Shown in pieces: positions 1 through 64,000 of a stretch of DNA of 64,000 bases. A program made the position numbers and the translations under genes. Origin of the DNA: Hydrogenovibrio sp. JE_KL2 (GTDB taxonomy: Bacteria; Pseudomonadota; Gammaproteobacteria; Thiomicrospirales; Thiomicrospiraceae). The notes beneath the pieces are model-generated. The model worked only from the letters and a program-made list of their open reading frames with translations. It did not search any database and was not told the origin of the DNA. The DNA is taken from assembly GCF_009296185.1 (NCBI RefSeq), contig NZ_WBJR01000002.1:1-64000 (forward strand), given 5' to 3'. The first letter of the stretch is position 1; every line of letters starts with the position of its first letter.

Positions 1-115
1 TTTTTCGTTTTTTGAAAAATTTTTAACTCGAACTTTTCAAAAAACTTCCGATTCAAACTTCTAAAATCTCAATCGGTTTTTAACTTCTCTCACAGAGCCT
101 GTGAAAGAGATGCGT

Positions 116-143
116 ATTCTAATCACTCTGAAAATCTTTGCAA
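116..143 (-). promoter_or_regulatory. Strong stable-RNA-like promoter pointing off the left edge
   Basis: On the reverse strand a -35 box TTGCAA (138-143) and a -10 box TAGAAT (116-121) are separated by 16 bp, with an AT-rich tract upstream (about 155-190) that could be an UP element. A 16-bp spacer, an UP-like tract and a TAGAAT box followed by ACGC are typical of rRNA/tRNA promoters in gammaproteobacteria, so an rRNA operon or another stable RNA may lie left of the window. The RNA gene itself is not visible. The rest of 1-227 is AT-rich and holds no convincing gene. Confidence 0.45.
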
Positions 144-227
144 GCCCTACCCCTAACTTTTTTACACTTTTTTTACACTTTTTATCACAATATCCAAACT
201 ATCAACAACTTACATTTCTTGGATACG

Positions 228-253
228 AAAAAACGCCCAAAAGGACGTTTTTA
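228..253 (-). terminator. Intrinsic terminator of tyrS
   Basis: On the reverse strand a 10-bp stem (arms 243-252 and 229-238, one G-U pair, TTTT loop) ends in a run of T. It lies 25 bp past the tyrS stop codon. Confidence 0.75.
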
Positions 254-260
254 ATAGAGA

Positions 261-279
261 CCCAACCTGGTAGATTTTT
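261..279 (+). repeat. Dispersed motif copy 1 (variant with GGTAG)
   Basis: CCCAACCTGGTAGATTTTT. Single copy in + orientation, lying between the tyrS terminator and the tyrS stop codon and overlapping that codon. It has T instead of C in the GGCAG core. See the finding on the dispersed motif. Confidence 0.8.
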
Positions 280-1471
280 AACAGTTAATCGTCACTCGTG
301 CAAACTTACGCTTACCAACTTGATAGACTTGCTTTTCACAAGCTTCAACCGTCACACGACCATCTTCGATCTTTTCGCCGTTCAACTTAACGGCTCCCTG
401 TTTAATCATACGGTGCGCATCTGAAGTCGAACCAACCAGACCGGCTTCTTTTAATAAGTTCGCTAAAGGCATTGCTTCATTAAATGTAAACTCCGGCATT
501 TCGTCTGGAATTGCATTTTTCGAGAACTTGGTTTCGAAGTCTTTTAGTGCAGATTGCGCCGCTTCAGCAGAATGGAAACGTTCAATCAATTCAAGCGCTA
601 ATTTAATTTTGATGTTTCTTGGGTTTTCACCATTCTCAACAGAAAATTTCAGCTCTTCTATCTCTTCCAAGGACAAGAAAGATAACAACTCATAATAGCG
701 CCACATCAAATCATCTGACACAGACATGACTTTTCCAAACATATCGTTCGGTTCGTCTTTAATACCTATATAGTTACCTAACGATTTAGACATCTTTTGC
801 ACGCCATCCAACCCTTCAAGGATTGGCATCGTTAGAGTGCACTGCGGCTTTTTGCCAAAATGAGATTGCAGCGTACGCCCCATCAGTAAGTTGAACTTCT
901 GATCCGTTCCACCCAACTCGATATCAGCATCCATCGCCACGGAGTCATAACCTTGCACCAATGGATATAAAAACTCGTGGATGGCAATCGGCGTTCCAGA
1001 CTTGTAGCGATCTTCAAAGTCATTACGTTCCAACATACGCGCAACGGTTTGTGTGGCTGCCAACTTAATCATATCTGCCGCTGTCATTTGCCCCATCCAC
1101 TCGGAATTGAACATGACCGTCGTTTTTGCTGGATCAAGAATTTTAAAGACCTGCTCTTTATAAGTCTCGGCGTTCTTCTCAATATCTTCAGGCGATAGTG
1201 GCGGACGCGTCGCACTTTTACCGGTAGGATCACCAATCATCGCAGTGAAATCACCAATCAAGAACAACACTTCGTGCCCTAAGTCCTGAAACTGCTTAAG
1301 CTTGTTAATTAGCACGGTATGACCCAAGTGCAAATCAGGTGCTGTCGGATCAAACCCGGCTTTGACTCGCAAAGACTTGCCTGATTCCAACTTCTCAATC
1401 AGTTCTTTTTCAACCAAAATTTCTTCTGCGCCACGCTTGATGACGGCTAACTGTTCTTCTACTGACTTCAT
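278..1471 (-). CDS. tyrS: Tyrosyl-tRNA synthetase
   Basis: Charges tRNA-Tyr with tyrosine in the cytoplasm (class Ic aminoacyl-tRNA synthetase). The 397-aa protein has the HIGH-type motif HLGH at residues 48-51 and a KMSKS loop at 226-230. The exact KMSKS, rather than the KFGKT of E. coli TyrS, places it in the second bacterial TyrRS subfamily. The C-terminal 60 or so residues are an S4-like RNA-binding domain. The length is normal. The ATG start follows pyrD by 29 bp on the same strand, so the two may be co-transcribed, and a hairpin terminator follows the stop codon. The identification is secure. Confidence 0.97.
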
Positions 1472-1500
1472 TTCTTTACTTTATTAAATACTAAAAATTC

Positions 1501-2445
1501 TTAACCACACAGGACGGTATCGGTGTTCAACGCCAACTTACCTGTCATATCCGATACGCTTGCATATCCATGCTGCTGCATATAACGAGCAATACCTTTG
1601 TTTACTTTTTTCACCAACAAAGGATCTTTTGCCATGGCCGTTCCAATCGCGACCATGGATGCACCTGCCAAGAAAAACTCAATCGCATCTTCAGCGGAGG
1701 CAATGCCACCCAATCCAATAATCGGCACATTATACTGTTTTGCAACTTGATAAACTTGATGAACCTTAAGCAAGGCAACAGGCTTGACCGCCGGACCGGA
1801 AAGACCGCCTTGGTTATTGCCCAACGTCGGCTTAGCTGTATGAATGTCTATTTGCATCCCCATCAAGGTATTGATCGCAGACAACATGTCGGCACCCGCA
1901 TCAATAACACGCCTTGCACCTTCAGCAATATCCGTCTGATTCGGCGATAACTTTACAATCAACGGTTTCGTCGTGTTGGCACGACAAGCTTCAACCACCT
2001 TTGCCGCCATATCAGGATCATTACCAAAAGCAGCACCACCTTTTTTCACGTTCGGACAGGAAATGTTTACTTCTATCGCCGGCAAATCCGTTTGATCGAA
2101 CAAACGCACTACTTCTGCATATTCCTCAATAGACGAACCAGACACATTAATAATGAATCTCGACTCATCCAAATTCAGCTTCGGCAAATATTGTTCAATA
2201 ACGGCTTTAGCACCAGGGTTTTGCAGGCCGATTGAGTTGAGCAAACCACAAGGAGATTCCATCACCCTTTCAGGCTTATTGCCCAACTTAGGCTCCAAAG
2301 TGGTTCCCTTTAAAAACACCGCCCCCACATCTCTATTGGAAAAACCGGAAACAGACTGGTATTCTATGCCGTAGCCAGCATTCCCGGAGGCCATACCCAC
2401 CGGATTATTAAAATGAATGCCGCACAAATTTACCGATAAATCCAT
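1501..2445 (-). CDS. pyrD: Dihydroorotate dehydrogenase, class 1 (1B-type catalytic subunit)
   Basis: Oxidises dihydroorotate to orotate in pyrimidine synthesis, using FMN. About 314 residues. The active-site loop reads ISCPNVKKGG with Cys at about residue 130, as in cytosolic class 1 enzymes; membrane class 2 enzymes have Ser there. Glycine-rich phosphate-binding loops near the C-terminus (GLGGI, then GAS and AIGTA) bind FMN. Class 1B enzymes usually pair with a PyrK Fe-S/FAD subunit; none is in this window. I chose the ATG at 2443-2445. A TTG one codon upstream (to 2448) is also possible, since the Shine-Dalgarno-like AGGA and GAGAG fit either. Most gammaproteobacteria have class 2 PyrD, so this is slightly unusual. 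Confidence 0.92.
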   Translation of the reverse strand: MDLSVNLCGIHFNNPVGMASGNAGYGIEYQSVSGFSNRDVGAVFLKGTTLEPKLGNKPERVMESPCGLLNSIGLQNPGAKAVIEQYLPKLNLDESRFIINVSGSSIEEYAEVVRLFDQTDLPAIEVNISCPNVKKGGAAFGNDPDMAAKVVEACRANTTKPLIVKLSPNQTDIAEGARRVIDAGADMLSAINTLMGMQIDIHTAKPTLGNNQGGLSGPAVKPVALLKVHQVYQVAKQYNVPIIGLGGIASAEDAIEFFLAGASMVAIGTAMAKDPLLVKKVNKGIARYMQQHGYASVSDMTGKLALNTDTVLCG

Positions 2446-2474
2446 CAACTCTCGATCCTAAAAAACAGTTACCT

Positions 2475-2939
2475 ATGATTCACATCATCTTGTATGAACC
2501 GGAAATTCCACAAAACACTGGGGCGTTAATTCGTTTGAGCGCAAATATGGGCGCGCATCTTCACCTCATCAAACCTTACGCCTTCGACTTAAGCGAAAAA
2601 AAGGTACGTCGTGCTGGACTTGACTACCATGAGCTTGCCAATCTTCATGAGCATGAATCGCTCGAAGACTGCATCCGCACCGTGCAACCCAACCGCGTTT
2701 TCGCCTTAACCACCAAAACGACTCGCTATTATACCGAACCTACGTTTGCTGACGAAGATGCTTTTTTGTTTGGCCCTGAAAGCAGAGGCTTACCTATGGA
2801 TGTCATCACCAGCTTACCTGAAGAACAGCGCTTGACCATCCCCATGATTCCGGGCGGCCGCAGCCTGAATCTCGCCAATGCCGTTTCAGTCATGGCCTAT
2901 GAGGCATGGCGCCAACTTGGCTTCAGCATGCCAAAATAG
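2475..2939 (+). CDS. trmL: tRNA (cytidine/uridine-34 2'-O)-methyltransferase TrmL
   Basis: SPOUT-family (SpoU) methyltransferase that 2'-O-methylates the wobble base of certain tRNA-Leu species using SAM. The 154-aa size is normal. Visible family motifs are the N-terminal EPEIPQNTG (motif 1), FGPESRGLP (motif 2) and the C-terminal RSLNLANAVSVMAYE (motif 3), which forms the trefoil-knot SAM site. It is transcribed divergently from pyrD with a very short gap and converges on gpsA. A hairpin made of two dispersed-motif copies lies between the two 3' ends. Confidence 0.95.
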   Translation: MIHIILYEPEIPQNTGALIRLSANMGAHLHLIKPYAFDLSEKKVRRAGLDYHELANLHEHESLEDCIRTVQPNRVFALTTKTTRYYTEPTFADEDAFLFGPESRGLPMDVITSLPEEQRLTIPMIPGGRSLNLANAVSVMAYEAWRQLGFSMPK

Positions 2940-2955
2940 ACATTTCAAAAAACAA

Positions 2956-3005
2956 AAATCTGCCAGGTTGGGTACAGAACACATACCCCCAACCTGGCAG
3001 ATTTT
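2956..3005. terminator. Bidirectional hairpin built from two inverted copies of the dispersed motif
   Basis: The motif occurs in reverse (2956-2972) and forward orientation (2987-3005), separated by about 14 bases. The arms AAAATCTGCCAGGTTGGG and CCCAACCTGGCAGATTTT pair almost perfectly, with A-runs before and T-runs after the stem on either strand. It lies between the convergent genes trmL and gpsA and probably terminates both. Uptake sequences in other naturally competent bacteria are often arranged the same way. Confidence 0.8.
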
Positions 3006-3028
3006 AGTCACTTCAAGTCTTGAGTGCT

Positions 3029-4045
3029 TTAAGACTCAGCCTTTAACTCTCTTGCCAACAAATGCTCAGCCGCTTCCTTGGCGGTAATATTACCCTCTAC
3101 CAATTGATACACCTGCTCAGCAATGGGAAGATCCAGTCCTTTTTCATCAGCAATGGCCTTAACCACTCTCACGGCTTTAACGCCTTCTACCACCTGCCCG
3201 ATTTCCTGCTGTGCACTTTCAGAAGTTTGCTTTGGCGACGCCAACTTCAAACCAAACTGACGGTTGCGAGACAAATTATCAGTACAAGTCAACACCAAGT
3301 CGCCAAGCCCAGCAAGCCCCATTAGCGTTTCTGGTGTCGCACCGTACAATCCGGCAAAACGCATCATCTCCGCCATGCCTCTGGAAATAATCGCCGCGCG
3401 AGCATTTGCCCCTAAGTGCAAACCATCACTAACACCGGTAGCGATTGCCATGATGTTTTTGTAAGCACCACCGACTTCAACACCGGCAATATCGCCCTGG
3501 GTATACATACGAAAGGCATCATGATGAAACAAACTCGCCCAATAAGCAGCTTCCTGTTCATCAGTTGAAGCACTCACCATTGCAGTAGGCAACCCTTTTG
3601 CCACTTCCGCAGCAAAGGTAGGTCCTGAAAGCACAGTGTAATGACAATCCTTACACAACTCCTGCCTTGCAATCTCATGCAACAGCTTCTTACTTTCCGG
3701 CTCAAACCCTTTGGTCGCCCAGGCAATATGCTTCTTGGAAACATCAACCATATCCGAGACTTGGCTTAACGCCTGACGAAAGACATGGCTTGGCACCACC
3801 ACCAAAATGGCATCCGCGCTTTCAAGACTGGAAGCGAGGTCACTTACCACCCGAAGGCTATCTGGAAAATGAACTTGAGGTAAATATTTTTGGTTTTTGC
3901 GCTCTTGCATCAAGCTTTGAGTGTGCACCTCACTGTGCGCCCAAAGAGATACCGATTGCCCTGAACGAGACAAGTGAATAGCCAAGGCCGTTCCCCAAGC
4001 ACCCGCACCGAGAACAACGACGTTTTGCACTTCTTTTTGTGACAT
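3029..4045 (-). CDS. gpsA: Glycerol-3-phosphate dehydrogenase [NAD(P)+]
   Basis: Reduces dihydroxyacetone phosphate to sn-glycerol-3-phosphate for phospholipid synthesis. The 338-residue protein begins with a Rossmann motif (VVVLGAGAWGTALA) and later has the family segments SGPTFAAEVAKGLPTA, KNIMAIATGVSDG and GLAGLGDLVLTC. I start at the ATG at 4043-4045. The frame could be extended to a TTG at 4060, but that lacks a better ribosome site. It is the last gene of the rhodanese-grxC-secB-gpsA group, an order conserved in E. coli and many gammaproteobacteria. Confidence 0.96.
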   Translation of the reverse strand: MSQKEVQNVVVLGAGAWGTALAIHLSRSGQSVSLWAHSEVHTQSLMQERKNQKYLPQVHFPDSLRVVSDLASSLESADAILVVVPSHVFRQALSQVSDMVDVSKKHIAWATKGFEPESKKLLHEIARQELCKDCHYTVLSGPTFAAEVAKGLPTAMVSASTDEQEAAYWASLFHHDAFRMYTQGDIAGVEVGGAYKNIMAIATGVSDGLHLGANARAAIISRGMAEMMRFAGLYGATPETLMGLAGLGDLVLTCTDNLSRNRQFGLKLASPKQTSESAQQEIGQVVEGVKAVRVVKAIADEKGLDLPIAEQVYQLVEGNITAKEAAEHLLARELKAES

Positions 4046-4099
4046 AAAACCCGCGCTCAACTATTCAAAACCGACTTTAGTGAAACACCTTTCACCAAA

Positions 4100-4558
4100 T
4101 TATTGTTGCGTCCCTTGAGCTTCTTGCTCTAAATGACTTGCAAACATCGCATCGAAATTAACTGGTTCCAAAACCAACTGCGGAAAGCCACCTTTTGCGA
4201 CCAAACTTGAAATGGTTTCACGCGCATAAGGGAATAACGCCGCCGGACACTGAGAAGCCAACAAGTATTGAATCTCTTGTTCGTTGAAGCCTTCTAGCGT
4301 AAAAATACCGGCTTGCTCAACTTCACATAAAAATGCCGTTGCATCCTCAATCATGGTAGTCGCAGTCACACGAATCAACACATGATAAGTTCCTTCTTCC
4401 AAAACATCCGTTTCAACATTTAAGTCAACGTCAAGTTTAGGCTGAAACTCTTGAAGAAAAACTTCAGGGGTTTTTGGTGATTCAAAAGAGATGTTTTTCG
4501 TGTAAATTTTTTGGATTTGAAAATGCTGTTGCACTTCAGTTTGATTATTTTCAGACAT
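4100..4558 (-). CDS. secB: Protein-export chaperone SecB
   Basis: Cytosolic tetrameric chaperone that keeps precursor proteins unfolded and hands them to SecA. 152 aa, normal length. The family features QHFQIQKIYTKNISFESP near the N-terminus and the C-terminal CPAALFPYARETISSLVAKGGFP segment are clear. It sits between grxC and gpsA on the same strand with short gaps, consistent with one operon. Confidence 0.97.
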   Translation of the reverse strand: MSENNQTEVQQHFQIQKIYTKNISFESPKTPEVFLQEFQPKLDVDLNVETDVLEEGTYHVLIRVTATTMIEDATAFLCEVEQAGIFTLEGFNEQEIQYLLASQCPAALFPYARETISSLVAKGGFPQLVLEPVNFDAMFASHLEQEAQGTQQ

Positions 4559-4584
4559 GTAAACTCTATTTCCTATTCTTTTAC

Positions 4585-4860
4585 TTAAGCATTTTCAGCA
4601 AGGATTTTATCCAACTCACCAGAACGATCTGCGGCAGACAAGTCATCAAACCCACCCACATGATGCTCTCCGATGAAAACTTGTGGAACAGTGTTGCGAC
4701 CACTCTTCTCTTGCATTGCGGCCCAAAGAGCAGAATCACCGCCAACGTTGATTTCGTTATACGACAGGCCTTTACCGTTCAATAAGTTTTTCGCCATATT
4801 ACAGTATGGACAGGTTGACGTTAGGTAAATCGTAATTTCCGGCATCGCTTTTTCCGACAT
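4585..4860 (-). CDS. grxC: Glutaredoxin 3
   Basis: Small dithiol glutaredoxin that reduces disulfides and glutathione mixed disulfides. The 91-aa protein has the active site CPYC at about residues 18-21, the cis-Pro motif TVPQVFI and the glutathione-binding GGFDD. The ATG at 4858-4860 has a good GGAGG ribosome site 8 bases upstream and overlaps the stop codon of the rhodanese gene (TAATG), indicating translational coupling. An internal Met (MPEITIY) would also give a plausible glutaredoxin start, but the ribosome site favours the longer form. Confidence 0.95.
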   Translation of the reverse strand: MSEKAMPEITIYLTSTCPYCNMAKNLLNGKGLSYNEINVGGDSALWAAMQEKSGRNTVPQVFIGEHHVGGFDDLSAADRSGELDKILAENA

Positions 4861-5321
4861 TACACGCCCTCCTTTCTGTTGTTTTTTTTTAACTGTTTTC
4901 TGGATACTTGCTTATTGACCGGGAGCCCAGCACTTTTCCAGGACATAATACCGCCACTTAAGTTATGAACCTTGGTAAAGCCCTGCTTAACCAACATTCT
5001 GGCAACACTTGCGGAACGTGCGCCTGATTGACAGTAAATCAAAATATCATCAGCTTTATGAGACTCTAAACTTGAGAGTCTCTTAGAAATATCGGTTGAT
5101 GAGATATTCTCAGCTTCACCGATAAATCCACCTTTATATTCTCCATCCGTGCGCACGTCCAAAACCCAAGCACCATTGTTATATAGCCTAACCGCCTCAT
5201 CGGCATTCACAGACTTATAACCGGACATCTTATCGCCAAAATAGCTGTAGCCAAGCATTATCACAATGACCGCCAATGCGATAAACAAAAACAGCTGTTC
5301 GTGCACAAACTCAATAAACAT
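4860..5321 (-). CDS. Membrane-anchored rhodanese-like protein (YibN family)
   Basis: The 153-aa protein has one N-terminal transmembrane helix (about residues 9-27) followed by a rhodanese domain facing one side of the inner membrane. The active-site loop CQSGARS carries the catalytic Cys, so sulfur transfer or related thiol chemistry is possible; the substrate is unknown. The C-terminus is basic and lysine-rich. It is first in the operon with grxC, secB and gpsA, as yibN is in E. coli, suggesting a link to envelope or redox homeostasis. The ATG follows an AAGGAAC ribosome site. Confidence 0.9.
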   Translation of the reverse strand: MFIEFVHEQLFLFIALAVIVIMLGYSYFGDKMSGYKSVNADEAVRLYNNGAWVLDVRTDGEYKGGFIGEAENISSTDISKRLSSLESHKADDILIYCQSGARSASVARMLVKQGFTKVHNLSGGIMSWKSAGLPVNKQVSRKQLKKNNRKEGV

Positions 5322-5459
5322 CTAAGTTCCTTTAACAAATGATTCATTTCAAAGCTAATGATTTTAACAATGAAACTCGTTACAATAAACGTCTATTTAC
5401 TGTTTTTAACTAAATTCATTAAATTCAAGCACAACCCTCTTTTTTCGACGGAAAATACC

Positions 5460-7025
5460 ATGACTGAAACTGTAAACTTAAAACACCGACCAACCGGATT
5501 AATTATTTTGGATGGATGGGGACATCGCGAAGAAACAAAATACAACGCGATTGCTCAAGCACACACTCCCAATTGGGATGGCTTGCTTTCCAAATTCCCT
5601 CACACCCAAATCAATACTTCAGGGTTTGCTGTTGGTTTGCCAGAAGGTCAAATGGGGAATTCTGAAGTTGGACACATGAACCTTGGCGCTGGTCGCGTGG
5701 TCTACCAAGAGTTGACTCGCATCCAGAAAGATATTGATGATGGCCGTTTCTTTGAAAACAACGCACTGCTAAAAGCGATTGATTCTGCCATTGACCGTGA
5801 TCGTACTGTTCACATCCTTGGCCTACTGTCTGATGGTGGCGTTCATTCGCACATCAATCACATTAAAGCCGCGATCAAAATGGCTCACGACCGTGGCGCC
5901 AATGTTGTACTGCACGCTTTTACCGATGGTCGCGACACATCTCCACAAAGCGCACTTCAATACATCGAAGACATTGAAGCCTTTATGTCAGAAATCGGTG
6001 GCGGACGTATTGCCTCGATTACAGGACGTTACTACGCTTTGGACAGAGATAACCGCTGGGATCGCGTACACAAAACTTATGACGTAATCACTTGCGGTAT
6101 CAGCGAGTTTGAATACGCTTCAGCTACCGAAGCAGTGGAAGCAGCTTACGCACGTGGCGAGAATGATGAGTTCATCCAAGCGACCCATATTGCACTTGAA
6201 GATGGTTCAAAAACGCAAGTTCAGGATGGTGACTCAATCATTTTCATGAACTTCCGCTCTGACCGCGCTAGACAACTAACCAAAGCGTTTATTTTTGACG
6301 ACTTTGAAGATTTTCACCGTTGCAAAACACCGGTTTTATCAGCTTTCGTCACCCTAACGGAATACAAAAAGAACTTTGAAAAGTTCGGCGCCCTGATTGC
6401 TTACCGCCCAACAAAACTTCGCAACACCTATGGTGAATACGTTGCCAAAAAAGGCCTTAAGCAACTACGCATTGCCGAAACGGAAAAGTACGCCCATGTC
6501 ACCTTCTTCTTCAATGGTGGTGTGGAAGAACCAAACAGAGATGAGCACCGCATCCTGATCAACTCGCCAAAGGTTGCAACCTATGACCTGCAACCTGAAA
6601 TGAGTCTACCGGAAGTGAAGGCAAAGCTAATTCAAGCCATTCACTCTGGAGAATATGACACCTTTATCTGCAACATCGCCAACCCAGACATGGTTGGGCA
6701 CACTGGGGTAATGGAAGCTTGCATCAAAGCAGCCGAAGCAGTCGACGAAGCATTAGGGGAAATCCTTAAGGCACTAAAAGAAGTCGGTGGCGAAGCAATC
6801 ATTACCGCTGACCACGGAAACCTTGAATTGTTGTTTGACGAAGAAAAAGGCAAACCTCTTACTTCTCATACAACCTTCCCGGTTGATATGGTTTATTATG
6901 GTGAACGCTCATGCACACTAAAACCAGGTGGCGCATTGTGTGATGTCATTCCTACCCTGTTCGACATGATGGGCATTGGTCAACCGGACGAAATGACCGG
7001 ACAATCACTTTGTTCGTTCAAATAA
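5460..7025 (+). CDS. gpmI: 2,3-bisphosphoglycerate-independent phosphoglycerate mutase
   Basis: Interconverts 3- and 2-phosphoglycerate in glycolysis/gluconeogenesis with two Mn ions and a phosphoserine intermediate. 521 aa from the ATG at 5460, matching the family length near 510-520. The open frame extends upstream to 5358, but those residues do not resemble the family. Visible motifs are LILDGWG at the N-terminus, GNSEVGHMNLGAGR with the phosphorylated Ser, DGRDTSPQSA, and the C-terminal metal site ADHGNLE with SHTTFPV. It is divergent from the rhodanese operon. A possible -10 TACAAT lies at 5381-5386, but no good -35 is seen. Confidence 0.96.
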   Translation: MTETVNLKHRPTGLIILDGWGHREETKYNAIAQAHTPNWDGLLSKFPHTQINTSGFAVGLPEGQMGNSEVGHMNLGAGRVVYQELTRIQKDIDDGRFFENNALLKAIDSAIDRDRTVHILGLLSDGGVHSHINHIKAAIKMAHDRGANVVLHAFTDGRDTSPQSALQYIEDIEAFMSEIGGGRIASITGRYYALDRDNRWDRVHKTYDVITCGISEFEYASATEAVEAAYARGENDEFIQATHIALEDGSKTQVQDGDSIIFMNFRSDRARQLTKAFIFDDFEDFHRCKTPVLSAFVTLTEYKKNFEKFGALIAYRPTKLRNTYGEYVAKKGLKQLRIAETEKYAHVTFFFNGGVEEPNRDEHRILINSPKVATYDLQPEMSLPEVKAKLIQAIHSGEYDTFICNIANPDMVGHTGVMEACIKAAEAVDEALGEILKALKEVGGEAIITADHGNLELLFDEEKGKPLTSHTTFPVDMVYYGERSCTLKPGGALCDVIPTLFDMMGIGQPDEMTGQSLCSFK

Positions 7026-7030
7026 CCCCC

Positions 7031-7101
7031 TAAAATTCGACGTAGAATTTTACCGATTTAAAAGCACGTTCAGGCGTTAATTCTCCTGAACGTGCTTTTT
7101 T
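7031..7101 (+). terminator. Tandem hairpins ending gpmI
   Basis: A perfect 8-bp stem with a 6-base loop (7031-7052) is followed by a strong intrinsic terminator with 15-bp arms at 7060-7074 and 7085-7099, ending in a T-run. The second hairpin is the likely terminator. Confidence 0.9.
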
Positions 7102-7135
7102 GACTTTAAACAAAGTCGACTTCTCGGCATCCGCA

Positions 7136-7164
7136 TTGAAATTTAACGCGAGACAATTTATAAT
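7136..7164 (+). promoter_or_regulatory. Sigma70 promoter of gltBD
   Basis: TTGAAA (7136-7141) and a perfect TATAAT (7159-7164) are spaced exactly 17 bp apart, about 105 bp before the gltB start. The leader 7172-7268 is AT-rich and shows no obvious riboswitch fold by eye. Confidence 0.8.
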
Positions 7165-7268
7165 TTCGCACCATTTTTTATTTTTTCAAGCCCAGAGAAG
7201 AACAAGAAAAATTGAAAAAATACAAATATAACAATAAGTTATAACAATAGTATTACAGGAAACTGATT

Positions 7269-10200
7269 ATGAATTCGTTAAACCAATTACAAGGTCTATA
7301 TTCTCCTGAGTTTGAAAGAGAGAACTGTGGCTTTGGCATGATCGCCCAAATGGACGATCAGCCTAGCCATTGGGCAGTTAAAACCGCGATTGAGTCACTT
7401 GGAAACATGACTCACCGCGGTGGTGTTGCTGCAGACTGTTGTACTGGTGATGGATGTGGACTTCTTATTAAGAAACCTGATCAGTTCCTTCAAGACGAAG
7501 CCTCTAAACTAGGCTTCACTCTAGCGGCTACTTATGCTTGCGGTATGGTTTTCTTAAACCAAGATGCAACCAAAGCAGATTTTGCACGCGCAACTCTAGA
7601 ATCTTTACTTAAAGAAAAAGGACTTGATGTCCTTGGTTGGCGAAAAGTTCCTGTTAATTCGTCAGTTCTAGGAGAACAAGCCGCTGGCATGGAACCAGTC
7701 ATTGAACAAATCTTCATCAATGCACCTTCAGACATGTCTGAAGCTGACTTCAACCGTGCGCTATTTGTTGCTCGCCGCAAAGCTGAAATGGCGATTGAAG
7801 CAAACGATGCTACTTTCTACATTGCATCGCTAAACAGCCAGTTGTTATCTTACAAAGGCTTGGTCATGCCGAAAGAGCTGCCTTTGTTTTACTTGGATTT
7901 ACATGATGAGCGTTTTGCCTCTTCTTGTATTTCATACCATCAGCGTTTTTCTACCAACACACTGCCACAATGGCGTCTGGCACAACCATTCCGCTTCTTA
8001 GCGCACAATGGTGAGTTGAACACAATTCGAGGAAACCGCAACTGGGCATTGGCGCGTCAAAGCAAATTTGAAACACCATTAATTCCTGAACTATCTCAAC
8101 TAAAACCTTTAGTGGCACAGTCAGGCTCTGACTCCAACTCATTGGACAACATGTTGGAGGTTCTGATGATGGGCGACATGAAAGTTTTCCAAGCGTTGAG
8201 ATTATTGATTCCACCAGCTTGGCAAAACATGCCTCACATGGATCCAGATCTTAAAGCGTTCCTAGAGTACAACTCTATGCATATGGAACCTTGGGATGGT
8301 CCTGCAGGGATGGTTATCAACACGGGTAAATACGCTATCTGTGGTGTTGACCGTAATGGTCTACGCCCAACACGTTATGTCATCACCAAAGACAGACACG
8401 TTACTTTTGCTTCTGAAATCGGTGTTTATAACTACGCACCAGAAGATGTTGTTGAAAAAGGTCGCTTGAAACCAGGCCAAATCATTGCCGTTGATTTGGA
8501 GTCAGGAACACTTCTTAAACCACAAGACATCGACAATGAATTGAAAGCTGCCAAACCTTACCGTGACTGGATGGATAAGGGCTATATGCACATTACCGAG
8601 AGATTGGACTGCAAAGATCAAACTCGCGGCTGGGATGCAGACCAAACAGCAATCTATCAAAAATATTTCCAGGTTTCTTTCGAGGAAAGAGATCAGGTTA
8701 TTCGCGTGCTTGCGGAAGCAGGGCAAGAAGCTACCGGCTCAATGGGCGATGATGCGCCACTACCTGTGTTCTCGCATAAGGCACGCTCTGTATTTGACTA
8801 CTTCCGTCAGATGTTTGCTCAGGTAACGAACCCCCCTATCGATCCACTGCGTGAAAGCATCGTTATGTCTTTGAACACCTGCTTTGGTCGTGAGCTTAAC
8901 ATGTTTGACGAGAGTGCTGATCATGCACGTCGTTTGGAAGTGAAATCCCCCATCCTGTCTCCATCTATCATGGAACAGTTGATTAACTTCGGCGATAAGG
9001 ACTATCAGCATAAGGTCATTTCATTACATTATGACAATGAAGCAACATCCCTAAAACAAGCTATCCTAGATATTTGTGATGAAGCTGTTAATGCCGTTAA
9101 GTCTGGCAGTACCCTGCTAGTACTTTCTGACATGAATCTAGTACAAGGTAAACTGACCATTCCTTCAGCAATGGCAACCGGTGCCGTTCACCATAGATTG
9201 ATTAAAGAAGGTCTACGCCCTGAAGCCAACCTAATCATTGAAACGGGTACCGCCAGGGATCCACATCACTTTGCAGTACTATTCGGCTATGGTGCAACAG
9301 CGGTTTATCCTTACCTTGCATACGAAAGTATTGCCGACATGGTTCGCACGAAAGAACTTGATAGTAAAGTAGCTATGAGCGACTACATCAAGAACTACCG
9401 CAAAGGTATCAACAAAGGCTTAATGAAAATCCTTTCAAAAATGGGGATTTCTACCATCACTTCATACCGTGGTTCACAACTATTTGAAGCCGTTGGTTTA
9501 ACTCGTGAAATCGTTGATCTGTGCTTTACCGGAACACCTTCTCGTATTGAAGGAACAAATTTCGAACACATCGAAGCTGACAACAAACAGCTGGCTTGGG
9601 AAGCATTCAACCCGCGTAAATTCATCCAGCCTGGTGGTTTGTTGAAGTATGTTCACGGTGGTGAATACCATGCTTACAACCCTGACGTGGTGAACTACCT
9701 ACGCGAAGCCGTACAAAAAGGCACGCAAACTGATTACGACAAGTTTGCGGAGTTGGTTAACAAGCGTCCAGCTATGACGGTTCGTGACTTGATTACTTTT
9801 AAAGACGACATCAAATCTATCGACTTGTCAGAAGTTGAACCAATTGAATCCATCTTCAAACGTTTCGATTCAGCAGGGATTTCTTTAGGTGCTCTTTCGC
9901 CTGAAGCACACGAGGCGCTTGCTATTGCAATGAACCGCCTAGGTGCTCGCTCAAACTCTGGTGAAGGTGCTGAAGATCCTGCGCGTTATGGCACAGAAAA
10001 AGTATCTAAAATTAAGCAAATCGCATCAGGTCGTTTTGGCGTAACTGCACACTACCTGCGTAATGCTGAAGTACTACAGATCAAAGTCGCTCAAGGCGCT
10101 AAACCAGGTGAAGGTGGTCAATTACCAGGTCACAAAGTTGACTCTATGATTGCGAAATTGCGTCATTCGGTACAAGGTGTTACGTTGATTTCACCACCAC

Positions 10201-11744
10201 CTCACCATGACATCTACTCAATTGAAGATTTGGCTCAGCTGATTTTCGACTTGAAGCAAGTTAATCCGAATGCCCTGATTTCCGTCAAACTGGTTGCTGA
10301 ACCGGGTGTTGGAACCATCGCTGCTGGTGTTGCAAAAGCTTATGCTGACTTGATTACCATCTCAGGCTATGACGGTGGAACTGGGGCAAGCCCGCTAACC
10401 TCTGTTAAGTACGCTGGTAACCCATTTGAAATGGGTCTGGTTGAAGCACATCAAGTACTGCGTGCAAACGACCTTCGTGGTCAAGTTATCCTACAGGCTG
10501 ACGGTGGTCTAAAAACAGGTTTGGATGTTGTCAAAGCAGCCATCCTTGGTGCGGAATCTTTCGGTTTCGGAACCGCACCGATGATTGCATTGGGTTGTAA
10601 ATACCTACGTATTTGTCACTTGAACACTTGTGCCGTAGGCGTTGCAACACAGGATGAGCGCTTGCGTAAAGAACACTTCATCGGACTGCCTGAAATGGTT
10701 ATGAACTATTTCACTTTCGTCGCTGAAGAAACACGCCAATGGCTGGCTAAGTTGGGCGTTGCCCGCTTAGAAGATTTGGTAGGTCGCGTTGATCTATTGA
10801 AAGTCATTGATGAACCTTTGACAGCCAAACAAAAAAATATTGATTTGAGCTCTTTCATCTCAGATGGTGGTGTTCCCGAAGACAAGCCTCAAACGGTTCA
10901 GGTCACAAGAAACAATCCATGGGATGATGGTCATATTGCCGAAGAAATGGTCAAAACCACTTTGCCTGCAATCGAAGGTAAAAATGGGGGTATCTTCAAC
11001 TTCAAACTTGTTAATACTGGCCGCTCAATCGGTGCCCGTGTTGCAGGTGAGATCGCTGAGCGTTATGGCAATGATGGCATGAAAGATTCACCAATCACCC
11101 TAAAACTAACAGGAATTGCAGGCCAATCGTTCGGTGTATTTAACGTCGATGGCTTGAACCTACACCTTGAAGGTGATGCTAACGATTACGTTGGTAAAGG
11201 TATGGCTGGTGGTGAAATTGTCATCAGACCGCCACAAAACTCATCGTTCGACCCACATGTCACACCTATTGTTGGAAACACCTGCTTATATGGCGCAACT
11301 GGCGGTAAGCTATTTGCAAACGGTACAGGCGGTGAGCGCTTTGGTGTTCGTAACTCAGGTGCCATTGCAGTTGTCGAGGGTCTAGGGGACCACGGTTGTG
11401 AATACATGACTGGTGGAACAGTGGTTAGCTTGGGCGAAGTTGGCGTTAACTTTGGTGCGGGCATGTCTGGCGGGATGGCATTCATCCTAGACACAGACCA
11501 TACATTGCCTGATCGCCTGAACACGGAAATGGTCGAAGCCATTCGCATTGATACCGAAGCCACTGAAGCTTACCGCGTTTATTTGAAAGAATTGATTACG
11601 GAATATGCAGAAAAAACCGGAAGTGCTTATGCACAGGACGTTTTGACTAACTTCAGCAAAATGATTCCAAACTTCTGGTTGGTTAAATCACGTGCTATCA
11701 GCATTGATGACTTATTCACCTTGTTCGTGCAAACCGCTGCGTAA
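7269..11744 (+). CDS. gltB: Glutamate synthase (NADPH) large subunit
   Basis: Makes glutamate from glutamine and 2-oxoglutarate, the GOGAT half of ammonia assimilation. The 1491-aa length is typical. A short propeptide ends before Cys20 (ENCGFGM), the N-terminal nucleophile of the class II amidotransferase domain. After this come the central domain, the FMN-binding synthase domain with the Cys-rich cluster motif CKYLRICHLNTCAVG for a 3Fe-4S centre, and a C-terminal beta-helix (GXG repeats, about residues 1240-1440). The ribosome site AGGAAA precedes the ATG. It is followed 21 bp later by gltD. Confidence 0.98.
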   Translation: MNSLNQLQGLYSPEFERENCGFGMIAQMDDQPSHWAVKTAIESLGNMTHRGGVAADCCTGDGCGLLIKKPDQFLQDEASKLGFTLAATYACGMVFLNQDATKADFARATLESLLKEKGLDVLGWRKVPVNSSVLGEQAAGMEPVIEQIFINAPSDMSEADFNRALFVARRKAEMAIEANDATFYIASLNSQLLSYKGLVMPKELPLFYLDLHDERFASSCISYHQRFSTNTLPQWRLAQPFRFLAHNGELNTIRGNRNWALARQSKFETPLIPELSQLKPLVAQSGSDSNSLDNMLEVLMMGDMKVFQALRLLIPPAWQNMPHMDPDLKAFLEYNSMHMEPWDGPAGMVINTGKYAICGVDRNGLRPTRYVITKDRHVTFASEIGVYNYAPEDVVEKGRLKPGQIIAVDLESGTLLKPQDIDNELKAAKPYRDWMDKGYMHITERLDCKDQTRGWDADQTAIYQKYFQVSFEERDQVIRVLAEAGQEATGSMGDDAPLPVFSHKARSVFDYFRQMFAQVTNPPIDPLRESIVMSLNTCFGRELNMFDESADHARRLEVKSPILSPSIMEQLINFGDKDYQHKVISLHYDNEATSLKQAILDICDEAVNAVKSGSTLLVLSDMNLVQGKLTIPSAMATGAVHHRLIKEGLRPEANLIIETGTARDPHHFAVLFGYGATAVYPYLAYESIADMVRTKELDSKVAMSDYIKNYRKGINKGLMKILSKMGISTITSYRGSQLFEAVGLTREIVDLCFTGTPSRIEGTNFEHIEADNKQLAWEAFNPRKFIQPGGLLKYVHGGEYHAYNPDVVNYLREAVQKGTQTDYDKFAELVNKRPAMTVRDLITFKDDIKSIDLSEVEPIESIFKRFDSAGISLGALSPEAHEALAIAMNRLGARSNSGEGAEDPARYGTEKVSKIKQIASGRFGVTAHYLRNAEVLQIKVAQGAKPGEGGQLPGHKVDSMIAKLRHSVQGVTLISPPPHHDIYSIEDLAQLIFDLKQVNPNALISVKLVAEPGVGTIAAGVAKAYADLITISGYDGGTGASPLTSVKYAGNPFEMGLVEAHQVLRANDLRGQVILQADGGLKTGLDVVKAAILGAESFGFGTAPMIALGCKYLRICHLNTCAVGVATQDERLRKEHFIGLPEMVMNYFTFVAEETRQWLAKLGVARLEDLVGRVDLLKVIDEPLTAKQKNIDLSSFISDGGVPEDKPQTVQVTRNNPWDDGHIAEEMVKTTLPAIEGKNGGIFNFKLVNTGRSIGARVAGEIAERYGNDGMKDSPITLKLTGIAGQSFGVFNVDGLNLHLEGDANDYVGKGMAGGEIVIRPPQNSSFDPHVTPIVGNTCLYGATGGKLFANGTGGERFGVRNSGAIAVVEGLGDHGCEYMTGGTVVSLGEVGVNFGAGMSGGMAFILDTDHTLPDRLNTEMVEAIRIDTEATEAYRVYLKELITEYAEKTGSAYAQDVLTNFSKMIPNFWLVKSRAISIDDLFTLFVQTAA

Positions 11745-13178
<1,434 letters not shown>

Positions 13179-13196
13179 TCCATTCTGCTCACGCAT

Positions 13197-13234
13197 AAAA
13201 AAAGCGGTTCCGATTTTATCGACACCGCTTTTTT
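13197..13234 (+). terminator. Intrinsic terminator of gltBD
   Basis: Arms AAAAAAGCGGT and ACCGCTTTTTT with a loop containing a smaller CGAT/ATCG stem, followed by T residues. A dispersed-motif copy starts 4 bases later. Confidence 0.9.
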
Positions 13235-13238
13235 ATAC

Positions 13239-13257
13239 CCCCAACCTGGCAGATTTT
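13239..13257 (+). repeat. Dispersed motif copy, single
   Basis: CCCCAACCTGGCAGATTTT, exact consensus, + orientation, between the gltD terminator and the 3' end of the diguanylate cyclase gene. Confidence 0.9.
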
Positions 13258-13265
13258 TTAATGGA

Positions 13266-14252
13266 TTACAACGCCTTAACAGAAAACTGATTTCTGCCAT
13301 TTTCTTTGGCAAAATACAAACCTTGATCAGCTTCTTCAAATAAACGATGAAACTCGGTGGATGCGGTTGCCGCGCCTATCGAAACCGTTACACTCTCTGT
13401 TGGACTCAACTTAATTTTTTGGACTCTGGACAATAATCTCTCACATATCGCACGCAAGTCTGACTCCTTAACATCTTCCAGAAACACAAGAAACTCATCT
13501 CCTCCCCATCGACCAATTAAATCATTCGGGCGCACTACCGATGAAATGGCCTTGGCTACTTCTTCCAGCACACGATCTCCCTCAACATGCCCTAACTTGT
13601 CGTTGACGTTCTTAAAATGGTCTATATCCACAATCATTAACGCTTTTTTGCCAATATCCGTATCTCGTGCCCAAGAGGCAATCTTCTCATCAATAAAACG
13701 GCGATTTAATAACCCTGTTAAGGAGTCGGTTTCACTTTGTTTCTTTTTCGCTTCCATGTTTCTGGTCAGTTCGGAACTTTGTCTGTGAATCAGATATTCA
13801 TGAATACTAGACAACAGGATTACTGCTAGCGCGACCGCATAAAACCTGTCTGGAATGAAGTAGTGAATATACCCGGAAGTTGCCAGAAACAAGATTAGTA
13901 ACAAATACAGAACCGATGCTATAAACCCGATAAAGAAGCCGGCAACATGAAGTATTGAAATAAAAATCGGAATACTCCACAAATACGCGGTGTTTTGGAG
14001 CCCCCCATCTATAGATAAGTACACGAGAAAAGGTAAGGTAATTAAGGTAAAACTAAGCTTTATACCAAGGGTTAATCCTTTTTTGTCTATGGCATAAATC
14101 AAACCAATCAAAATAAAGAAAAAAACCACCAAGACAGCGGCATTAGCATATTTTTGGTGTATCAATGAAAGTGCAGAAAAGAACGCAAGAAAAGACAGGT
14201 AGATGGCAAACAGCAAGCGAATCCTAAATTCCGTTTTAGCAAACACATTCAT
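13266..14252 (-). CDS. Membrane-bound diguanylate cyclase (GGDEF)
   Basis: Makes cyclic di-GMP from two GTP. In the 328-aa protein, residues 1 to about 155 hold roughly five to six hydrophobic segments forming an integral-membrane sensor with no recognisable PAS or Cache domain. A GGDEF domain follows, beginning TDSLTGLLNRR. The active-site motif GGDEF (about 250-254) is intact, and an inhibitory I-site RxxD (RPND, about 241-244) lies five residues upstream, so the enzyme is probably active and feedback-inhibited. Its start lies 4 bases after the stop of the EAL-HDOD gene, so the pair is likely co-transcribed and may work together. Confidence 0.93.
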   Translation of the reverse strand: MNVFAKTEFRIRLLFAIYLSFLAFFSALSLIHQKYANAAVLVVFFFILIGLIYAIDKKGLTLGIKLSFTLITLPFLVYLSIDGGLQNTAYLWSIPIFISILHVAGFFIGFIASVLYLLLILFLATSGYIHYFIPDRFYAVALAVILLSSIHEYLIHRQSSELTRNMEAKKKQSETDSLTGLLNRRFIDEKIASWARDTDIGKKALMIVDIDHFKNVNDKLGHVEGDRVLEEVAKAISSVVRPNDLIGRWGGDEFLVFLEDVKESDLRAICERLLSRVQKIKLSPTESVTVSIGAATASTEFHRLFEEADQGLYFAKENGRNQFSVKAL

Positions 14253-14256
14253 CTTG

Positions 14257-15444
14257 CTAGAACCTCATTTCATTGACTTCCGACAATGCTTTCATGTAAA
14301 GCTTAACGTGATCTGAATTAATACTATGATCGCTAGCGGATTCAAACTGCTTAGCAATGGTTAGAAGTTCACCATAGGAATTAGCGCCCTTACAGATACC
14401 GTGCTTGATCTCTTCATTGATTGGCAACTGCTTTAGAGCATCTTCCATTTCCTGCTGTAAGATAACATCCAACATCGAAAATAGACCTGCCAAGTAATAA
14501 GAGTCTACCGCTCCGCGGCCTTCATGTTGTGCAAGGCTTCGCATAAATACCGCGCGGGTTCTCGCAAGATTGAAAATCTCCGGCACAATATCGTCCAATA
14601 TCGACATTGACACTAGGGTTGCCCATGACTGTACTCGCTTTAACCCGAAAAGCATCATGACATCGCGTAAAGATGAAAATTCCGGCATAGTGAGCGAACG
14701 ATACTGTTCCGCCATTTTCATGAGTTTATGCGTCAACCCAACATCTCGCTCAACAATCTCGATCAATTGCTCAATATGTAAATTTTCGTCCGAAATTTTT
14801 TCCAAAAGCAAAATCAAATTATGCCGACCAACGTTAAGTTGCTTACCCGAAATTACCTCAGGTTTTGCAAAGTAATACCCTTGAAAATAATCCGCACCAG
14901 CCTGTTTACAGACTTCAAACATTTCTTTAGTTTCAACCCTTTCGGCAATGATCTTCACATTGGTGATTTGCTTCACTTTCGTAAATAGAGCGGGAATGTT
15001 TTCGGGCTTAACGTACTGAACATCAAATTTGATTATATCAGCCAGCTGTATCAATGGAACCAAGCGTTTCTTGAATACAAAGTCATCCAGCGCAATCATG
15101 TAGCCTTGCTCTTTTAATACTTTGATTCCTGCGATAACTTCTTCGGTTGGCGGAACATCTTCCAACACATCAACCACAATATTGTCAGGAGAAAAACAGG
15201 GGGTTTCGGTACTTAGGAAAAAACTTTCGGGGAAATTGATGAATGCTTGATGTTGACCAACGATATTTTCAAGACCTAGCCCCATCATAGAATTATGAAT
15301 AACTGCAGCAGTCGCTTCTTGGCCTGAATCAAACACGGCTTCATTTGGGTCGAAACCACCACGGAAAAGCAACTCATAACCATAAAGGTTGCTTTCTCTA
15401 TTCATAATCGGCTGACGCCCGATGAAGAACTCGCTATTGGACAT
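14257..15444 (-). CDS. EAL-HDOD (YuxH/CdgJ-type) signalling protein
   Basis: About 395 aa. The N-terminal half is an EAL-like domain of the HDOD-linked type (GRQPIMNRESNLYGYELLFRGG; IALDDFVF; AERVET; QGYYFAKPE). The C-terminal half is an HDOD domain. The usual DDFGTG loop reads DDFVFKK, as in family members thought not to hydrolyse c-di-GMP, so a scaffold or regulator role is more likely than phosphodiesterase activity. I start at the ATG at 15442-15444; a TTG at 15459 would add five residues. It lies directly upstream of the diguanylate cyclase gene. Confidence 0.88.
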   Translation of the reverse strand: MSNSEFFIGRQPIMNRESNLYGYELLFRGGFDPNEAVFDSGQEATAAVIHNSMMGLGLENIVGQHQAFINFPESFFLSTETPCFSPDNIVVDVLEDVPPTEEVIAGIKVLKEQGYMIALDDFVFKKRLVPLIQLADIIKFDVQYVKPENIPALFTKVKQITNVKIIAERVETKEMFEVCKQAGADYFQGYYFAKPEVISGKQLNVGRHNLILLLEKISDENLHIEQLIEIVERDVGLTHKLMKMAEQYRSLTMPEFSSLRDVMMLFGLKRVQSWATLVSMSILDDIVPEIFNLARTRAVFMRSLAQHEGRGAVDSYYLAGLFSMLDVILQQEMEDALKQLPINEEIKHGICKGANSYGELLTIAKQFESASDHSINSDHVKLYMKALSEVNEMRF

Positions 15445-15549
15445 ACTCGAATGAAACAAACATTAAAATAAAATTATCTTATCACTTCCGATAAGTACGA
15501 AGCATCAATTATTATTGTTCAACGATAAAGAACTATTTTAAATTTAGAG

Positions 15550-15594
15550 AGGCAAAAAGGAAAAGAGCGGCTTACCGAACATGGGCAAACCGCT
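15550..15594 (-). terminator. Intrinsic terminator of the aminotransferase gene
   Basis: On the reverse strand AGCGGTTT pairs with AAGCCGCT (plus-strand 15566-15573 and 15587-15594), followed by a T-rich tail. It lies just past the stop at 15602. Confidence 0.75.
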
Positions 15595-15601
15595 TTGAGG
15601 C

Positions 15602-16717
15602 TTATTTATTGAGAACTTTTTTCAGTGCGGACAAACAGAATAAGACATTCTCTTCTTTTGCAGAGAAGCCCATCAAACCAATACGCCAAACTTTCCCAGC
15701 AAAATCGCCTAATCCAGCGCCGATTTCCAAGTTATAGGTATTTAGCAGTTCAGAGCGCACTGCGGCATCATCAACACCATCAGGAATCCAAACAGAATTC
15801 AATTGCGGCAACCGAACATCTTCATCTACAACAAACCCAATTCCCATTTCTTCCAGGCCGGCTTTAAGCTTATCGTGCATAGACTTATGTCTCGCCCAAG
15901 CATTCTCCAAACCTTCTTCATGCAACATGACCAATGATTCATGCAAAGCGTAAAGTGCATTGATTGGTGCCGTGTGGTGATAGGCACGTTTAGCACCTTG
16001 CCCCCAATATCCCATGACAAGATTTAGGTCTAAAAACCAACTTTGAACCTTAGTTTTACGATTACGAACCTTATCTAAAGCCTTCTCACTAAAACTAACT
16101 GGAGACAACCCCGGCGTACAAGATAAACACTTTTGTGTACCGGAATAAATGGCATCAATACCCCACTCATCAACACGCAACTCCACTCCCCCAAGAGAAG
16201 TTACTGCATCGACAATCGTCAAACAATCATGCTTACGTGCGATTTCACATAGTGCTTTTGCATCTGAACATGCACCCGTAGAAGTTTCGGCATGGACAAA
16301 CGCCAAAATTTTCGCATCTGCATTTGCCGCTAGCGTTTCTTCTACTTTTTCAGGTGAAACTGCCTTACCCCAGTCATCATGTACTTCGACGCATACACCG
16401 CCAACTCTCTCAACGTTTTCTTTCATACGCATACCGAAAACGCCGTTGATACATACCACCACTTTATCGCCTGGCTCAACCAAGTTAGCAAAACAAGTTT
16501 CCATACCTGCAGAACCAGGAGCGGACACAGGCATCGTCATGGCATTTTCAGTTTGAAACGCATATTTCAGCATAGCTTTAACTTCATCCATCATGCCAAC
16601 AAATGCTGGATCTAAATGCCCAATAGTTGGTCTTGCCATAGCTGACAAAATACGTGGATGAACATCAGATGGGCCAGGCCCCATCAACGTACGAACAGGG
16701 GGGTTAAATGACTGCAT
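15602..16717 (-). CDS. Class V aminotransferase, alanine/serine-glyoxylate type
   Basis: PLP enzyme expected to convert glyoxylate to glycine using alanine or serine. The 371-aa protein has the N-terminal family pattern GPGPSDVHPRIL, the substrate-loop segment SAPGSAGMETC, and the PLP-lysine site SGTQKCLSCTPGLSPVSFS. The amino donor cannot be told from sequence; serine-glyoxylate (SgaA-like), alanine-glyoxylate and aspartate-type members look alike. It is divergent from glcDEF-fhs, which make glyoxylate from glycolate and activate formate, so a role in 2-phosphoglycolate salvage is likely. A palindrome at 16752-16765 lies in the shared promoter region. Confidence 0.88.
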   Translation of the reverse strand: MQSFNPPVRTLMGPGPSDVHPRILSAMARPTIGHLDPAFVGMMDEVKAMLKYAFQTENAMTMPVSAPGSAGMETCFANLVEPGDKVVVCINGVFGMRMKENVERVGGVCVEVHDDWGKAVSPEKVEETLAANADAKILAFVHAETSTGACSDAKALCEIARKHDCLTIVDAVTSLGGVELRVDEWGIDAIYSGTQKCLSCTPGLSPVSFSEKALDKVRNRKTKVQSWFLDLNLVMGYWGQGAKRAYHHTAPINALYALHESLVMLHEEGLENAWARHKSMHDKLKAGLEEMGIGFVVDEDVRLPQLNSVWIPDGVDDAAVRSELLNTYNLEIGAGLGDFAGKVWRIGLMGFSAKEENVLFCLSALKKVLNK

Positions 16718-16749
16718 AAAACCAAATTCCTATAAAAATGTGTTTAAAA

Positions 16750-16772
16750 AATTGATCTAGGTCAATTATAAT
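16750..16772. promoter_or_regulatory. FNR/CRP-like palindrome overlapping divergent -10 region
   Basis: TTGATCTAGGTCAA (16752-16765) is a TTGAT-N4-ATCAA type palindrome with one mismatch, immediately followed by the self-complementary AATTATAATT (16764-16773), which offers a TATAAT on both strands. The box would overlap the core promoter of both the aminotransferase and glcD, a position more typical of repression than activation. The + strand -10 is only 8 bases from the glcD ATG. Confidence 0.4.
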
Positions 16773-16779
16773 TGGAAAA

Positions 16780-18216
16780 ATGAATGTTGTTCAAGAATTA
16801 TTACACCGCTTACCACGAGACCAAGTCATCGTTGATGATGAGCAAAAAGCACCGTTTGAATGTGACGGACTATCGGCTTATAGAGAAAAGCCGCTCGCCG
16901 TTGTTCTCCCTGCCAATATTGAGCAAGTGAAGCAGACTTTAGCTATTTGCAGAAAGCATAGCACCCCCATTATTACTCGTGGATCCGGTACAGGACTATC
17001 TGGCGGATCACTCCCTTTAAAGAATGGGGTGGTTTTAGGCTTAAGCAAAATGAGCCGCATTCTGGAAATCGACCCTTTAGCCAGAACAGCAGTGGTTGAA
17101 CCTGGGGTACGAAACATCACTATTTCGCAGGAAGCTACCCCATACAATCTCTACTATGCTCCAGACCCTTCTTCTCAGGTGGCTTGTTCCATTGGTGGAA
17201 ATGTTGCGGAAAACTCAGGAGGCGTTCACTGCTTAAAATACGGTTTGACCGTGCACAATGTCCTTGCCATCAAAGTCATCACTATTGATGGTGAAGAGTT
17301 GGTGCTGGACTATCGTGATGATGGTGTCGATCTTTTAGCATTACTGAATGGTTCTGAAGGGCTTCTTGGCGTTATTGTCGAAATCAAAGTCAAGCTACTC
17401 CCCAAACCTGATGCTTCTCAACTGATCATGGCGGCTTTTGAAAAAGTCAGCGATTGCGCCAATGCTGTGACCAATATTCTGAAGTCGGGCATCATCCCTG
17501 CTGGCTTGGAAATGATGGATAAATTCTCCATTGAAGCCGCTGAGGCATTTGCACATGTCGGCTACCCTCTTGAAGCCGCTGCACTACTTTTATGTGAAGT
17601 TGACGGCAACCAATATCAAGTCGAAGCTGACACGGAAACTGTATCAAGAGTTTTGAAAGAAAACGGCGCTTATATGTTAAAGCTGTCCCGCAATGATGAA
17701 GAACGAATTGCACTATGGCAGGGCCGTAAAAATGCCTTCCCTGCAGTGGGGCGTCTTTCTCCTGATTATTACTGTATGGATGGCACCATCCCAAGAAATC
17801 AATTGGCTCATGTATTGGATGAAATTGAAAGGATGTCAAAATATTATGAACTGAAAGTCGCCAATGTTTTCCATGCTGGGGATGGCAATTTGCATCCTTT
17901 AATCCTATACGATGCACAAATTCCGGGCGAACTCAAAAAAACAGAATTATTTGGTGCCGAAATCTTAAAACTTTGCATTGATGTGGGTGGCACAATCACT
18001 GGAGAACACGGTGTTGGCGTGGAAAAACTGGACTCTATGTGCCAACAATTCTCAGCACCTGAAATCGAAATCTTTCATAAGATAAAACGTGTTTTTGACC
18101 CGGAAAACCTGTTAAACCCAGGTAAAGCAGTACCAACCTTGCATAGGTGCGCAGAACTCGGCCACATGCACGTTCATAACGGCCAACTGCCTTTTGCGCA
18201 CTTGGAGCGTTTTTAA
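16780..18216 (+). CDS. glcD: Glycolate oxidase subunit GlcD
   Basis: FAD-binding catalytic subunit of the GlcDEF complex, which oxidises glycolate to glyoxylate and passes electrons to quinone. The 478-aa protein has the FAD-binding PCMH motif (TRGSGTGLSGGSLPL, about residues 67-81) and C-terminal substrate-domain motifs VFHAGDGNLHP and TGEHGVGVEK. The stop overlaps the glcE ATG by one base (TAATG), suggesting tight coupling. Confidence 0.95.
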   Translation: MNVVQELLHRLPRDQVIVDDEQKAPFECDGLSAYREKPLAVVLPANIEQVKQTLAICRKHSTPIITRGSGTGLSGGSLPLKNGVVLGLSKMSRILEIDPLARTAVVEPGVRNITISQEATPYNLYYAPDPSSQVACSIGGNVAENSGGVHCLKYGLTVHNVLAIKVITIDGEELVLDYRDDGVDLLALLNGSEGLLGVIVEIKVKLLPKPDASQLIMAAFEKVSDCANAVTNILKSGIIPAGLEMMDKFSIEAAEAFAHVGYPLEAAALLLCEVDGNQYQVEADTETVSRVLKENGAYMLKLSRNDEERIALWQGRKNAFPAVGRLSPDYYCMDGTIPRNQLAHVLDEIERMSKYYELKVANVFHAGDGNLHPLILYDAQIPGELKKTELFGAEILKLCIDVGGTITGEHGVGVEKLDSMCQQFSAPEIEIFHKIKRVFDPENLLNPGKAVPTLHRCAELGHMHVHNGQLPFAHLERF

Positions 18217-19169
18217 TGCCATTGACACACTTCCAAGAACAGATAAAACAGGCTTTACATGAAAAGCGCCGCTTGCAAATTATAGGCAATCAAAGCAAAG
18301 TTGCTTTAAACCATGAACACCAGGCTTTGGATATGAGTGGCTATGCGGGCATTACCGGCTACGACCCTGCCGAACTAGTCGTAACGGTAAAGGCGGGAAC
18401 TAAAATTTCAGACTTGAAACAGGAACTTTCCGAACACAATCAAATGTTGGCTTTTGACACGCCTGACTACGGTGACTCCACCATTGGCGGTAATTATGCC
18501 TGTGGTTTATCCGGGCCCTCGCAACCGTTTTTCGGTGCTTTGCGAGACTTCGTACTTGGCATCAAAATGATTGACGGACAAGGTCAACAACTGACGTTTG
18601 GCGGCCAGATGATTAAAAATGTCGCAGGCTATGACGTTGCTCGCTTACTGGTAGGTTCAAAAGGACTGTTCGGTCTTGTTACTGAAATCAGTTTAAAAGT
18701 CCTTCCACTCATGGAAGAGAAGACTTACTCCATTGAAATGGGACAAGCGGATGCCATTATCAAAATGAATGAAATGGCAGGCACAGCTCTGCCGATTTCC
18801 GGTTGCGCGTACTATCAAGGTAAGCTCTACTATCGATTGATTGGCGTTCATCCACCTCAATCAGCCATGCCGGAAGACAATTATATTTGGCATAAAATGA
18901 ACCCTTTTAGGCCGGAGATTAGTGGCAAGCAAAAATTATGGCGCGTCAGCGTCGACTCCATGCATCCACCAATTCATAACACGTTATTAATCGATCAGGT
19001 GGGTGCAAGACGTTGGGTTGTTAGTGAAAACAAGCCTGATGTTTCTCATGTTGATTTATGGAACCTGCACGAAAAGACAAGACGTCCATCATTTGACTCA
19101 CATACAAAAATCACTGACATAAAACGGGGGTTAAAGTCAGTGTTTGATCCTTACGAAATTTTCTACTAA
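18216..19169 (+). CDS. glcE: Glycolate oxidase FAD-binding subunit GlcE
   Basis: Second FAD-binding subunit of the glycolate oxidase. The 317-aa protein carries a PCMH-type FAD domain (FDTPDYGDSTIGGNYACGLSGPSQP; GGQMIKNVAGYDVARLLVGSKGLFG) but lacks the complete C-terminal catalytic domain of GlcD, as expected for GlcE. It is coupled to glcD, and glcF starts 4 bases after its stop. Confidence 0.94.
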   Translation: MPLTHFQEQIKQALHEKRRLQIIGNQSKVALNHEHQALDMSGYAGITGYDPAELVVTVKAGTKISDLKQELSEHNQMLAFDTPDYGDSTIGGNYACGLSGPSQPFFGALRDFVLGIKMIDGQGQQLTFGGQMIKNVAGYDVARLLVGSKGLFGLVTEISLKVLPLMEEKTYSIEMGQADAIIKMNEMAGTALPISGCAYYQGKLYYRLIGVHPPQSAMPEDNYIWHKMNPFRPEISGKQKLWRVSVDSMHPPIHNTLLIDQVGARRWVVSENKPDVSHVDLWNLHEKTRRPSFDSHTKITDIKRGLKSVFDPYEIFY

Positions 19170-19173
19170 CGCT

Positions 19174-20361
19174 ATGAAAACAGAACTTGTTAAAGACTTA
19201 CTTTCCCCTTCAGAAACACAAACTGCAGATAACATTTTAAGGGCGTGTGTACACTGTGGCTTCTGCCTTTCTGCTTGCCCAACTTATGGAATTCTTGGTG
19301 ATGAGCTCGACTCTCCTCGTGGAAGAATCTACCTCATTAAACAAACCTTAGAAGGCAATGTCACTTCTGAAAACTCACTGAAGCATTTGGATAGATGCCT
19401 TACCTGTCGTTCATGTGAGACAACTTGTCCCTCTGGCGTAGAGTACGGGCACTTGTTGGACATTGGCCGCAAAATCATGGAACAGCAAAGCCCTCGCGCA
19501 TGGCATCAGCGCGTTGCCCGCTTTGCATTACGCTCTTTGCTCACCTCACCAAAGCTGTTTAATTTTCTGATTGCGCTAACCCCTTGGAATAAACACCATG
19601 GCGTAAACAAAAAGCTCAAACTGCAAACAGAATCACAAAAAGATGTTCTTCATACTACTAAGAGCGTGTTATTGATTGCCGGGTGCGTGCAACCCACTTT
19701 GGCTCCTAATATCAACCTATCCTCCAAGAGCGTGCTTTATAAACTCGGCTACAACGTCATCGAGACACCACAATCTCAATGCTGTGGTGCGATCAACCAC
19801 CATCTATCTGGTGAAGGCGCTGCACTAGAGCAAATCAAGCAAAACATTGATGCTTGGGCAGCACAACTCGATCAAGGCGTCGAAGCCATCATCTCGAACG
19901 CCAGCGGTTGTGGTGTGATGATTAAGGATTATGCGCATCTATTAAAAGATGATGAAAACTATGCTGAAAAAGCCGAACGCATTGTAGAACATACCTACGA
20001 TATTTCTGAATTTCTACTAAGTCAGGACTTATCTCAATTTAAAAAAGAGAGCAATCAAAAGATTGTTTTCCAGTCTCCCTGCACATTGCAACATGGCCAA
20101 AAACTGCCAGGTCGGGTAGAAGCACTGTTAACAGATTTAGGCTTTGCATTAAGTCCAGTCAAGGATGCCCACCTTTGCTGCGGGTCTGCAGGAACGTATT
20201 CTATCTTTCAGAAAAAATTATCTTATCAACTTAGAGACAACAAGATTCAGTCGCTTTTAAAAGAAGCTCCCGAAATCATTGTTACCGCAAATATCGGTTG
20301 TCTAACACACCTCCAAAAGGGGACTAGTACACCGGTTAAGCATTGGATAGAACTTCTGTAA
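19174..20361 (+). CDS. glcF: Glycolate oxidase iron-sulfur subunit GlcF
   Basis: Transfers electrons from GlcDE toward the quinone pool. 395 aa from the ATG at 19174. The reading frame is open back to 19144, overlapping glcE, but the internal ATG gives the usual N-terminus. It has two 4Fe-4S motifs (CVHCGFCLSACPTY and CLTCRSCETTCPSG) and two CCG domains (SQCCGAINHH and HLCCGSAGTYS). It lies between glcE and fhs. Confidence 0.95.
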   Translation: MKTELVKDLLSPSETQTADNILRACVHCGFCLSACPTYGILGDELDSPRGRIYLIKQTLEGNVTSENSLKHLDRCLTCRSCETTCPSGVEYGHLLDIGRKIMEQQSPRAWHQRVARFALRSLLTSPKLFNFLIALTPWNKHHGVNKKLKLQTESQKDVLHTTKSVLLIAGCVQPTLAPNINLSSKSVLYKLGYNVIETPQSQCCGAINHHLSGEGAALEQIKQNIDAWAAQLDQGVEAIISNASGCGVMIKDYAHLLKDDENYAEKAERIVEHTYDISEFLLSQDLSQFKKESNQKIVFQSPCTLQHGQKLPGRVEALLTDLGFALSPVKDAHLCCGSAGTYSIFQKKLSYQLRDNKIQSLLKEAPEIIVTANIGCLTHLQKGTSTPVKHWIELL

Positions 20362-20397
20362 AACAAGAAGTCTCTTACTACTTTTAGGAAACTGACT

Positions 20398-22083
20398 ATG
20401 TCTGATATCGAGATTGCACAACGTGCAAAGATGAAACCCATTATCGGATTGGCTGCTGAGAAATTCGGGATTCCAGCAGAGCATTTAGATCCTTATGGAC
20501 ATTACAAAGCAAAACTCTCATTAGAGTATGTAGACAGCCTTTCGCATCAAACGCAAGAAGGCAAGCTGGTTTTGGTCACGGCAATTAGCCCAACACCTGC
20601 CGGGGAAGGCAAAACAACGACAACTGTCGGCTTGGGCGACGCACTCAATAGAATCGGTAAAAAGACGATTATTTGTCTTAGAGAACCTTCTCTTGGACCT
20701 TGCTTTGGTATGAAAGGCGGTGCCGCCGGCGGTGGTTACTCGCAAGTCGTTCCTATGGAAGATATTAACCTGCACTTTACTGGTGATTTCCATGCCATTG
20801 CCGTTGCTCACAACCTTTTGTCTGCGATGATAGATAACCATATCAATCATGGCAATGCGTTGGACATTGACCCAAGACGTATCAAATGGAAGCGCGTGGT
20901 AGATATGAATGATCGTGCGTTAAGGGAAATCACAGTTGGTCAGGGCGGCCCCGCAAATGGTTATTTGCGTGAAGACGGTTTTGATATTGTTGTGGCATCT
21001 GAAGTTATGGCTATCCTGTGTCTCGCAACCAATAGAGCAGACTTGAAGGAACGCCTTGGAAGAATTGTTATCGGCTATAAAACAGATAAAGTTACGCCCG
21101 TTTACGCAAGCGACTTAAAAGCTCACGGGGCTATGGCTGCTTTACTAAAAGATGCCATCAAACCGAATATTGTCCAAACGCTGGAAAATAACATTGCACT
21201 GGTTCATGGCGGCCCCTTCGCCAACATCGCTCATGGTTGCAACTCGGTGACAGCCACAAAAACCGCATTAAAGCTAGCTGATTACACCATTACAGAAGCA
21301 GGCTTCGGTGCTGACCTAGGCGCCGAAAAGTTTTTGAACATCAAGTGCCGTTCCGCCAAACTCGCACCGTCCGCTGTGGTATTGGTCGCAACCGTCCGCG
21401 CATTGAAATACCATGGTGGCGTTGATCGAATCCACCTGAATCAGGAAAATCTAGAGGCCGTTGAAAAAGGCTTTGAGAACCTTGAACGCCACATCACCAA
21501 TGTGACTAAAAATTACCAACTGCCCTGTGTAGTCTGCATCAATCATTTCACCTTCGACACAGATGCTGAAACCGATATCATCATTAAGAAGTGTTCCGAT
21601 CTGGGTGTTAAATGCATCGTGTCGAAACACTGGGCCGAAGGTGGCGCAGGTGCTGAAGCGTTGGCAAATGAGGTGGTCAGAATGGTTGAGGGTTCAAATA
21701 TCACTCATGATAACCTAAACCTACTTTATCCTGATGACATGCCTATTTGGAACAAAATCGAGACTATAGCCACCAAGCTTTACGGCGCATCCGAAATTGT
21801 TGCCAATGATAAAGTAAAGGGAGAGATTGCCGAGCTTCAAGAAAAGTATGGAAATCTTCCGATTTGCATGGCAAAAACACAAATGTCTTTCTCGACGAAT
21901 CCATCTTTAAAAGGCGCGCCAACAGGACACAGTGTTGAAATCAGCAGTGTTAAACTTGAGCATGGTGCAGGGTTCATTGTCGCTATTGCAGGCAATATGA
22001 TGACCATGCCGGGACTTCCCAAAACACCCACTGCCGAAAAAATAGACATTGATGACAATGGTGTCATCACAGGACTGTTCTAA
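20398..22083 (+). CDS. fhs: Formate-tetrahydrofolate ligase
   Basis: Makes 10-formyl-THF from formate, ATP and THF. The 561-aa length is normal. The P-loop [11 protein letters not shown] (about residues 64-74) and the segment [21 protein letters not shown] are diagnostic. It lies 36 bp after glcF in the same direction, so formate released from glyoxylate breakdown, or C1 units from glycine, may feed folate metabolism. An intrinsic terminator immediately follows the stop. Confidence 0.97.
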
Positions 22084-22094
22084 CAAAACAAACT

Positions 22095-22131
22095 AGCAGC
22101 CGTAGAGAGAAGACCTATGGCTGTTCTTTTT
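22095..22131 (+). terminator. Intrinsic terminator of the glc-fhs unit
   Basis: An 11-bp stem (22095-22105 with 22115-22125, two G-U pairs) is followed by CTTTTTCC. The right arm overlaps the last codons of the convergent ccoS gene. Confidence 0.75.
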
Positions 22132-22342
22132 CCTTGTTTTCATCTGGGCTACTTTGCTGCTCTCGAGTCGCCTCTTTAGTGTCTTGAACTTCATCCTCTT
22201 CGTATTCATCATCAAGAAAAATACTATTTGCAGCACCATCCAAGTCATCCAGCTGACCAGATTTTGCCATCAAAATAAACACGACAACGGAAATGAAGCC
22301 GGCAATCAACATCATGGGGATTAAGCCAAAAATAACATCCAC
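22115..22342 (-). CDS. ccoS: cbb3 oxidase maturation protein CcoS
   Basis: Small membrane protein needed to insert haem b and copper into CcoN. The 75-aa protein has one N-terminal transmembrane helix (about residues 5-26) followed by the family motif GQLDDLDGAANSIFLDD and a highly acidic tail. The tail is longer than in many homologues. It lies directly downstream of ccoI, the usual place. Confidence 0.92.
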   Translation of the reverse strand: MDVIFGLIPMMLIAGFISVVVFILMAKSGQLDDLDGAANSIFLDDEYEEDEVQDTKEATREQQSSPDENKEKEQP

Positions 22343-22354
22343 TGCAACACTCTC

Positions 22355-24847
22355 CTACTGATGTATTTTTTGGCGACGTTTGGCAATTGCACGCTTACTA
22401 AAGAACGTTCTAATTCGGGCGGCATTACCAACAACAAACAAACTACTTAACGGCATCGTTACTGCTGCAATCAATGGTGTTAAAGTTGCCGCCATCGCCA
22501 GTGGAACCAAAGTAATATTGTAAATGATACTACTGGCAATATTCTGTTTAATCGTTCTCAACGTTCTGGCGGATAATTCAACCGCGGTATCAATCGACAA
22601 CAATTCATTGTTAAGCAGCACGATATCAGCACTGTCCATAGAAATATCTGTCCCAGAACCCAATGCAAAGCCAACATCGGAGCGAACCAGCGCTGGCGCA
22701 TCGTTAATACCATCGCCCACCATTGCTACAAGTACACCGGTAGCTTGGATTTGCTTGATTTTCTCATGCTTATCTTTTGGCAGTACTTCGGCAATAACTT
22801 CCATGCCACCAAGCTTTTCGGCCACGGTTCTCGCAACAGCTTCTCTGTCACCACTAAGCAATGTAACAGCTTTGCCTTTTGCTTTTAGACGGTTGATTAG
22901 CTCAAGTGCATCTGAACGTAGCTCATCTTCCAAGAACAAAATACCAATGATTTCGTTATCTCTTGAAACCCAAACCGATGTTTGTCCTTTTTCCGCACGC
23001 TCATCCTGTAAAGCAATAAACTGTTCTGGCAATGACATACCATAATCTTCAAGCCACGTTGCTGTCCCCATCAGGTAGTGCTTACCATGGTAACGTGCTT
23101 CTACTCCCCTGCCAGGATGTGCTTGGAAAAAGTCTAGATCCATATTCTGATGCGTTAGCTCAGGGTACATCTCTTCGAGACTTAAACATACCGCTTTAGC
23201 CAAACTGTGTTCGGAATGGTATTCAACACGGAAAATGTCTTTTAACGTTTCAGCTTGATCTTCAACACTTGCCATAAAATGGCTATCGACTAGACGCATC
23301 TGACCTTTGGTCAAGGTACCTGTTTTATCAAAAACAAAATGCTCAACATCATTTAAGGTTTCTAGCAGCGCTCCGTTTTTAATCAAAATACCGTGGTTTG
23401 CAGACACGCCAGAGGCTACCGCTGTTGCCATCGGAGTTGCCAATCCAAATGCACAAGGACAGGTAATAATTAATACAGAAGTCGCTGCGATCATTGCTGT
23501 CTGGATATCCGCCTTCACGATCCAGTAAACAAAACTCATCGTTGCCAAGGTGATAATAACCGTCACAAACCATGGCATGATGCGCTCTGCAGTACATTGA
23601 ATACTTGCTTTGGCACCTTGAGCTTCTTCAACGAGCTCAACAATTTTTCCTAGCATCGTTTCATGCATGACTGCATCAACTTCAATGGTTAAGGAGCCAT
23701 CTATGTTATTGGTACCCGCCGAAACTTTTGAACCTTCTTTTTTAAGCACTTCAGTTGATTCACCACTCAACATGGCTTCATCAACATTTCCTGTACCGGA
23801 AACAACCGTTCCATCAACAGGAATCTGGTCTCCTGGCTTAACGATTACCAAATCCTTCTTGCGCAACCTCGAAACAGAAACCACTTCAAAACCATCTTCG
23901 GTCTTCAAACGTGCTACCTTGGGCTGTAATTCAACCAACCTTCTGGTAGCATCTACAGCTTTGTTCTTGGATATCGCTTCTATGTAGCGCCCTATCAACA
24001 ACAAGAAGATAAAGTCGACCATGGTATCGAAATACACTTCACCCGGGTGACTCGAATCCACTGTTACCCAAAACGAATACAGATAGGTGGTAATTACACC
24101 TAAAGAAATAGAAACATCCATCCCGACGCTTCTGGATTTAATCGATGTCATTGCCCCTTGAAAGAAAGGTTTTGCCGAATAGAGAATGACTGCCGTCGCA
24201 ATAACGAATTCTATCCAGTGAAAGTAATTCCTGAATTCACTTTCAGTATCCGCACCAGAATAAAGCGCAACGGAAAACCACATGACATTCATCATGGCAA
24301 ACCCGGCAAAACCTAGGCGGAATAACAAGTCCCTATTGGCTTTTCGGAAAGCTTTTTGACTCGCCGATGGATCATAAGGCGTCGCATCGTAACCAATTTT
24401 ATTAAGCTTCTTTATGATTTCAGAGAGTTTGATGCGGTCGTTATCCCAACGCACTTTGATTTGTTTGTTGGTGAAGTTAACTTTTGCTAACAATACACCA
24501 TCAATTTTCGCAAGAGTATGCTCTATCAGCCAGATACATGCCGCGCAGTGAATGGCTTCGGAGATAAGTGTAATTTCTCTTTTAGAAGAAAGTTCCGACA
24601 CATACTGAGCTTGTACTTCGTCATAGTCGAAGAAGGATGCATCTTTACTCGGTGGTGGCGGTGGCGACAGTAAATCACCTTCAATCGTACGTTTGTAAAA
24701 GCTCTCCATTCCAGCTTCATAGATTGCATCACAAACACCTGCGCAGCCATGGCAACAAAAAGATCGCTCTACCCCCCTAATAGGTTGTAAAACAAGCTCC
24801 CCTTTTTCGATTTGCTGACCGCAGTGAAAACAAGACCCGATAGACAC
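22355..24847 (-). CDS. ccoI: Copper-exporting P1B-type ATPase for cbb3 assembly (CcoI/FixI)
   Basis: Exports copper across the inner membrane for cbb3 oxidase assembly. The 830-aa protein has an N-terminal Cys-rich segment (CHCGQ...CCHGC), a heavy-metal-associated domain (AIHCAACIWLIE), the transmembrane metal site TCPCAFGLATP, the phosphorylation site DKTGTLT and the hinge GDGINDAPAL. CPC with an N-terminal Cys-rich domain is typical of the CcoI/CtpA group rather than CopA. It follows ccoH with no gap and precedes ccoS by 12 bp. Confidence 0.95.
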   Translation of the reverse strand: MSIGSCFHCGQQIEKGELVLQPIRGVERSFCCHGCAGVCDAIYEAGMESFYKRTIEGDLLSPPPPPSKDASFFDYDEVQAQYVSELSSKREITLISEAIHCAACIWLIEHTLAKIDGVLLAKVNFTNKQIKVRWDNDRIKLSEIIKKLNKIGYDATPYDPSASQKAFRKANRDLLFRLGFAGFAMMNVMWFSVALYSGADTESEFRNYFHWIEFVIATAVILYSAKPFFQGAMTSIKSRSVGMDVSISLGVITTYLYSFWVTVDSSHPGEVYFDTMVDFIFLLLIGRYIEAISKNKAVDATRRLVELQPKVARLKTEDGFEVVSVSRLRKKDLVIVKPGDQIPVDGTVVSGTGNVDEAMLSGESTEVLKKEGSKVSAGTNNIDGSLTIEVDAVMHETMLGKIVELVEEAQGAKASIQCTAERIMPWFVTVIITLATMSFVYWIVKADIQTAMIAATSVLIITCPCAFGLATPMATAVASGVSANHGILIKNGALLETLNDVEHFVFDKTGTLTKGQMRLVDSHFMASVEDQAETLKDIFRVEYHSEHSLAKAVCLSLEEMYPELTHQNMDLDFFQAHPGRGVEARYHGKHYLMGTATWLEDYGMSLPEQFIALQDERAEKGQTSVWVSRDNEIIGILFLEDELRSDALELINRLKAKGKAVTLLSGDREAVARTVAEKLGGMEVIAEVLPKDKHEKIKQIQATGVLVAMVGDGINDAPALVRSDVGFALGSGTDISMDSADIVLLNNELLSIDTAVELSARTLRTIKQNIASSIIYNITLVPLAMAATLTPLIAAVTMPLSSLFVVGNAARIRTFFSKRAIAKRRQKIHQ

Positions 24848-25390
24848 TTATTGACCTTTATCCTGAACCATAATAGAACGACCAAGATTGAAAACATCCT
24901 TTCCTTTAGTCACTTCCATTACAAAATCATATTTACCTTTAAGCGGTAAATTGATCATTCCCTGATAAACGCCGGTTTTACCTGAATGTTCCAGCTTAAG
25001 CTGACCATCATAATTCTTATCAGAGGGGCGGTAGTAATAAAGAATGGCGGTGTCAACATCCATTGCCTTCCCGGATTTGTCGTGCACAGTAACGACAACT
25101 TGTTGGCTTTTACCTTGCGTCAGAATAGGGATATTAATATCCATATCCCATCCAAGAGCTTCCATCTTCTTTCTTCTGGCAATGATTTGTCCCATATCCT
25201 GACCTTTTTCATAATAATCTGAAATCGTCAGCCCAGGGAAAGTCACAATTGCCATACTGACCATGAAGAAGTTCACAGAAACAACAATAACCAATATAAC
25301 AAACCAGCCTACTACAAAAGGATTTTTCCAAGCAACGCTCCAGTCCTTCTGTTTACCGTCTTTTGAAAGTGCTTGTTTTGATTCAGCCAA
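24848..25390 (-). CDS. ccoH: cbb3 oxidase assembly protein CcoH (FixH)
   Basis: FixH-family membrane protein that stabilises and helps assemble the cbb3 oxidase. About 180 residues: a short cytoplasmic N-terminus, one transmembrane helix (about residues 24-50), then a periplasmic beta-rich domain. The start is decided by the ribosome site: GAGGGGA lies 7 bases before a TTG at 25388-25390, giving [10 protein letters not shown]. The longer frame (to 25405) starts with a TTG that overlaps this Shine-Dalgarno. A terminator-like palindrome lies just upstream, so expression relative to ccoG may be attenuated. Confidence 0.88.
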
Positions 25391-25404
25391 AAGTTTTCCC
25401 CTCA

Positions 25405-25432
25405 AAATAAAAAGCCCTAGAATTCTAGGGCT
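25405..25432 (-). terminator. Perfect 20-bp palindrome with T-tail between ccoG and ccoH
   Basis: AGCCCTAGAATTCTAGGGCT (25413-25432) is a perfect inverted repeat. On the reverse strand it is followed by TTTTATTTT and then the ccoH Shine-Dalgarno. It looks like an intrinsic terminator or attenuator between ccoG and ccoHIS. Confidence 0.75.
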
Positions 25433-25492
25433 ATCATTATATAGTATTGTTTCTTTTTTATAATTGATTAGTCTGACAAAAGTCTTGAACTG

Positions 25493-26965
25493 CTAACGTG
25501 GTCTTGGGCCAATGAACATACTGTCGTAGTCGGCTTTAATCGCTGGCTTATCCATGTCTTGTACATGAATTTCGATCGGCGTATTAATTTCCTTCAAATC
25601 CTGTGTGGGAATTCTCACTAAAATCTCCGCTGTTCCAACTTCACCTGGGATAACATGCAGCTCTTTGTCCACGATATACATTAGTGATTTAGGACCTGTA
25701 ACCGTAATTTTTGCATTCATAGGCTTATCAGTTTTATTCACCACTTTTGCATAATATTTGTTCTGAATCGTTCCATCACTCATTTGTACAAAGAGTGGTG
25801 CACGCTCATGTAAAACTTTTATATCAATCGGAGACATCGTTAGCAGCCCCCAAACTAGCATTGCTGCCGCAAAAGTCATAATGCCTGTGTAAACAAGTAC
25901 CCTTGGTCGTTTAAATAACGGTACAAAAGGTTTACCTGCAAATTCTGCCAAAGAAGCATAGCGAATCAAACCTATTGGTTTTTTGATTTTTTCCATCACA
26001 GAATCACAAGCATCTATACACAAGCCGCAGGTAATACAACCAAACTGTTGACCTTTACGAATATCAACCCCCGTAGGACACACCGCAACACAAAGGTTAC
26101 AGTCAATACAATCACCTAGTTGTGGCGCCTCTTCACCTGGCTTCGCGCGTCTCATCCGGCCACGAGGTTCACCTCGATCAACATCGTAAGTCGGCACAAC
26201 GGTTTCTGTATCAATCATTGCTCCCTGAATACGTGCATATGGACAAAAGCCTATACAAACCTGCTCTCGCAAAAAGCCCGCAAAGAAGACCGTTGCAGCA
26301 CCTAGCCCCAAAATAATAGAGGTCTCGGTAAACGTCCATTCAAACTTGAACAAGCGATACCAAAGATCAAATGCAGGATCAAAATAGGCAACAAATGAAA
26401 AGCCTGTCAAAAACCCTATCGCAGCCCAAGCAACCCATTTTGGAAATTTAGTTCTGATTTTCTTAAAACTTACAGGCTCATTGTCTAGTGCAATTCGTTT
26501 GTTAGGCTGCCCCTCAAACTTTTCTTCTATCCAAGTAAAAGCATCCATCCAGACAGTATGGAAACAGGCATAACCACACCATAAACGACCCGCAACTGCT
26601 GTCGTAGCCGCCAGTAACAAGGCAAAGAACAATAAAATCATTGCCAACATCCAAATATCCTGCGGCAAAATAGTTACCCAAAAAATATGGAATTGTCGAT
26701 CAGCTAAATCAAACAAGATTGCTTGATTACCATCCCAACGTAAATACGGCGACAAAAAGAAAATGGACCATAACGCCATGACAATCCATTTCACATTACG
26801 AAACTTACCCGAAATCCTTTTTGCATGAACTGTCCCTTCTGTATGAACAGTTAACAACTCAACCCCAATATTCTGAAGGTTCTTATTGGAGGTGTTCATT
26901 TCGTCAAGCAAAGATGCCATGTGGTTCGAGTCATTTGACTTCATTTCTTTTTGTACATCTGACAT
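25493..26965 (-). CDS. ccoG: cbb3 oxidase assembly ferredoxin-like protein CcoG (RdxA/FixG)
   Basis: Membrane polyferredoxin involved in copper reduction and maturation for the cbb3 oxidase. The 490-aa protein has several transmembrane helices in the N-terminal half, with the conserved segment GRLWCGYACFHTVW and the motif REQVCIGFCPYARIQG. Two ferredoxin clusters follow (CIDCNLCVAVCPTGVDI and CITCGLCIDACD), then a last helix and a periplasmic Ig-like C-terminal domain. The ATG has an AGGAATA ribosome site. A long hairpin with a T-tail stands about 30 bp upstream. Confidence 0.95.
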   Translation of the reverse strand: MSDVQKEMKSNDSNHMASLLDEMNTSNKNLQNIGVELLTVHTEGTVHAKRISGKFRNVKWIVMALWSIFFLSPYLRWDGNQAILFDLADRQFHIFWVTILPQDIWMLAMILLFFALLLAATTAVAGRLWCGYACFHTVWMDAFTWIEEKFEGQPNKRIALDNEPVSFKKIRTKFPKWVAWAAIGFLTGFSFVAYFDPAFDLWYRLFKFEWTFTETSIILGLGAATVFFAGFLREQVCIGFCPYARIQGAMIDTETVVPTYDVDRGEPRGRMRRAKPGEEAPQLGDCIDCNLCVAVCPTGVDIRKGQQFGCITCGLCIDACDSVMEKIKKPIGLIRYASLAEFAGKPFVPLFKRPRVLVYTGIMTFAAAMLVWGLLTMSPIDIKVLHERAPLFVQMSDGTIQNKYYAKVVNKTDKPMNAKITVTGPKSLMYIVDKELHVIPGEVGTAEILVRIPTQDLKEINTPIEIHVQDMDKPAIKADYDSMFIGPRPR

Positions 26966-26989
26966 TACTTATTCCTAGTAAGTTAAAAA

Positions 26990-27046
26990 CGAAAAAATTG
27001 TATAAGAAACGGTGCTTATTTCCTAAGCAATGTTTTTTATACAATT
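26990..27046 (-). promoter_or_regulatory. 51-bp near-perfect inverted repeat in the ccoG leader
   Basis: Arms of 23 bases (26996-27018 and 27024-27046) pair with only one mismatch and two G-U/T-G pairs, around the 5-base loop TTTCC. On the reverse strand the stem is followed by TTTTTTCG and then the ccoG ribosome site. It could be an attenuator/terminator, or a large operator palindrome. There is no gene in it. Confidence 0.65.
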
Positions 27047-27061
27047 AAATAAATGAATTAT

Positions 27062-27088
27062 AAAAAAGGCCTAAAAAGATAGGCCTTT
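27062..27088 (-). terminator. Hairpin terminator after the 48-aa gene
   Basis: AAAGGCCTA pairs with TAGGCCTTT around a 6-base A-rich loop, with a T-run on the reverse strand. It starts 5 bases past the stop of the small gene. Confidence 0.8.
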
Positions 27089-27093
27089 AAAAA

Positions 27094-27240
27094 TTAATTG
27101 TTGGAAGAGTCATCTTCCTTTTTTTCTAGTCCTTCAATTCCTCTAGTCGCTTTCCACGCAAAACCAACCAAAACAATAATCGTTGCAACTACCGCTGCAA
27201 TTGAGACCCATAGAACCATATCGCTATTTAAGTCATTCAT
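27094..27240 (-). CDS. Small single-helix membrane protein in the cco cluster
   Basis: A 48-codon gene read directly from the sequence. It starts MNDLNSDMVL, has one hydrophobic helix (about residues 9-29) and ends in an acidic, polar tail (EGLEKKEDDSSNN). A strong ribosome site, GGAGG, stands 6 bases before the ATG, and terminators flank it on both sides, so it is its own short unit between ccoP and ccoG. CcoQ is already accounted for elsewhere, so this is not CcoQ. Its size and topology resemble the extra single-helix subunit CcoM known from Pseudomonas stutzeri cbb3 oxidase, but I see no sequence proof. A perfect FNR-type box lies just upstream. Confidence 0.75.
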   Translation of the reverse strand: MNDLNSDMVLWVSIAAVVATIIVLVGFAWKATRGIEGLEKKEDDSSNN

Positions 27241-27252
27241 ACCCAACCTCCA

Positions 27253-27266
27253 TTGATTTAGATCAA
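27253..27266. promoter_or_regulatory. Perfect FNR/Anr box upstream of the 48-aa gene
   Basis: TTGATTTAGATCAA matches TTGAT-N4-ATCAA exactly. It lies only 13 bases before the start codon of the small gene and about 15 bases downstream of the ccoP terminator hairpin, an unusual position for activation. Confidence 0.65.
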
Positions 27267-27276
27267 TTTTCTTTAC

Positions 27277-27307
27277 ACAAAAAAAAGGAGAACCTAAGTT
27301 CTCCTTT
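27277..27307 (-). terminator. Intrinsic terminator of ccoNOQP
   Basis: AAAGGAGAAC (27284-27293) pairs with GTTCTCCTTT (27298-27307) around a 4-base loop, followed on the reverse strand by at least eight T. It lies 5 bases past the ccoP stop codon. Confidence 0.9.
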
Positions 27308-27311
27308 AATT

Positions 27312-28211
27312 CTATTGTCCACCACCTAAAGAATAAACATAAACTGCTAAGCGTTTAATATTAACCTCTGGATTCGGTAACCTTTCTTTAAATGCTGGCA
27401 TAACCGCATTTCTTGTGTGAGCAATCAACTCACCATTTTTCTTAACATTCACACCATATTTAATGGTTCTGATAACGTCATCTTTATCACCCGCAAAACG
27501 CCAGATGTGATCTGTTAGGTTTGCAGCCCCCGCAGGTGCCAATGGCTTACCAGCAGGTCCGTGACATGCAAAACACATCCCTTTAGTATAAACAGCCTTA
27601 CCAGCCGCTACACTTGGATCGTTGCCTTTACCATTAGATAAAGCGATTACATAATCAGCAACATGGTTAATGTCTTCATCAGTCAAGTTGCCCATCATAC
27701 CTCTAGCCGGCATGTTACCAATACGACCATTAGTAATAGTGGCTTGGATTTGAGCTGGTTTACCACCCCACAACCAATCATCATCAGCTAGAACAGGGAA
27801 ATCAGGGTTACCTTGACCACCTGCACCATGGCACGCTGCACAGTAATCACCAAATAGCATTTTTGATGTTTTAACAGCGTAAGTTGTCAAATCTTTATCT
27901 TTCAAGATTTGATCAACTGATAATGCCGCCAATTTTTCTTCTTGATCAGCGAACTTTTTCTTACGCCAGTCTTTTAGGACTTTATAGTCTTCATGGTATT
28001 CACCAACCTGAGTCCAACCCGCTAAACCTTTAGTATGCGAATGCTCCAACGGAATCGTTGGATAGTAAAGCGCATAAAAGATGATCATAACAAAACCAGC
28101 ATAGAAGGAAAGCATCCACCAAAGAGGAGGCGGATTATCCAATTCGCGGAGATCCTCATCCCAAATATGCCCAGTATTTCCTTCGTCTGGCCATGGATTA
28201 TGATGTGCCAT
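27312..28211 (-). CDS. ccoP: cbb3 cytochrome c oxidase, dihaem subunit CcoP
   Basis: Membrane-anchored dihaem cytochrome c that feeds electrons to the oxidase. The 299-aa protein has an N-terminal transmembrane helix (about residues 32-50) and two haem-binding CxxCH motifs (CAACH and CFACH), each with a downstream Met ligand region. The N-terminal signature PWPDEGNTGHIWDEDLRELDNPPPLWW contains the usual CcoP N-terminal motif. It is the last gene of ccoNOQP, followed by a terminator. Confidence 0.97.
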   Translation of the reverse strand: MAHHNPWPDEGNTGHIWDEDLRELDNPPPLWWMLSFYAGFVMIIFYALYYPTIPLEHSHTKGLAGWTQVGEYHEDYKVLKDWRKKKFADQEEKLAALSVDQILKDKDLTTYAVKTSKMLFGDYCAACHGAGGQGNPDFPVLADDDWLWGGKPAQIQATITNGRIGNMPARGMMGNLTDEDINHVADYVIALSNGKGNDPSVAAGKAVYTKGMCFACHGPAGKPLAPAGAANLTDHIWRFAGDKDDVIRTIKYGVNVKKNGELIAHTRNAVMPAFKERLPNPEVNIKRLAVYVYSLGGGQ

Positions 28212-28234
28212 AATTTATTCTCCTCAGAATAATT

Positions 28235-28417
28235 TTAATCTTCGTCTAGAATTTTGTATTTTTCTTGCTCAAGCTCTTTTCTTTTACTTGGGCGAAGGGT
28301 ACGCGCAAAAGTAATCAGCATACCGAAAAACACAACAACCGTAATCGTTAACCCAACCCAGTCTGAGGTCGTCATCGAACCCCAGTCTGTGCTGAAATAT
28401 GCCGAGATATTACTCAC
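28235..28417 (-). CDS. ccoQ: cbb3 oxidase small subunit CcoQ (FixQ)
   Basis: Single-helix subunit that stabilises the cbb3 complex. It is 60 aa if translation starts at the GTG at 28415-28417, which overlaps the ccoO stop. An internal ATG at 28373-28375 with a GGGG-type ribosome site would give 46 aa. One transmembrane helix (about residues 21-41) is followed by a charged C-terminus with many Lys/Glu. It is identified mainly by size, topology and its place between ccoO and ccoP. Confidence 0.85.
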
Positions 28418-29237
28418 GGTAAGATTTACTATCGTCTAGTTTAACCATCGTACCCAACACTTGCAGATACGCTACCAAAGCATCCATTTCCGTATAACCT
28501 TGGATTGCTTTATCAGCGTTTGCGATTTCTGCATCGGTATAAGGTACACCCAACTCACGCATGACTTTCAAACGCTCTTTCATGTCACGCTTAGTGCCGA
28601 AGAAGCTTTTTGAAATTGGGTTTTCAGCTAACCATGGATAAGCCGGCATAACTGATTCCGGAACCATATCCTGTGGACGCATCAAATGCATTACGTGCCA
28701 TTCGTTAGAATACTTACCACCAACACGAGCCAAATCAGGACCAGTACGTTTTGAACCCCATTGCATTGGGTGGTCGTAAATTGATTCTGTTGCTAGTGAG
28801 AAGTGTCCATAACGCTCGCGCTCATCACGGAAAGGACGAATCATCTGGGAGTGACAAATATAGCAACCCTCACGCAAATAAATGTCACGACCAGCAAGTT
28901 CTAGTGGAGTATATGGACGAACACCATCACCTGGTTTCCAATCACCAATTACCCACTTCCCATTTTTATCCTGTTTGTACAAAGCCTTGTCTGAAACCAA
29001 CTTACCATCAGCATTTACAGTAAAGGTTCTGTGCCATACAAGTTCAGGGAACTTTTTGTTTTCTAGGTTTCCATATTTATCTGTTTTTTCAGTGTAATCA
29101 ACAGCACTTTTTAGATAGAACAATGGAACAATTTCTACGATACCCGCGATGGATACCATGAAAGCAGTTGCTAAAAACAACCCGAAAATATTTCGTTCTA
29201 GGCGTTCTTGCAAATTTCTTGGTTTACTATCTGACAT
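28410..29237 (-). CDS. ccoO: cbb3 cytochrome c oxidase, monohaem subunit CcoO
   Basis: Periplasmic monohaem cytochrome c anchored by one N-terminal transmembrane helix (about residues 17-40). 275 aa. The haem site is [13 protein letters not shown], preceded by the family segment GRDIYLREG. The Met ligand lies in the conserved segment [18 protein letters not shown]. It is longer than some CcoO proteins because of a charged insert around residues 50-95. It is the second gene of the operon after ccoN. Confidence 0.97.
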
Positions 29238-29310
29238 GAGTCTATGCTCCTCAACTCATAATTTATCTAACTTGCGGGAGACTTATACAGCTCTCCCGCA
29301 ATCCTCAGCA

Positions 29311-30741
29311 TTAAGCTTGGGCAGCAACTGGCGCTGACTGTCTTGCTTCGGCAGTTCTAATTGTCATTACGATATTGAACAACATAACAACCGCTCCAGA
29401 GAAGAACAAGAAACCACCAACTGTACGCATTACATAATATGGATGCATAGCAGCTACAGACTCAGCAAAAGTATATGCCAACGTACCGTATTCATCATAC
29501 GCACGCCACATCAAACCTTGCATAATCCCTGATACCCACATAGCAACGATGTAGAACACAGTTCCGATAGTCGCCAACCAGAAGTGGAAGTTAATCAACT
29601 TCATTGAGTACATTTCAGTTTTCCACAGTTTCATAACCATGTGATAAATCGCACCGATAGAAACCATCGCAACCCAACCTAACGCACCAGAGTGTACGTG
29701 ACCGATAGTCCAGTCAGTATAGTGAGACAAGGCGTTTACTGTTTTAGAAGCCATAACAGGCCCTTCAAACGTTGACATTGCGTAGAACGCCAATGAAATG
29801 ATCAAGAAGCGTAAAATATAGTCAGTACGCAATCTATCCCAAGCACCTGAAAGCGTTAACATACCGTTCAACGCACCACCCCATGAAGGAATGATCATCG
29901 CTAGAGAGATTACCGCACCCAAAGAACCTGTCCAGTCTGGAAGAGCTGTGTATTGCAAGTGGTGAGCACCCAACCATACATAACCGAACATCAATGCCCA
30001 AAAGTGGATAACTGATAGACGATATGAGTAGATAGGACGTTGTGCTTGCTTAGGTACGAAGTAGTACATGATTGCAAGGAAACCAGCAGTTAGGAAGAAA
30101 CCTACCGCGTTATGCCCCCACCACCACTGAATCATGGCATCTTGAACACCAGAGAACAGAGAGTATGAACGGAACAAAGAAACAGGAATCGCCAAACCAT
30201 TTACTACATACAAGTAAGTGATTGCGATCATCATTCCAAGGAAGAACCAGTTGGATACATAAACGTTCGGATGCGTTTCTTTATTTCTAGAAGCAATCGT
30301 CATCACGAAGTTCAAAGTATAAAGCGTCCAAACAAGAGCAATTGCGATAGCCAAAGGCCACTCTTGTTCATGGTACTCTTTACCTGTGGTCATACCCAAA
30401 GAAATCGTAACAACTACTGCCAACAGACCAACAGTGAACAGAATTGCTGTTACCCAAGCCAGACCATTGCTCCACAGTCTTATACCATTTGTACGCTGTA
30501 CGGTATAGAAAGCAGTCGCCATCAACGTCATACCACCAAACGCGAAAATAACCGTATTGGTGTGCATTACGCGCAATCTAGCAAACGTAATCTCAGGAAT
30601 ATCAAAGTTTAAAACCGGCCAGGCAAGTTCTGCAGCAGCGTAAGTACCAAACATAGTACCGACAACTAAAAACACAACTGCACCAACCGTTAGGTACTTA
30701 ACCACACCATTGTCATATTGTGGCTTTGCGATAGTATCCAT
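29311..30741 (-). CDS. ccoN: cbb3 cytochrome c oxidase catalytic subunit CcoN
   Basis: Haem-copper oxidase subunit I of the cbb3 type, reducing oxygen at low concentration in the inner membrane. It has 476 aa from the ATG at 30739-30741, preceded by a GGGGGAT ribosome site; an upstream extension to 30786 lacks family likeness. There are about 12 transmembrane helices. Metal-ligand histidines are visible in WWWGHNAVGFF, GAHHLQYTALPDW and HYTDWTIGHVHSGALGW. It leads ccoNOQP and has an FNR-like box upstream, fitting induction at low oxygen. Confidence 0.98.
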   Translation of the reverse strand: MDTIAKPQYDNGVVKYLTVGAVVFLVVGTMFGTYAAAELAWPVLNFDIPEITFARLRVMHTNTVIFAFGGMTLMATAFYTVQRTNGIRLWSNGLAWVTAILFTVGLLAVVVTISLGMTTGKEYHEQEWPLAIAIALVWTLYTLNFVMTIASRNKETHPNVYVSNWFFLGMMIAITYLYVVNGLAIPVSLFRSYSLFSGVQDAMIQWWWGHNAVGFFLTAGFLAIMYYFVPKQAQRPIYSYRLSVIHFWALMFGYVWLGAHHLQYTALPDWTGSLGAVISLAMIIPSWGGALNGMLTLSGAWDRLRTDYILRFLIISLAFYAMSTFEGPVMASKTVNALSHYTDWTIGHVHSGALGWVAMVSIGAIYHMVMKLWKTEMYSMKLINFHFWLATIGTVFYIVAMWVSGIMQGLMWRAYDEYGTLAYTFAESVAAMHPYYVMRTVGGFLFFSGAVVMLFNIVMTIRTAEARQSAPVAAQA

Positions 30742-30820
30742 TAGCTGGATCCCCCTTTTAGTCAAAATTAATTCAACCCCAATCAAAAAATAAATTGGTT
30801 ATTGAAGTCCCTCAGGCGGC

Positions 30821-30882
30821 ATTATAAACATTAATCAAAAATCTGCTTGTGCCAAAGCAGACAAAAAATTAATATAAATCAA
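30821..30882 (-). promoter_or_regulatory. FNR-type promoter of ccoNOQP
   Basis: On the reverse strand a -10 TATAAT (30821-30826) has no good -35, but TTGATTTATATTAA (30869-30882, one mismatch to TTGAT-N4-ATCAA) is centred 61.5 bp before the predicted start at 30814, the classic class I FNR position. A hairpin (30842-30862, TCTGCTT/AAGCAGA) lies between box and -10. The rest of the 416-bp gap 30742-31157 is AT-rich and shows no gene. Confidence 0.65.
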
Positions 30883-31157
30883 GAAAAAGCACTGAAGCCT
30901 CAACACTTTATTCATTTTTCATGAAGCTTTCACATTCATTAACTCGGCAATTATCTCAAAGAACCCCCATAATTTCAGCCTTTATAAGACAAATTTTTTT
31001 TATACCACACATTAGAGTTTCTTAATTCTTTTCGCGATTTAGCAAATCCCACTACCCTAGCATCAAACAGACTTAGCATCACATTTCACTCAAACTCAGC
31101 AACTTTTTTTGAAAACCACTATAATATTCGCAACTTGATTACCCAGGACTTTTACAC

Positions 31158-31745
31158 ATGCGACATGCATTCATCGAAAGAGCGACGCTTGAGACACAAA
31201 TAAAGGTTTCTATCAACTTAGACGGCACAGGAAAAGCCAGCCTTGATACAGGCGTACCTTTTTTTGAGCACATGTTGGATCAAATTGCTCGCCACGGACT
31301 GGTTGACCTAGACATCGAAGCAAATGGTGACACACATATTGATGACCACCACACAGTGGAAGATATTGGCATCACGCTTGGTATGGCCCTGAAAGAAGCT
31401 GTTGGTGACAAGAAAGGCATTCAACGTTATGGACATGCCTATGTCCCATTGGATGAAGCACTTTCCAGAGTGGTTATCGACCTTTCCGGAAGACCTGGAC
31501 TAGTTTTCAATGCAGACTTCACCAAAGGCTCTATTGGCAGCTTCGACACAGAGTTAGTCTATGAGTTCTTCCAAGGCTTTGTGAATCACGCACAAGTGAC
31601 GCTGCACATTGACTGTTTAAGAGGTCACAATGCACACCACCAGGCAGAAACCATTTTCAAAGCTTTTGGCCGCGCATTGAGAATGGCGCTGACGAGTGAT
31701 GAACGCATGGCAGGCGTTCTGCCGTCAACAAAAGGTGCCCTTTAA
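31158..31745 (+). CDS. hisB: Imidazoleglycerol-phosphate dehydratase
   Basis: Sixth step of histidine synthesis, Mn-dependent. The 195-aa monofunctional form lacks the phosphatase domain found in E. coli HisB. It has the metal-binding motifs [23 protein letters not shown] and the second-half repeat [16 protein letters not shown]. First gene of hisBHAF-hisE. AGGA stands before the ATG, and its stop overlaps the hisH ATG (TAATG). Confidence 0.97.
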
Positions 31746-32377
31746 TGGCAAAACACGTTGTTGTCGTTGATTACGGAATGGGAAATCTGCGCTCGGTTGC
31801 TAAGGCTGCCGAGCACATGGCAGATGATCAAACAAAGATCATCATATCAAGCCACCCTCAAGACATAGACTCTGCCGATGCCATTATCTTCCCGGGTCAA
31901 GGCGCAGCCAAGGCCTGCATGCAGGCTTTAAATGAAACCGGCATGATTCATAGCCTGCAAAAAGCGGCTAATGAAAAACCTTTTCTCGGCATTTGCATGG
32001 GGCTTCAAGTGTTAATGACACACAGCCAAGAAAACAACGGTATTGACTGCTTGAATATTTTAAAAGGGGATGTTGTTCAATTTAATCTAACGGCACACCC
32101 AGAACTAAAAATGCCTCACATGGGCTGGAACCAAATCCACCAAACTCAAGAACACCCGCTTTGGCATAAGATTCCACAAGACAGTCGCTTTTACTTTGTA
32201 CACAGCTACTATGTCATGCCAGAAACACCAGAGATTATTGCTGGTGAAACCACTCACGGCACCAAGTTTACGTCAGCCATCGCCAAAGACAACTTATTCG
32301 CGATTCAAGCACACCCAGAAAAGAGCGCCGAATCTGGCCTACAACTCTTCAAAAACTTCTTGAATTGGCAACCCTAA
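31745..32377 (+). CDS. hisH: Imidazole glycerol phosphate synthase glutaminase subunit
   Basis: Class I glutamine amidotransferase that supplies ammonia to HisF. In the 210-aa protein the nucleophile is Cys84 in GICMGLQ. The catalytic His-Glu pair is in AIQAHPEKS near the C-terminus, and the N-terminal VVDYGMGNLRSV is typical. The partner hisF lies two genes downstream. Confidence 0.97.
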   Translation: MAKHVVVVDYGMGNLRSVAKAAEHMADDQTKIIISSHPQDIDSADAIIFPGQGAAKACMQALNETGMIHSLQKAANEKPFLGICMGLQVLMTHSQENNGIDCLNILKGDVVQFNLTAHPELKMPHMGWNQIHQTQEHPLWHKIPQDSRFYFVHSYYVMPETPEIIAGETTHGTKFTSAIAKDNLFAIQAHPEKSAESGLQLFKNFLNWQP

Positions 32378-32408
32378 AATTAACAACTAAAGATTTAACC
32401 TACTGAAT

Positions 32409-33152
32409 ATGCTACTAATTCCTGCTATTGATTTAAAAGACGGCCAATGCGTCAGACTACGCCAAGGCATTATGGAAGATGCAACCGTATTTTCCGGGGA
32501 CATCGTTGCCATGGCGCAACGTTGGGTTGATGAAGGCGCACGACGCCTACACATGGTCGACTTGAACGGCGCCTTTGAAGGCAAACCCGTGAATGGCGAC
32601 GCGGTCTACCAGGTCAGAGAACATTTCCCAGAGTTACCAATCCAAATCGGCGGTGGTATCCGCGACTTACAAACGATTGAAGCTTACTTAAACGCTGGCG
32701 TCAGCTATTGCATCATTGGCACTAAAGCCGTCCACAACCCTGAATTTGTTGCCGAAGCATGCAAAGCATTCCCTGGTCACATCATGGTTGGACTTGACGC
32801 TAAAGACGGAATGGTTGCAATCAACGGTTGGGCAGAAGTTACTGACCACCATGTCGCAACACTGGGCAAACAGTTTGAAAACGATGGCGTCGATGCCATT
32901 ATCTACACCGACATTGGCAGAGACGGTATGATGCAAGGCGTCAACATTGAGGCAACTCAACAGTTGGCACAAGCATTGAACATTCCGATTATCGCTTCCG
33001 GCGGCATCACCAACCTAGACGACATCAAAGCGCTAGCAACCATTGAAAGCGATGGTGTCATTGGCGCCATTACCGGACGAGCCATCTACGAAGGAACTCT
33101 AAACTTCAAAGAAGGCCAAACTCTTTCCGACCAGTTGTCTGCGTCTCATTAA
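32409..33152 (+). CDS. hisA: ProFAR isomerase HisA
   Basis: (Beta-alpha)8-barrel that isomerises ProFAR to PRFAR in histidine synthesis. 247 aa. The N-terminal catalytic Asp is in [14 protein letters not shown] and the second in YTDIGRDGM; phosphate-binding loops are IGGGIRDL and ASGGI. It shows the internal half-barrel duplication shared with HisF. In the operon between hisH and hisF. Confidence 0.97.
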
Positions 33153-33164
33153 TTAGGGCAAACC

Positions 33165-33938
33165 ATGAGCTTAGCGAAACGTATCATCCCTTGCTTAGAT
33201 GTCGATAATGGACGCGTCGTCAAAGGCGTGCAATTTGTCGACATCCGCGATGCCGGCGACCCGGTTGAAATCGCCAAGCGTTACGACGAACAAGGTGCCG
33301 ATGAAATTACTTTCCTCGACATTACAGCGACTGCCGATGATCGTGCAACCATGGTTCACGTTGTCGAAGAAGTCGCCAGCCAAGTATTCATCCCATTAAC
33401 GGTAGGTGGCGGCATTCGTACCGTCGAAGATATCCGTCGCATGCTAAACGCTGGCGCAGATAAAGTCGCCATCAATTCTGCAGCCATCTTCAACCCTGCC
33501 TTTGTTCAAGAAGCCTGCGATACTTTTGGCTCACAATGCATTGTTGTCGCTATTGATGCTAAAAAAGTTAGTGTAGCTGGCGATTCAGACAAATGGGAAA
33601 TTTTTACCCATGGCGGACGAAGAGAAACTGGTATTGATGCCATTGAATGGGCTCGAAAAATGGAAGAACTCGGCGCTGGCGAACTTCTGGTCACCAGCAT
33701 GGACAGAGATGGTACAAAAATTGGATTTGATCTGGAATTGACACGCACCATTGCTGACTCGGTCAACATCCCGGTCATTGCATCGGGTGGTGTTGGTGAA
33801 CTTAGTCACCTAACCGAAGGGGTTGTATCCGGCCATGCCGAAGCTGTCTTGGCCGCCAGTATTTTCCACTTTGGGCAACACACTGTACAAGAAGCCAAAC
33901 AAGCCATGCAAAAAGCAGGCATTGAGGTACGACTATGA
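33165..33938 (+). CDS. hisF: Imidazole glycerol phosphate synthase cyclase subunit
   Basis: Barrel enzyme forming imidazole glycerol phosphate and AICAR with ammonia from HisH. 257 aa. The catalytic Asp11 is in [14 protein letters not shown] and the second in VVAIDAKK; phosphate loops are VGGGIR and ASGGVG. Its stop overlaps the hisE ATG by 4 bases. Confidence 0.97.
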
Positions 33939-34264
33939 GCGAACTTCTGCAACAACTTGACGAAGTCCTAGAAAACAGAAAACAAGAATCCGCCGAGGAC
34001 TCTTACGTCGCCAGCCTTTACCATAAAGGTCTCGACAAAATCCTTAAGAAAATCGGGGAAGAAGCAACTGAAACGGTCATGGCCGCAAAAGACTGCGACA
34101 ACTCCTCAGACAAGTCACACCTTGTTTATGAGGTGACCGACCTTTGGTTCCACTCCTTGGTTTTACTCCACCAACAAGGCTTAACCAGCCAAGACATCCT
34201 TCAAGAACTTGAACGGCGTTTTGGACTTTCTGGCCATGTTGAAAAAGCCAATCGTAGCGAATAG
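33935..34264 (+). CDS. hisE: Phosphoribosyl-ATP pyrophosphatase
   Basis: Second step of histidine synthesis, removing pyrophosphate from PR-ATP. The 109-aa all-alpha MazG-like protein has the motif [15 protein letters not shown] and the helix [14 protein letters not shown]. It is not fused to HisI, and no hisI (PR-AMP cyclohydrolase) lies between hisF and hisE, where it stands in many relatives; it must be elsewhere. Confidence 0.95.
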
Positions 34265-34279
34265 AATTTAACCCCTTTT

Positions 34280-34319
34280 CTTTGTTTACGGCATCAAAAG
34301 TGCCTACTAGAAAACAAAG
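34280..34319 (+). other. Stem-loop in the hisE-hinT gap
   Basis: CTTTGTTT (34280-34287) pairs with AAACAAAG (34312-34319), with an inner GGCA/TGCC stem. There is no T-tail on the + strand, so it is more likely an mRNA structure (processing or stability) than a terminator. Confidence 0.4.
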
Positions 34320-34346
34320 TAATATGACTCTCACAAGGAAAGCATC

Positions 34347-34667
34347 ATGACTCTTGAAAAAAGCATTTTTAGCAAAATCATCGATCGTGAGTTGCCTGCT
34401 GATATTATTTACGAAGACGAAAAATGTATCGTCATCCGTGACATCAACCCAAAAGCACGCATCCACCTTCTTATTATTCCAAAAAAGCAAATCGCCACAC
34501 TCTTTGACCTTTCACCAGAAGACAAAGACCTGATGGGACACATGATGCTGCTTTTGCCACAACTGGCTGAGTCTCAAGGACTTGATGGATTTCAAACACG
34601 AATCCATACAGGAGAAAGTGGCGGACAGGAAGTATTCCACATCCATATCCACTTATTAGGAAAATAA
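34347..34667 (+). CDS. hinT: HIT family purine nucleoside phosphoramidase HinT
   Basis: Histidine-triad hydrolase of adenosine 5'-phosphoramidates. The 106-aa protein has the triad HIHIHLLG at its C-terminus and the N-terminal segment IFSKIIDRELPADIIYED. The ribosome site AAGGAA precedes the ATG. Lying between hisE and tatA is a common gammaproteobacterial arrangement. It ends right after the triad, slightly shorter than E. coli HinT, which has a short C-terminal extension. Confidence 0.95.
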   Translation: MTLEKSIFSKIIDRELPADIIYEDEKCIVIRDINPKARIHLLIIPKKQIATLFDLSPEDKDLMGHMMLLLPQLAESQGLDGFQTRIHTGESGGQEVFHIHIHLLGK

Positions 34668-34829
34668 ATTTAAGCATTAAATGCTTTAAACAAGTCATAA
34701 ACTTTTTTTAACGAAAAACGCCTATTTCAAAGCGAGTTTTTTGTACGTTAAGTTATTGACTCTGCTAATATTAGCAATCACTTTTTTGAACCCCTATTTG
34801 TAAATGCGTTCAATGACTGGAGAAATAGA

Positions 34830-35072
34830 ATGGGCATTAGTATTTGGCAATTATTAATTATCTTAGCAATCGTTTTGGTTTTATTCGGTGCTAAGCGTCT
34901 TCGCAACGTAGGAACAGACCTAGGTAGTGCGATCAAAGGCTTCAAAAGCGCCGTCAAAGAAGAAGAAAACAAAGACGCTGAAACGACTACCGAGCAAAAG
35001 CTTGAGAAGAAAGAAGGCGAAAATGTCTTTGACGTAAAAGCTGAAGAGAAAAAAGAAAAGCCTGACGCTTAA
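34830..35072 (+). CDS. tatA: Twin-arginine translocase subunit TatA
   Basis: Pore-forming component for export of folded proteins. The 80-aa protein has one N-terminal transmembrane helix, the [21 protein letters not shown] amphipathic helix and an acidic/lysine-rich tail. First gene of tatABC. The upstream gap 34668-34829 holds a weak hairpin (about 34715-34743), a TTGACT element near 34756 and the palindrome GCTAATATTAGC; no clear promoter is fixed. Confidence 0.96.
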
Positions 35073-35112
35073 GCGTTAAGCCTTCGACCTTCTTTAATAT
35101 TTCGCATTTCCT

Positions 35113-35607
35113 ATGTTTGATATTGGCTTTACCGAAATCCTACTCGTTCTCGTGGTGGCGCTTATCGTCATCGGGCCTGAACGCATGCCTGAAGTTGCCC
35201 GAAAAATTGGGCAATTTATCGGTAAAACCAAACGCTTTATTAACAGCGTCAAAGAAGATAGCGAAATCAGTTCCGCAGTGCGCGAGCTTCATGACTCCAT
35301 CAATTTAGATGAAGAGAAAAAAGCCATTGAATCGGTTTCCGACAGCCTACACGATGATTTCAGCCAACTTCAACAAGACTGGGAAGTAGAAGAAATCTCC
35401 CGACCAACTTTTGGTGGGTCAGAACCTGTCACTTCGACTGAATCTCAATTCAATAAAGCGCCACAACAGCCGGTCTTACCGAGTGCGGAACCTGACAAAA
35501 CAGCCACAAAGCCTGCTGCTACTGATAAGGCTGCTAGCGAAGAAAAAGCTGTCAAAACTGACACACCAGCTGAAAAAGAACCCGCTCCACAACAAGAGAA
35601 AGCTTAG
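35113..35607 (+). CDS. tatB: Twin-arginine translocase subunit TatB
   Basis: Receptor subunit that binds signal peptides together with TatC. The 164-aa protein has the N-terminal helix with GFTEILLVLVVALIVIGPERMP, then an amphipathic helix and a low-complexity Ala/Pro/Lys/Glu-rich C-terminus. Four bases separate it from tatC. Confidence 0.95.
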   Translation: MFDIGFTEILLVLVVALIVIGPERMPEVARKIGQFIGKTKRFINSVKEDSEISSAVRELHDSINLDEEKKAIESVSDSLHDDFSQLQQDWEVEEISRPTFGGSEPVTSTESQFNKAPQQPVLPSAEPDKTATKPAATDKAASEEKAVKTDTPAEKEPAPQQEKA

Positions 35608-35610
35608 TCC

Positions 35611-36708
35611 ATGAGTTCATCTGCCTTACCGCCTCATGATCAGGAAATGACGCTCGTTCAACATCTGCTTGAGCTGAGAAACTCAATGACTAAAGGGATT
35701 CTTGCCATTTTGGTCGCTTTCTTGGCACTCTTTCCTTTCGCAAATGAACTTTATACCTACATTTCCGAGCCGCTGACACGCTTTTTGCCTGCCGGTGCAA
35801 GCATGATAGCAACCGGTGTTGCATCCCCTTTCTTAACACCTTTTAAATTGAGTTTGGTCTTGGGTGTGTACGTTGCTATGCCGGTTCTTCTCTATCAGGC
35901 TTGGCGCTTCATCGCTCCTGCACTGTATTCGCACGAAAAACAACTGGTCGCACCAATTCTGTTTTTCAGCTCGTTCCTGTTTTATGCCGGTGGCGCCTTT
36001 GCTTTCTATGTGGTATTCCCTTTGGTATTCGGCTTCTTGTCGACCACTGCACCCCATGGCGTGACCATCGCAACCGACATCTCGCTCTACCTCGACTTCG
36101 TTATCAAAATGTTCTTTGCCTTTGGGGTAGCATTTGAAGTACCGGTGGTCGTTGTCATCCTGATTTTAACGGGTATGGTGTCTGCCGAGAAACTAACTCA
36201 TGCACGCCCTTATATCATTGTGGCAGCCTTCGTTATCGGTATGCTGTTAACCCCACCGGATGTGGTTTCTCAAACCATGCTGGCGGTTCCGATGTGGTTA
36301 CTTTATGAAACGGGCGTGATAGTCGGTGCTTATGTCAAAAAGCGACGTGACAAGGCAAAAGCTCTGCGTGAAGCTAACGAAGCTGAATCCGAAACCGAAG
36401 AGAAACAAACTTCTGGAGAAGCGAAAACTTCGGCAACAACGGCTTCCGCGGCAGCAACTTCAACCTTTACGCCAAACCCTGTACCGGACGATATTGAATT
36501 TGACGACCGCTATGCCGATCAAGTTGATTCATTAGAAGAGGACGAAGATTGGGATAATGCCTTTGATGAAATCGATGCAGAATTCCAAGCGCTTGAAGAA
36601 GACTACAAAAAACGTCAAAATGACGAGTCACCTCAAAATAGCGACGGTCAGGATGAACCTCAAAACGAAGCGAAAGATGACGCTTCAGAAGAGAAGCCTA
36701 AATCTTAA
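35611..36708 (+). CDS. tatC: Twin-arginine translocase subunit TatC with long acidic tail
   Basis: Multi-spanning core of the Tat system. Residues 1 to about 245 are a normal TatC with six helices and the motifs HLLELRNSMTK and FAFGVAFEVPV. Unusually, about 120 further residues follow, rich in Glu, Asp, Ser and Gln, with an EEDEDWDNAFDEIDAEF stretch and predicted helical charge patterns. The last transmembrane helix ends at a basic KKRRDK cluster, so the tail should be cytoplasmic. The extension is continuous in frame with no sign of a frameshift. Confidence 0.95.
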   Translation: MSSSALPPHDQEMTLVQHLLELRNSMTKGILAILVAFLALFPFANELYTYISEPLTRFLPAGASMIATGVASPFLTPFKLSLVLGVYVAMPVLLYQAWRFIAPALYSHEKQLVAPILFFSSFLFYAGGAFAFYVVFPLVFGFLSTTAPHGVTIATDISLYLDFVIKMFFAFGVAFEVPVVVVILILTGMVSAEKLTHARPYIIVAAFVIGMLLTPPDVVSQTMLAVPMWLLYETGVIVGAYVKKRRDKAKALREANEAESETEEKQTSGEAKTSATTASAAATSTFTPNPVPDDIEFDDRYADQVDSLEEDEDWDNAFDEIDAEFQALEEDYKKRQNDESPQNSDGQDEPQNEAKDDASEEKPKS

Positions 36709-36742
36709 AGAATATGCCTGCCATCAGTTGATTACACAACTG

Positions 36743-38560
36743 ATGGCGCTCGGCAGTTCGCTACACGCCATAAAGCCTTTGCTCACTGGCTTCGCACTCC
36801 TTACAGCTATTTTCGCCCTGCCGTCTCAAGCCAACGAACTTCCAAACCACTTCAATAGCAACCAACTTGATAACAATCCATCGCCTTACCTCTCAATGCA
36901 CGCGTCCGACCCTGTTCATTGGCAGACTTGGCAAGCCAGCATTCTCCAATAGGCGCAGCAATCCAACAAAATCATCATGATCTCAAGTGGTTACTTTTCG
37001 TGCCATTGGTGTCATGTCATGCAAAGTGAAAACTATCGGAATCAGCAGGTCGCTGACTACCTCAATCAACATTTTATTTCCGTCAAAATCGACCGAGAAC
37101 TCATGCCCGACCTTGATCGTTACCTGATTGAATTTGCCCGCAAAGCCTCTGGGCACGCTGGCTGGCCTGAGCACGTTTTTCTTACACCTCAGGGTTATCC
37201 TTTTTTTGCACTGACTTACCAACCTCACCAACAGTTCATAAAAACCCTCAAACGCATACAGTTGCTTTGGCAAAGTGATCCAGACAAAATCATCAACACT
37301 GCAAAGAAGGCGATTGCCGAAGACGCACATAGCCCTATCACCGATAAAAAGCGCGTTACGCGGCAGCAATTCCAGCACAACTTTTTCCTCACTTTGAGCA
37401 ATCAGGAAGATACACTCAGCGGCGGGCTGAAAACTGAAAACAAGTTCCCAAAAGCGCCCCTGCTGCTATCACTACTGACTTACCCGAATTTATCAGAAGA
37501 TCAACAGGACTGGTTGGTTCTGACCCTGACGCAAATGCAGCAACAGAACCTTCAAGATCACATCAACGGTGGGTTCTTTCGTTACACGATTGATCCCGAG
37601 TGGCAAACACCACACTTTGAAAAAATGCTCTACACACAAGCCTTATTGGCTAAAGCCTATTTCATTGCCGCCAAGCGCTTTCAACGAAAGGATTTTTTGC
37701 ATACAGCAAAGGCAACGATAACCTATGTGGAAAAGCACCTTTACAACCCGAAAACACAGCTTTTTCTCAGCAGTGAATCCGCCATAGATCAACAGGGGTT
37801 TGAAGGCGGCGACTACCTCTGGACAAAAACAGAGTTGAAAGCCGCACTGAACGACGACGAGTATCAACAAGCCTCTCAGGACTGGCATTTGGATCAGCCC
37901 AACCATCCAGCACCCTTTAACAAGCATAGTGAAACACCGGCTTGGCTACCAAAACCAACCCATCAAAACTGGCAAGCGATTCAAACCAAACTGGTGCGCC
38001 CGATTAACAACATTCCAAAAGACAGTAAAAGTATTTTGGGCTGGAACGGGCTCATGCTATCAGCCTATGCTGAGGCGGTAAAATCTGAACCCAACAACCT
38101 AGACTATCATCAGCAAGGCAACCAACTTGCCAAACGACTGTTGGATGCTTTTAATCAAACCACTGGGCAGAAAAACAATGCGCCACGTGCTTATTCAAAA
38201 GACAATCGCCCCATGGGCAGCGCAACGCTTCAAGATTATGCATTTGTTTTTCAAGGGTTAAGAGACTGGCAGAGCGCAACAAAGAACAGTGTCTTCACAA
38301 ACATACTGCAGCAACTTTCAAAGCAGGCGCATGCACGATTTTTCACCGCACAAGGCTGGCTTTACACCTCAGCGCCACTGCTTCCTGGACAAGTTGGTGG
38401 CTGGGCGATTCCCGATGATGCACTCCCTAGCCCAACTGCGATCTTTGACTGCACCCAACCTGGTAGATTTTGGCAATCGGATTCACAAGCTGCTTCACAA
38501 CTCAGCACTTCACCGCTAGACTATGCGTCTTATTTAAATTGTCGAAACCATACTGACTGA
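36743..38560 (+). pseudogene. Exported thioredoxin-domain protein (YyaL/SPATA20-like, DUF255), interrupted by an in-frame TAG
   Basis: The frame from ATG 36743 encodes a signal peptide (cleavage likely after LPSQA), then the family start PSPYLSMHASDPVHWQTW. It is cut by TAG at 36950-36952 and continues in the same frame with SSGYFSCHWCHVM, the thioredoxin-like CxxC motif, and the (alpha/alpha)6 barrel domain to 38560. The stop falls on a position that is usually Lys or another polar residue, so one base change (for example AAG to TAG) explains it. Without the stop the protein would be 605 aa, near family size. A downstream ATG at 36977 could yield an unexported 527-aa product. Alternatives are a recent mutation, readthrough or a sequence error. 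It contains a dispersed-motif copy at 38454. Confidence 0.8.
38454..38471 (+). repeat. Dispersed motif copy inside the DUF255 gene
   Basis: CCCAACCTGGTAGATTTT (GGTAG variant), + orientation, near the 3' end of the coding sequence, read there in the frame T-Q-P-G-R-F-W. Confidence 0.85.
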
Positions 38561-38564
38561 TTCC

Positions 38565-39251
38565 ATGGCATTCCTGATTATTGCGTTTGTTCTTTTGTTT
38601 ATCATCACCAGCGTACCGAGCTTGTGGACCAAACATATCCTCAATAAATACAGCAAACCGCACCCTGACATTCCGGGCAGCGGTCATCAGTTCGCCGAAC
38701 ACCTAATCAACAAATACCAACTTGCTATTCGTGTTGAAGAAACTCAGGAAGGCGACCATTACGACCCTATCAATAAGGTTGTCAGACTTTCATCGGAAAA
38801 CTACCACGCCAACTCACTGACCGCCATCACTACGGTTGCCCATGAAATAGGTCATGCCTTACAAGACCAAGCGAATTATGAACCGCTAAAGCAGCGTACC
38901 GTGTTAATCGAACGTGCAAGATGGATGCAACAGATGAGTGGTATCGCTTTAATGGCGACGCCGATTTTGATTCCCTTGATGCATACGCCAATGATTGGTT
39001 TGGTAACGTTTGCCGCAGGCTTTATCGGCATGGGTGTGCCGGTTATCATTCACCTCAGCACCTTGCCGGTGGAGTTTGATGCCAGCTATAACCGAGCCCT
39101 GCCTTTATTGAAAGAAGGCAATTATCTAAATAATAAAGACCTGAAAACCAGCAAGAGAATTCTCACCGCTTGCGCCATGACTTATGTTTCCGCATCCCTA
39201 TCCAGCCTGTTCAACTTATGGAAATGGTTGCGTGCGCTGAAACGACATTAA
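38565..39251 (+). CDS. Membrane zinc metallopeptidase (YugP-like)
   Basis: The 228-aa protein has an N-terminal transmembrane helix (about residues 3-22), a zinc-binding HEIGH motif (TTVAHEIGHALQDQ) and two or three further hydrophobic segments. The layout matches the neutral zinc metallopeptidase family typified by B. subtilis YugP; the substrate is unknown. It begins 4 bases after the stop of the DUF255 gene and converges on comF. Confidence 0.88.
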   Translation: MAFLIIAFVLLFIITSVPSLWTKHILNKYSKPHPDIPGSGHQFAEHLINKYQLAIRVEETQEGDHYDPINKVVRLSSENYHANSLTAITTVAHEIGHALQDQANYEPLKQRTVLIERARWMQQMSGIALMATPILIPLMHTPMIGLVTFAAGFIGMGVPVIIHLSTLPVEFDASYNRALPLLKEGNYLNNKDLKTSKRILTACAMTYVSASLSSLFNLWKWLRALKRH

Positions 39252-39279
39252 CAATAGCGCCACTAAGCATCACAACACC

Positions 39280-39364
39280 AAAAATCTACCAGGTCGGGGT
39301 AGCCTTGAAACAGCTATAGCGTGACTGTTTAAGAAGATAGTTAGCCCCAACCTGGCAGATTTTA
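39280..39364. terminator. Inverted pair of dispersed motifs between convergent genes
   Basis: A degenerate reverse copy (39280-39298, with CTACC and GTCGGGG variants) and an exact forward copy (39346-39364) face each other about 46 bases apart, forming a long stem with a large loop. It lies between the Zn-peptidase and comF 3' ends, like the pair at 2956. Confidence 0.7.
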
Positions 39365-39377
39365 AACGCTGCAACAC

Positions 39378-40091
39378 CTAAACCGCTTTTGCCACAACCC
39401 AAGCTTCTACTTGTAGCTGGGGGTAAGCTTGCTTTAACATCTTTGCCAGTTGTTCAAGCGTGGCGCCCGTTGTCATTACATCGTCAATCAACACCACTTT
39501 TTGCATAGAAGCCAAAACCGCGTTATCCACTGAAAACGCCGCTTTCAAGTTGCGTTGCCTTTGTTGTTTATCCAATAACGTTTGATGAGGCGTATCCACC
39601 TGCCGAACCACACCGCTATCAATCAAAGGCACACCATAATGTTTCGACAGTCGTTTAGCCAGCTCATACGCCTGGTTGAAACCTCGCTCCACCAGCCGAT
39701 TCGGGTGCAAAGGGACAGCTATCAATGCATCGACTTGCTCAGCGGTGATTCTCTGCACCATCAATTCGGCAAGCACCCGAACCCAAAACAACTCTCCCTG
39801 ATATTTCAATCCATGAATCATTTGTTTGGCAGCATCATTGAACACCAGCAAGGCTTGGGTATGATCGACAAAATGAGGATGTGCCAAACAATCGCCACAG
39901 ACATGACTACTCGTACCTGGCGCGGCACAGCGAGGGCAGCCTTGCTGCCAAAAATCCAGTTCAGCTAACAGGACATCATCCAAATCCGCTGGTATTGACG
40001 ATAGCAGTGCATGGCTTCCCTGACCGACAGGCGGCAACAACCAGTTTTCAAGTCGCTGAATCCAAGAATGATTTTTATTGCTTTGCATCAT
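39378..40091 (-). CDS. comF: ComF/GntX family phosphoribosyltransferase-like protein
   Basis: About 237 aa from the ATG at 40089-40091; the next codon is also ATG, and the frame is open back into the MITE at 40193, but that part is not family-like. It has a Cys4 zinc-ribbon-like N-terminus (CPRCAAPGTSSHVCGDC), a central HGLKYQGE motif and a C-terminal PRPP-binding loop VVLIDDVMTTGATL. ComF homologues take part in DNA uptake in competent bacteria, and the gene is usually next to bioB in this lineage. Its promoter region carries the element at 40146. Confidence 0.9.
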   Translation of the reverse strand: MMQSNKNHSWIQRLENWLLPPVGQGSHALLSSIPADLDDVLLAELDFWQQGCPRCAAPGTSSHVCGDCLAHPHFVDHTQALLVFNDAAKQMIHGLKYQGELFWVRVLAELMVQRITAEQVDALIAVPLHPNRLVERGFNQAYELAKRLSKHYGVPLIDSGVVRQVDTPHQTLLDKQQRQRNLKAAFSVDNAVLASMQKVVLIDDVMTTGATLEQLAKMLKQAYPQLQVEAWVVAKAV

Positions 40092-40145
40092 TGCCTCTAA
40101 CCACCAAAACTGAATCAGTCTAGCCTTCGTTTCCGTTATAATAGA

Positions 40146-40406
40146 GGGCACCTCTAGTAACGCCAAATAAAATTCTGCGGGACTTAAAGGCAATTATTCT
40201 AGGCGCGACTCGCAGGTCTTAGCATTCTATGGCCAAGAGTCGTAACAACGAAAAATTAGCCTTTAAGCCCCGCCCGTAGGGGCTTAGCCAAGCTTGCCCG
40301 CTCTGTGTTGTGAACCTTTGCAAGGTCTAGACATTGCTGCAGCTTCACGCCTTGATCTGACAAACTTGGCGTTGCCAGAATTTATTTGGGGTTATTAGAG
40401 GTGCCC
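40146..40406. mobile_element. MITE-like element, 261 bp, with terminal inverted repeats and 4-bp target duplication
   Basis: The ends match as inverted repeats for about 33 bases (left GGGCACCTCTAGTAACGCC, right complement GGGCACCTCTAATAACCCC, both continuing AAATAAA...TTCTG). TAGA directly flanks both ends (40142-40145 and 40407-40410), a 4-bp target duplication. No transposase fits inside. Internally there is a strong hairpin (TAAGCCCC, 40264-40271, with GGGGCTTA, 40279-40286). The tip and the 4-bp duplication recall IS5-family elements, which is inference only. It sits in the divergent comF/bioB promoter region. Confidence 0.8.
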
Positions 40407-40498
40407 TAGATAGAATATCACGAAATAAACCTATCAAATCAATGGCGAAGCGCAATGAGTGCCTCTCTCCGTTGAGACTAAATGCGAAGGAAAAACCC

Positions 40499-41524
40499 AT
40501 GAGTCCTCAAGACATCGGTGCTATCCGTAACGATTGGACACTCGAAGAAATTCGAGACATTATGAACCAGCCTTTTAATGACCTGATTTTCCAGGCGCAA
40601 AGCGTTCATCGTATGCACTTTGACCCGAATGAAATTCAGACCAGCACATTGATCAACATCAAATCTGGTGGCTGCGCGGAAGATTGTGCTTACTGTCCAC
40701 AAAGCGCCCACCATGGAACGGATGTCGAAAAAGAGCGCATGATGGAAGTGCAAGAAGTCATCGAACAAGCACTTGCCGCCAAAGAATGTGGGGCAACGCG
40801 TCTATGCATGGGCGCCGCTTGGCGTAACCCGACCAAGCAGGATTTCCCGCGTGTATTGGAGATGGTGCGTGTTGTCAAAGCACTTGGACTGGAAACCTGT
40901 GTCACACTTGGTATGCTCGACGATGACCAAGTACAGCAATTGAAAGATGCCGGCTTGGATTACTACAACCACAATCTGGATACTTCTGAAGCCTTCTATC
41001 CAAAAATCATCACCACCCGTAACTACCAAGACCGCTTGAACACCATCGACAAAGTGCAAAAAGCCGGTATTAATGTCTGCTCCGGCGGCATTATCGGTAT
41101 GGGTGAAGAGCATAAAGACCGTGCAGAGCTATTGCGTACTTTTGCAACCATGGAACATCACCCGGATTCGGTACCAATCAACTTATTGGTCGCGGTGGAA
41201 GGGACACCTTTAGCGCACATGAAAGACCAAACGGATTCTTTCGAGTTCATCCGCGTTATCGCAACGGCTCGTATCGTCATGCCAAAAACCTATGTCCGCC
41301 TATCTGCGGGTCGTATGTCAATGACAGACGAAGCACAATCACTATGCTTCTTAGCTGGTGCCAACTCCATTTTCTACGGTGACAAACTGCTCACCACAGA
41401 AAACCCGGAAGCCAACCACGATATGCAATTGTTCGCCAAGTTGGGCATCCACATGCAGCAGAACGCAAAAGCTGAAATGACCGCAAAGAAAATGGCGGAA
41501 CAAATCACTGAGCTAACGGCTTAA
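40499..41524 (+). CDS. bioB: Biotin synthase
   Basis: Radical-SAM enzyme inserting sulfur into dethiobiotin. 341 aa from the ATG at 40499, which has an AAGGA ribosome site; the frame extends upstream to 40442 without family likeness. The radical-SAM motif is CAEDCAYC (Cys59, Cys63, Cys66). Further conserved segments are YYNHNLDTS and RLSAGR with the Arg ligand of the 2Fe-2S cluster. First gene of bioB-bioF-bioH-bioC; bioA and bioD are not in the window. Confidence 0.97.
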
Positions 41525-41572
41525 TCGCCCTCTGGAACTTTCCTTCTCGCTAAGCCGAGAAGGCGTTTTGCC

Positions 41573-42748
41573 ATGTCGATAAAATCCCGCTTCCAACCTC
41601 TCCTTGAGCAACGTGCGAAAGAGCATCTTTACCGCCGCCGTCCCTTGGCGACCACCGCTCAAGATACCGCCATGCAAATCAATGGCGTGCAGACCATCAA
41701 TTTCTCGTCAAACGACTACCTTGGACTTGCCAATCATCCTGCCTTGAAAAACGTGCTACAGGAAACTGGAGACTTAAGCGTTGGCTCGGGTGCAGCACAC
41801 TTGGTGACAGGCCATCATCTCGAACACCACTTGCTAGAAGATGAGTTAGCGGATTGGCTCGGTTTTGACCGCGCACTCTTGTTTTCCACCGGCTACATGG
41901 CCAACCTTGCGGTACAGCCAGCGCTGATGCAAAAAGGGGACTGGATTGTTTCCGATAAGCTGAACCATGCCTCTTTATTGGACGGTGCACAGCTTTCTGC
42001 CGCAGAACTCAAACGCTATGCCCACAACGATATAGACGCATTGGAAAAACGCTTGAAGCAAGCGCACAAAGACAATATCCAATGCCTGATTGTGACCGAC
42101 GGAGTCTTCAGCATGGATGGTGACTTGGCAAACCTACCCGCCATACAGAAATTGGCCCAGAAATATGGCGCCTGGCTTCTTGTGGACGATGCCCACGGCA
42201 TCGGCGTGCTGGGTTCACAAGGTAAAGGTTGCTTTGAACACTTCGGGTTACAGGCGGATGAAAACACCCTTTTGATGGGGACACTCGGCAAGGCTTTCGG
42301 TACCTCTGGCGCATTTGTCGCCGGTAGCGAGGTGGCGATTGAAGCACTGATTCAATTTGCCCGTCCTTATATTTACACCACCGCCATGTCACCGGTGAAT
42401 GCCAAAGTCACCCGTGCTGCCTTAAAATTGGTGAAAGATGCCGATGTTCGTCGCCAGAAACTCATGGACAATATCGCCTTTTTCCGCAAAGGAGCCGAGG
42501 CGATTGGCTTAAACCTCATGCCGTCGGAAAGCGCTATTCAACCGGTATTACTCGGCGATAGCGAAGTTGCCATTGCATGGTCTGATGCACTCAAACAGTC
42601 CGGTTGCTGGGTATCCGCCATTCGTCCGCCAACTGTTCCAAAGGACACCGCTCGCCTGCGCATCACCTTGTGCGCTTCGCACACCCATGCTCAAATTCAG
42701 CAGTTGCTCGATGCGCTGGCTATCATTCAAGCAAACACACCTGAATAA
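41573..42748 (+). CDS. bioF: 8-amino-7-oxononanoate synthase
   Basis: PLP enzyme condensing pimeloyl-ACP with alanine. The 391-aa protein has the PLP lysine at about K240 in GTLGKAFGTSG, with family motifs NFSSNDYLGLANHP, GSGAAHLVTGHH and VDDAHGIGVLG. It follows bioB by 48 bp. Confidence 0.97.
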   Translation: MSIKSRFQPLLEQRAKEHLYRRRPLATTAQDTAMQINGVQTINFSSNDYLGLANHPALKNVLQETGDLSVGSGAAHLVTGHHLEHHLLEDELADWLGFDRALLFSTGYMANLAVQPALMQKGDWIVSDKLNHASLLDGAQLSAAELKRYAHNDIDALEKRLKQAHKDNIQCLIVTDGVFSMDGDLANLPAIQKLAQKYGAWLLVDDAHGIGVLGSQGKGCFEHFGLQADENTLLMGTLGKAFGTSGAFVAGSEVAIEALIQFARPYIYTTAMSPVNAKVTRAALKLVKDADVRRQKLMDNIAFFRKGAEAIGLNLMPSESAIQPVLLGDSEVAIAWSDALKQSGCWVSAIRPPTVPKDTARLRITLCASHTHAQIQQLLDALAIIQANTPE

Positions 42749-42857
42749 CCGATTTATTAGCGCTACAACCATCCGCAAGGCGCAAGCAATCCTTTGTCAA
42801 AAAAGGTAAAATGGCTCACTTGTTTTAAATTCACCGAATCTTAATCAGACATCGTTC

Positions 42858-43700
42858 ATGAAACTAACGCTCAACCGAACATTCATTCATCACCAGTCTT
42901 CAAACGACAATGAAGAACCTGCTGCGCCGAACCTGACGTTGATTCATGGCTGGGCGGCGGAAAATGCTGTTTGGCAGGACTGGGCAACAGAAATGCTGGC
43001 ACCGTACTTCAATCTTTACCTGATTGAATTACCCGGTTTCGGATTAAGCCCGGTGCTTCCTGATCTGAAAGATGATGAAATCAATGCCGTGTGGCTCGAA
43101 GCATTGGCGGAGCAGCTACCAGAAAAAAGCCATCTACTGGGTTGGTCGTTGGGTGGACTGCTTGCTCAGCAACTGGCACTGGCTTACCCTGACAAAATCG
43201 AGTCCTTGATTTGCATGGCAAGTACGCCAAGATTTACGCAGAATGATAATTGGAAATGGGCCGTCAGTCCTTCTCTGATGGGAGATTTCATCAAAGCCAT
43301 GAGTCTGGAAGCGGCTGGCGTGCTGAAGCAGTTTTGGAACCTACAACTCCAAGGCTCCGATAATGCCCGTGATCTCATGAAACGCCTCAAGCATCAAATG
43401 CAAGGGCGTACACAGCCAAAACTGCAAGGGCTGTTGCAAGGTCTAACCCTGTTGAAAAACATTGATAACCGTGGACGACTGGTCGATTTAAAGCAACCGA
43501 CACTTTGGTTGCTCGGCGAACACGATCCACTGATTCCAAAAGACTTGATTCAAGACTTAAGCCGCCTGCAAAGAGAAGGACAAATTGAAATTGTCGCAGG
43601 CGCAAGCCATATGCCGTTTTTCTCCCACCCGAAAGAAACTGCGCAGGCGATTATCGCTTTTATCAAACAATATGACAAACAACACACAAGCCACGTATAA
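42858..43700 (+). CDS. bioH: Pimeloyl-ACP methyl ester carboxylesterase BioH
   Basis: Alpha/beta hydrolase that removes the methyl group from pimeloyl-ACP methyl ester. The 280-aa protein has the nucleophile elbow GWSLGG (Ser97), the Asp in LLGEHDPLIP and the His in GASHMPFFSHP. The assignment to BioH rather than another hydrolase rests on its place between bioF and bioC and the HGWA start. A 109-bp gap from bioF may hold its own promoter, but none is clear. Confidence 0.9.
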   Translation: MKLTLNRTFIHHQSSNDNEEPAAPNLTLIHGWAAENAVWQDWATEMLAPYFNLYLIELPGFGLSPVLPDLKDDEINAVWLEALAEQLPEKSHLLGWSLGGLLAQQLALAYPDKIESLICMASTPRFTQNDNWKWAVSPSLMGDFIKAMSLEAAGVLKQFWNLQLQGSDNARDLMKRLKHQMQGRTQPKLQGLLQGLTLLKNIDNRGRLVDLKQPTLWLLGEHDPLIPKDLIQDLSRLQREGQIEIVAGASHMPFFSHPKETAQAIIAFIKQYDKQHTSHV

Positions 43701-43708
43701 CGCACACT

Positions 43709-44650
43709 ATGCAACATTTCAGCCGAGAACACATCCAACATCACTTCGACCACGCCGCTGCGACCTATGACGACGCTGCCATTTTGCAAAAGCAAGTCGC
43801 ATCACACCTGGATGAGCGACTTGAACTGGTGCAGATTGAGCCTAAAACCATTTTAGATATTGGTGCTGGTACAGGCATTCTGACCGCTAAAATGCGCCAG
43901 CGTTACCCGCATAGCAAACTGATCGCTGTTGACCTGTCTACCCAGATGCTGACAAAAGCACAGCAAAACTTAGCGCAGCAGTTCCCGCCTTCGCTCTGGC
44001 AAAAAACTCAACGTGTGTTTGGCTCGCAAACCAACGCCATTGAATTCATCCATGCGGATGCCAACAACATTCCACTGGAAGATGGCTGTGCCGACATGAT
44101 TGTCACCAGCCTCATGTTGCAATGGTGCGATGACTTGGATGCGGTCTTTAAGGAGTTTCGCCGTCTACTGAAGTCGGAAGGGTTATTGATGATGACCACG
44201 TTTGGGCCTGACACCTTGAAAGAGTTACGCCAAGCCTGGGCGCAGGTGGACGAACAGCAACACGTCAACACTTTCATTGACATGCACGATATTGGCGATG
44301 CCCTAATTCGTAATGGCTTCGGGCAACCGGTCATGGATGTTGAACACTTCACGCTCACTTACGATAAACCCATTGGCGTGCTGAAGGATTTGAAAGCCAT
44401 TGGTGCCACCAGCGCCCATAAAAACCGCCAGGTTGGGTTAATGGGTAAACAGCACTTCACGCGTATGCTGGAAGCCTACGAACAGTTCAGAACCGAAGGC
44501 AAAATTCCGGCTACCTACGAAGTCGTGCATGGACATGCCTGGGCGGCACAAGAAGTTTTCAAGGGGCCTGATAGAGACCGAAGCGGTCTAGTGGAAGTCA
44601 GTTTGGAAAGTTTCAAAGCCCAAGCTTTCAAGTCTAAAAACAATCTTTAG
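43709..44650 (+). CDS. bioC: Malonyl-ACP O-methyltransferase BioC
   Basis: SAM-dependent methyltransferase that primes pimelate synthesis by methylating malonyl-ACP. In the 313-aa protein the SAM-binding motif ILDIGAGTGILTAKM lies near residue 50, followed by IAVDLSTQML and the segment SLMLQWCDDL typical of BioC. It is last in the biotin operon. A 10-bp inverted repeat (44621-44630 and 44654-44663) straddles its stop and may end transcription. Confidence 0.94.
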   Translation: MQHFSREHIQHHFDHAAATYDDAAILQKQVASHLDERLELVQIEPKTILDIGAGTGILTAKMRQRYPHSKLIAVDLSTQMLTKAQQNLAQQFPPSLWQKTQRVFGSQTNAIEFIHADANNIPLEDGCADMIVTSLMLQWCDDLDAVFKEFRRLLKSEGLLMMTTFGPDTLKELRQAWAQVDEQQHVNTFIDMHDIGDALIRNGFGQPVMDVEHFTLTYDKPIGVLKDLKAIGATSAHKNRQVGLMGKQHFTRMLEAYEQFRTEGKIPATYEVVHGHAWAAQEVFKGPDRDRSGLVEVSLESFKAQAFKSKNNL

Positions 44651-44663
44651 GCCTGAAAGCTTG
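44621..44663. terminator. Weak hairpin at the bioC 3' end
   Basis: CAAGCTTTCA and TGAAAGCTTG form a perfect 10-bp stem with a 23-base loop. There is no T-run, so terminator function is uncertain. It lies between the convergent bioC and chemoreceptor genes. Confidence 0.35.
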
Positions 44664-44701
44664 AACCTTGAATTAAGCAGTCAATCACTGTTGTGCTTGG
44701 C

Positions 44702-47700
44702 TTATTGAAGTGCCTTGAGCAGGTCCAACACACTCGTCGACATTTCTTTAACGATAATGAAGTGAACCTGTGCTTCGGCACTTTCACCATTGTGCTGCAT
44801 ATCGAAAGTCTTGATGACTTCGCTTCTCAAAGTCGGGTAAAGCTGTTCCAATAAGCGGAATTCTGACTGATCTCCAAATGTCTCTTTCCCTTGGTTTTTA
44901 AGCCAATCTGACAGCATTTTGTTTTCATGTAAGTCATCTCGACTCACATCCCCCAGCCCATTGATATAGGCTTGCAGTTTATTCACCCAGGTTCTCAAAG
45001 CTCTTTCCGCCAATGCCAAATCCCACACATTGGCAGTCGACTGAGCTTTTTCAACATGGAAACTGTCCATAACCGCCAGTGAACGCGTCATCCCACTATC
45101 GAGTTCAGATGACTTGGTATCAAAGAAGCCCACCTGATTTTTCATTTCATCCGCTTCGGCATTCAACATATTTGCCGCTTCCGCGGTCTCTTGCACCAGT
45201 GCAGCGTTTTGTTGGGTGACCGAATCCATCCCCTCCATCGCAGTGTTGATTTGTTCAACACCACGCGTTTGTTCTTTGTTCGCTTGAGCAATTTGTCCGA
45301 TGAATTCATGCATGCGCATCAAAACATCGACGATTGAAATGAATTCCTGGTTCGACTGTTCAACCAAATTCACACTATCAGAGACCTGACCGGCAGTTCT
45401 TTCAATCAAGGTGCGGATCTCTTTGGCCGCATCGGCTGACTTACCAGCCAGAGTGCGCACTTCGCCTGCAACCACCGCAAAACCACGACCATGCTCACCC
45501 GCTCTTGCTGCCTCAACAGCCGCATTCAACGCCAACAAATTGGTTTGGAATGCGATTGAATCAATCAGCCCGATGATTTCCGAAATTTTCTGGCTGGAAG
45601 TCGATACCTCGGACATCGCCTGTTTAGTACGACTCATCACCTCAGAACCGTTGTCCGCCTGTTCTTTGGCAGAGCTTGCCAAGGCTGCGGCTTCATTCGC
45701 GTTTTGCGCGTTCTGACGAACCATTTCGGTAATCATCTCCATGGAGTTGACGGTTTCCTGCAAGGTATTTGCCTGATTTTGAATTCGTCCCGCCAAATCG
45801 ACAGACCCTTTCGCAATTTGGCTGGAAGCGTTATTAACCGTATCAGAGGCCGACTTCAACTCGGAAATCGCGCTGGAAATGTTATCCAACGAGGTATTCA
45901 CCGCTTCCGCCATCACTCCCAACTTACCAGTGTATTTGCCCTGTACACGCTGCTTCAAGTTCCCTTCGGACTGCGCCACCAGGACTTCAACGGTTTCAGA
46001 AATACCGGATTCCAACTGATCCAGAGACGAGTTGATATTTTCTTTCAAACTTGCCAACTCGCCGACTAACTCAACGTTCAATCGTTGCGAGAAATTCCCT
46101 TCGGAGATGGCTTCCATTGTGCCATTGATACCGGTAATCGCTTTCAAGGTATCGTCCATCGCCAACTTCAATTCGCTGACCATTACACCAAACTCACCCT
46201 CGAACTGGTGCGCTGTCTCAAAGTGATATTGCGCGTCTTTAATGGAGTGGATGGCGCGTTTCAGTTCTTGAATCACCGTCTGTATATTATCCGCAGAAGT
46301 GTTCACGTTATTTTTGAGGATATTCAAATCGCCTTTAACATCGGTATCGATGCGTGTGCTCAATTGACCCTGAGAAAGCTTATCAATCATATCCGACACA
46401 CTCATCATCAAATGCTGGATTTCCGACACATAAAGGTTGAAGCTCTCGCCCATACGGCCGATTTCATCAGAAGAATACACATCGGCACGCACCGACAGCG
46501 AACCATCCTCCGAAGCGATTTTGAGTTTTTCCGTCAAGCTCTTCATCGGTTTCAGGATGAAGCTTCGCATTCTCCAGAACACCTGAATCAACAACAGGAT
46601 AAACCCGCCGCTCATCGCTGCCTGCGCGACATAGATCATGAAATAACTGTCATGCAAAACTTTTTTCAACACGCCGGTTGACTCGGAAATCACTTGCATG
46701 GCGACCAACTTGCCATCCTCTTTCAAAGGATCGACCACCAACAAACGGTTACCGATAACCAAGTGACCTTCTTTTTCCAAAGTCGAGCGGTCAGCTTGTG
46801 CAATCTGCTGATTCACTGGTGAATCTTCAAACCCCTTTGTCGGCATCCATTGATTGCCACCCGCGTGATAAACCGCATATTGATGATCACGGTTTTGCTC
46901 CAGTCTCAACATCTCCGTCAATGGCAAGTTGAACACCACCAACCCGATTTTCTTCTCACCAAACAAAACCGGCACCTGTGCTTGAATAAATGCACCTTCA
47001 GGCTGCGAAACAATTTTGGTAGTTAAATGCTCCGGCATCGTCGTAACGGAAATATTCACCCCGCTATTCGACACTTTTTTCATATTGGCATCAAACACCG
47101 CCAAGCCGATATTCTTCATGTGCGAACGTTTCACATACTGTTGATAGTTCACTTCTAGAATTTGCCAGATAACCGTGGCCTGCTTGTCATGCAAGCCGTA
47201 GATCAAAGCCGAGTTCCCCGCCAAGCCCACAGCGTTGGTTTCAGCGATTTGTGACTGACTTTGGATTTTGGCGTTAAGGTTATCCACCAACAAGGCCTGG
47301 CGCTCATGCACACTGCTGAGATACATGTCATCCGCCACTTTTTGCAGATAAATCTGGAGTACGATACTCCACATAAGTGCCATGATGACCAATGGCACCA
47401 TGGTTTTTCCAAGAATGCTCTTCTTAGGGAGTGGGCTCCAGCGGGCGATTTTTTCGGAAAAACGGGTTATCACCGCTCCTTTACGAATCACCAGCTTGCC
47501 TTCAGCCAGTTTGCGATAAGCCGCTTCGATTTGCGGAATCATCTCTCGCTTAATCGGGTTGCGAATTGATTTGTAACCAATGATTTCACCATTTTTAACA
47601 ATCGGTGCAATATTGGCTTCTACCAAGTAATAATCACCGTTCTTGCAACGGTTCTTCACATACTGATGCCAGGATTTTCCTTTTTTCAGAGTTTCCCATA

Positions 47701-47905
47701 AATCTTTAAAGACAATCGGCGGGACGTCAGGATGACGAATCATGTTATGGGGCTGCCCCTCAAGTTCCGCCCATGTATAACCGCTAATTTCTACAAAGTG
47801 TTCATTCGCATAAGTGATGTTCCCCACCAAATCCGTTTCCGATACCAGAATATAATCTTCAGGAATCAAACGTTCATTTTGGGTTACTGGAGAATTATTA
47901 CGCAT
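44702..47905 (-). CDS. Methyl-accepting chemotaxis protein with PAS and CZB-like domains
   Basis: About 1067 aa from the ATG at 47903-47905; an upstream extension is not supported. An Aer-like PAS domain ([22 protein letters not shown]) comes first, then a transmembrane helix near residue 165, a periplasmic Cache-like region, a second helix near 435, and several HAMP-like repeats. The signalling tip follows ([30 protein letters not shown]). The last 100 residues resemble the CZB zinc-binding domain found on chemoreceptors, but the usual ligands look changed (first His to Ala, Cys to Met, C-terminal His to Tyr/Arg), so zinc binding is doubtful. No che genes are adjacent. Confidence 0.92.
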
Positions 47906-48011
47906 AAAGACACCATCCTTTGTCCACATCAAAAAGAGTGAGTGCATTCGTCATATAGCCATACACCTTCACCCTCTCAATCTCATCTCTTACTGCAATC
48001 AATCTTATGCC

Positions 48012-49961
48012 TTAAAACTTAAACTGTTTTAAGAGCTGGTTTTGTAGCTTATCTTGCTCTTTCTTAATCGCATCTTGCGCTTTTTTCTGAGCTTCTTCTT
48101 TCATTTGTTTTTCGTACTTCGCCCTTAGTTGCTCGACGAATTTTTCCGGCGTGGTCGACAAGATGTCATTCACGCCCTTGGCATTGCTGTTCAATTTCAC
48201 TTGATCACCCAATAATGCCGACAGCTTTTGGTTGATTGGCTCCAGTTGATCCGCCATTTTCTGATCAAACTGCTTTCTCAACTGTGCCTTGGCATCGGCA
48301 ATCTGCTTGTTCAACACCTTGTTCAACGAGTTGGATACTTTACGATCCAAATCCGAACGCGCGCCAATGCTTGGCGACAACAATTCACCGCTCACATCAG
48401 ACGTAACCGTAAACTGGTGAATAGCTTCAAACACCGGTGCCAGATATTGCTTCACTTCTTTCGACTTGGTCGCGCCCATATCGAAAGCAACCTTTTGGTA
48501 ATCCAAATCCACCACACCATCGACTTTTTGAGACTGGGTGATTTTGATCTTACCGTTCACCGCCACTTCTGAAGACTTCATGCTCAATGGCAAGTTATCG
48601 TCTTTCAACATTGCCCAGTTTTTCAACGCATAACCCGGCCAACTGATTTTCGCCTCGGTAAAGCCTTTTCCAGCTTGAACCCAGTTGCTTTGCCCCTTAA
48701 TCGTCAACGCAGTTTTTTGTGTTGTCGGCTGAACGGTGACATTGAACAAAGTCGGCATTCTGCTTCGCGGTTGATCAAAGTTGATATTGTTCGCGGTTGC
48801 AGCCACTTTCCCCCAATCCAAATCGGAAGACAGCTTAAAACGTTTGATAATAAAATCCGGTTCAGGATCATGCTCAACAAAAGCAATATCCTGTCCAAGT
48901 TGACGTTTGTGCTTTTCTTCAACTTGCTGTTTTTTCGCCGCCGCGCGCTCGGCAGCGAACTTCTCAATGAAAGGTTTGACCTTCTCATAAATCGCCAAGC
49001 CCTGATCTGTGTATTCACGTACTTTCGCGCCGTAAACCAAGTAAGTAAAATTCTTCAAACCGTTTTGATCCAAGCTGTAGGTCGACTGCAACTTCGCAAA
49101 ATCCTGTGCCGGCATTTTCTTCAACGCCTTCACTTCGTTTTTCAATTGCGGTAAATCCTTGTCAAACAATGTCTGCGCTTGCTTGATGGCATCTGTTTTT
49201 TGCGAGACTTCTTTTTGCAGTTTTTCAAACTCTGCCTGCTTCGCCTGCAGGTCGTTAAAATTCTTGATTGAACCTTTCGTCAACGCCTCAAAGCGTTTTT
49301 GATAATCTGCAATCACTTTGCTGTCAGGCATTTGTTTTTGCAAAGACGTCCACTTATCGTTGAGCTGTTTCAACTGCGCATTAATTTTCTCTGCCTGAGC
49401 GGTGGTTTTGAAGGATTGTCGACCAAGAATATCCTGCGGATTCGGCACCAACATATTTGGTACGGCAAAGCCGCTTGAAGCTTTACTGTCTTCTTTTTTC
49501 GCTAGCGTTTTTTCAGTATTGCTTGCTGTTTGCTTCAACGCACCCGAAGTCATCCGTGGTTGGTTGAATGCCAAATGCTGCACGCTCATATCTTCAATCA
49601 CAGTGCGCCCGACCACCAATTGATACATATTCAGGCTCGCACCCAAGTGTCCAATCGTCACCAAATTTTGCATCGGCTTTTTCGGGTCGGTCACGTCAAT
49701 GCCATTCAAGCTGACACCCAACGGCAAAAAGCTAAAATCCAAACGGTCGATGCTGATTTCCGCCCCCCAAGCTTGTGAAGCATACTTCTCAAGTTGAGAC
49801 TTTAGCACCATCGTCAGTGCCAGATAAGTCATGGCAAAAACAACACCTACCAACACAAGGAAAGTCACCAGACCCGACCAGCGAATCCATCCTTTCGGCT
49901 TGTTCTGTTTTGGCGCGTTTACTTCTTCGGTGTTTTGCACAGTATTCGTAGCTTGTGTCAT
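48012..49961 (-). CDS. TIGR03545 family AsmA-like membrane protein
   Basis: The 649-aa protein has one N-terminal transmembrane helix (about residues 28-52), followed by an AsmA-like segment (KYASQAWGAEISIDRLDFSFLPLGVSLNGIDV), a long Gln/Lys-rich coiled-coil-like region (about 180-350) and a C-terminal region ending in charged helices. I recognise it as the TIGR03545 family from the start and its partner: the stop of the TIGR03546 gene overlaps its ATG by 4 bases (49958-49961). AsmA-like proteins are associated with envelope lipid or protein biogenesis; the function of this pair is unknown. Confidence 0.82.
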   Translation of the reverse strand: MTQATNTVQNTEEVNAPKQNKPKGWIRWSGLVTFLVLVGVVFAMTYLALTMVLKSQLEKYASQAWGAEISIDRLDFSFLPLGVSLNGIDVTDPKKPMQNLVTIGHLGASLNMYQLVVGRTVIEDMSVQHLAFNQPRMTSGALKQTASNTEKTLAKKEDSKASSGFAVPNMLVPNPQDILGRQSFKTTAQAEKINAQLKQLNDKWTSLQKQMPDSKVIADYQKRFEALTKGSIKNFNDLQAKQAEFEKLQKEVSQKTDAIKQAQTLFDKDLPQLKNEVKALKKMPAQDFAKLQSTYSLDQNGLKNFTYLVYGAKVREYTDQGLAIYEKVKPFIEKFAAERAAAKKQQVEEKHKRQLGQDIAFVEHDPEPDFIIKRFKLSSDLDWGKVAATANNINFDQPRSRMPTLFNVTVQPTTQKTALTIKGQSNWVQAGKGFTEAKISWPGYALKNWAMLKDDNLPLSMKSSEVAVNGKIKITQSQKVDGVVDLDYQKVAFDMGATKSKEVKQYLAPVFEAIHQFTVTSDVSGELLSPSIGARSDLDRKVSNSLNKVLNKQIADAKAQLRKQFDQKMADQLEPINQKLSALLGDQVKLNSNAKGVNDILSTTPEKFVEQLRAKYEKQMKEEAQKKAQDAIKKEQDKLQNQLLKQFKF

Positions 49962-50461
49962 TCCATCAACCCCACAACCGTCTTCACTTTTTCGCTGCCT
50001 TTCAGCACTTGAACGATTTTAAATTTCGACACCCATGCCAGGAACTTATGGCGATAGGTTCTAATCAGCACCAAGAAAATAAAAAATGCAGGAATCGCCA
50101 ACAAATAACTCACCAGTACACTACCCAATATCACCGTATTGTTGAAATGCATGAAACGCCAGAATGCATTGTTATACATTTCGGTAAACAAAGGTTCGAG
50201 TGATGATGACTGTAACACCGCCAGGCCGACTTGGTTGAACACCGGATCGAGAAGATAGGCCAAACCGGAGAAAAAGGCTAAAGAAACCAACAATGCGGAA
50301 ATATTGATTCTTAAAAAGAATACCAACGCTAAGGTCAGTAAGTTATGAGGGAAAAACAACGGGGTCAAACCCATAATCATGCCGAGAACAAACGATAATG
50401 AAATCTGACCTGGGTACTGATTTGCATTCAACGCTTTAAAGAGTTTTGCCAGTAGTGCCAT
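49958..50461 (-). CDS. TIGR03546 family membrane protein
   Basis: The 167-aa protein has about four hydrophobic segments. The N-terminus LLAKLFKALNANQYPGQISLSFVLGMIMGLTP is typical of this family, distantly like DUF2062 proteins. It overlaps the start of the TIGR03545 gene, so the two are translated together and probably form one complex in the inner membrane. No biochemical role is established. Confidence 0.85.
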   Translation of the reverse strand: MALLAKLFKALNANQYPGQISLSFVLGMIMGLTPLFFPHNLLTLALVFFLRINISALLVSLAFFSGLAYLLDPVFNQVGLAVLQSSSLEPLFTEMYNNAFWRFMHFNNTVILGSVLVSYLLAIPAFFIFLVLIRTYRHKFLAWVSKFKIVQVLKGSEKVKTVVGLME

Positions 50462-50465
50462 TGAA

Positions 50466-50628
50466 AACTTCCTATTGATTTACCAACCGCGACAGCCGGA
50501 TAATTCAGTGTTTTTTCGATTTTATTTATTACTTCATCATAAAGGTTTTTCACACCGACACCAAGCCTTTTGGCGGTGTTTTTGTTCAGTTTTCCGTATG
50601 TCAGATACCGACTCAACTCATCTCTTGT
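50466..50628 (-). pseudogene. LuxR/FixJ-type helix-turn-helix remnant
   Basis: In the 151-bp gap between priA and the TIGR03546 gene, overlapping the last codons of priA in another frame, the reverse strand encodes about 54 uninterrupted codons. They resemble a LuxR/GerE DNA-binding domain: DELSRYLTYGKLNKNTAKRL, then GVGVKNLYDEVINKIEKTLN. This fits the G-K-x-N-K-x-x-A-x-x-L-x-V pattern and the recognition-helix spacing. There is no receiver domain and no good start, so it is probably the stump of a response regulator or chance. Moderate to low confidence. Confidence 0.4.
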
Positions 50629-52859
50629 GGGTCGACATCTATCGACCAACGAACCTTGTTTACCAATGGGTGCGCGTAGATATTCGACTCCAGACTGCCC
50701 AACCAATGATGCAACAACCCTCGGTGCGAACTTTGTAGCAACAACTGATAACGAAACCGCCCTTGTCGTCGTAACATCGGTGCGGAAACCGGGCCAAAGG
50801 CCTCCAAAGGTGCTGACCCCAACCTGGCAGATTTTGTCTGATCGACCGCTTTCAGTTGCAATGCCGATTCTATGTCCAATAGAAATTGCCAGCCAGAGTG
50901 TGGGTCGATAGATTCCGCACGCAGCAAAATCTGATAACTGAACGGCGGCAACTCTCCCGCTTTACGCTCGTCCAACGCTTCTTTCGCAAAGGCATCATAA
51001 CCATGCTCAACCAGAGTTTTCAGTAACGGATGGTCGGGGTGATGGGTCTGAATCACCACTTCGCCTTCTCTTTCCGCACGCCCGGCACGCCCCGCCACCT
51101 GCACCACCAATTGCGCCATACGCTCTGCGGCGCGGAAGTCGCAACTGAACAAACCTTGGTCTATGTCCAACAACGCCACCAAAGTCACTTTGGGAAAGTG
51201 GTGCCCCTTTGCCAGCATTTGCGTACCAATCAAAATATCCGCCTTCCCTTCACGGGCAAGCTGTGTGGCTTCCGCCATCTGACCTTTGTTTCGGGTGGTG
51301 TCACGGTCAATGCGCAAAGTCTTATAGCTTGGGAACCAACTCTGAATAATGGTTTCCAGTTTTTCCGTGCCTTGACCGACATTCACGAACTCTTGTTCGC
51401 CACAGCTCGGACAAGCCTGCGGCGCTTTTTGTTGATAACCGCAATGATGGCAACGCAACTCACGGAATTGATGATGGTAAGTCATATTCGCATCGCAACT
51501 CGGGCAGGCCGCCTGCCAGCCACAGCTATGACACATCAGTACCGGCGCAAAGCCGCGGCGGTTCAGGAACAATAACACCTGTCCTTGCCGCTCAAGGTGA
51601 TTCGCAATCATCTCTCGCAACGCCGCAGACACCCCTTCATGCTGCTGCACCGATTTATCGCCACGCACATCCAACAACTGCATTTCAGGCAAGGATGCAC
51701 CGCCGGCACGTTGCGTCAGTTTCAGATAGCCGTAACGCCCCGACATCGCATTGTGCAAGGTTTCCAAAGATGGTGTCGCAGAGCCCAACACCACAGGCAC
51801 TTTTTCCAACTGCGCGCGGCGCACCAAAGCATCCCGTGCCGAATAACGGAAGTTGTCCTGCTGTTTAAAAGACAAATCGTGTTCTTCATCGAGAATGCAC
51901 AACCCCAAATTGGCAAAAGGGGTGAACAATGCCGAACGCGTGCCCAGCAACACCTTCACCTGATTCGACTGCACCATATACCAAGCGCAATGGCGTTCTT
52001 TGTCCGTCAAATCCGAATGCATTACCGCCACCGGTTGATTTAAAAATCGCTCGAATCGCTCCACCGTCTGCGGCGTCAGCCCGATTTCCGGCACCAATAC
52101 CAACACCTGTTTGCCTTGCGCGATGACCGCTTCAATCATGCCGAGATAGGTTTCCGTCTTACCGCTGCCGGTCACCCCTTCCAACAAGAAAGCATGAAAG
52201 TTCTCTGCCTGCAAAGCCATATCCAACACCGCATCCACAGCCACTTGCTGCTCGTCGTTCAGTGCATGGTTCGCTTCTTCCGCCTGCTGCCAAGCATGCA
52301 GACAATTCTTCTCGGTTTTATCCACCCAGCCCATTTCATGAAAGCGTTTCATCGGTGCGCGCCAACCGCTCAAACACGCTGTTAAAGTTGATTCCGTCAC
52401 CGGATAAGGATGAGATTTAAGGAACTCCAGCACATTCAATTGCTGAATTGCGTTTGAACGGATTTTCTCCGACGCTTCGGCACGACCCGTATCGTTCAAC
52501 TGCCACGCAGTGACCCCTTCCAACGCCACCGCCTCCCCCTCTTTCAAGCGTTTAGGTAATGCCGTCTGCATCACATTGCCAATAGGTTCGTGATAATAGT
52601 GTGCCGCCCATTGCAGAAACTGCAAATCCCGCTCGGAGAAAATCGGCACAGCATCCACCACTTCGGAAATCAGACGAATCTTTTTAACGTCAAGATCCGT
52701 CGTTTCCTTGATCGACATGACGACACCGATTAGTTTTCGATTACGAAACGGCACCCAGACACGTCCGCCAACCACAGGCAGAATCTGTTTTTCATCATAG
52801 ACATATTGATAATCCAAGGGCGTCAAAAACGGCCCGGGAACGGCGACCTGAATAAACAT
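50613..52859 (-). CDS. priA: Primosomal replication restart helicase PriA
   Basis: 3'-5' DNA helicase that restarts stalled forks and loads the replisome. The 748-aa length is normal. It has an N-terminal DNA-binding domain (VAVPGPFLTPLDYQYVY), Walker A GVTGSGKTE, the DEEH Walker B (ILDEEHDLSFKQ), eight zinc-ligand cysteines (CHSCGWQAACPSC; CHHCGYQQKAPQACPSC), and helicase motifs V/VI (GTQMLAKGHHFP; QVAGRAGRAEREG). A dispersed-motif copy lies inside the gene at 50817-50835, read as K-S-A-R-L-G in a variable loop. It is divergent from pxpA across 48 bp. Confidence 0.97.
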   Translation of the reverse strand: MFIQVAVPGPFLTPLDYQYVYDEKQILPVVGGRVWVPFRNRKLIGVVMSIKETTDLDVKKIRLISEVVDAVPIFSERDLQFLQWAAHYYHEPIGNVMQTALPKRLKEGEAVALEGVTAWQLNDTGRAEASEKIRSNAIQQLNVLEFLKSHPYPVTESTLTACLSGWRAPMKRFHEMGWVDKTEKNCLHAWQQAEEANHALNDEQQVAVDAVLDMALQAENFHAFLLEGVTGSGKTETYLGMIEAVIAQGKQVLVLVPEIGLTPQTVERFERFLNQPVAVMHSDLTDKERHCAWYMVQSNQVKVLLGTRSALFTPFANLGLCILDEEHDLSFKQQDNFRYSARDALVRRAQLEKVPVVLGSATPSLETLHNAMSGRYGYLKLTQRAGGASLPEMQLLDVRGDKSVQQHEGVSAALREMIANHLERQGQVLLFLNRRGFAPVLMCHSCGWQAACPSCDANMTYHHQFRELRCHHCGYQQKAPQACPSCGEQEFVNVGQGTEKLETIIQSWFPSYKTLRIDRDTTRNKGQMAEATQLAREGKADILIGTQMLAKGHHFPKVTLVALLDIDQGLFSCDFRAAERMAQLVVQVAGRAGRAEREGEVVIQTHHPDHPLLKTLVEHGYDAFAKEALDERKAGELPPFSYQILLRAESIDPHSGWQFLLDIESALQLKAVDQTKSARLGSAPLEAFGPVSAPMLRRQGRFRYQLLLQSSHRGLLHHWLGSLESNIYAHPLVNKVRWSIDVDPQEMS
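50817..50835 (+). repeat. Dispersed motif copy inside priA
   Basis: Exact consensus CCCCAACCTGGCAGATTTT in + orientation, antisense to priA. In-frame it adds K-S-A-R-L-G to a poorly conserved C-terminal part. Confidence 0.9.
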
Positions 52860-52907
52860 AAAGACTAATTTGGTTTAGAATGGAGTTTATTTTACGCCAA
52901 GTTTCCT

Positions 52908-53636
52908 ATGCAAAACATGATTCTCATTAATTGCGACATGGGGGAAAATCTCACCCCCAACCCGGATGCCTCTGTCATGCCGCACATCCATCTTGCGAAT
53001 ATCGCCTGCGGCGGTCATGCGGGTGATGTTGCCAGCATGGTGGAAACACTCGCCCTCGCGAAACAGCACGGTGTGAAAATCGGCGCACATCCCAGTTACC
53101 CGGATCAAGCCAACTTCGGACGTCAATCCATCAACCTATCCGCAGACGAACTGCATGAAACCCTAGTCAACCAAGTTTCACTGCTCAACAAACTTGCTGG
53201 AGAATTAGAGCTGACGCTTCACCACATCAAACCTCATGGTGCGCTCTATTTGGACATGATGCGTTCGGATGACCTCTTCAAGCAAATCCTGTCATTTTGC
53301 CAAGACTTCAATCAAGGTAAAAACGCCCCCGTCAAACTGATGATACAAGGCGGTATCAAAGATGCTGATTACCAAGCACTTGCGAATGAATTCGGTGTAG
53401 CGCTACTGTTTGAGGCCTTTGCCGACCGTGCTTATGTGGATAACGGACAACTTGCGCCGCGTAGCCAACCAAATAGCTTATATCAAGAGGCAACAGACAT
53501 CGTCCAACAAAGTTGGATGTTTCACGAGGAACATCAACAACATACCTCACCCAATACCTTATGCTTTCACTCGGACAATCCTGCATCGGTCGAAGCACTG
53601 ATTACATTCGCCAACCAGCTTAAGGGTGCTGTATGA
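52908..53636 (+). CDS. pxpA: 5-oxoprolinase subunit PxpA
   Basis: LamB/YcsF-family subunit of the ATP-dependent prokaryotic 5-oxoprolinase (PxpABC), which opens the damage product 5-oxoproline to glutamate. The 242-aa protein has conserved segments INCDMGEN, IACGGHAGD, IGAHPSYPD and HHIKPHGALY. Its stop overlaps pxpB by 4 bases. Confidence 0.95.
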   Translation: MQNMILINCDMGENLTPNPDASVMPHIHLANIACGGHAGDVASMVETLALAKQHGVKIGAHPSYPDQANFGRQSINLSADELHETLVNQVSLLNKLAGELELTLHHIKPHGALYLDMMRSDDLFKQILSFCQDFNQGKNAPVKLMIQGGIKDADYQALANEFGVALLFEAFADRAYVDNGQLAPRSQPNSLYQEATDIVQQSWMFHEEHQQHTSPNTLCFHSDNPASVEALITFANQLKGAV

Positions 53637-54367
53637 CGTTTCAGTACCAAATCCAACCCGCCTCCGAAAACGCCCTGTTGCTGACCTTTAGCACAGGCAC
53701 AGAAAACACCGCGGGGCTAATGGATTTTTTACCGCTCCTGCAAAAACTCATTCCCCAAATTGAAACCGTTTTTGCTCAAAATTTACGGGAGATTGTGCCC
53801 TCCTATCACAGCCTATTATTGGTGTTCGATTTACAGCAACTAAGCTATGCAACGGCAAAACAACAGCTTCAAAACTTGGTCGAACAACTACAACAAGACA
53901 CCCCCAACCTGGCAGATTTTCATCAAGATTCCTCCGGGAAAATACACGTTATTCCGGTGTGCTATGACCTGCAATTTGGGTTGGATTTAGCTGAACTTGC
54001 CCAACAAAAAGCACTCTCCATTGAAGACATCATCCGCATCCACAGTGAGCGAACTTACCAAGTATGTGCCATCGGTTTTGCGCCCGCCTTTGCGTATTTG
54101 GGAGAAGTGGATGAACGCATTGCCTCCCCGCGCCATGCTTCACCACGTTTGAGCATACCCGCGGGCAGTGTCGGCATTGCCGACCGACAAACCGCCATCT
54201 ACCCCAAAGCGTCTCCTGCGGGTTGGCAAATACTCGGACAAACGCCTTGGGATTTATCACTCAACAATCCAGACAATCTCATGCGCTTTCGTGTGGGTGA
54301 CCAAGTGAAGTTTGAACCCATTGGATATAACGAATTCCTCGCAATCAAAAACGGAGAAACGCCATGA
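53633..54367 (+). CDS. pxpB: 5-oxoprolinase subunit PxpB
   Basis: KipI/allophanate-hydrolase-subunit-1 type protein of the 5-oxoprolinase complex. The 244-aa protein has family motifs REIVPSYHSLLLVFD, GFAPAFAYLGEVDERI, PRLSIPAGSVGIADRQTAIYP and GWQILGQTP. A dispersed-motif copy at 53902-53920 encodes P-N-L-A-D-F in the linker before the second half (about residues 90-95). Overlaps both neighbours by 4 bases. Confidence 0.95.
   Translation: MTFQYQIQPASENALLLTFSTGTENTAGLMDFLPLLQKLIPQIETVFAQNLREIVPSYHSLLLVFDLQQLSYATAKQQLQNLVEQLQQDTPNLADFHQDSSGKIHVIPVCYDLQFGLDLAELAQQKALSIEDIIRIHSERTYQVCAIGFAPAFAYLGEVDERIASPRHASPRLSIPAGSVGIADRQTAIYPKASPAGWQILGQTPWDLSLNNPDNLMRFRVGDQVKFEPIGYNEFLAIKNGETP
53902..53920 (+). 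repeat. Dispersed motif copy inside pxpB
   Basis: Exact consensus CCCCAACCTGGCAGATTTT in + orientation, sense strand of pxpB, frame P-N-L-A-D-F. Confidence 0.9.
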
Positions 54368-55248
54368 ACGAACAGGCGTGCTTCAAAGTGTTAAAAGCAG
54401 GGTTTCAAGCCAGCATTCAAGATGCCGGACGTTTCGGCTATCAGCAATTCGGGCTGGCGACTTCCGGCGCACTGGATAGCGTGAGTTATGACTGGGCGAA
54501 TAAACTGCTCGGCAATCCTGAAAATGCCGCGGTGTTGGAAATACCCTACGGGCATGTCAGTTTGGAGGCGAATGCTCCGACGCGCATTGTCATTACCGGT
54601 GCCAATCTCGGTGCCACCTGCAATGGCGAACCCATTCTGCGTTATAAACCTTTGCCAATACAAGCGGGCGATAAAATCGACTTCCATCAAGCGCAAACTT
54701 TAGACGGTGTGCGGGCTTACTTGGGTGTGGATGGCGGCTTTCAAACCGAAGAGTTTTGGCAGAGCCGTTCGGTGAATTTTCGTGAAGGTATTGGTCGTGC
54801 GATTCAGGTAGAGGATTGTTTGCCGTTTAGCCCAACCACGGAAGAAAAAGAAGCCCCCTATTTCCCACAATCCGAATTAACGGAATATTTGGAATTCGGT
54901 CATGTGGTCACCTTGAGATTGCTACCCGCCCACCAGTTTTACGAGTTTGACGAGGTGCAACGCCAAGCGTTTTTTAAACAGACGTTTGAAGCCTCCAACG
55001 AATTCGACCGCACCGCTTGCCGCTTAATTGCCGAGCAAGAAATAAAACCGCCCTACACTCAGATGGTATCGCAAGGCATGACACCCGGCACAGTGCAAAT
55101 CCCACCGTCGGGTCACCCCATCATTATGCTCAAAGACCACCCAACGATTGGCGGCTACCCGAAAATTGGTACGATTGTTTCAAAGGATTTGGCTAAACTG
55201 GCGCAGAGCCAACCCAAACAAAAAATTCAATTTAAATTAGCGCTTTAG
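54364..55248 (+). CDS. pxpC: 5-oxoprolinase subunit PxpC
   Basis: KipA/allophanate-hydrolase-subunit-2 type subunit of 5-oxoprolinase. The 294-aa protein has family motifs VLKAGFQASIQDAGRFGYQQFG, SGALDSVSYDWANKLLGN, VTGANL and the C-terminal QIPPSGHPIIMLKDHPTIGGYPKIGTI. It is complete. A diverged second copy of its last 100 bases lies 675 bp downstream (55916-56010). Confidence 0.95.
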   Translation: MNEQACFKVLKAGFQASIQDAGRFGYQQFGLATSGALDSVSYDWANKLLGNPENAAVLEIPYGHVSLEANAPTRIVITGANLGATCNGEPILRYKPLPIQAGDKIDFHQAQTLDGVRAYLGVDGGFQTEEFWQSRSVNFREGIGRAIQVEDCLPFSPTTEEKEAPYFPQSELTEYLEFGHVVTLRLLPAHQFYEFDEVQRQAFFKQTFEASNEFDRTACRLIAEQEIKPPYTQMVSQGMTPGTVQIPPSGHPIIMLKDHPTIGGYPKIGTIVSKDLAKLAQSQPKQKIQFKLAL

Positions 55249-55262
55249 GCACAGGAAGAAAG

Positions 55263-55895
55263 ATGTTCGGACCTAATCCAAATGATAAAGAACCCATGAA
55301 AGGCTTTCCTCAAGTCGGCTTTTTGAAAAATTTTATTACGAGGGACAACATCGAAGTGGGTGACTACACCTATTACGATGACTTGGGCGGGCCGGAAAAC
55401 TTTGAGAAAAATGTCCTCTATCACTATCCGTTCATCGGCGACAAACTCATTATTGGAAAGTTCTGCGCCATCGCTACCAATGTGAAATTCATCATGAATG
55501 GTGCCAATCACAAAATGTCCGGCCTCTCGACCTATCCTTTCGGCATTTTCGGTCAGGACTGGGAAGCGGCAATCCCCAAACCAGAAGGCTTGCCTTTTAA
55601 GGGAAATACCGAAATCGGAAACGATGTTTGGATTGGGTATAACGCTACGATTATGCCCGGCGTTAAAATCGGGCATGGTGTGATTATCGCAGCAGAGTCG
55701 GTTGTGGTTAAAAACATCCCTCCCTATGCCATAGTTGGAGGAAATCCTGCTCAGGTGGTTCGTATGCGCTTCAATCAGGACGAGATAGACAAACTGATTG
55801 ATATCGCCTGGTGGGATTGGCCTGTGGAGAAAATCACTAAAAATCTCTCTGCCATTACTGGCGGTGATCTTTCTGTACTGCAAAAAGTGACATAA
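55263..55895 (+). CDS. CatB/Vat-type hexapeptide O-acetyltransferase
   Basis: The 210-aa protein is a left-handed beta-helix acetyltransferase of the xenobiotic acetyltransferase group: FIGDKLIIGKFCAIATNVKF, the catalytic-His loop NGANHKM, and hexapeptide repeats GNDVWIGYNATIMPGVKIGHG. Relatives include chloramphenicol (CatB) and streptogramin A (Vat) acetyltransferases, but many act on other substrates, so resistance is not shown. It starts 14 bases after pxpC with an AGGAAG ribosome site. It is followed by the pxpC 3' remnant, implying later insertion or recombination here. Confidence 0.88.
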   Translation: MFGPNPNDKEPMKGFPQVGFLKNFITRDNIEVGDYTYYDDLGGPENFEKNVLYHYPFIGDKLIIGKFCAIATNVKFIMNGANHKMSGLSTYPFGIFGQDWEAAIPKPEGLPFKGNTEIGNDVWIGYNATIMPGVKIGHGVIIAAESVVVKNIPPYAIVGGNPAQVVRMRFNQDEIDKLIDIAWWDWPVEKITKNLSAITGGDLSVLQKVT

Positions 55896-55915
55896 AGTTC
55901 ATGCTTGAATTAACC

Positions 55916-56010
55916 CAACCATTGGCGGCTGCCAAAAATCGGAACGGTGATTGCCAAAGACTTGGCGAAGCTAGTGCAAAGCAAGCCAAGACAAAAATTT
56001 CAGTTTAAAC
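55916..56010 (+). pseudogene. Remnant of a second pxpC 3' end
   Basis: This stretch aligns with 55141-55239 of pxpC base for base, with one single-base deletion and about three-quarters identity by eye. After the deletion the frame reads PKIGTVIAKDLAKLVQSKPR, the same as the PxpC C-terminus apart from conservative changes. It is a diverged fragment, not a recent duplicate, so it probably came in with the neighbouring foreign DNA by recombination at pxpC. Confidence 0.8.
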
Positions 56011-56054
56011 ACATAAGTCAAATATAAAATCAGAACACTAAACTAGTCATTAAT

Positions 56055-56789
56055 TTAAATTAATGGACAAAAATCATCATGATTAAAGGGAATAAAATTT
56101 TCTGGCCACAAAGCTCTAAACTTACATAAAAGCTTTAATTGTTCCGGTGCATATGAATTTACTTTTTCTACAGTAACAATGTCATCTAAAGGATTAGATT
56201 TATTTAAAATCTCTACAAAGTCTTTAGCGAAGAATTTTGGGCAATAACCTACAAACTCAACCGGGTCTTTAGTCCTTAACAGAATTGCATCATTATCTCT
56301 TTCATTTTGTCGATCAAAAGCTAGATACAACTTTTCTCCCTTAGACAATCTATCAACTCTATCTAAAAAATGTGGAGCTAAATGTCTTGTTCCATGAGTA
56401 AAAAATAAAACTTCATAAAATCCATCCCTATTTTCCGGTACAGGGTATAGCTGAACATTATCCGTAACTCTGATTCCACCAGTTCTTGCTAACTCTTCAA
56501 ACTCAGAATAATTTTCTTCTGTCATATCTAACCATTCAAGAAAATCTCCCCTATCCGGTCTGGATTTATTTAAAACTCTATTTTGAAACAAAGGAAATAA
56601 CGTATCTGACTGGTACTTTTGATCAAATTTTGACATCCCTGAAAAGCCTATAAAGCCGTGAACTTCTGCTTTTTCAGCGCCTCTTGTATAAACAAACTTA
56701 TATGCATTTTGTTCCTGTTTTAAGCGGCCAACGACAAACCACTCTCTATTAGACGGTGATTGCCAAGTCAAAACCAATTCTTTACACAT
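56055..56789 (-). CDS. HipS-like/HIRAN protein, putative antitoxin of the adjacent Hip kinase
   Basis: 244 aa, AT-rich gene. Residues 1 to about 120 resemble the N-terminal subdomain of HipA (HipS-like): VVGRL at about 19-23, the strand YKFVY, then LFPLFQN...RPDRGDF and FEELARTGG...VQLYP, which match HipA's order of F-x-x-F-x-N, R-x-x and G-R-x-x-x-A-V-x-L-x-P. Residues about 130-195 look like a HIRAN domain (GEKLYLAFDRQNERDNDAIL, FVGYCPKFFAKDF), a fold that in eukaryotic HLTF binds DNA ends. It follows the kinase gene by 14 bp with an AAGGA ribosome site. A role as antitoxin is inferred from HipBST, where HipS neutralises HipT. Confidence 0.75.
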   Translation of the reverse strand: MCKELVLTWQSPSNREWFVVGRLKQEQNAYKFVYTRGAEKAEVHGFIGFSGMSKFDQKYQSDTLFPLFQNRVLNKSRPDRGDFLEWLDMTEENYSEFEELARTGGIRVTDNVQLYPVPENRDGFYEVLFFTHGTRHLAPHFLDRVDRLSKGEKLYLAFDRQNERDNDAILLRTKDPVEFVGYCPKFFAKDFVEILNKSNPLDDIVTVEKVNSYAPEQLKLLCKFRALWPENFIPFNHDDFCPLI

Positions 56790-56803
56790 AATTTTAAAGT
56801 TCC

Positions 56804-57700
56804 TTACAAATACTCAAGGATGTGACCACGATTAATTTGCAACATTTTTAACGTAAATTCTTTCTCTATTTCTGACATCCAATCATGTGGAAAGATATCC
56901 AACACACTTATCAGGAAATCATCAGAAACAGACATTATTTTTTTTGCCCAAAACTCTGCGGCAAAGCTATAGTGCTTAAAACAATAAGCTAAAACATCAC
57001 TATTTTTAAGCCTTTTACTATCTAAACCATGAAACGGTGTAATAGAACGCCCTAAGAAAAACTCTATCGTATAATTTTTATCTTTGGTTTTTAATCTTTC
57101 TAGCCTTTTATCTAAAGGCTCCCTACAGGCTAAACTTGATGCATGATCATAAGTTGGCGCCAATGATAATTGATTTTCTCCACGAAGCAATCCCCAGTTT
57201 TCATCATGTCGATCTTGGTTTGCAATCAAAAAATCAAATATCAAATATCCAACAAAAATTTCTGCTGGCCGCAATAATGGGTGAAGCGTGATAAACTCAT
57301 CGTTGTGTCCATACATAGACTCCAGAATAACAAGTGATGTCGCCAACTTATAATCTTTTCTTTTCCAAAATGAAACATCTGCATATGTGGAATTTAACCT
57401 TGAAAATAATTCATTCCCGGTAACTAATCTTTGAGTCCTACTAACAAATGATGGGGTAACGACCCCTTTTTTTTCTTTATAAATTGCGGGAAAATATTCT
57501 GCAGCTGGAAGCCCTATTTTTCTTGCTAATTCTGAAGCTACAAGCTCTGCCCAATTCTCGCCTTGGATTTTCCCTTCCTTGAACAAAATAGGGGCATCTG
57601 GATCTCCATACCAAAATTTATATTTAGTGCCTTGATGCTCAATATTTTTTGGGTTATGAACTTCTATAACACTAAATTCTTCCAATAAGCTGACAATCAA
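56804..57700 (-). CDS. HipA-family (HipT-like) serine/threonine kinase, putative toxin
   Basis: 298 aa, AT-rich. The core HipA kinase site is intact: a nucleotide-binding Lys near 41 (ILFKEGK), the catalytic loop DRHDENWG (Asp163, His165, Asn168) and the metal-binding PTYDHASSL (Asp185). It lacks the N-terminal HipA subdomain, which the next gene appears to supply, as in split HipS/HipT systems; the size is like H. pylori CtkA. The start is a TTG at 57698-57700 with a GGAGA ribosome site 5 bases upstream. Substrate unknown (HipA targets GltX, HipT TrpS). No HipB-type DNA-binding gene is present. Confidence 0.85.
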   Translation of the reverse strand: MIVSLLEEFSVIEVHNPKNIEHQGTKYKFWYGDPDAPILFKEGKIQGENWAELVASELARKIGLPAAEYFPAIYKEKKGVVTPSFVSRTQRLVTGNELFSRLNSTYADVSFWKRKDYKLATSLVILESMYGHNDEFITLHPLLRPAEIFVGYLIFDFLIANQDRHDENWGLLRGENQLSLAPTYDHASSLACREPLDKRLERLKTKDKNYTIEFFLGRSITPFHGLDSKRLKNSDVLAYCFKHYSFAAEFWAKKIMSVSDDFLISVLDIFPHDWMSEIEKEFTLKMLQINRGHILEYL

Positions 57701-57720
57701 TATTTCTCCAAAAACAGGCT

Positions 57721-57764
57721 TTTAAATTTATATTTGTTGAGCTTAACAGTTTTTAAATTTATAG
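57721..57764 (-). promoter_or_regulatory. Direct AT-rich repeats upstream of the Hip kinase
   Basis: TTTAAATTTATA occurs at 57721-57732 and 57752-57763 (31 bp apart, about three helix turns). On the reverse strand each gives TATAAATTTAAA, so the proximal copy may contain the -10 box, and the pair looks like an operator for autoregulation. The rest of the gap to 57853 shows no gene. Confidence 0.45.
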
Positions 57765-57853
57765 TAAAAAATATTCCCACGTAGCGACCTAGTCGACTGA
57801 GTCTTTCTTGTTGCGTTTTTATTTAATATCGCAATTGAAAAGGCTTTATTTAT

Positions 57854-58510
57854 ATGTCCGGTTTCCGTATCCGTTATCAAACCATTGAATTCGATGTATT
57901 CGATATTCATGTCCGCAGTCTGAAAGACAACCAACAATTTTATGATCCGTTCGGTGAAGCGGAAGGCATGGGGATTTCTTCAGCCCAGTGGCCGATATTC
58001 GGTGTGCTCTGGCCTGCTAGCATAGTGCTGGCAAACGAGATGGAGCATTTCGATATTAAAGGGAAACGGATTTTAGAGGTCGGTTGTGGATTAGGGCTTT
58101 CGAGCTTGTTGTTGAATGCGCGCCATGCGGATATTACGGCAACGGACATTCACCCGCAGGCAGGCAAGTTTCTGGTGGAAAATGCTCGGCTTAATCAGGA
58201 AAAAGAGATTCCGTTTTTAACCACAGATTGGAATGAAGAAAACTCTGGTCTAGGTTACTTTGACCTGATTATCGGCTCGGACTTGCTTTATGAAACCAAT
58301 CATATCGAGCTGTTGTCTCAGTTTATCGATCGCCACGCCAACCCGTCTGCCGAAGTGATTTTGGTAGACCCCGGTCGCGGCAACCATGCCAAATTCAGCA
58401 AGGAAATGGTGGCAAAGGGTTTCAGCCATAGCCAGCAAAAGCTGGATGCGCAACAGCAGGCAAGCCTAGCCACCGAATTCAAAGGCGTTATCCTAAACTA
58501 TCGCCGATAG
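57854..58510 (+). CDS. Class I SAM-dependent methyltransferase (protein-methyltransferase-like)
   Basis: The 218-aa protein has SAM motif I ILEVGCGLGLSSLLL (about residues 73-87), motif II TATDIHP and a DLIIGSDLLYE motif IV. This arrangement resembles the METTL21/nicotinamide N-methyltransferase-like group that often modifies proteins; the substrate is unknown. Its base composition returns to that of the core genome compared with the Hip operon next to it. Confidence 0.85.
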   Translation: MSGFRIRYQTIEFDVFDIHVRSLKDNQQFYDPFGEAEGMGISSAQWPIFGVLWPASIVLANEMEHFDIKGKRILEVGCGLGLSSLLLNARHADITATDIHPQAGKFLVENARLNQEKEIPFLTTDWNEENSGLGYFDLIIGSDLLYETNHIELLSQFIDRHANPSAEVILVDPGRGNHAKFSKEMVAKGFSHSQQKLDAQQQASLATEFKGVILNYRR

Positions 58511-58537
58511 AGCTCATGCCTCATAGAACCTCGTTAT

Positions 58538-58556
58538 CCCCAACCTGGCAGATTTT
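58538..58556 (+). repeat. Dispersed motif copy, single
   Basis: Exact consensus CCCCAACCTGGCAGATTTT, + orientation, 28 bp after the methyltransferase stop. The rest of 58511-58645 shows nothing else. Confidence 0.9.
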
Positions 58557-58645
58557 CATAACCAAATTTCAGATGTCGTTTTTCTTCAATAAATCCACTT
58601 AACGAGTGCCTAACATAAATCCTGTGTAACAACAGGAGGCACACT

Positions 58646-59113
58646 ATGACTAATCGCATCAACTACGCAGCTATTTCTCCAAAAGCGATTGAAATCCTGC
58701 ATCAACAAGAGGCGTACCTACGCCAGCAGTTCAAACAAAGCGAAACGGTTCCGGTCATCACTTGGGAGCTGGTAAAGCTGAGAGTCTCGCAAATCAACCA
58801 ATGTGCTTTTTGCATTGACATGCACAGCAAAGATACGTTGCTGCTTGGTGAAACCGCAGAGCGCATTTATGGCTTGAGTGCGTGGCGCGATATGCCGCTC
58901 TACTCGGCACGTGAGAAGGCGGCCTTGGATTGGGCGGAATTGGTGTCATCGGGTCAACCGATTTCCGACGAGCGTTACCAACAGGCACTGGATAGCTTTG
59001 GCGAACAAAGTCTGGTAGATTTAACTATCGCCATCAATGCGATCAACAGTTGGAATCGCATCGTGAAAGTGTTTAAACCGGAGGTTGGACGCTATCAGCC
59101 CAGCAAAAAATAA
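58646..59113 (+). CDS. AhpD-like/carboxymuconolactone decarboxylase family protein
   Basis: The 155-aa all-helical protein has the redox motif CAFCIDMHS (Cys53, Cys56, His60), as in AhpD-like alkylhydroperoxidases. It likely acts on peroxides or in thiol-redox chemistry; the true substrate is not evident. A strong ribosome site (AGGAGG) precedes the ATG. The AraC regulator gene overlaps its 3' end by 29 bp, which links the two. Confidence 0.9.
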   Translation: MTNRINYAAISPKAIEILHQQEAYLRQQFKQSETVPVITWELVKLRVSQINQCAFCIDMHSKDTLLLGETAERIYGLSAWRDMPLYSAREKAALDWAELVSSGQPISDERYQQALDSFGEQSLVDLTIAINAINSWNRIVKVFKPEVGRYQPSKK

Positions 59114-59870
59114 CCTTCCATCAAAAAGCTTTTCTTTGAGGTTGTTTCAACCTCAAGGAAAGCTGTCGCCTTTTGTGCAAGGCATCTGGTCTTTTTCCGT
59201 GCCTGCCGAAAGTGCATCACCTCAAACACAATGGCTACCGGCAGATGCCTGTAGCAGTATTCTTTTCAATCTGACTGAAAACATTGTTATGGATGGGGCG
59301 CTGTTTACGGAAAAAGTGATTCTGTCGCCGGTTGAAACCCGATCTCACGCCAAAACTTGGCAACCGGGTACTCAGTTGGCAGGCGTGAGATTTTATCCCG
59401 GTGTGGGTTTCGGTATTTTCGGCGAGCTATATGACCAGCCGCTTGGCTTGCAGGAAAGTGACTTAAATACTGAACTCAAAGCTCTGCACCACGCCTTGGC
59501 GAAAAGTCCAAATCACTTTTCCCGCATCATTCGCCTGTATCGTTGGTTGGAGGGTTTGGATTTAACACAAACTGCGAGATTATCAGAAGACGCCCAATCT
59601 CAAATGACTATCAGTCAACGCCAGCAGGAAAGACGCTTTCGTAAACTACTCGGCATCACACCCAAACATTACCAGCGCATTGCACGCATCCGCCGAGTAC
59701 AAACCAACCTGAAACGCCAACCGAATGTAGAACTGTCCGAACTGGCTTTGGCGCATGGGTTTTCCGATCAGGCACACATGACCCGCGAATTTAAACAGAT
59801 CGTTCGCATCACACCAAACCAATATCGGCGCCTCGTCAGCACTAATAATGGTAACGATCTCAAAGGCTAA
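59085..59870 (+). CDS. AraC-family transcriptional regulator
   Basis: About 261 aa if starting at the TTG at 59085, which overlaps the preceding gene; the exact start is uncertain. The N-terminal part (to about residue 150) has the DUF6597-like start LSPFVQGIWSFSVP. The C-terminal part has the two AraC helix-turn-helices (RRFRKLLGITPKHYQRIARI and LAHGFSDQAHMTREFKQIVRI). It probably regulates the AhpD-like gene with which it is co-transcribed. Confidence 0.88.
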   Translation: MDAISPAKNNLPSKSFSLRLFQPQGKLSPFVQGIWSFSVPAESASPQTQWLPADACSSILFNLTENIVMDGALFTEKVILSPVETRSHAKTWQPGTQLAGVRFYPGVGFGIFGELYDQPLGLQESDLNTELKALHHALAKSPNHFSRIIRLYRWLEGLDLTQTARLSEDAQSQMTISQRQQERRFRKLLGITPKHYQRIARIRRVQTNLKRQPNVELSELALAHGFSDQAHMTREFKQIVRITPNQYRRLVSTNNGNDLKG

Positions 59871-59946
59871 ATTTTCCCTTAACCCAAGATTTAGCTCTTA
59901 TAATTGAGTCTTTAAAATCCCCACATAAACTATTCTGGATCACCCC

Positions 59947-60870
59947 ATGCAAACCACCACGCAAAATAATCGTTTAGCCTATCTTTTACTGATACTCACC
60001 ACCTTGTTCTGGGCGGGTAATTTCGTGCTGGCGCGTGCGGTGCATGCGAGTGTACCGCCGATTGGATTGGCGTTTTGGCGCTGGGCAGCAGTGGCGGTTT
60101 TCATTATCCCTTGGGCGTGGAAAGACCTGAAACAGCAATGGCCGTTGATGCGCCAGCATCCCGGACTGATGATTTTTTATGGCGTATTCAGTGTCGGCGC
60201 GTTTAACACTCTGGTGTATATCGGCTTGCAGACTACTACTGCGGTCAATGCATTATTGTTGCTGTCGGCAGGACCGGTGTTCATCATGCTGTTGTCAGCC
60301 ATCCTGCTGGGACATGGACTTAAAATTTTTCAGGTTCTGGGGTTGATTGTTTCCGCTGCGGGGGTGTTGTTGGTACTGACTCATGGCGACCTCTCCAACC
60401 TGACCGATTTGGAGAGCGACCCCGGTGTACTTTGGGTGTTGGGCGGAGTTATCAGTTGGGCGCTCTATTCTGTGTTACTCCACAACAAGCCGGCGGGCAT
60501 TGGTGGCAGTGGCTTTTTTGCGATGACGGTGATTATCGGTGTCGTCGGACTGTTGCCTTTTTATCTGATGGAAACCTTTGTGCAAAACCGCCCGGTTCAT
60601 GTTGATATGAACTTGGTGCTCATCGTGGCTTATGTAGCGGTTTTTGCCTCTATCCTCGCATATTTGTTTTGGAATAAGGCGGTGGAATTAATCGGTGCCA
60701 ACCGCTCCAGCCCGTTTATCCATTTGATACCGGCTTTTGGTTTGGTGCTGTCGGTCATTTTCCTTGGCGAGCAGATCACCACCTCCGGCTTTTTGGGGCT
60801 GGCGCTGATTTTTATCGGTTTGGTGATTGCAGCCGGAAAACTGCGATCACACAAGAACAAGGTGCCCTAA
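59947..60870 (+). CDS. EamA/DMT-family transporter
   Basis: The 307-aa protein has ten predicted transmembrane helices in two EamA repeats (FWAGNFVLARAVHASVPPIGLAFWRW in the first; VAVFASILAYLFWNKAVELIGANRSSPF in the second). The family exports amino acids or metabolites; the substrate is unknown. Confidence 0.9.
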   Translation: MQTTTQNNRLAYLLLILTTLFWAGNFVLARAVHASVPPIGLAFWRWAAVAVFIIPWAWKDLKQQWPLMRQHPGLMIFYGVFSVGAFNTLVYIGLQTTTAVNALLLLSAGPVFIMLLSAILLGHGLKIFQVLGLIVSAAGVLLVLTHGDLSNLTDLESDPGVLWVLGGVISWALYSVLLHNKPAGIGGSGFFAMTVIIGVVGLLPFYLMETFVQNRPVHVDMNLVLIVAYVAVFASILAYLFWNKAVELIGANRSSPFIHLIPAFGLVLSVIFLGEQITTSGFLGLALIFIGLVIAAGKLRSHKNKVP

Positions 60871-60896
60871 AACGTCTAGACAGACGACTTGCTAAA

Positions 60897-61838
60897 TCAC
60901 TCAAACTGAAGGGTTTCAAAAATCCACATGGCGTTTTTTGCACCGATACTGTCCAACTGCTTTAAATAGTTGAATCGGCTTTGGTCGATTTTACCCGCAG
61001 CTATCATATCTTCGTCATTGGCAACAAGTTGGCGTACCTTATCTCGCAAAAACACCAAATAATCATAGGTGTCACGTTTTGCCAAAGCCAAATCTCCCGC
61101 ATGTCCGTGACCTGGCACAACCATTTTCGGTTTGAACGCAGCCATGGCGTTAAAGGTAGCAATCCAACCGTTCACGTCTTTGGTGTACTGTATGCCCAAT
61201 GCACGGTCATTAAAAACCATGTCTCCGACAAAAGCGATCTTTTGAGAAGGCATCCATACAAAACTGTTTCCAAAGGTATGCGCCGTTCCTTCATGATAAA
61301 GCTCGAATTTGACGCCATCCAGCTTTAACGCAAGATGTTTTTTGAAGGTATGATCAGCATAAACACATTGAGTACCTTCAATCCCCTTTTTGCCAATAAA
61401 GCCTTCCATCATAGAAAATTGCTGATTGCATCCAGATTTCTGGTCTGTTTCCGCACGTGCGCTGGTATAAATTACCGCGCCCATTTTCTTAAAATAACTA
61501 TTCCCTAACCAACGATGATCCTGACTTCCGGTATTCACTACCCATTTCACAGGCTTGTTCGTCAAGCCTTGAATTGTTTTGGCAATCGCTTTAGCACCTA
61601 GATAAGACCCCCCCGAGTCAACCAACAAAACACCTGTTTTCAAAATGACAACACCATAGGTTGCATTGTTACCCAGGTTTTGCGGACTACGTTGTGTCAT
61701 GTCGCCGACAAGCGCATACACATTGTCGCTGACCTTTTGAATCTCAAACCCATTCTGTTGTTGTATTGCGGCTTCACTGGCTTGAGTAGCCATGCAAAAC
61801 AGCACTCCGATAAGCGCAATCATTTTCCACTTAAACAT
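60897..61838 (-). CDS. Exported metallo-beta-lactamase-fold protein with altered metal motif
   Basis: The 313-aa protein has an N-terminal signal peptide (residues 1 to about 23). The MBL fold is recognisable from VLLVDSGGS, the downstream HEGTAHTFGNSFVW, the FVGDMVF Asp and PGHGHAGD. The usual HxHxDH motif is replaced by NTGSQDHRWLGN (about residues 102-113), so part of the zinc site is missing or different. It resembles periplasmic MBL proteins found near sulfur or quinoprotein genes; the function is unknown. A near-palindrome ATGATTTAGATCAT (61908-61921) and a hairpin lie upstream. Confidence 0.85.
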   Translation of the reverse strand: MFKWKMIALIGVLFCMATQASEAAIQQQNGFEIQKVSDNVYALVGDMTQRSPQNLGNNATYGVVILKTGVLLVDSGGSYLGAKAIAKTIQGLTNKPVKWVVNTGSQDHRWLGNSYFKKMGAVIYTSARAETDQKSGCNQQFSMMEGFIGKKGIEGTQCVYADHTFKKHLALKLDGVKFELYHEGTAHTFGNSFVWMPSQKIAFVGDMVFNDRALGIQYTKDVNGWIATFNAMAAFKPKMVVPGHGHAGDLALAKRDTYDYLVFLRDKVRQLVANDEDMIAAGKIDQSRFNYLKQLDSIGAKNAMWIFETLQFE

Positions 61839-61907
61839 AGCCTTCTTCCCCTTAGCATTATGGTGCTTTATTTGGCACTATCTTAGCCCCAAGGGGCTGA
61901 AAGTGAT

Positions 61908-61921
61908 ATGATTTAGATCAT
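61908..61921. promoter_or_regulatory. Degenerate FNR-like palindrome
   Basis: ATGATTTAGATCAT matches TTGAT-N4-ATCAA except at both outer bases, about 70 bp upstream of the MBL-fold gene. Next to it at 61885-61898 is the perfect palindrome AGCCCCAAGGGGCT. Confidence 0.35.
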
Positions 61922-62005
61922 TAATTTATCCAATATTTTTGCCTACTATTCAGGCGTTCTCACGACAGAAAAAGAGAACGGAAACAAACCTAAACAAGAC
62001 ACATC

Positions 62006-62428
62006 ATGATGTTAAGACTTTCCACCGGACAAATCATTCCAGAATCCGAAATCACATGGCATGCCATGCGCGCGCAGGGTGCTGGTGGACAAAATGTCAA
62101 TAAGGTGGAAACTGCGATTCATCTGCGTTTCGACATTAAGGCTTCGTCTTTGCCGGAAGACTTCAAGCTGCGTTTGCTGAGAAAATCCGACCGACGCATT
62201 ACCAAAGATGGCGTGATTATCATCAAGGCTCAATCTCACCGTACGCAAGCCGCAAACAAAGAAGAGGCACTACAACGATTACAGGCTATATTAGAAGAGT
62301 CTGCAGTGCGACCCAAAACACGCATACCGACTCGACCAAGCAAAAGCGCACGCCTTAAACGAGTGGATGAGAAAAAACAACGCGGTCAAATTAAAAATCT
62401 TCGGCAACGTGTGCGCCATGACGATTAA
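62006..62428 (+). CDS. arfB: Alternative ribosome-rescue factor ArfB (YaeJ)
   Basis: Peptidyl-tRNA hydrolase that frees stalled ribosomes. The 140-aa protein has the catalytic GGQ in AQGAGGQNVNKVETA (about residues 27-29) and a basic C-terminal tail (KSARLKRVDEKKQRGQIKNL) that enters the mRNA channel. Two adjacent ATGs make the start uncertain by one codon. The identification is firm by size and motif. Confidence 0.93.
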   Translation: MMLRLSTGQIIPESEITWHAMRAQGAGGQNVNKVETAIHLRFDIKASSLPEDFKLRLLRKSDRRITKDGVIIIKAQSHRTQAANKEEALQRLQAILEESAVRPKTRIPTRPSKSARLKRVDEKKQRGQIKNLRQRVRHDD

Positions 62429-62460
62429 AATAGAGACATTCGATACTAATAAATAAAAAT

Positions 62461-63249
62461 ATGACTGATTCCAGACCTATTGGCGTATTTGATTCCGGCA
62501 TTGGCGGCTTGCCGATTGCCCAAAAAATCCGAGAATTACTCCCGAACGAAAACATCCTTTATGTCGCGGACACGGCTTACGCGCCCTATGGCGAAAAGAC
62601 TGAAGACACCATTTTGCAACGCTCTTTAGCGGTGGTGGATTTTCTGATTTCCCAAGATGTCAAAGCCATCGTCGTCGCCTGCAACACCGCGACCATGGTT
62701 AGCATCAAAACCCTGCGTGAAAGATACGACCTGCCGTTTATCGGCGTGGAACCGGGCGTCAAACCTGCCGCCATTCACACCAAAACGGGCGTGATTGGCG
62801 TATTGGCAACCGAAAAAACCCTCACCAGCCATGCGTTTGATGCGCTGGCAAAACGCGTGGCGGGCAATGCCCATATGGAAATCCAGCCCTCGCCCAAGCT
62901 GGTGCGCTTGGTCGAAGCGCTGCAACTAAATGATGAAGCCGCCACGCAAGCGGTGGAAGAATATGTGCATCCGCTTATCAACAAAGGCGCTGACACCATT
63001 ATCCTCGGTTGCACGCACTTTGCGCACTTGGCGCCCGTGATTGAAAAGGTAGCGGGCGAAAAAGTTTCCGTCATCAGCACCGAACTGGCGGTTGCCAAAG
63101 AAGTTGCCAGACGCTTGAGGAATGAAGCCCTTTTGTCGGCACGAACCGCAACAGGTACCACCGAGTTTTTCAGCAATGGCGACATGGCGCTTTTCCAACA
63201 GCAAATCCAATATCTTTGGGGAGCAGACGCGCAAGCACAAAGCTTTTAA
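62461..63249 (+). CDS. murI: Glutamate racemase
   Basis: Makes D-glutamate for peptidoglycan. The 262-aa protein has the two catalytic cysteines, Cys74 in VVACNTAT and Cys184 in ILGCTHFAHL, the N-terminal GVFDSGIGGLPIA and the segment YVADTAYAPYGEK. It lies 32 bp after arfB. Confidence 0.96.
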   Translation: MTDSRPIGVFDSGIGGLPIAQKIRELLPNENILYVADTAYAPYGEKTEDTILQRSLAVVDFLISQDVKAIVVACNTATMVSIKTLRERYDLPFIGVEPGVKPAAIHTKTGVIGVLATEKTLTSHAFDALAKRVAGNAHMEIQPSPKLVRLVEALQLNDEAATQAVEEYVHPLINKGADTIILGCTHFAHLAPVIEKVAGEKVSVISTELAVAKEVARRLRNEALLSARTATGTTEFFSNGDMALFQQQIQYLWGADAQAQSF

Positions 63250-63268
63250 TGCATGGTAAGGTGCCCTA

Positions 63269-63286
63269 CCCAACCTGGCAGATTTT
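63269..63286 (+). repeat. Dispersed motif copy, single
   Basis: CCCAACCTGGCAGATTTT, + orientation, 19 bp after the murI stop. The remaining gap to 63455 is AT-rich with no other clear feature. Confidence 0.9.
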
Positions 63287-63455
63287 GCAAGTGAGAAGAC
63301 GTATATGTCTAACTCAAGAAAAGCATTCTTGCTGATTCGACAACAATGAATTCTCTAAATATAAACAAAAACGCAAAAGTGTCTTGCTAAAATCCTAAGA
63401 ACTAAAACGCGAAAATACGCGCAGTCATCCCAGTTTCAAACCTAAGGAGTCAAAC

Positions 63456-64000
63456 GTGGATACCTATAGCAAGCTCAGCAAACAAACTATTTTTCTTCAC
63501 TGGGTGGTCGCCACCTTTATGATCGCTCTCTTGGCAGTCGGTGTGTATATGCACGAGACCAAGAGTTTCTTTTTATACTCCTGGCACAAGTCTTTTGGGG
63601 TGTTGATTGTAGTATTTGTGGTTTGGCGTATTGTCAACCGTATGAAAAACGGCTGGTTGGAGCCAGTCAGACAATACACGCCGGTTGAAATCACTCTATC
63701 GAAAATTGTGCATTGGTTGTTGATTATCGGCACTATCCTGATGCCTATTTCCGGGATGATGATGTCTGGTCTGGGCGGTTACGGTATTCCGTTCTTCGGC
63801 TTAGAACTGGTCGCACCCAACCCAAACCCTGACGACCCGACTAAAATGATTCCGTTGAATGCCCCTTTGGCTCAAGCAGGTAAAGTGGTTCACAGTTTGG
63901 CGGGGGATATTTTGATTGGGGCGGTTGCACTGCATATTGCCGGTGCGTTGAAGCACCACTTCATCGATAAGGACAACACTCTGAACCGTATGAAGGGCGC
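63456..64000 (+). CDS. Cytochrome b561 family protein, partial
   Basis: The gene runs past the window edge; I read it from the sequence. The GTG start at 63456-63458 has an AAGGAG ribosome site 6 bases upstream, and 181 codons are open to the edge. Four hydrophobic helices carry histidines in the places expected for two haems b (IFLHWVV, YSWHKSFG, IVHWLLI and VVHSLAGD, then ALHIAGALKHH). This matches bacterial cytochrome b561/YodB-like proteins that move electrons between quinol and periplasmic acceptors; the partner is not in view. Confidence 0.9.
   Translation, partial: MDTYSKLSKQTIFLHWVVATFMIALLAVGVYMHETKSFFLYSWHKSFGVLIVVFVVWRIVNRMKNGWLEPVRQYTPVEITLSKIVHWLLIIGTILMPISGMMMSGLGGYGIPFFGLELVAPNPNPDDPTKMIPLNAPLAQAGKVVHSLAGDILIGAVALHIAGALKHHFIDKDNTLNRMKG

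Follow-up and report, generated by a model that had tools for sequence, protein, structure and literature searches.

Several described repeat systems resemble the element reported here. MITEs are usually regarded as reduced versions of a single insertion sequence (IS) whose interior does not matter, and within the IS5 group the usual target duplication is YTAR. REPINs, which are hairpin-forming intergenic repeats, depend on RAYT (Y1) enzymes and are not known to make target duplications. Transposition has been shown for MITEPsy1 of Pseudomonas syringae, a MITE with ends like those of the IS5-group ISPsy2 and with a 4-bp duplication of CTAG or YTAA; its description also names relatives in P. 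stutzeri and others (PMC3189936). The R-family repeats of P. fluorescens are described as hairpin-forming and intergenic, the ends of R0 and R2 being those of resident IS (PMC2718517). QMITE2 of Coxiella burnetii is non-coding, has inverted ends of 23-29 bp and gives a transcript predicted to be strongly folded (PMC10969869), and hairpin-forming MITEs are reported as abundant in the sulfur-oxidising gammaproteobacterium Thiomargarita (PMC4853749).

The window, the whole stretch of 64,000 nucleotides analyzed here, contains a MITE of 261 bp (40146-40406) between a comF-like gene and bioBFHC (Table 1). The first-pass annotation, made from the sequence alone, had placed the element between a competence-type gene and the biotin operon, and profile searches bore this out: bioB, bioF, bioH and bioC (plus strand) all scored over the curated cut-offs, and the neighbor is ComF/GntX-like, its matches (TIGR00201, E 2.2e-28; GntX, E 4.6e-31) both lying under theirs. 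TAGA was found on both sides, as annotated. Among the relatives found, G010 is the closest (99% identical over a 133-aa BioB query). Its site is empty and reads TTATAATAGATAGAATATC, that is, the flanks seen in the window, with a single TAGA and without the element; the flanks are identical at 97/100 bases on the left and 91/95 on the right. This is the promoter-like TATAATA site that had been expected to remain once the element and one TAGA were removed. When 16 bioB upstream stretches were compared, out of 29 loci found, the element was present only in the window's own. By eye, a TATAAT lies 5' of bioB in all 16, the window's included; in one of them (L117) it is much farther from bioB than in the others. 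We conclude that the MITE insertion at bioB is real and recent. Since the left end of the element lies 3 bp past the TATAAT, a transcript from this box would begin at that end.

Table 1. Features of the MITE locus and its neighbors, in window positions
Feature	Position	Strand	Basis
comF/gntX-like phosphoribosyltransferase gene	39378..40091	-	reading frame and profile search
TATAAT, probable -10 box of bioB; the target duplication starts with its last T	40137..40142	+	by eye
Left target duplication TAGA	40142..40145	.	read in sequence; single TAGA in G010
MITE, 261 bp, end type A (GGGCACCTC...)	40146..40406	+	inverted ends, copies, empty site
Left terminal inverted repeat	40146..40177	+	end alignment
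Hairpin module 1	40173..40285	+	model R1, 112.9 bits (model built from this copy's own family)
Hairpin module 2, module 1 inverted	40265..40380	-	model R1, 37.7 bits, E 3.8e-7
Central mini-hairpin CCC-GTA-GGG between the modules (GNA loop)	40273..40281	+	read in sequence
Right terminal inverted repeat	40376..40406	-	end alignment
Right target duplication TAGA	40407..40410	.	read in sequence; single TAGA in G010
bioB, first gene of bioB-bioF-bioH-bioC	40499..41524	+	ATG at 40499

The ends of the element are inverted repeats. In an ungapped alignment of 27 nt, 40145-40171 shows 93% complementarity to 40381-40407; when a gap is allowed, the ends reach 40145-40177 and 40376-40407 at 91%, so that the annotated length of about 33 bases was a fair description (91% over 32-33 nt). 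The end pattern, searched with up to 3 mismatches, was found in the window at just these two places (0.00 expected in shuffles). The longest stop-free stretch within the element has 41 codons, and a transposase is therefore not encoded, in line with the annotation that there was no room for one. The 4-bp duplications set the element apart from REPINs and from IS200-IS605-type elements, which have no target duplication and carry the ends of Y1 enzymes. With its inverted ends, TAGA duplication, empty site, lack of a transposase and dispersed copies, the element is indeed a MITE.

The dispersed copies had been named as something to look for. The genome of the window holds eight in total, this one included; six measure about 262 bp, and two are shorter, at 176 and 191 bp. 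The seven others are 76-80% identical to the 40146-40406 element where aligned, and the copies adjoin unrelated genes. The outcome that would have spoken against a MITE, namely, the same sequence in relatives with no empty site and no other copies, thus did not occur. One of the eight (L004) has ends of a different type, type B. Two further copies of the module, detected in the same genome with a model of its hairpin (L404, G000:C2:283382-283896; L403, G000:C12:34915-35430), have ends of another kind, palindromic TCGA followed by YACTGRATAA, which brings the end types in this one genome to at least three (A, B and TCGA-YACTGRATAA). By eye, L404 lies just upstream of a frame resembling dnaN. 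In the set of relatives, the element had matches in 15/55 genomes, its own included; in one of the 15 (G037), the match is 29 bases long and is not a copy. Many of the relatives' matches covered bases 26-240 of the query only, as the core is common to these copies and the ends are not. At another place in its genome, G010 carries a short copy, the second half of which shares 96% identity with the bioB-site element.

Automatic end-finding misplaced some boundaries, and counts resting on such ends are rough; for the count of end types, the copies were re-anchored to their ends, 13 unassignable rows were dropped and two same-place loci were omitted. Type A (GGGCACCTC) then comprised 34 rows, type B (GGAACCTCTGATTGAATC) 20 and type C (GGAAGYGCTGATTAAATC) 6; an exact 4-bp duplication was present in 20, 9 and 5 of these, respectively. 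The exact duplications fit YTAR in 0/20 cases for type A, 7/9 for type B and 5/5 for type C. On a tree of the core within the family, no fewer than 3 changes of end type are required (2 when A and B are taken by themselves), compared with 17 for the genome of origin; the clustering of the ends on this tree indicates that swapping is infrequent in the family. Forms shortened by the loss of one hairpin still have exact duplications (L007, L008, L047, L073, L076, L078 and L083), and an element may therefore be able to do without one of the two. Survival does not strictly require the full chassis, and movement perhaps does not either.

Bare ends were also observed. At G000:C9:205605-205631 (L156), a perfect 27-bp palindrome, GGAACCTCTGATTGAATCAGAGGTTCC, is flanked by TTAA and represents type-B ends alone, the core being absent; comparable hairpins made up of ends only are present in G034 (L157) and, with type-A ends, at G001:C1:2594770-2594819 (50 bp). 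Another genome, G019, has about 96 type-A ends, and several of its contigs start or stop inside a MITE copy; such copies probably break this assembly. A high-copy IS had been suspected there from the type-A ends at contig edges, and the stretches in question proved to be MITE copies. A MITE copy in G019 (G019:C78:11-311; L054, L166) abuts the open frame of a PF01609 transposase gene and may thus sit in or beside another transposon.

An IS with the same ends, the other partner that the annotation had suggested to look for, was found outside the genome of the window. G032 has an intact IS with a 350-aa transposase frame and the ends GGGAACCTCGAATAACCCC, which agree with the type-A pattern at 17/18 bases. 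Its transposase is 52% identical to that of an IS5-family IS (NF033581, E 4.4e-81) on a plasmid of Pandoraea faecigallinarum; one end of this IS has GGGCACCTCGAAAAACCGCC, and the other has a diverged copy of it. A relic of about 470 bp in G017 has type-A ends around a transposase fragment. For type B, G042 carries a 1186-bp IS in which 16/18 end bases are paired and which encodes an IS5-family transposase (NF033581, E 2e-108). The Pandoraea and G032 copies have no exact 4-bp duplication. In the genome of the window, a 15-contig draft, there were 0 matches to PF01609 (DDE_Tnp_1) and no homologue of the Pandoraea transposase. In 62 genomes of the family, no type-A end pair at IS length was seen among the matches listed, nor was one seen in the 30 loci examined. 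A search of plasmids with the whole element gave no match, and with a distant copy it gave one weak piece from Azotobacter.

When the element was compared with five IS stretches, consistent alignment was confined to the ends, and elsewhere only chance words of 9-10 bases were shared. The interior is therefore not a deletion remnant of any IS compared, as it would be in a MITE formed by internal deletion of its parent. Since the ends match IS5-family IS and the interior matches none of those compared, the element is a MITE that was probably moved in trans; judging from the ends on which it would act, an IS5-family transposase is the likely agent.

The interior was found to be the more conserved part. 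Model R1, which describes hairpin 1, also matches hairpin 2 on the opposite strand, and the core thus consists of one module present twice, inverted. The annotation that the element brings its own hairpin is borne out with two such modules. Folded as RNA together with a single base of flank on either side, the element has a predicted energy of -119.3 kcal/mol versus -77.2 in shuffles (z -9.06). For an alignment of the core, 35 full-length copies of the 43 listed were used. In the consensus fold, the ends close as one stem, on which a small central hairpin stands between hairpin 1 and hairpin 2. Compensatory double changes were detected in 58/84 pairs; column shuffles gave a mean of 38.6 and never reached this number in 500 trials, and partners slid by 1-3 columns gave 16-27. 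The covariation score was 0.451 versus 0.160 in column shuffles and 0.041-0.099 with slid partners, part of the covariation reflecting the shift between end types. Furthermore, 94.7% of the cells were paired versus 32.9-49.7% with slid partners.

This pairing does not favor one strand. Counts of G-U versus A-C cells are 70:18 for hairpin 1 and 24:35 for the end stem. For hairpin 2 they are 40:12, with one fixed U-G pair supplying 35 of the G-U cells. Moreover, the reverse strand folds better (-123.6 versus -103.6), as it does in 29/35 copies. Given the mixed ratios and the better folding of the reverse strand, there is no strand preference that would point to an RNA. In Rfam 15, 0 covariance-model matches were obtained at the locus up to E 1 and 0 at gathering thresholds in 20 of 29 loci from the class. 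At the tip of hairpin 2, two versions of unrelated sequence stand on the same base (alignment A2, columns 160-215; L090, L092, L093, L098 and the G014 copies), as if hairpin tips were exchanged too.

Between the hairpins, the sequence takes the form CCC-NNN-GGG. The loop bases match GNA, or TNC as the complement, in 27/29 class loci, in 63/69 scorable genome-contig loci (11 more were not scorable) and, as GNA, in 28/35 family copies. The chance expectation for GNA or TNC is 1 in 8, and binomial values calculated from it are overstated because the copies are related. TNC accounts for 10/29 class loci, even though the model was trained mostly on GAA loops. The bases of a GNA loop correspond, on the other strand, to the RNA tetraloop UNCG. 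In DNA, GNA triloops are described as extraordinarily stable mini-hairpins, among them the "ultra-stable GAA triloop" (PMC11101458, citing Yoshizawa 1997). A triloop of this kind in DNA and a UNCG tetraloop in RNA both suggest a single-stranded folded form, be it DNA or RNA.

The module is not restricted to the genus. R1 matched 59/274 genomes sampled evenly across the class, in 47 families as counted from the list of matches, the number of matches per genome being an "at least" value in many of the 59. Of the 46/398 genomes matched in a sample of the phylum, 27 are members of the class; the others, 18 of family f198 and 1 of family f199, lie outside it. The 18 f198 genomes belong to another class, and some carry several copies. 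An exact 27-base motif of the core was present, among the matches listed, in many Pseudomonas, in Stutzerimonas, Thiohalomonas, Thiotrichaceae and Nitrosomonas, and in one Acinetobacter. Matches were also seen in an Aquificaceae MAG (MAG 28; L246, L266, L269, L278, L280 and L306), possibly on misbinned gammaproteobacterial contigs.

In 19/29 class loci, the module occurs as a two-hairpin chassis, with copies on both strands that overlap by about 16-20 bases; as these loci were found by the core model or the motif, the apparent conservation is inflated. Inverted ends were placed by script, with rough boundaries, around 27/29 class loci, 21 of them 240-275 bp apart, and end-finding on 80 genome-contig loci left 22 without ends. 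By eye, the ends of the class loci fall into roughly eight unrelated kinds: GGAACCTCTGAT, GGGCACCTC, GTACTCCTTCAAGG, CTAGTGTCCTGTC, ATACCCAAGCC, GTACAGCGACC, GGTGGTCGAACAACC and GTACCCCAACAATC. Named Pseudomonas copies add another kind, CTAG followed by GGTCTGTTGACG, which matched 19 plasmid records; no IS partner was established in three of these (H7, H20 and H23). For the ends CTAG-TACTCC and CTAG-TGTCC, no IS partner was found on plasmids or at the ends of PF01609 genes in 11 genomes. On sequence evidence, then, the module turns up under many different ends, both across the class and in one family that belongs to another class, and the copies make up a class-wide family of MITEs with a common folded core and differing ends. 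The picture of a plain MITE is thus too small for this locus: its interior is a conserved structured module that reaches far beyond the genus.

The explanation that we favor, and consider quite probable as a whole, is that of an IS5-mobilised MITE in which a two-hairpin core is conserved under varied ends and kept for its single-strand fold. An IS5-type transposase would recognise the ends in trans and move the element. A single strand, either lagging-strand DNA or a transcript, would fold so that the ends form one stem with two hairpins, holding the presumably very stable GNA/UNCG loop at the center, and this fold would help the element to be mobilised or to survive. The ends would be the replaceable part, fitting the element to whichever IS5-type transposase is available. 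Several observations speak against this explanation: the type-A duplications depart from the YTAR usual in the IS5 group, no partner transposase was detected in the draft genome of the window, the Pandoraea and G032 IS copies lack an exact 4-bp duplication, one-hairpin forms retain exact duplications, the pairing has no strand preference, no matching IS was found for the other end types tried, and end swaps are rare in the family. That the module is kept because its single-strand fold aids mobilisation or survival is, taken by itself, about evenly balanced. A broader version, in which a class-wide mobile element is defined by its core with the GNA/UNCG loop as keystone and rides successive IS5-type transposases by exchanging its terminal repeats, falls somewhat short of probable; under it, the exchange of the repeats would let the core outlive each transposase that it parasitises.

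The conserved pairing could instead be that of an ordinary IS5-type MITE whose core is old baggage, the pairing being upheld by template switching between the arms during replication. Template switching is described as yielding compensatory changes without selection, and the element, quasi-palindromic at every level, offers a setting for such arm homogenisation (PMC8794818). The pairing without strand preference, the persistence of one-hairpin forms and the extension of paired changes into the end stem all agree with this account. However, template switching leaves the GNA/TNC loop unexplained, both in the 29 class loci and in the 69 scorable ones. It also does not account for the unpaired AAGGC and AAC, which hardly vary among 51 module matches at 29 loci (a figure biased upward, since the matches were picked by the model), nor for the spread over 47 families under unrelated ends. 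We therefore regard the old-baggage account as possible but on the improbable side.

Within the reading of an IS5-mobilised MITE with a conserved core, the insertion might in addition act on its neighbors. It could be a functional switch that alters bioB, by a structured leader and a weak terminator-like site, and comF, by a new -35-like hexamer in the left end. The position 3 bp past the TATAAT is consistent with such a role, as are a sigma-70-like site facing comF (TTGGCG-17-TATTAT, 9/12) and two terminator-like sites in the element, one per strand, with neither promoter-like nor terminator-like sites at the empty site of G010. On the bioB side, the transcript would begin at the left end of the element and carry all of it as a predicted folded leader, for which we calculated -132.1 kcal/mol over 382 nt versus -20.0 over 116 nt in G010. 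Against a switch, the counts are near chance (promoter-like, 1 versus 0.9 expected; terminator-like, 2 versus 0.6), and these scans are therefore not taken as evidence of an effect on expression. Moreover, the ribosome-binding region of bioB lies 3' of the element, its position relative to the ATG unchanged. A regulatory switch is thus rather doubtful. The comF frame is open upstream into the element (40092-40193), with a TTG at 40193, so that the insertion might, in principle, lengthen the comF product by 34 residues at its N terminus. The genome of the window and G010, a close pair with and without the element at bioB, constitute a natural experiment.

A structured RNA gene or cis-regulatory bioB leader with repeat-like ends would account for the strong fold, the covariation and the place in the likely bioB leader, but it is very improbable, and such an RNA or a riboswitch is ruled out as the origin by the empty site in G010 and in the other 14 upstream stretches from relatives, by the copies beside unrelated genes, by the missing Rfam matches at the locus and in the 20 class loci, and by the absence of strand preference; a later adopted RNA role is possible.

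The two-hairpin core, conserved under varied ends, reverses the usual reading of a MITE, with conservation in the interior and variation in the ends. Should selection act on the core, it would be a structural partner in transposition by IS5-type enzymes. In addition, model R1 picks out unannotated repeats that amount to thousands of bases in many genomes. Searches of the open-access literature (subscription journals and ISfinder were outside their scope) returned no description of a MITE family with a shared core, and no open-access paper searched prints any of six short motifs taken from the element or from related copies.

REPINs share the hairpins and intergenic location but differ in their enzyme and in the absence of target duplications. 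IS5-family IS of the type NF033581 (transpos_IS5_4) have the type-A or type-B ends and the 4-bp duplication in common with the element, whereas the interior is not common to the element and the five IS stretches compared. MITEPsy1 is similar in its IS5-group ends and duplication, but at 100 bp and with the ends GGAAGGTCTGAAAAAGCC it is set apart by length and ends (PMC3189936), and this length is too short for the two-hairpin chassis. R0 and R2 of P. fluorescens, likewise tied to resident IS by their ends, are given as 89 and 110 bp (PMC2718517). The MITEs of Thiomargarita differ, by their description, in having a 10-bp direct plus a 19-bp inverted repeat, or TATAG ends (PMC4853749). QMITE2, similar in its folded transcript and inverted ends, is described with duplications of 7-9 bp and a core of 113-145 bp, and that description does not report one core under several end types (PMC10969869), which is the arrangement that distinguishes the element at bioB and its relatives.
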